Shown here: in pieces, positions 1-24,909 of the stretch
Layout of the letters: the number at the start of each line of letters is the position of its first letter
How positions within the stretch are numbered: position 1 is the first letter of the stretch
NCBI GenBank assembly: GCA_025201705.1
Contig: MU616900.1
Coordinates: forward strand, 1-24,909
Direction of reading: 5' to 3'
Origin: Dissophora ornata
Lineage: Eukaryota; Mortierellomycota; Mortierellomycetes; Mortierellales; Mortierellaceae
DNA length: 24,909 nucleotides
Notes under the pieces: model-generated
The model's database searches: none
Told to the model about the DNA's origin: nothing
What the model saw: the letters and a program-made list of their open reading frames with translations, nothing else
Translations under genes and position numbers: made by a program

Positions 1-751
1 AATGCAAACACTCTCGTGATTCGATATCACAAGTTTGCATGAAAAAAAAAAAAGACGCCACCAATTTTCCTAGACCTGGAAAATAGTAAGGAATATAGCG
101 CCATGAATTTGGTGTTATTTGCAACTGACACATTCGGTTGAATTGGTCGGCTGTGGCCAAGAGAGAGAGCGCTGCGCCTTTCGCGGGCTGTTGCTGCTAT
201 TGCTGTTGCTGCTGCTGTTGCTATTGCTCTTATCTGATGCCGGCCGGTCTGGTAGGTTGCTCTTAAATTAGGGCGCCCTTTCATGTCCACCGGTTAGCAG
301 GTAGCGCGGGTACCTCTGATCGATCTGACAGGTGTCCGCGAAGGATGTTGCAGATGTTATGTCCTATAATAAATCCCTCTACTATTTCAAGCTAATTAAA
401 AGAGGGGGTTAATAAACTGCGAACAGGGAGTTGAGGGACTTGTGGATGAAGCTGGGTGTTATTGTCCAGAAAGACAAAACTAGAAAGTGCTCATTGGAGT
501 GTAATTAAGTGGCCTGAATTTTCGCTGGCCCAGATGACGTCGCGGAACTCAAAAAATCGCCCCACAGCACTGGCCCCCCTCCCATATACTCTTTTCGTTG
601 ACTCAAATTCGGTTACCTCGAACCGACAGTGGCCTCGACTTCATCACATCATCCCCCTTTCTTTCATTCTCTTACTTTAGAGCGTCCTCAAGTTCTTGGA
701 CACCTGCACCTTTCTCCCCCTCCTCGCCCCCCCATTCTTCTCGCTTAAACA
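1..751. other. upstream region of VPS74, no gene seen
   Basis: No convincing gene is visible here; the short open frames are low-complexity. It holds a hairpin-forming inverted repeat at 2-40, followed by an A tract. An impure CTG/TTG-type trinucleotide tract lies at about 190-232. A TGACGTC sequence (CRE/ATF-like) is at 535-541. Just before the VPS74 start there is a pyrimidine-rich leader (about 640-750), as is common for fungal 5' UTRs. The region is presumably the VPS74 promoter and leader. Confidence 0.6.
2..40. repeat. two-step hairpin-forming inverted repeat
   Basis: ATGCAAAC (2-9) pairs perfectly with GTTTGCAT (33-40), and inside it GTGAT (16-20) pairs with ATCAC (26-30). An A tract follows directly. 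The function is unknown. It could be a transcription-factor dyad, the end of a mobile remnant continuing left of the window, or chance. Confidence 0.5.
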
Positions 752-2342
752 ATGTCATCAACCGGAGGACTTTCACGGCGTCGCGGAGCTGGCGGCGCAT
801 CTGACAGCCCATCGACACAATCTCCATCAGGACCTCTCTCAGCAGGCAGTCGCCGCACTAGCACAGACAAAATCGCATCTGACCCACGGGATCTGCAAAT
901 GGAGGATGAGAACAAGACCCAACCTAGATTGACAATGATGGAGGAAATTCTGCTTCTGGGACTCAAAGACAAACAGGTACGCCTTTCTCTCTTTTTTCTT
1001 TTCATTTTGTTTTGTCACACCCCAATCGATGTAGAGGGAGGGTATGAATAGTACTATTCATATCAATTGAGCGGGAGATACGGGAACTATCAGTGTACAA
1101 CTTGAGGTCATCGCCAAAACTTGCACGCGATTCAACCAGAATGATGGAGATGATCTGCGGCAAAGAGCACACGGGTGGAGGGCGGAGCAGGTGGGCGATG
1201 TTCTCGTTGGACAGTCTCGTCCTTTTTTTTTATTTTTAGTTTTTTAATTCTTCAGGCGTAACAAACACAAAGAGAAAAAAACTATATCTTTTGCTCATGT
1301 TTTTTTTTGTTTGATCGTCCAGTCTTTTTCATCTTCTTTTCTACATTTCTCGATATCCCCGCGGGTGGGAACTTTGCAGAAAAAAAAAAAAGAATGACCG
1401 ATCTAACACAGGAACATTTTTTTTACCCTTCCTTTTTTTTTAGGGGTATCTTTCATTCTGGAACGACAATATTTCTTATACGCTGCGAGGCTGCATCCTG
1501 ATGGAGCTTGCCTTCCGCAATCGAATCGCTATGGTCAAGGACCCCAACAGACGCAAATACCCCCTCGCAGATCGGTACATCGAGGTTGTGAGCGAGAAGC
1601 TGACAGGAGAGGTCCTCCTCGACGAGGCTTTGAAAATGATTGGCTCAACAGAAGAGAGGATGAGTGTCGGCCAATGGATTGATCTTATGAGTGGTAAGGG
1701 ATATGATGTTTTTTTTTTGTCCTGACACTCGCCCTTTTTTTTTGTTCTCGTCAGATCTCGCAATACACATCTTGGCTCACATCATTGATTTCTCTCTCTC
1801 TTCTTCTACTTTGATTATGTGATCGTTGATGAAATATCCTAGGCGAGACCTGGAATGTGATGAAAATTGGATTCCAACTAAAGCAGGTTCGTGAGCGTTT
1901 GGCAAAGGGATTGGTGGACAAGGGCATTTTGCGGACAGAGAAGCGCAACTTTTTGATTTTCGACATGGCGACACACCCGGTGACGGACTCTGCAGTCAAG
2001 GAGGAGGTCATCAAGCGGACATGTACTACGTTGATCTCGCGCTCGACAGGATCATCACCGTCGCTGGCAGAACAGAACTCACCGATCGCGTACCAGCAGT
2101 TGAGGACGGTGGCGATGGTGTGTGCGGCGTACGCGGCCAATGTGCTAGAGAATGCGCTGATGTATCTGAACCATGAGATGCGGGAGCGCGCGTATACCAA
2201 GGTGGATGAGTTGCTGAATGACTACAGCACATTCCCATTTGGATCGAATGCTAGCAAGGGAGAACTGGCAGGGAAGGATTTGCAGATGGAAATCGTAGCA
2301 GCAGTGCTGAATGTTTACACAAAGATGGACAGTATCCTGTAA
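752..2342 (+). CDS. VPS74: Vps74/GOLPH3 family PI4P-binding Golgi protein (3 exons)
   Basis: Exons 752-976, 1444-1693 and 1843-2342 give 324 residues with GT-AG introns in phases 0 and 1; yeast Vps74 and human GOLPH3 are about 345 and 298. The family binds phosphatidylinositol-4-phosphate on Golgi membranes. It links the tails of glycosyltransferases to COPI so that they stay in the Golgi. The conserved block MEEILLLGLKDKQ crosses into GYLSFWNDNISYTLRGC at the first splice, which confirms that junction. The PI4P-pocket residues of the family are present: W81, R90, K172 and R175, the last two in the KQVRER stretch. An Arg cluster, SRRR at residues 8-11, matches the N-terminal coatomer-binding cluster of Vps74. 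The hairpin region RNFLIFDMATHPVTD is also conserved. The start is the first in-frame ATG and lies in a good context. Family identity is certain from these blocks. Confidence 0.96.
1043..1062. repeat. perfect 20-bp palindrome in VPS74 intron 1
   Basis: TATGAATAGT (1043-1052) is followed immediately by its exact reverse complement ACTATTCATA (1053-1062), with no spacer. It sits inside the unusually long first intron (977-1443). A dimeric transcription-factor site is one possibility, and no function is established. Confidence 0.7.
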
Positions 2343-2700
2343 CCCGAGGACACCTTGTCTTCTTGCATTGCCAAACAAAACATGCAAATTAAAAACAAAA
2401 AATACAGCACGTTTTTGTCAATTGGATTTGTGTCAGTTCAGTTGAAGTGCCATTGGACAATTGACAATGGGGATATTTTTATTTTGCCCCTGGCGCGTTT
2501 CTTTTTTTTTTTCAATTGAAGTGTGCAGCTGATTTTTATTTTTTTATTTTTTTTTTCACACCCTCTCACTTCTCCACTTCACACATTCTCCTTTTTTTTT
2601 TTCGCCTTTGCAAGTCGGTGATCGCTCTCGCCCTGCTCCTTCCTTCTTAATCAGCATCATTATTCCTCTACAGAAAAGCAACTTGTCAGAAAAAAGGACA
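2343..2700. other. intergenic between VPS74 and the coiled-coil gene
   Basis: No gene is seen. The region is AT-rich with several long T runs (around 2500-2512, 2535-2555 and 2592-2602). It ends in a CT-rich stretch that fits a 5' leader for the gene starting at 2701. It must hold both the VPS74 3' end and the next promoter. Confidence 0.6.
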
Positions 2701-5700
2701 ATGTTGCTCTCAGGGGGCTCCCGTGCAGGACTCACCCATCTACTGAGCAGGTCGCAATCGGGCAAGTCTACCGAGCAACAACAACAGCAACAGCAACGCA
2801 GGGACCGAGAAGAGAATGACTCTCTCTTCAATCCAGAGGACGCAACACCAACAGCGACGACATTCGGTCACCAGATCAATGGCCACGGCCCCATCCCATC
2901 CCCTGTCATTGCAACTAGCAGCCATCAATACCAGTCGCTGGCCAACGTGAGCAGCGAGATGAGAGGTACTGCCCCCACACCCATAATGAATGTGCAAAAA
3001 AGGAGACTAGGAAAAACAATCTGGAACGATGTTTTTTAAATTCTCATTAACGAAAGCCTTTCGTTTTGGTTGTGATTGTTGGTAGGAGATGGTCCCAGCG
3101 GCCAAGATCGGCGGCATGGAGGAGGAGGACTACAGGAATCAGCCTCACCACAGACACAGATGCATTTTAGGATACCCGCAAATACGTCTTTGGTCAGTAA
3201 TGGCCAGAGTGCACCACCACCACCACTCACGAAATCACACTCATCAGGTCTCAACTCCAGTACCACCCATCGCAGCAACGGCAGCCACCGCTCAAAGAAT
3301 AAGGAGGTAGCAGTAGCGTCTCAGGACGAACTAGAGTCGAGCAGTGGACGGGAGGGATCCTTCCGTGCCGTATACCCTTACCCCGATAACAAGGATGTCA
3401 TTGTATGGAAGTCCAAGAATCCAAAGACTGCAGTGACCACGACGATATCAATGCTTGACACACGAGCCAATACCGATTCTCAATCCATCATGTCTCAGAC
3501 TCGTCGGATGATGGACCAAAAGATTCGGCAACGACAAATGGATATCCAGAGGGACATGTCATCAGGGCACTTGTCTGGAAGCACTTCCAAGAAGGGTTCG
3601 CAGCACGATGGGGGCGATAGTGTCCGAAGGAGCCACCACGGGAAAGAGGTCGGGTCCCGGAAATCGTCTCAAAGGAATAGCTCTGGTGCTCATCTTTCCT
3701 TCCGGGAATCAACTTCACCAACAACTTCTCCGACACACAGGGATTACGATACGTTCTCGTCTGCAGCCAATAGGAGTAATCGCAGCAAGGGTAGTTCAAG
3801 CAAAGGATCGTCGTCTAGGTCACAATTGCACAGAATTTTATCAGGGTCCATTTTTATTTCCAATCCCCGAGGCATTGCACCAACCCCTTCTCCAGACGCA
3901 TCTCTGGATATGAGCCGTAATCTCTCAAAGGATGGACAATCCTCAAAATCAGGCGTCATGGTATCTAAAGAGCAGCATTCGAAAGAGGTTTCGGACAGAG
4001 TGAGACAGTACGAGACGCAATTGGATGAGCGGATCCAAACTGTCCAGGAGAATAACCGACGACTTATGGAACTAAAGTTGCTTTTGGAGGGTCAGGACGG
4101 AGCGTTAGTCCTGCATGGTCAAGACGATTTCTATGATGATGATGCTATAGATGAAGAGGAAGAGGCATGGCTGGAGGAAAGGGCACAATGGGAAGAGGCC
4201 AAAATCCTGTTGGAGCAGAGTCAGAACCTGCAACGACGGATGAAGGAGGATCTAGAGCGAGAGCAGGCCACCAATAAGGAAAAGGACTCGCGGATAGAGG
4301 AAATGTCGGGGCAATTGAAAGAGCTATTAGAGCTGGGTGACGCAACCACTGTCGAGTTGAGACAAGTTCGTCAAAAGGCTCTTGACGATCGTGAGATATG
4401 GGATCGTCAGCTGGCAGAAGAACGAGACATGCATGAGAAACTTCAATCGACCATGACTGCAAGCTTATCGAGCAAAGAAAAGGAATTACTGGAGGAAGCT
4501 GCGAGACAACGAACAGCCAACCAGGCCGAGATCCGGAAACTCAATGCAGACGTCTCTTCTCTGAACCGACACATTCAAGAACTGGAGGACCAAATGCGTC
4601 GTCAGGAGGAAAAGTCTCGAGTCGCTCTTTCTAAACAAGTGAGTCAGGCCAAGGAATACCAGACTCAGGTCCAAAAGCTGGAAAGGCAGCTCGAGCAGGA
4701 GCAAGAGCGCCAGGCTGAGGAGCAGGAGACTCGGAATCGGGTTCGGGTCAAAGTCAATGAGCTAGCCCAATCTGTTGAGCAAAAGGAGGATGAGATACAA
4801 GACCTTCGCGGTATGTTGGAAGAGCGGGATGAGTTATTGGACCGTCGTCAGGGAGAGTTGGACGATGCTCACATGCTTGTACAGTCACTTGAGGATCAAC
4901 TCCAGGAGCAACAGGCTGTGGCCCAGGAGGATCATCTCAGGGAACAAGAGCAGCACAATAAGGAGGTCAGGCAATACAAGACTGAACTTCGAGAAATGAA
5001 GCTCAAACAAGCTGGAGAGAAAGAGTCAACCCGCCAGCTCGAGAGCCGGATCCAAATTTTGCTAGAGTCTCATCAGGAAGCGAGCCAGATGAATGAGACC
5101 AAGATCCAGCAGCTAGAGCAAGAGCTTGACAAGCGGATGCTACAGTTGTCCCAGTCAAGCTCCACGTCTTCATCTGCCACAAACACTATTCATCAGCTGC
5201 AGATCAAGAACCAGGACCAAGAGACGACCTTGTTGGAAAAAGACGATCGTATCCAGGAGCTCGAACAGGAGCTCAAGCTAGCGCAGCAGCAGGCTCAGAG
5301 TATTGTTGCGGATCTGGAACAAGATGTGCATGAGCTGGAGAGCGACCGTGCAAAACTCGAGAACCTCCTGCAGCAGGCGCACCAGCAAGCAGACGAAGAG
5401 CAGATGAAGGCCATAGAGTTGAACAAGCAGTTGGGCGATAAGGACCAAGAATGGAATCACGAGCTGAACCAGCGACACGAACAGGAAAGACTGTTGCTTG
5501 AGCGATTGTTGACAGATATTGAGACGATGCAGGTCTCGGAGGATATGGATGAGCGTGTCAATAGTCGTTTTGACAATGATACCGACAACAGCAGTATCGA
5601 TGGGTCCGTTAATTACTTTTATTCCCGGCTTCAGGAAAAGATCCGGGAGCTGAAACAGGAGCGCCTGTACCAGGACAGAGCCTTGGCCGAGTTGCGCCAG

Positions 5701-6291
5701 CAGTTGAGTCAGTGTGATGCGGAGATCGATGCTCAGCAGGACCAGCTGACGAGGATGGAGAATGGGCGAAAGACTCTTGAAGACCAAGTTGGTCATCTAC
5801 AGGAGGATCTCGCGACGGCTGAGGACAAAGAGCAGCAGCTGAGACAGCAACTTCAGAAGAGGGACTCTCAATTGCGAGAAGACACCAGAGAAGGACGCAG
5901 AATCTCCAATGGCTCTGTTTCTAGACGTACTCGCGATGAACTGCAGCAAAGACGACTCTCTCAGGAACAAGACGCTGAGGCTCTTCAGGCTTTGCAGTCC
6001 CAGACCCGTGCACTAGAGGACCAGATCTCAACGCTGGAGCAGGAGAAGCAGCAATTACTTGATCAGCTGGTGCTGACGCAGGACCAGATTCAGACGATGG
6101 ACGAGACGATCCAGGACCAGAGTGAGGCTGCAAAGTCGATCAGCGCAAAGTACACGGATAGGATCGAGGCACTGCAACACGAGGTGGTCAAGCATCGCAA
6201 GATGGTGGTCAAGCAGGAGGGACAGATGTTCTTGTACCTGTCTGTGATTGAGAAGCTGAAGCTGCAGATCCGGGGAACCAAGGTCGAGTAA
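2701..6291 (+). CDS. large coiled-coil protein, family not recognised (2 exons)
   Basis: Exons 2701-2965 and 3086-6291 join in phase 1 and give 1156 residues; the intron is 120 bp with GT-AG ends. Residues 1 to about 380 look disordered: a glutamine run near residue 27, then Ser/Thr/His-rich segments. They include one ordered-looking patch, YPYPDNKDVIVWKSKNPK, followed by a basic helical stretch with RRMMDQKIRQRQMD. From about residue 385 to the end the protein is almost all heptad-like Glu/Gln/Leu/Arg sequence, typical of a long coiled coil. It is broken by an acidic patch (DDFYDDDAIDEEEE, near residue 436) and a serine-rich hinge (near 778). The last 25 residues (MFLYLSVIEKLKLQIRGTK) are hydrophobic-basic and look like a conserved tip. 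There is no membrane segment, motor or catalytic motif. A cytoskeletal, polarity or tethering scaffold is plausible but not shown. Confidence 0.85.
2776..2796 (+). repeat. CAA/CAG repeat encoding polyglutamine
   Basis: Seven consecutive CAA/CAG codons encode a glutamine run near the N terminus of the coiled-coil protein. Mixed codons make the tract less slippage-prone than a pure repeat. Confidence 0.85.
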
Positions 6292-6797
6292 GACGGCCCC
6301 ATGGTATACCCTCTCTATACTTCATGTAGTTTTAGCCGCCTTTTTTTTTTATATATTTTTCTTTGAATTCTTTTGGCTAGTGAGCTACACATACCGCCCG
6401 TACTCCTTTGTAACATCACACATATCTAATAACAATGACGACTGCTTGCATGTCCCCTATCAAGGCGTATCGACGATATGATTATGCTGCCATGTGCGCC
6501 ATGAAAAAGGGGGGAACCTTTGGTATCGCATTTTTCAGACTGGACACGCGTCCATTGTTGTTCGCAACATTAAAAGGCTATTCGTCGGCCCCCCCCCCCC
6601 CTCTCCCCTATTCCCGTCCTCTGTCTATCCTCTGCCCCACAGTTTCGAGATATAGTCTACTGCCACTCCCTTCAGGTTCTATTTCTTCGTGAAATATAAA
6701 TAGTGCGAAAAAAAGAAACCTGCCGCTCAAGGCGGAATAGGGGAGTGTGTGTGTGTTCAGGTGTCAATTGCCTCGCGCGGTTCCGATATGTCTGCTT

Positions 6798-6813
6798 GGG
6801 GAGGGAGGGAGGG
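6798..6813 (+). other. G-quadruplex motif
   Basis: Four runs of at least three G separated by single A residues (GGGGAGGGAGGGAGGG) fit the strict intramolecular G-quadruplex rule with one-base loops. It lies about 1.05 kb upstream of the TBC start codon and about 500 bp after the coiled-coil gene. Confidence 0.7.
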
Positions 6814-6942
6814 TCCACACCTGCTCGCTTCGCCCGGGAAGAAACGTTGAGGTGTTTTTTTTAGTTCATTACTTATCTGGCCTGTGGTAAGCCCGTATCT
6901 TTGTGCGCGAATTTCCATCTGCGGATTGAACGCGATGACCTA

Positions 6943-6993
6943 CGCGGCATTTTTCTTTTGTGAAAAGAAAAAAAAAAAAAACGCGCGGCATTT
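6943..6993. repeat. direct-repeat-flanked hairpin with A tail
   Basis: The 10-mer CGCGGCATTT occurs at 6943-6952 and again at 6984-6993. Between them a perfect hairpin (arms TTTTTCTTTT at 6950-6959 and AAAAGAAAAA at 6963-6972, loop GTG) runs on into an A tract. The layout imitates a target-site duplication around a tiny A-tailed insert, but simple-sequence slippage could also give it. Confidence 0.4.
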
Positions 6994-7868
6994 CCTGTAG
7001 GATTCAAAGTAGTTAGTCTAGTCGCGTTCTGTGGTGTTCTGCATCCTGCAAGGTGTGATCAGGATGAACAACATGCAGCATGTAGAGAATGAGCAGAAGC
7101 AGTAAGCGCAATGGGAGAGGAAGTATACACAAAGGGAGGGTCTGGGAGGTGCAGGTGGGGTACATGTCCCTCCCTCCTTCCCTTTTTCCCGTCGTATTCC
7201 TGCTGTCGACATGTCTTTGTTCGTCCTTTCTGTATGTTTATTTTGTGTATACAGGTCGTGTACTGCCGCGCTCTGTTGACCATTGCTGACATCCACCGTG
7301 TCACTCCTTTTCCGCGTGCGCTGGTGCGTCCTATTTGAACCCCCTTTTCTGGCCATCTCTCTTCTTCGCCCAACCTTTCACCTTCTCATTTTTTTTTGCC
7401 AGTGTTGACCATCTCTCTTCGCCCCCTACATCTAGCATACATCACTCACCCGAGACATCTGCGGACAGGTAATGTAGTGGTTGCACGATGTCTTTTGGAC
7501 GCTGTCTGTTGGTTGTGTCCCCAACTTGTGCTCCACCCCTTCCTCAACGTTAACGCATCCAAAAACACACCAATGATGAAAATAGCTGCTTTGGTCGACT
7601 CTTTCCACACCTCGCCAGCAACATTGCCCGTTCCATCTTTGCTCCTTTGCAGTCCCTCCCTCCTTTCGCCTCTCATCGTGTCTTTCCTTCCCTCTCTCAC
7701 TCCAAAATTTCCCTCCAAGTACTTTTTCTGTCCTGCTGCCCTTCTCTTTCTGCCGCCCCTTCTTTCCTATCACTAATCCCTATCGCGTGCCCTCGTCTTC
7801 GCACGACATACCCTGTTCGCAAAACTGCATCCCCTGACCACCCTAACCTTTGAGCGCACAAGAGACAG

Positions 7869-10800
7869 ATGGAGGAGGTCAAGACGTCGTCTGTCGACTC
7901 GGCGTTTCTGTCCCAACACCCGCTCGCCAACCCAAAGGACCCTCCCCTCCTCATTCCCACCTTGCCTCGACACCGTCAGCAGCCAACCACATCCTCTTCT
8001 CCTTCCTCTTCGGCCCACGTGCCTCCAACGTCCAACTCGCTCCCTTATTCCCTCTCCCCGCCAGGATCCCCGATTTTCGGCTCAAAAACTTCACACCGTC
8101 ATCATAGCCAGCATAGACACCGCAGTCCCTCTCCAGGTACGACCTTATCAACAGGGGGGATAAGACTAGGAGGAGTCGTTGCAGGCATATCCTCCAAAAC
8201 CTTGCATTCTCAGCATCCTGCACAGCTCTCACTGGCGCGAGATTTGACAACGCGGCTTTGGCAGCGCGAGGCAGAACTTCAGACGATGAAGGAACTCTAT
8301 GACGCCAAGATTAGACGACTCACAGAGATGCTGGAGGATGCGGGTGTATCTCCTACAGAAGTTGAGAATAACCTGGCAGTCGTGGCTGAGGCGACGGACG
8401 AGAAGCAGCTTTCTTTGTTTGACCAGCTCGTGGCCACAACGACAGCAAGCGAACACCTCGTGGAAGGACGAGGAGGTGCGATTGTGGGTCGAGGGCGGAG
8501 GCAAATGGGAGGTGAAGAGGATAGTCTCAGGAGTGACCTCTTTGAGGAAGACGAATGTAGCAGTATCATTCTTGACGGGAGTCGAGAGGGGGAAGAGGAG
8601 GAAGACCTCGAGGCTGAACCTTTCGACGGCATGTCGAGCTCTGGGTCACTTACACTCCTGTCTTGTAGCACGACTCAATTGACAAAGCCTGGCCTTTCTA
8701 GACGGCCCTCTGGAGCGATGAAGACTACGGACACCATGTCTGGCAATCCTCCCTCGCCCACGATGTTGACTGCAGCATCGTCGTCGTCGTTATCGTCGTT
8801 AACACCGAAACGCCGCACGTCGACGTCTCAACACACTCGTCCATTCTCACCCACGCCAAGTGACGTCTCCACCGCCTCTTACCCTATCAGCTCGCGACAA
8901 CGATCATCGCAACAACAAAAACAACAACAAAAACAACGACAACAAGAAGCACACCCTGACTCTTCAAAATCCAGATCTTTCGCCATCGATGCAGTTACAA
9001 AGAACGAGGTCAAAGCACGACAACAACATAAGCAACAGACACATGGCTCGGGAGGACAACAACAAAGTCAGGTCCAAGGAGGAGCAGGAGGCCCAAGTGC
9101 AAGTCACGAAAGTCAAAGCCCAATCCCATCCTTTATCGCCGACTCGTTTTCTGCTGGAACGTTGGGGATGAAAACCTTGCGTGAGAAATGGGCTATCGCC
9201 TCAGGGGTCCTGTCTTGGAACAAACCAAAGTCGGAACAAAAATCAATCACCAGTCCCGGCGGACTTTTCGTTAGGCAAGATGGTATTATGAACGACAAGA
9301 AGCCAGCAGTCGTCGAAGCCAGTATCCCACCGCCTTTCGAGCAGACTGACTTGACACTGTTGTCGGAGAAGAGGGACAGCAGTAACAACAAGGATAGCAG
9401 CAATAAGGAACGGGATATCTGGACTAGCATTATTTCGCCCACGAGCCGGAAACATGTCAAGCGAAGCCCTGTGCAGGCACGACCCATGTCCGATATCGGG
9501 TTCCTGGGCTCTCATCCAAAGTATCCATCAATGACCATGGCCAGGGATATTCCGCGACCGCCCATCAACCGTATTCATGACTATTTGCAGCGACCAGACT
9601 CGTACAACCCTACGCCCTTGCATTACAGGGCTATCTCGATGGCTGCCAACATGATCGACACTGGAGCAATTACACCAGCAAAGTTGTATGCCAGGCGGAC
9701 ACAGACCATGATTGCAAGGTGGACGCTGGGATTGATTATGAACAGCAAACCGTCAAAGTCGTCACAGAGCTCCTTCCCGACTATCCGGGAGTCGCTTTCA
9801 TTGGAGCAGGAGAAGATGCTTGGTCATCATCACCATGCGGACGGCAACGAGGACGGCTTGGACCATAACCAGGAGAGCGCTGCGGGATTGGAGATGGTTT
9901 CGAGTAACGACCGTCGTTCAGGAGCGCTTAGTCCTACAGAGTTACCAAAGGCTCTGTCGTTTAGGAATCACTCTTCGGCGCCCAGTCTTGCAAGTTCATT
10001 CCCACTCTCGTCGTCGCTGAGTTTCTATCAATCACAGCCGACAGTTTCGACACAGAATGTGGTCGAACTTTCGGATATCGGCTCGCCCCCGTTGTCCATG
10101 TCACCGACGTTTTCGTACCTGGGTGACACTGGCTGCAAACCACTGACGGATCGATATGGATTCTTGGTGAATGCTCGGCCAATGGCTGTGCAGCAGGGCT
10201 TATTGAAGTTGAACGAGGCCTATTCTTACGACGATATCGACTCGACTAGTTTCAGAACCCATGGCAGAAACGGCAGCGTCGACAGCAGCAATAGCAACAA
10301 AAACAACGGCACGTTCGAGTACATGATCACGCCGTCTGATGAATTCGAACGACCTTCATCTCCACCACCTCAGGTCTGCTCACTTTATTTCGGCCACGCG
10401 CCTGTTGGAGGAGTAGGGGCCTTCGTGACTGGGACTGCAACAACGTCCACGACTTCGCCTTCTACAAGTGTCACATCACCAATCCTCTCCACAGCTACGC
10501 GACCCACCTCAACATTATCACCTCCAACCTCCTCCGCGGCAACAGTGACGACCTTGCTCTCTCAGATCAAGGTCCTGCACGACTCTGTGCAGACGACCCA
10601 AAAGGATAAATGGGATGCATTCCTGAAGAAACGGAGGGGAAGACGCGGTCATCTCGGGGAGACAAATGGAGGCGCTGCGCTCGCGAATATGTCGAGCACC
10701 AATCTGGGATCCCCGCTGTTGTTTGGAAATCTTATTCTGTCGTCGTCATTGGAGGATCAGGAGCAGGATGACGAAGATATTATGTACTGGACCAGTATGT

Positions 10801-12051
10801 GTCTTATTGGGATTGCAACGATTGGAAAGGGGTCAGATTGGGAGGAATTCCGAGATCTGGCTCGTGGAGGCATTCCAGTCATGTACCGGTAAGGTTTGAG
10901 AAGACATAGCTGCCCATTTTTGTTGATGTGGGGGTCGTAGTAGCTCTTTGCTAGCACTTTCCTGACACTCAACGACTCACTTTTCTTCTTCTTATTTGCA
11001 GAAACAAGATCTGGCAGGAGGCTTCTGGCGCGTTGGACATGCGGCTGCCTGGCTACTACAAGGATTTGCTTACTCTGCTGAACCCAGAAACATGCCAGTG
11101 CTGGGGAGACATCGACATGGTATGTCTTTATACTTCGTCATAGTGTTCAAAAGAAACCCAGCTCTGTTCATTCGCATCTAGTCAATTAACGATAATACCT
11201 TATATCGATTAGGATCTACACCGCACCTTCCCAACCAACGTGCTGTTTGGGCCTGGCGGCCAAGGCATCGAGAAACTCAAGAACATCCTCCTCGCCTACA
11301 GCCTGTACGTCTTTCGCCTCACATCTTGCTTTTTCGTCATTGATCCGACCATGCCATGTATCTTTTTATTGATCGCCCCCCCTGCCTTGTTCACAGTCAT
11401 AACCCTAGCGTAGGGTACTGCCAGGGAATGAACCTCCTCGCAGGCACGCTACTCCTCACCAACAACACTGAAGAGGAAGCATTCTGGATCCTCACTGCCA
11501 TGCTCGGTGTTCATCTCCCGGAAGATTACTTTACCCAACAGCTCCTCTCCCCACAGGCTGACCAACGAGTCCTCAGGGAACTCGTCCAAGAGATCATGCC
11601 CCGCCTCAGTCTCCACTTCCAAGAGATGCATGTCGATCTGACAGCCATCACCTTCAGCTGGTTCCTGACCCTGTTCACAGACTGCCTCCCTGTCGAGACC
11701 CTCCTCCGCGTCTGGGATGTCTTCTTTGTCGAGGGCATGATCGTGGTCTTCAGGATTGCGGTGGCGATCCTGTGGATGAACGAAAAGGAGATCCTAAAGT
11801 GCAGGAATGGCGCGGCGGTGTACTGCTTCATGAAGCAGATGACGATGAGTATGCACCAGGCCGACAAGCTGATCAAGGTTGCGTTCGGGACCCTGAAGTC
11901 ATATATCCAACCCGAGAAGATCGAGGCGAAGCGACAGAAGCACAAGAGGAGCGTGAGGCAAGAGCTGATCCAGGAACAGCAGCTGATGAACATCAAGGCC
12001 TTTGCGTGCACCTCTCCGCCTGCCGACAAGAAGAAGGCGCTCCGCAACTGA
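7869..12051 (+). CDS. TBC-domain Rab GTPase-activating protein (4 exons)
   Basis: Exons 7869-10888, 11002-11119, 11213-11304 and 11397-12051 give 1294 residues, and all three GT-AG junctions keep the TBC fold in frame. TBC proteins accelerate GTP hydrolysis by Rab GTPases in membrane traffic. The domain starts near residue 998 with RGGIPVMYRNKIWQ and runs to about 1220. It carries the arginine-finger motif IDMDLHR (IxxDxxR, finger R1050) and the glutamine-finger motif GYCQGMN (YxQ, Q1086), so it should be catalytically active. The roughly 990 residues before it are mostly Ser/Pro/Gln-rich. They hold a short coiled coil (about 122-160), an acidic patch (near 242) and an ordered-looking block with DIPRPPINRIHDYLQRP. 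The C-terminal part with FMKQMTMSMHQADKLIKVAF resembles TBC1D2/Gyp-type proteins. The Rab target cannot be read from sequence. The start codon is less certain than the domain. Confidence 0.92.
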
Positions 12052-12324
12052 AACTGAATGAACAAAGCTACGACTATCAACAGCAACGACACCACAATTT
12101 TTTTTTCCCTGTACAAACATCCATCCACCGTCCTAAAAGTAAAAACCCCAGGCACTCTCTCTACTCTTTTTTTGTACCATATATTCTTTCTTCTGTCACC
12201 ATATTACTACCTCCAACAAAATAAATACTCCATCATTTTGTACAAGAACCCCAATGCTTGGGTCGCTTTAATAGTGTATGCAAGTGTATTCCTCGTCGAC
12301 TGAAGGCCCCTGCCATTTCTTGGC
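12052..12324. other. short convergent 3' region
   Basis: The TBC gene and the damaged kinase converge here. Just past the kinase stop, on the minus strand, about 45 bases still resemble the paralogue at 18.7 kb, showing that the present stop is not the ancestral one. Confidence 0.55.
12220..12225 (+). terminator. candidate polyadenylation signal of the TBC gene
   Basis: The only canonical AATAAA noted after the TBC stop codon, 169 bases downstream of it and in AT-rich sequence. Fungal poly-A signals are loose, so this is tentative. Confidence 0.4.
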
Positions 12325-13064
12325 CTAGCTACCCTCAATATCCATGTCGTGGGCCAGATGGACAATTTTTTCTACAGTTGGTCTCCTTTCGGGATCTTCG
12401 TTAAGACATCTATTCATGATCGCTATGTAACCCGGCGGTGTCTCGTCCCCATGTACCAATTCCCGCATTACGACACCGAGTGCATAGACATCGGACATGA
12501 AAGAGTATGAGGGGCTGGCTCTCATCGATTCTAGCGCCATGAATCTCAGAGTTCCTACTCGCACGGAAGAAGAGGTACAGGTGGCTGAGGCCAAGAACAT
12601 GGCACTCCCAAAGCCGCACAGCTTGACTTCATCGTGTCCCGTTAGTAGGATGTTGGCTGTCTTGATATCTCCGTGGACGATTTCTTGGCTATGCAAGTAG
12701 TCTAAGCCGAGTGCTACCTCCACAATGATTCTCTTCTTGTCCTCCCAATCTAATCTTGAGATGGCATCCTTGAGATTGCCGCCCTCAGCGTAGTCTGTGA
12801 CGATAAACACGGTATTGGCCGTGGTGACAACGCCGTAGCATTGGATGATGTGCTTGTACGCAAGTCGGGAGACAATATTCACTTCTTGAATAACGTCTTC
12901 GGTATACCTGTCTGTGACACAGATATCTGGATACCATCCTTGTCCCAACGATATACTTTGCTAAACCCTCCTCTTCCAATCCACGTCTTTTCGGTAGGAA
13001 GCGGGATGTCGCCCAGTCTCCCCCCCCATAAATCGGGGAAACTGTCGGTTAGAGAATCGAACAT
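12325..13064 (-). pseudogene. damaged and truncated TKL-type kinase, paralogue of the 18.1-19.5 kb pseudogene
   Basis: Starting at the ATG at 13064, the frame reads LWGGRLGDIPLPTEK and a glycine loop (IGRGGFSKVY), then shifts after DKDGIQ. Compared with the paralogue near 19.36 kb, 13 bases are missing there. They include the codon of the ATP-binding lysine of strand beta3, and the frame changes. The rest continues open to 12325 and covers the kinase body: YAEGGNLKDAISRLDW, HGDIKTANILL (HGD for HRD), CGFG (GFG for DFG) and MSDVYALGVVMREL. No intron of normal size fixes the shift. The stop TAG sits where the paralogue has CAG, and beyond it QGPSVDEEY continues toward a Sel1-type entry, so Sel1 repeats were lost. 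Catalysis would be impossible even without the shift. A downstream-initiated fragment could still be made. Confidence 0.75.
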
Positions 13065-13495
13065 GGTTGCGAGCAGGTATAGTCCTTCTATGGGGTTGAG
13101 CGCGATCGTTATGTAGAACAAGCTGTTAAGATAAACGTACTGAGAATTCGTGATGGGAGCCACAGGAAATTCAAAGAAACATACGCAAGGAAGGAGAACA
13201 ATACTCGGGTGTGGCGAAACGCTCAAGGCAGCAGAATGAGGCGTGTATGAGTGTATGTGAGTGAGGAACTGTGAATGCTTCAGTTTACAAGTGTCAGCGG
13301 TGGGTGCATCCAGAAAGAAGGAGATGTGGGACGAGACTGTCCTCCTCCTCCCCCCCCCCCTCAAAAAAAAAAGGCGATGGCGATGGCGAAGTCCCATTCA
13401 AGGATGCAAGGATTTTTCCGCAAACAAAACAAATATGCACGCCGCATAACAGGCACAATGTGTTCTTGTACACACACACTCCATCATTCCCCACT
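13065..13495. other. intergenic and promoter of the damaged kinase
   Basis: No gene is seen. On the minus strand the first bases upstream of the ATG stay similar to the same place in the 19.5 kb paralogue (TIALNPIEG versus TIAFNPIDG if translated). That suggests either a longer ancestral 5' exon or a duplicated leader. A C11 and an A10 run lie near 13350-13372. Confidence 0.5.
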
Positions 13496-14776
13496 TTATG
13501 GACGGGCGTACCCAAACCGAGTCTCAATCGAAAACAACTCCTCTGCGACCTTGTCTATTGTAGGTCTAGCATTGTTATGTCGCTGGAGGCATTTCTTCAT
13601 CAGGGCGTTGTATTCCTCACAGATCCTGCTTCTTTCAATCTTTACAAGATCCACCCCTTCCTCGGGTTCTTGGCTGGTTGAGATCTCGTACATGAGGATG
13701 CCAAACGAGTACACTTCTGATTCTGGAGAGGTTCCAAAGCCGCCCCCCGTCTCAGGGGCCCGCCATCTTTTAAGACCTTCTTCCTGAGAGTGATGGTATT
13801 GGGTGATCTCTCTATCTCCTTTACACACCTCGAACCCGGTAAGTATAGGCGTCAGCTTGTCGGTCAGCAAGACGTTGGCGGCTCGAATATCCCTGTGGAT
13901 GATGCGTTTATCCCCAGCCTTGATGTCGTACACGAAGAGTAGCGCATCGGCAACCTGGCGAGCAATGATAACCTTTTGAATAGAGCTCAATTTCCCCGTA
14001 TACTCGTTCAAGGGACCATTGGCGGGCATGTCTGTCACAATCATCCGAGCGCCGCAAAAGCCATAAATCCGCACAATATTGTCGCAGTCCGACAAGCACT
14101 GCGCCATCTGGATACTCTTCTTGATGTTTTCAACGGCCTCATCCACAAGATCGCTGGCCAGTTCTCGAATGTAGACGGGCTTCCCGTTGTAAGTGCCTTG
14201 GTAGATGGTACCAAATGGGAATATGCCGACTTGCGTCTTCTCTTCGCCGAGATAGTCACGGTTCACGATCGCCCGGTCCACAACTCGAGCAGGTGTCGGT
14301 TTGGAAAGGAAAACATTCGCCGCGTCCTCTTGGTTGCGGGATACCAAGAAATCGTGTCTCATGGCATCGTCTTGATCAAGCTCATCCTCCTCGTCCTCAG
14401 CAGACAAGGTCTCGGCCTGACTTGCCACGGCATTCAATCTTGGATCCAAAGCTCTAGTCACCCAGTCATCCAGCTCAGTCATGTGCATATCACAGATCTC
14501 GGGAATCCCGCCGCTCCTGATTCTACGCATGAGGAACCCGGTGCCTGCAAACTTCTTCAGGTCCTCGTCGCATCTGCAAAGGAGTTCTTGGAGTGCCTTC
14601 AAAGCAGGACCTGAGATTGGGCCCAGGTTGCCACTATCTATGAGGTCCTTTAACCATTGACATTTCCTCGCAAGACGCTCGCAAATGCGGTTGTTGAACT
14701 TGACGCGACCGGCACTGGCGATGATGCTGGTCACCAAGGCGGTGATGATGGATGCTATGGCTTCAATTTCGGCCAT
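13496..14776 (-). CDS. MLKL-like protein: N-terminal helical bundle plus pseudokinase
   Basis: A single uninterrupted frame of 426 residues. Residues 1 to about 115 look like the MLKL_NTD/HeLo-like four-helix bundle. A hydrophobic first helix (IASIITALVTSIIASAG) is followed by a basic helix (RICERLARKCQWLKDL), then a helix ending CRCDEDLKKFAGTGFLMRRI, close in pattern to the MLKL helix around EIEKFSNRSN. An acidic linker (128-138) precedes a kinase-like domain from about 180 to 425. Its loop is degenerate (GIFPFGTIY). The beta3 lysine is replaced by Arg (VYIRE, R204). HRD is kept (HRDIRAAN, 294-301). DFG is replaced by GFE (TGFEVCK, 314-316), the same substitution as in human MLKL. RWRAPE and VYSFGILMYEIS follow. 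In animals and plants such proteins oligomerise and permeabilise membranes during regulated cell death. That role here is inference from architecture. Confidence 0.8.
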   Translation of the reverse strand: MAEIEAIASIITALVTSIIASAGRVKFNNRICERLARKCQWLKDLIDSGNLGPISGPALKALQELLCRCDEDLKKFAGTGFLMRRIRSGGIPEICDMHMTELDDWVTRALDPRLNAVASQAETLSAEDEEDELDQDDAMRHDFLVSRNQEDAANVFLSKPTPARVVDRAIVNRDYLGEEKTQVGIFPFGTIYQGTYNGKPVYIRELASDLVDEAVENIKKSIQMAQCLSDCDNIVRIYGFCGARMIVTDMPANGPLNEYTGKLSSIQKVIIARQVADALLFVYDIKAGDKRIIHRDIRAANVLLTDKLTPILTGFEVCKGDREITQYHHSQEEGLKRWRAPETGGGFGTSPESEVYSFGILMYEISTSQEPEEGVDLVKIERSRICEEYNALMKKCLQRHNNARPTIDKVAEELFSIETRFGYARP

Positions 14777-15945
14777 GGCAGCTATACTCCCAGTTCAAAG
14801 TGTTGGGCGTGCTTGACAGAGGCTGGATATGATGGGTTGAAGACCAGTCAGCGTGGATGAGGCGAGTCCCGGTGGATCTTGTAGGAATATAACTGTCAAA
14901 AGGTCAAGAAGTGTTGTTCGTGAGTATGAATCTCGAGCGGCATGTCTGCGGAGTCGTTTTTTTTTCATGGTTTACAGCATAGCAGCATACGTAATCGGGG
15001 TGAGTGTATGAGTAGTGAGCAGTGATGAGAGGGAGTGAGGTTGTGTTGCGGGAAAATGTGAGAGAGGTGCGTATTTGTTTATTTTATACCTTTCCTTCGT
15101 TGGAAGTTTGTTCCCAGCGAAAACACTCGTCAGAATGACAAGGTTGCATGAGAAATTTGATACAGTATGGTAGGACTAAAAACCGCCGAAGACGAATTTG
15201 ACTTGATGCAACAAATCGAGAGGCATCCTACTTGGCATCACTCGGCCCTTAGGGGAGCCCTGGAGTTGGCAAAGCGTTGATCCAGTTGCTGTTGTTGCTT
15301 CAGTTGGGAGGAGTAGGATCAAATCGCATTCCACCTCCGGTTGCCAGATACCTTCGTCACTGGCAATTGTGTTGTAATCGGCATGGAGGAAGGCTTTTAC
15401 CTGTTGTTGTTTCGGCTCTCGTATCCATCACGATCCAAGGACGCCCAGCATATATTCCACAGAAGCATCCTTACATTGTCCATCGCATTCAACGTCGTCT
15501 TGACACACCTGTCTGTGTCAGCGATATCAAAAACCCTTGTTTTATGGTGACGAGCTTGGCAAAGTCCTAAACGTATTTTGCCCCACCGGGACGTGTCGTT
15601 ATAGAGCTGGCGGAAAAGAAGCGCCTGTGCACTCCTGGTGCTGTTGATCTGACACGAATAGAGACTGACTCAGTATCATCTGGCAGTGAAGGCTTCACAG
15701 CTATCAACATTAGTGTAGCTTGTGGTACTGGAGCTGACAACGACGGCCCGATGAGCTGAGGTGCGGAAGTTGAGATAGTGAGAGTAAAGAGACTTCATTC
15801 GCTGACTATGGGTCAATGTGTTCTTCAAACTTCAGGTTCCCCCACATGGTTGACTAGCTTCTTGCATGACCCCACCGCTTCCGTGAATTTTCGATGCACC
15901 AAGTTGTTTGCGGAAGTGTAAGCCGCCCGAGGTTTACATCCAAGA
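14777..15945. other. 1.2-kb gap with possible decayed coding sequence
   Basis: Upstream of the MLKL-like gene the minus strand is rich in CACTC-type leader sequence (about 15000-15060 on +). On the plus strand, 15277-15570 is open, ends at TAA, and the same frame continues for 57 more codons (to about 15744) with protein-like sequence such as RVVIELAEKKRLCTPGAVDL. A second frame at 15341-15550 (DTFVTGNCVVIGMEEGFYLL) also looks protein-like. This mix suggests a frameshifted relic. I recognise no family. Confidence 0.4.
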
Positions 15946-17535
15946 CTACGCTACTTTGGCGGCTTTACTGGCCCACTTTTCTGCTTCGTGATCGTCCTTG
16001 GGGACAGCAACTCCCTCCGAATACGCGTCTGATAGCAGACGGAACGCTGGGGCAACCTCTTTCTCAGCAGCACGAAGATACCATTTGACAGCTTCCGATG
16101 GGTCTTTGGCCACACCCCAACCTTCGTTGAACATACGACCGATCTCAAGATCAGCCTCTGCTATTCCTGAGTTGCTTGCCTTGACATACCACTCCATGGC
16201 CTTGGCGTAGTTCTGTTCAACACCCTGGCCATCACGGTACATCTCACCGATATTGAACTTGGCGGTAGAACTTCCTGCATCGCTTGCCTTGAGATTCCAC
16301 TCCATCGCCTTGATGTAATCCTGTTCAGTTCCATAACCATTACGGTATAACTCACCGATATTGACCTTGGCACCCGAATGTCCAGCGTCGCTTGCCTCGA
16401 GATACCACTCCATCGCCTTGGTATAGTCTTGAACAACCCCACTACCACTGAGATACATCCCACCGATATTGAACTTGGCCGTTGAGTGTCCTGTATCGCT
16501 AGCCTTGAGATACCACTCCATCGCCTTAGTGTAGTCCCGTTCAACGCCGAGTCCCATGTGGTACATCTCACCGATATTGGACGTGGCAGCTGATTCTCCA
16601 GCATCGTGTGCTTTGAGGAAGTACTTCATAGCCTTAGTATAGTTCTTTCTCACTCCAGCGCCATAGTAGTACAAGTCTCCGGTGCCTCTGTACAATTTTG
16701 CCTCATTTTTCTTGGCGTCCATTGAAGGGAACTGTGGCTTCTCATCCATCTTCTCTTCTTGCTCCTGTACATTGCCGATATCTCGGAACATTTCCGTCGT
16801 GGCAGGTCTTTCTTCAGGATTTCTATGCCAGCACGCCCGAATGTAGGCTGCATAGGCCTCGGGCGTCTTGCTTGGGATATCCTCCGTGACGCCGTTCTTA
16901 ATGGATTGAATCATGCTTTCCTGCGAATGTCCTTGGTATGGCTGAATGCACCCGGATGCCATCTCCCACATAACCATCCCGAGCGCATATACATCGGACT
17001 TGCACGAGTATTGTGGCGGTTCCAAGAACAACTCGGGCGCCATCCATGGAGACCTGCCATCTCCGCCACTCTGCCCAACCATGCGCGCTCGCCCAAAGTC
17101 ACATATCTTGGCATCCATATGTTTGGTAAGAAGAATATTGGCACTCTTGATGTCGCAGTGAAGGATGTTCTGGCTATGAAGATATGTCAGTCCCAACGAG
17201 ACTTGCTTCGCGATCCGTGTCTTGACCTCCCAGTCTTCGATGGATCCCCTCAATATAGCGTCTGACAGGCTTCCACTCTCTAAGTACTCCATCACAAGAA
17301 TGTCCTGTCCTACATGGTAGAACTGAACAATGTGCTTGTTGCGTACCTGCCTGGCGAGCTCCAGCTCTCGTCTCCAGTCCTCGTGGTCCGATGTGAGAGA
17401 CATTTTGACCACTATATCATCGAGCTTGTACTTGGCCTTGAAGACTTCTGCTTGACCACCATTCCCTATTTTTTCACCCATTGTGATATCCTCCATCGAG
17501 CGAATACTGTTTGGGTGAAAGGGCAAAGCTGACAT
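15946..17535 (-). CDS. TKL-type protein kinase fused to seven Sel1 repeats
   Basis: An intact 529-residue frame without introns. The kinase domain spans about residues 17-255: glycine loop IGNGGQAEVF (23-32), ATP lysine K44 (VVKM), HCDIKSANILL (126-136, Cys replacing the Arg of HRD), DFG (146-148) and WMAPE (164-168). All catalytic residues (K44, D128, N133, D146) are present, so activity is expected, and the missing HRD arginine makes it a non-RD kinase. Residues 279-529 form seven Sel1-type helical repeats of 36 residues, each around the consensus IGEMYxxGxGVxxDYTKAME; repeats 2-5 are nearly the same. Sel1 arrays bind partner proteins. The fusion type is abundant in Mortierellomycota and Glomeromycota, where the substrates are unknown. 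Its neighbours are kinase relics in the same orientation, so the locus is a tandem family. Confidence 0.92.
   Translation of the reverse strand: MSALPFHPNSIRSMEDITMGEKIGNGGQAEVFKAKYKLDDIVVKMSLTSDHEDWRRELELARQVRNKHIVQFYHVGQDILVMEYLESGSLSDAILRGSIEDWEVKTRIAKQVSLGLTYLHSQNILHCDIKSANILLTKHMDAKICDFGRARMVGQSGGDGRSPWMAPELFLEPPQYSCKSDVYALGMVMWEMASGCIQPYQGHSQESMIQSIKNGVTEDIPSKTPEAYAAYIRACWHRNPEERPATTEMFRDIGNVQEQEEKMDEKPQFPSMDAKKNEAKLYRGTGDLYYYGAGVRKNYTKAMKYFLKAHDAGESAATSNIGEMYHMGLGVERDYTKAMEWYLKASDTGHSTAKFNIGGMYLSGSGVVQDYTKAMEWYLEASDAGHSGAKVNIGELYRNGYGTEQDYIKAMEWNLKASDAGSSTAKFNIGEMYRDGQGVEQNYAKAMEWYVKASNSGIAEADLEIGRMFNEGWGVAKDPSEAVKWYLRAAEKEVAPAFRLLSDAYSEGVAVPKDDHEAEKWASKAAKVA
15949..16701 (-). repeat. 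108-bp tandem repeats encoding Sel1 units
   Basis: Seven head-to-tail units of 36 codons form the 3' half of the kinase-Sel1 gene. The central units share long identical DNA stretches, such as the TCCATCGCCTT segments seen on the plus strand, so unequal crossing-over or conversion between units is likely. Confidence 0.85.
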
Positions 17536-17644
17536 GGTCTAACAAGATGCACCACCCAATACACGATATACATATTAGGGGTGTGTCGCGTCAATTAGTC
17601 TTGAAGAGGTGGATCTCGAGGCATATGTAAAGCGTACCTTTGTG

Positions 17645-17706
17645 TGTGAGGAAGTGTGAGGAAGTGTTGGTGTAGTGTGAGGAAGTGTGAGGAAGTTTTA
17701 GTGTAG
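17645..17706. repeat. two-copy 31-bp tandem repeat
   Basis: Copies at 17645-17675 and 17676-17706 differ at two positions; each contains two TGTGAGGAAG units. The repeat lies 110 bp upstream of the kinase-Sel1 ATG, so it is in the promoter or leader of that gene. Confidence 0.75.
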
Positions 17707-17965
17707 TGCGAGGGATAATGCTTTGGAAAAAAAAAAATACCGATACTTATGATGACCTTCTATTTAACCTTGGCCTCCTCGAGGGCGAAGCAACATCCCC
17801 TCCTCCCAAGCGAATGCCCCGTCCTACGGGGTTTGCATGCGTGTCAGGTTGACTCAGCTAAATAATGCTTTTGAGAAACTTCATGTCCTTGTTCTGTCGC
17901 TTTCTTCAGCCACTAGGAGCGTTTTAAGAGACACATCACCCACACACAAAGTTAATACCAACATT

Positions 17966-18087
17966 AGAGACCTTGCCAAACACTTTTGCTTGTTGAATGT
18001 AGAAATTGGCCTCCAACATTGGCAAAAATCCCCGTGAAAAAGCGTTAGAGCATGATTCAACAAGCAAAAGTGTTTCGCAAGATCTCT
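17966..18087. repeat. 33-bp near-perfect inverted repeat with 56-bp loop
   Basis: The arm at 17966-17998 and the reverse complement of 18055-18087 match at 31 of 33 positions; both share AAACACTTTTGCTTGTTGAA. The 56-base spacer shows no coding sense. It could be a small fold-back (MITE-like) element or a remnant of an inverted duplication. I see no target-site duplication. Confidence 0.7.
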
Positions 18088-18137
18088 GTTGAACTGCGCT
18101 ATCATGAATCCTCCTCCAGCTGTTTTGAGCTACTGTT

Positions 18138-19499
18138 TTACGGCCTCGGGATATTTTGTGGAACACCGCGGCCTAACTTGTACATTTCACCTAGATAGAC
18201 GTATGCACTCGGGCCATTAACATTAACTTCTTGGATTCCACATAACCCTGTTCCATGTCCCTGCCTTATACATTGTCCCAATGTAGGTTTACGCCACTCC
18301 GCATCCTCTTTTAGCAGCATCACGAAACCATTGCATGGCCTCTTTGTTGTTTTCTGTAACGCCGACTCCATTTAAGTACGCACACCCCAATATGGTGGAC
18401 GCCTCAACACATCCTTGGTTTGCTGCTGCTTGAAGTTGATCCAAAGCTTTGCCGAAATCTTGCGGTACTCCCATTCCGCCATATAGATATAATTTACCAA
18501 GCTCGATCTACGCAGGTGTAAAGCCTTTGTGAGCGACTATCTGGAGCCATTTCACAGACTTGGTGTAATCGCAAAGGACACCAGCTCCAAGTCGGTGGGC
18601 TTTCGTGTATCCCTTGCTAGTGGATCTCCAAACTCTCTTTATGCCCTCAGCGCGATTGGTATCAACTCCATCTCCCGACCCGAAGTAGAGCCCGGGTCCC
18701 AGTTTGTACTCCTCGTCGGCTGAAGGCCCTGCTCTGCCTTGACCTGGCTGCCCTCAATATCCATGTCGTGGACCAGATGGAAACCATGGAAGGCACTCAC
18801 AATCTCTTCTACAGTTGGCTTCCTTTCGGGATTCTCGTTGAAACATCTTTTCATGAATACCATGTAACCCGGCGGTGTCACGTTCCCATGTGCCAATTCA
18901 TGCATTACGACACCGAGTGCATAGACATCGGACATGGTAGAGTATATGGGTTTGGCTCTCATCGACTGGCGCTATGAACCCCGCAGTCCCTTTTCGGACG
19001 GAAGAAGAGACACAGTTAGCCGTCGTCATGACCTTGGCAACCCGAAGTCCACAACTTGGTCTCGCCATTCTTATTCAACAAGATATTGCCTCTCTTGATG
19101 TCTCTGTGGATAAAGCCTTGACTATGCAGGTATACTGATCCGAGAGCTACCTCTGTCACGATTCTCTCCTTGTCCTCCCAATCTAATCTTGAGATGGCAT
19201 TCTCGAGATTGCCGCCCTCAGAGTAGTCCGTGATGATACACACGGTATTTGGCTGTGATGGCAACGCCGTAGCATTGGATGATGTGCTTGTGTGCAAGCT
19301 GGGAGACAATATTCACTTCTCGAGTGATGTCGGCGGTATACATGTTGGGGACGCGGATCCCCTTTACGGCCATCTGGATACCATCCTTGTTCCAATGATA
19401 CACTTCTCCAACCCCTCCTCTTCCAATCCGCGTCTTTTCGGTAGGAAGCGGGATGTCGCCCAGTCCTCCCCATAAATTGTCGGTTGGAATATCGGACAT
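18138..19499 (-). pseudogene. decayed kinase-Sel1 gene, several frameshifts and stops
   Basis: From the ATG at 19499 the sequence encodes LWGGLGDIPLPTEK, loop IGRGGVGEVY, the ATP lysine (MAVKGIR), HRDIKRGNILL and, across shifted frames, DFG, an activation segment (NCVSSSVRKGTAGFIAP) and MSDVYALGVVMHEL. Sel1 units follow (GDGVDTNRAEG, YGGMGVPQDFGKALDQLQ, LGEMYKLGRGVPQ). Against the paralogue at 12.3-13.1 kb I place a 1-base insertion at 19248-19250, 1-base losses at about 19050 and 19040, a 2-base loss near 18966 and a 1-base loss near 18728. A further shift lies near 18270. Within the Sel1 part there are stops at 18508-18510 (TAG) and 18289-18291 (TAA). The active-site motifs are canonical, so the ancestor was probably an active kinase-Sel1 protein. 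Now it cannot make the full product. Confidence 0.85.
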
Positions 19500-19979
19500 G
19501 ACTGCGAGCTGGTATTGTCCGTCTATGGGATTGAACGCGATCGTTTGTAAAGGCAGTTCAGAAGGATGAACCTGCGATTTGTAACATGAGCTACTGGAAA
19601 GTACATTTACTGGAAAAGATTCAAGGAACCAGCAATATATCGCGCATGGCTTGTGGAGAAAATGGACGCACTGTCTGTGCTAGGGCATCTTGTTTCTGGT
19701 GGTTGGCCTTTTCAGCTTGCACAGCGAAATGCCTGCGTCATTGAGTGTGGGTGATTTGTTGGGTTGGGTTAGGTTGAAAGTGGCTGCGGAAGGCAATGAA
19801 AGAAGCTGTGGTCTATCACTGTCAGGACAAGCCCAGAACAGAAGGTCTCAGCACACCGCACACAATAAAAAATGGCGCGCAACTAAATGTGACATTTGTC
19901 GGAGACAGTGGCGAAGGCATTTTTCATACAGTGCAGGCTTCACATAAATGAATTGTAATAGATAGATCTATGATTAAGT
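19500..19979. other. intergenic between pseudogene and THR4 3' end
   Basis: No gene is seen. The first roughly 75 bases (minus-strand sense) keep similarity to the region upstream of the other kinase relic, in frame as LPLQTIAFNPIDGQYQLAV before the ATG. The rest is unremarkable and must contain the THR4 3' UTR. Confidence 0.5.
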
Positions 19980-21809
19980 CTAGTTTCCAATCTCCTTCTC
20001 GATAACCTCAATGACCAGGGCCTCCTCGGCTCTTGGGATAAGCGTGACCCTACGCTCGGCGGTCATCAGTCCATCAAACTCCTTGGGCGATACCTTCTTG
20101 AAGAACTCTTCAAACTGGACGCCCTCCTGGTCCTTTACTGCCCTCTCAACTGCTTCCGAGAACTTGGCTGGGTGGGCAGTCGAAAGCGCAATGACAACGT
20201 TGTGCGAGTCAGTCTTGGGCTCAATAGTGTGTGCGGCAGTGACACCGACAGCAGTGTGAGGATCCATCACATACGGGGCCTGCGAGGCCTCCTCAGGGAA
20301 GCTGTATTCACGGATAGTAGCCAGAGTCTAATCGGCGACAAACAAAAACAATAAAAAACACCAGATGTATTAGTAAACAGCTGCTGACCCATAAGCGAAA
20401 ACAGAGTGTTCGACTTATTCCTCAAATTCCTTACCTCCTCATCAGAGACATGTCCGGCATCAAAGATTCTCTTGGCCTCGGCAAGGACCTGAGCGCCAGT
20501 GTCAAAGCGTCCCTTTTGCTTCAAATCGACCATCCAACCATTGACAATCTCTCCCGCCTTGGCGTCCTTTTCTGATTCTGGTACGCTGGCATCAACAGCG
20601 GCGTCACGAGCCAAGTAGAACAGCAGACGCTCAAAGTTGGAGCTAACAACGATATCCATAGCAGGACTGAGTGTCTCGTGCACGCCACCGTCCTCGCCCA
20701 CGTTCTTTTCGCAAACACCAGAGCAGAAGAATCTGTAGAGGATGTCGTTTGCGTTGGTGGCGACCAGCAACTTGGAAGTGGGAAGACCCATCTGGTGAGC
20801 ATAGTAGCCCGCCAAGATATCTCCAAAGTTACCGGTGGGGACCGAGTAAGTGATATGAATCTTCTTGGCCTCCTCTGATCCAGGGGTGATGTTAAGCGAG
20901 CGGAGGAGTGAGAAGTATGAGTGGAAGTAATAGACAGTCTGGGCAAGAATGCGGGCCCAGTTGATGGAGTTGACGGCTCCGAGGTTGTATTTGCTCATGA
21001 AGTCCTTGTTGGCAAAGAGGCCCTTGACGATATCCTGGCAGTCGTCGAATGTGCCCTTGACGGAAACATTGTGTACATTCTTATCCAGGACTGTGGTCAT
21101 CTGGGCTTCCTGGATCGGGCTGACTCTGCCTGTGGGGAAGAGGATGAAGACCTCGAGGTCCTGCTTGTTGCGGAGACCGTAGATTGCCGCACTGGGACCC
21201 GGTAGGAGAATTAAAATGTAAACAAATAAGGTTATTAGTCACAGCGCAATCGAACATTTGGATCGATTCATTATGCTGCCAAAGGGGAGGGGGAACATGA
21301 CAAAAAAGAGTCAAAGAAAATGATCAGGGAAAAAACACATACCTGCCAGTGTCGCCACTGGTGGCACCGACGACGGTGATCTTGTGCCTGTCCGCACTGT
21401 TCTCGATGCCAGCATTCTTGCGTTTCAAAAAGTACTCAAACAGGTTGCCAACAAACTGCAGGGCAACGTCCTTGAACGCAAAGGTCGGGCCATGGAACAG
21501 CTCGAGGATATAGAGACCGTCCTTGACCTGGTGTAAAGGTGTGATGTCCTTGTGGCGGAAGGTCGAGTAGGACCGGTCAACGAGCTCCTGAAGATCCTCC
21601 CTGGGGATCTCGGTCTCGTCGATGTAGAGGGAGAGGACCTCAAGAGCCAGCTCCTGGAAAGAGAGCGAGGCCCACTTTGTCAAAAAGTCAGAGGGAGCCT
21701 GGGGGATCGACTCGGGGATAAAGAGACCGCCGTCTGGGGAGAGGCCAGCGAGGACAGCCTCCTCGAAGGTGTAGTTGGTAGCCTTGCCGCGGGTGGATTT
21801 GTACTTCAT
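19980..21809 (-). CDS. THR4: threonine synthase (3 exons)
   Basis: Exons 21809-21343, 21191-20435 and 20327-19980 give 523 residues (yeast Thr4 has 514) with GT-AG introns of 151 and 107 bp. The PLP-dependent enzyme converts O-phosphohomoserine to threonine plus phosphate, the last step of threonine biosynthesis. The N-terminal domain (STRGKATNYTFEEAVLAGLSPDGG...) is typical. The PLP lysine is K113 in HGPTFAFKD. The phosphate-binding loop GATSGDTG is cut by the first intron and rejoined with SAAIYGLR, which verifies the splice. PTGNFGDILAGYYA and the C-terminal DPHTAVGVTAA are also conserved. The ATG at 21809 starts right at the family N terminus (MKYKSTRG); the open frame upstream of it does not resemble the family. 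It shares a promoter with LSM6. Confidence 0.97.
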
Positions 21810-21867
21810 TGTTGGGGGCGAATGTGTAATGAGTCTGGGGAGGAGGAGAGGAATAGAGAACCAGACT

Positions 21868-21874
21868 TGACTCA
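21868..21874. promoter_or_regulatory. Gcn4/Cpc1-type site TGACTCA
   Basis: A perfect match to the bZIP general-amino-acid-control element, 59 bases upstream of the THR4 ATG. In other fungi Gcn4/Cpc1 activates amino-acid biosynthetic genes through this heptamer, so induction of THR4 on amino-acid starvation is likely. Confidence 0.7.
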
Positions 21875-21910
21875 GAAGGGCGAAAGCTCCGAGATAACGT
21901 TCAAGATCTC

Positions 21911-21916
21911 CACGTG
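21911..21916. promoter_or_regulatory. E-box CACGTG
   Basis: The palindromic core, within CCACGTGACA, is the binding site of bHLH proteins such as yeast Cbf1, which acts on sulfur amino-acid genes. It lies about 100 bases from each start codon and could serve either gene. Confidence 0.5.
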
Positions 21917-22025
21917 ACATGTACCGTTCCCTGTCGCACTTGTTACGCCCTGGCTTCTCCTTTGAATCCTTTTGACGACATGCAATCATTCTCCACAGAC
22001 AACAAACACAGACACATCACTGCCA

Positions 22026-22604
22026 ATGGAACCCACGCAGGACTTTACGAGCTTCTTGCTCGGCAGACCAGTCATCGTCAAGCTCAACTCGGGAGTCGAT
22101 TACAGAGGTACATGTAGTCGTTATTCAATAGGGGAGCACCCACCTACGGCATTGCATTTGGCATTGAAATCAGAAAGTGGCGCTCATCTTGCGACTAGAG
22201 TTCAGCGCTCAAGCTTCGTGGCCGTGACAGTTGCAGGCGGTTACTGCAGTATAACTTCTATCCACACTATCTAACCACAACACTACAACGGCGTACGTGT
22301 GCACATTTTCATTTAGGAATCCTCGCCTGCTTGGATGGATACATGAACATTGCGCTGGAGCAGACTGAAGAATACGTCAATGGACAATTGAAGAACAAAT
22401 ATGGCGACACGTTCATTCGTGGAAACAACGGCAAGTTTAATATCCAAAATTAACACTCTTTGCGGCTCATGCCATGGGTCAGCTGAGAGATAGTCCTGGA
22501 TCTGTGTATCTCACTATAACACGGTACTTACTGTTCGCCCCACGCGCTTGATATTATTATTTCTCGATCTAGTTCTGTACATCTCCACCGCAAAGGGCGT
22601 ATAG
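22026..22604 (+). CDS. LSM6: U6 snRNA-associated Sm-like protein LSm6 (3 exons)
   Basis: Exons 22026-22107, 22317-22430 and 22573-22604 give 75 residues (human 80, yeast 86). LSm6 is a subunit of the LSm2-8 ring that binds U6 snRNA in the nucleus and of the LSm1-7 ring that promotes mRNA decay in the cytoplasm. The Sm1 motif reads VIVKLNSGVDYRG, then ILACLDGYMNIAL across the first splice. Sm2 reads FIRGNN, then VLYIS across the second splice. The second intron begins with GC rather than GT (GCAAGT) and ends in TAG. No nearby GT donor keeps RGNNVLYIS in frame. The ATG chosen gives the normal family N terminus (MEPTQDFTSFLLGRPV). The very short last exon is easy for gene finders to miss. Confidence 0.94.
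22431..22572 (+). other. GC-AG intron of LSM6
   Basis: The donor is AACAACG|GCAAGT and the acceptor ATCTAG|TTCTG. The remaining donor bases are consensus, as is usual for GC donors, which compensate by strong pairing to U1. The split codon G|TT restores the conserved Val of RGNNVLYIS. Confidence 0.85.
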
Positions 22605-24175
22605 GACGTCAATCGAATTTGGTCTGTCCCCGATGCGCAACACGGTCTAGAAGGAGAGACTCACAATTGGATGACCATAGGACGCAAAATCTCAACTCCA
22701 TCATTGTACAAATGGCAATAAACACATGTAGAAAAGACCAGGATATCAAACAGGGGGAGTCTGATACTACAGCCTTTCGTGTTCGACATATATATAGGAT
22801 GGCAGTCGCAATACAGATGCAGCTCCCTTTTACATGAATTGCCGGGGCACCTAATTGAAATCTGCCAGCATGGAATGCTGAGTGCCCACGCATCGATGCA
22901 ACTAGACATTGCCGCTCTGACGGGCTTGTGGGCGGAACTTTGGGAATCGGCTTCATGGCACCGGCTTGATTGATAAAAAGTAGGACAATGTTTTCATTTA
23001 TACCAGAGGGCATTTTTCCAGTAACGCGCAGGCCCCATTTAACATTCGTACGAACAACGACGATATCAGCTCCAAGGCCTAAAGAATAAAAAACCTTGGA
23101 GCCTGCATTCAATACTATCTCCTAATTCGTGGAGCATTTTGGGAGCTCGAGTCCCATGAATTATTTGCGGATATTACTCAAAGGCATGATCACCTTTCAT
23201 GAACTACCATGTGGGGCAGGAAGAAAAAAATACGAAGAAAGAAAGGGGAATATGAAATGGACAGATTCATATCCTCACTCACTAGGTAGACTTGACTAGG
23301 ACCTCCGACGAGTACCCTTTGCTGCCAGTTCCGTAAGAAGAAAGGACTTGTTTGATAGGGCTGCAGTCACAGCGTCATTCATCCACCAGATTTCGCGTGG
23401 ACCAAGGGAAGCGTCGTTTATTAGAACAAACGGTCCACGCGGTGGCCCACACTAAAACGTCCTGGGGTTTACCTCGTACCCACTTTTTATCTGTAAGCAT
23501 ATACCTGAAGTAGTGGGAAACGAACGCCCTCGCATCGCAGGAACAGGCGCGCGGTTGCAGATCACTTATCTTCTATTGCTGTTCTGTTCAGTGAAATTCG
23601 ATAAACTAAAAACTTTCTTAATATCGGGTTCGTGGAGCTACCGAATTGCCTTCTTTTCGTTCGCTGAGGATATACCATAACATCCAACAGCCAGTCTCAA
23701 GTCCTTTCCCACCTATCCAATCATTCTCAGTGACACTCCCAATACCTTACGACGGATGTTCCACAGCCGAAGGGAGGCCACCTAAGATGTTCAGACTGAC
23801 ACCGTTCTGGCATCATTTCCAGCGGCAAATATATCCAGGTGGTGGATCACCAAGCGGAGGCTGGAAAAGACAAAGAAAAGATGGAAGCCATGGAATGAAC
23901 ATCGAAAATGTTGAAGAAAGTATTGAGAAATGCAGTATAGCAAAGCACGGTGATAAAGATAGGGGGAGTCCCTCCCTTGACCCTGGCGAGTCGATAGTTC
24001 AACTGACACGCAAAAATGTAAAAGTCCAAACTTCAAGCATAACTCCCGTAATCGCGCCTGAATCTTCGTCTTCATTTCCTTATATCCTACAGAGGGCATT
24101 CCCGCTGGGATAATTTCAGCTTCCTAGATGCGCTATTGGATCCAGTCCGTATACGACCCCGCGCTGCTTTAACAG
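22605..24175. other. 1.6-kb gap with two unassigned open frames
   Basis: After LSM6 there is a minus-strand open frame of 167 codons (23112-22609, with SGINENIVLLFINQAGAMKP). On the plus strand there is one of 155 codons (23646-24113, with NIENVEESIEKCSIAKHGDK). Neither shows a domain I know, and their composition is not clearly coding. They may be relics or chance. I found no tRNA or transposon ends here. Confidence 0.4.
22717..22722 (+). terminator. candidate polyadenylation signal of LSM6
   Basis: An AATAAA hexamer 113 bases downstream of the LSM6 stop, in AT-rich sequence. Plausible as the poly-A signal, but not verified. Confidence 0.4.
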
Positions 24176-24909
24176 TTACCTATTTACACAACTAAGTCCT
24201 CGCACGTCCTGAATAGACGTTTCCTCCAAAGAATGCTTATATATTGGAGATCGCCAATGTAAGAACAAGTGACACTCATTCCCTTCTCCTCTGATCTCCA
24301 ACAAGATAATTGTCCCATCAACACAACCAACTACCAAACCATTGATGCCGGAGGTTACTCTCCAGGCGATACTGCCAACACCAGCGTGATTTCGGGTCAC
24401 AGTCATACATTGACCCGACACAATGTCCCACAGCCGCACTGTCTTGTCAAGACTGCCGGAGGCAATCTGATCACCGCTTGGGGAATAGACGACACTTGTA
24501 ACCCAGTGCCTATGGCCCCTCAAGGTGTGGCGGCAATCTCCAGTTTCAACATCCCACAGCCGCACTGTACCGTCATAACTTCCAGAGGCAATCTGACCTC
24601 CGCTTGGTGAATACACGACACTTGTAACCCAGTGGCCATGCCCGCCCAAGGTGTGGCGGCAATCTCCGGTTTCAACATCCCACAGCCGCACTGTCTTGTC
24701 CTCGCTGCCAGAGGCAATCTGTTCACCGCTTGGCGAATACGCGACACTCGCAACCCGGTCACTGTGGCCAGTCGATGTGTGACGGCAATCACCAGTTTCA
24801 ACGCCCCACAGCCGCACTGTCTTGTCATGACTACCTGAGGCTATCTGATCACCGCTTGGCGAATATACGACACTCGTAACCCAGCCACTATGGCCGCTCA
24901 AGGTGTGGC
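24176..24909 (-). CDS. C-terminal part of a WD40-repeat (NWD-type) protein, cut by the window edge
   Basis: The frame is open through the right edge, so the N terminus lies outside. It holds four 42-residue WD40 repeats built on SPSGDQIASGSxDKTVRLWDVETGDCRHT, very alike in DNA. A degenerate blade (VGSIAWRVTSGINGLVVGCVDGT) and a tail with LHWRSPIYKHSLEETSIQDVRGLSCVNR follow. Beta-propellers with such uniform repeats are typical of fungal NWD proteins (NACHT or NB-ARC plus WD40, such as HET-E of Podospora), which sense non-self. The tail with SIQDVRGL matches, from memory, fungal members of this kind, so an NWD receptor is likely but the nucleotide-binding domain is not in view. Directly beyond the TAA, the same frame reads LLKQRG, as family tails do, so the stop may be a late nonsense mutation. 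Confidence 0.75.
   Translation of the reverse strand, partial: HTLSGHSGWVTSVVYSPSGDQIASGSHDKTVRLWGVETGDCRHTSTGHSDRVASVAYSPSGEQIASGSEDKTVRLWDVETGDCRHTLGGHGHWVTSVVYSPSGGQIASGSYDGTVRLWDVETGDCRHTLRGHRHWVTSVVYSPSGDQIASGSLDKTVRLWDIVSGQCMTVTRNHAGVGSIAWRVTSGINGLVVGCVDGTIILLEIRGEGNECHLFLHWRSPIYKHSLEETSIQDVRGLSCVNR
24405..24909 (-). repeat. 126-bp tandem repeats encoding WD40 blades
   Basis: Four units of 42 codons with long identical DNA stretches; the TGGGATGT-type and CCGCTTGG-type blocks recur on the plus strand every 126 bases. Amino-acid differences fall mostly at a few positions (1, 4, 5, 6, 17, 24 and 26 of each unit counted from the residue before GH). The array continues beyond the window. 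Confidence 0.85.

Follow-up and report, generated by a model that had tools for sequence, protein, structure and literature searches.

The locus

The window, as we call the whole stretch of DNA which was analyzed, has a length of 24,909 nt and comes from Dissophora ornata. It contains a gene which we call MLKL-like. MLKL is an animal protein which bursts cells in necroptosis. The MLKL-like gene codes for 426 amino acids, as a sequence-only reading of the window had already stated. Its open frame is on the minus strand, and the plus-strand frame of the same interval is interrupted by stops. Kinase genes or their remains are found on both sides of it. The features are listed in Table 1.

Table 1. 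MLKL-like gene, parts of its protein, and kinase sequences in the window.
Feature	Positions	Strand	Description
MLKL-like gene	13496..14776	-	426 aa, one open frame from ATG to stop; taken as a single exon
N-terminal MLKL_N/4HB-like helical domain	14441..14776	-	residues 1-112
Acidic linker	14282..14440	-	residues 113-165; helix-prone at about 133-155, the position of the MLKL brace; putative brace
Pseudokinase domain	13499..14281	-	residues 166-426; Arg204 in place of the beta3 Lys, HRDIRAAN loop, GFE
GFE replacing DFG	13829..13837	-	residues 314-316
Thr325, activation loop	13802..13804	-	candidate phosphorylation site
Kinase B	15946..17535	-	intact; carries six Sel1 repeats; reads HCD (non-RD) and DFG; candidate for the activating kinase
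Kinase A-like copy	12295..13049	-	split over two frames; reads HGD and GFG; Sel1 part not found; either degraded or spliced
Kinase A-like stretch	18726..19499	-	interrupted by five stops and split over two frames; probable relic

Relatives and conservation

A search with the 426 amino acid protein finds 53 relatives at E ≤ 0.001. The largest part, 35 proteins (P0002-P0036, about ten of them partial), comes from Mortierellaceae, with E values from 8.3e-232 to 2.6e-65. They belong to the genera Mortierella, Dissophora, Gamsiella, Entomortierella, Linnemannia, Podila, and Haplosporangium. The remaining 18, kinases from plant, bacterial, and metagenomic sources, have E values from 7.7e-9 to 8.7e-4. 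No relative was found in the viral contigs searched. When residues 1-120 of P0019 are used as a query, the only matches are P0019 itself and one Mortierella protein, so the N-terminal part does not gather distant fungal relatives. The N-terminal profile, compared with the protein collection under a length filter, finds one protein of 154 amino acids, identical to the N-terminus of the window protein. Residue counts given below refer to alignment A1, which has 34 members: the window protein (P0001) and 33 relatives, with the fragments P0020 and P0022 excluded.

Four intact copies of the MLKL-like gene were found in the D. ornata genome: that of the window (contig C339), two in C28 (C28a and C28b), and one in C675. 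The ratio dN/dS in the two domains is about 0.33 and 0.32 for the pair C28a-C28b, and about 0.21 and 0.22 for the pair formed by the window gene and C28a, where dS is above 1. These values indicate purifying selection among the paralogs in both domains. Because of the 35 Mortierellaceae relatives, the three intact paralogs in the same genome, and this selection, the frame at 13496-14776 is not a chance open reading frame.

Among the D. ornata proteins, the partial sequence P0003 comes closest to the window gene. Its N-terminal domain is 84% identical, and the 192 residues of the pseudokinase which it holds are 97% identical; P0003 could represent either an allele or a further paralog of the window gene. 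One paralog of the genome is identical to the D. ornata protein P0024, and another contains P0012 without a mismatch. The C28 paralog and its D. ornata record are thus the same in sequence, whereas P0003 differs by 16% in the N-terminal domain and by 3% in the pseudokinase. Possible sources of this difference are allelic diversity in the putative effector half or a separate paralog.

The pseudokinase domain

The kinase fold with GFE which the sequence-only reading had described is clearly present. The window protein matches PK_Tyr_Ser-Thr with an E value of 7.5e-28 at residues 182-414, and its GFE, at residues 314-316, is shared by 33 of the 34 members; the other one has GLE. The DFG Asp is thus lost in all of them. 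Both the beta3 Lys and the catalytic-loop Lys are replaced by Arg in 34/34 members. The HRD Asp is retained in all 34 and the HRD His in 29, and no alphaC Glu is conserved across members. Among the three residues which mark an active kinase (beta3 Lys, catalytic Asp, DFG Asp), the Lys and the DFG Asp are gone in every member: Judged by its residues, the domain is invariantly a catalytically dead kinase. Both halves of the protein are under purifying selection, so the dead kinase is being kept and does not decay. Thr325 comes nine residues past GFE. Of the 33 members which have a residue at this position, 32 conserve the Thr.

A kinase-domain profile built from the four copies of the genome has EGFR, SYK, LCK, and B-RAF as its nearest PDB chains, and MLKL is absent from the best 60 of 571 chains. 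By this profile the kinase domain is not closest to MLKL, though GFE-x-x-K is common to both, and orthology of the pseudokinase half with MLKL is thus no more than a possibility.

The N-terminal domain

A hydrophobic first helix and a basic second one had been proposed for the N-terminus. The corresponding stretches are found: the most hydrophobic 19 residues are 4-22, with a Kyte-Doolittle average of 1.93, and residues 25-50 have a net charge of +3. The hydrophobic stretch is retained in the 29 members which were read. Helix propensity, averaged over the family, is found at about residues 1-47, 62-87, and 97-105, and again at the brace-like 133-155. This pattern fits a helical domain, in which no break is visible between helices 1 and 2 and four helices are not resolved.

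The similarity of this domain to MLKL appears at the level of the family. A profile match had been predicted for residues 1 to about 115 of the window protein, and it was not obtained: using Pfam MLKL_N (PF22215) in place of cd21037, the window protein alone gives no match at E ≤ 1, only its relatives do. In Pfam, NCBIfam, and PDB the window protein has kinase matches, neither MLKL_N nor HeLo. Its N-terminus alone gives only chance-level matches in PDB, with MLKL absent from them. In contrast, PF22215 matches 17 of the 34 members at E ≤ 0.1, with a best E value of 4.6e-6. Six of the first eight members scanned have a match, with E values from 4.6e-6 to 0.088. The cut-off curated by Pfam, 27 bits, is not reached: the top score is 26.6 bits among these eight, for a match which also has the best E value among the 34. 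Reversed or shuffled N-termini from five matching members do not match MLKL_N in any of ten cases.

A profile of 22 N-termini has nine PDB matches at E ≤ 1, led by five MLKL chains with E values of 0.17-0.24; because their constructs are almost identical, the five amount to a single observation. The MLKL chain 6lk5 is the last of the nine (E 0.91), and mouse MLKL 4btf is absent at this threshold. When the N-terminal profile is aligned by hhalign with human and mouse MLKL fragments, the score is 23.91 (P 0.0013), with a probability of only 18.8. None of 300 column shuffles reaches this score, the best one having 22.63. In these profile alignments EDLKKFAGTGFLMRRI is paired with GEIEKFSNRSNICRFL of human MLKL and with the corresponding mouse segment, which bears out the match to an MLKL helix that had been noticed from the sequence alone. 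One register, with DLKKFAGTGFLMRRI on human MLKL EIEKFSNRSNICRFL, is common to three alignments: the N-terminal profile against PDB, the full-length profile, and hhalign. We conclude that the N-terminal domain is related to MLKL_N/4HB by profile and at the family level only, a relationship which is weaker than the full-length match to mouse MLKL but specific.

When the full-length profile of the 34 members is used, mouse MLKL 4btf is matched in a single stretch, residues 7-414 on 11-466, with an E value of 2.8e-25. The chain 6lk5 is matched in the same way, 6-408 on 5-468, with an E value of 5.8e-21. The initial interpretation stands in part: profile evidence supports the MLKL-like order of parts and the pseudokinase, a direct MLKL_N match of the window protein is missing, and membrane permeabilization as in necroptosis would be a putative role.

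Neighbouring Sel1-repeat kinases

The MLKL-like gene of the window is 1.2 kb from the intact kinase B and 0.4 kb from the kinase A-like copy at 12295-13049. In C28, the two MLKL-like copies flank an adjacent kinase pair with Sel1 repeats in both members: kinase A has HRD and DFG, kinase B has HCD and DFG. In C675, a divergent Sel1 pair is found at 0.9 kb from the copy; one of its members has HCD and DFG, the other HRK and GFG. Relics of MLKL-like genes in C226 and C12 are 0.4 kb from Sel1 kinase pairs; the relic in C12 is weak (E 2e-4, two stops). A further relic, in C311, has no such pair beside it.

We have counted ten kinase A/B loci in the genome, which with 2 kb on each side make up 0.27% of its length. 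All four intact MLKL-like genes (three loci) and two of the three relics are found within 1.3 kb of Sel1-kinase loci. Counted as loci and assuming independence, five of six MLKL-like loci are inside kinase regions (binomial 9e-13), including the three intact ones (2e-8). A strict count, which excludes both the divergent pair of C675 and the damaged copies of the window, gives four of six (4e-10, again assuming independence). These p-values overstate independence, since the duplication of one block may underlie the linkage. The MLKL-like genes are physically linked to Sel1-kinase genes in the D. ornata genome. The other five A/B loci, where 9-10 kb each were read, have no MLKL-like gene, so the kinases also do without it.

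Kinase B has HCD together with DFG at all ten loci. Tandem Sel1-kinase pairs, one member with HRD and the other with HCD (non-RD), are found at eight loci: C28, C79, C778, C237, C810, C183, C226, and C12. A narrow literature search found no paper on tandem Sel1-repeat kinase pairs of this HRD/HCD type. Non-RD kinases have been tied to innate immunity across kingdoms, in the available part of PMC8463890. The sequence-only reading had spoken of a "kinase-like switch" and had not seen the neighbouring kinase genes, which bear on it.

Other genes related to cell death

A search of the genome for NACHT gives 82 matches, and some of these are fragments of a single gene. None of the 82 is found on C339, C28, C675, C226, C12, or C311. 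An NLR upstream of the MLKL-like protein is possible, none is linked to it. Closely similar WD40 repeats are present in the window at 24176-24907, on the minus strand and about 9.4 kb from the MLKL-like gene, where they are cut by the contig end. Presumably they are of the kind seen on fungal NLRs. We have rejected an NLR partner next door: the window shows only this cut-off WD40 end, and NACHT is not linked.

HeLo PF14479 is absent both from the window protein (E ≤ 1) and from the six-frame genome (E ≤ 0.1), and a HeLo identity of the MLKL-like protein is rejected for this reason. Of the HeLo and HELL-like Pfam families (PF14479, Helo_like_N, SesA, Goodbye), the genome search covered PF14479. 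The genome thus presents many NLR-type sensors and no classical HeLo (PF14479) executioner.

Two other loci exceed the Pfam cut-off for MLKL_N: L013 (C45:82923-83231), with 33.9 bits, and L014 (C28:38617-38952), with 33.7 bits. Apparently both genes have several exons, and a frame rich in Cys and His is found downstream; the frames scanned in these 3-kb loci gave no kinase. The fungus thus appears to have another MLKL_N family, distinct from the MLKL-like one.

Interpretation

The explanation which we prefer, with middling confidence, is a necroptosis-like executioner of the MLKL type, restrained by its dead kinase domain and encoded together with Sel1 kinases which are candidates for its activation; killing, membrane binding, and phosphorylation are what we infer. 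Its starting points are the architecture, the profile relationship with MLKL, the loss of catalytic residues, the conservation in Mortierellaceae, purifying selection, and linkage, all established at the level of sequence. The N-terminal MLKL_N/4HB-like domain would be the effector, held in check by the dead kinase domain. This domain would act as a sensor lock, and the neighbouring kinases would be the likely switch. An active kinase, plausibly one of the adjacent Sel1-repeat kinases, would phosphorylate the pseudokinase, most likely at Thr325. The N-terminal domain would then be released, oligomerize, and breach the fungal plasma membrane, and the cell death which follows may serve in defence or in non-self recognition.

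A somewhat unlikely alternative is a signalling pseudokinase which does not kill. Its helical N-terminus would tether the protein to a membrane or dimerize, while the pseudokinase would be an allosteric partner or scaffold of the Sel1 kinases. The linkage between MLKL-like and kinase genes is in line with such a role, and so is a kinase domain which is not closest to MLKL; pseudokinases commonly regulate active enzyme partners, in the part of PMC7305131 available. The N-terminal domain speaks against it: it specifically resembles MLKL_N, and killing by the N-terminal domain of MLKL is reported for rotifers and for three deuterostome phyla in the portion of PMC11476962 at hand.

It is improbable that the similarity to MLKL_N results from convergence of a helical sequence rich in Cys and Lys, that is, from an unrelated lineage-specific bundle placed on a tyrosine-kinase-like pseudokinase. 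The controls for composition fail to reproduce it (0/10 match MLKL_N, 0/300 reach the hhalign score) and one register recurs in three alignments, even if direct scores are weak and the hhalign probability is 18.8. It is very improbable that the protein acts as a decoy, or inhibits a death pathway driven by kinases in the way in which viral MLKL proteins act on RIPK3: the close linkage to kinases would suit it, but viral MLKL proteins bind RIPK3 constitutively, without its substrate residues (PMC7305131, in part), whereas the MLKL-like family conserves the loop Thr in 32/33 members and retains the hydrophobic N-terminal stretch in the 29 members read.

The MLKL-type executioner may be taken one step further, although only tentatively: Mortierellaceae might have a self-contained necroptosis cassette, with the executioner beside its own activating pair of Sel1 kinases, one of them non-RD. 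If this is true, killing by a kinase-switched 4HB would exist in early-diverging fungi, either as an ancestral opisthokont trait or as a parallel invention. The MLKL layout, the dead kinase, and the adjacent kinases make kinase-switched necroptosis in these fungi directly testable, and the MLKL-like gene and the kinases form a compact set of substrate and kinases for reconstitution in yeast.

Comparison with known systems

Animal MLKL (4btf, and the 4HB structures 6d74 and 2msv) and the fungal family both have MLKL_N-type helices, a linker, and a C-terminal pseudokinase, in the same order and with similar length. The fungal family and mouse MLKL both replace DFG by GFE and have the motif GFE-x-x-K, which is aligned between them. 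On the other hand, the fungal family has lost the beta3 Lys and retains the HRD Asp, whereas mouse MLKL retains the beta3 Lys and has HRN: They have therefore lost different catalytic residues. The fungal family also differs in having no conserved alphaC Glu and a kinase domain which is not closest to that of animal MLKL. Fungal MLKL-like genes adjoin Sel1 kinase genes, while animal MLKL answers to RIPK3.

Fungal MLKL homologs, some of them with kinase or pseudokinase parts, have already been published, as the available parts of PMC12881547 and PMC11476962 indicate, which makes the idea less new than it seemed from the initial reading. The second of these, a study from 2024, sets rotifer MLKL beside an MLKL of Basidiobolus, and states that it is not clear how the fungal and plant homologs relate to MLKL of metazoans. 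Judged by its description there, the MLKL-like protein of Basidiobolus, ORX91397.1, is of the same general kind as the Mortierellaceae family. According to the portion of PMC8778642 available, which surveys early-diverging fungi, homologs of the MLKL family are confined to Glomeromycotina and have Sel1 repeats. Compared by description, this set (TCDB 1.A.105) has Sel1 in its own proteins, while in Mortierellaceae Sel1 is found on the neighbouring kinases. BaMLKL domains are reported on basidiomycete NLRs (PMC9815663, in part).

The fungal HeLo/HELL executioners, HET-S and HELLP, likewise have an N-terminal domain of the 4HB type, evolutionarily linked to MLKL. The characterized killers of this kind are controlled by amyloid motifs and templating, or are built into NLRs. 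Plant MLKLs are called bona fide MLKL homologs and part of the plant immune arsenal (citing Mahdi et al. 2020); their likeness to the Mortierellaceae family is by description only. These three statements follow the available part of PMC12881547.

The open-access literature, covered mainly by titles and beginnings of abstracts, gave no description of the Mortierellaceae MLKL-like family or of its linkage to kinases. In summary, the family appears to be a variant among known fungal MLKL-like proteins. Its new feature would be the linkage of intact copies to genes of Sel1-family kinases.
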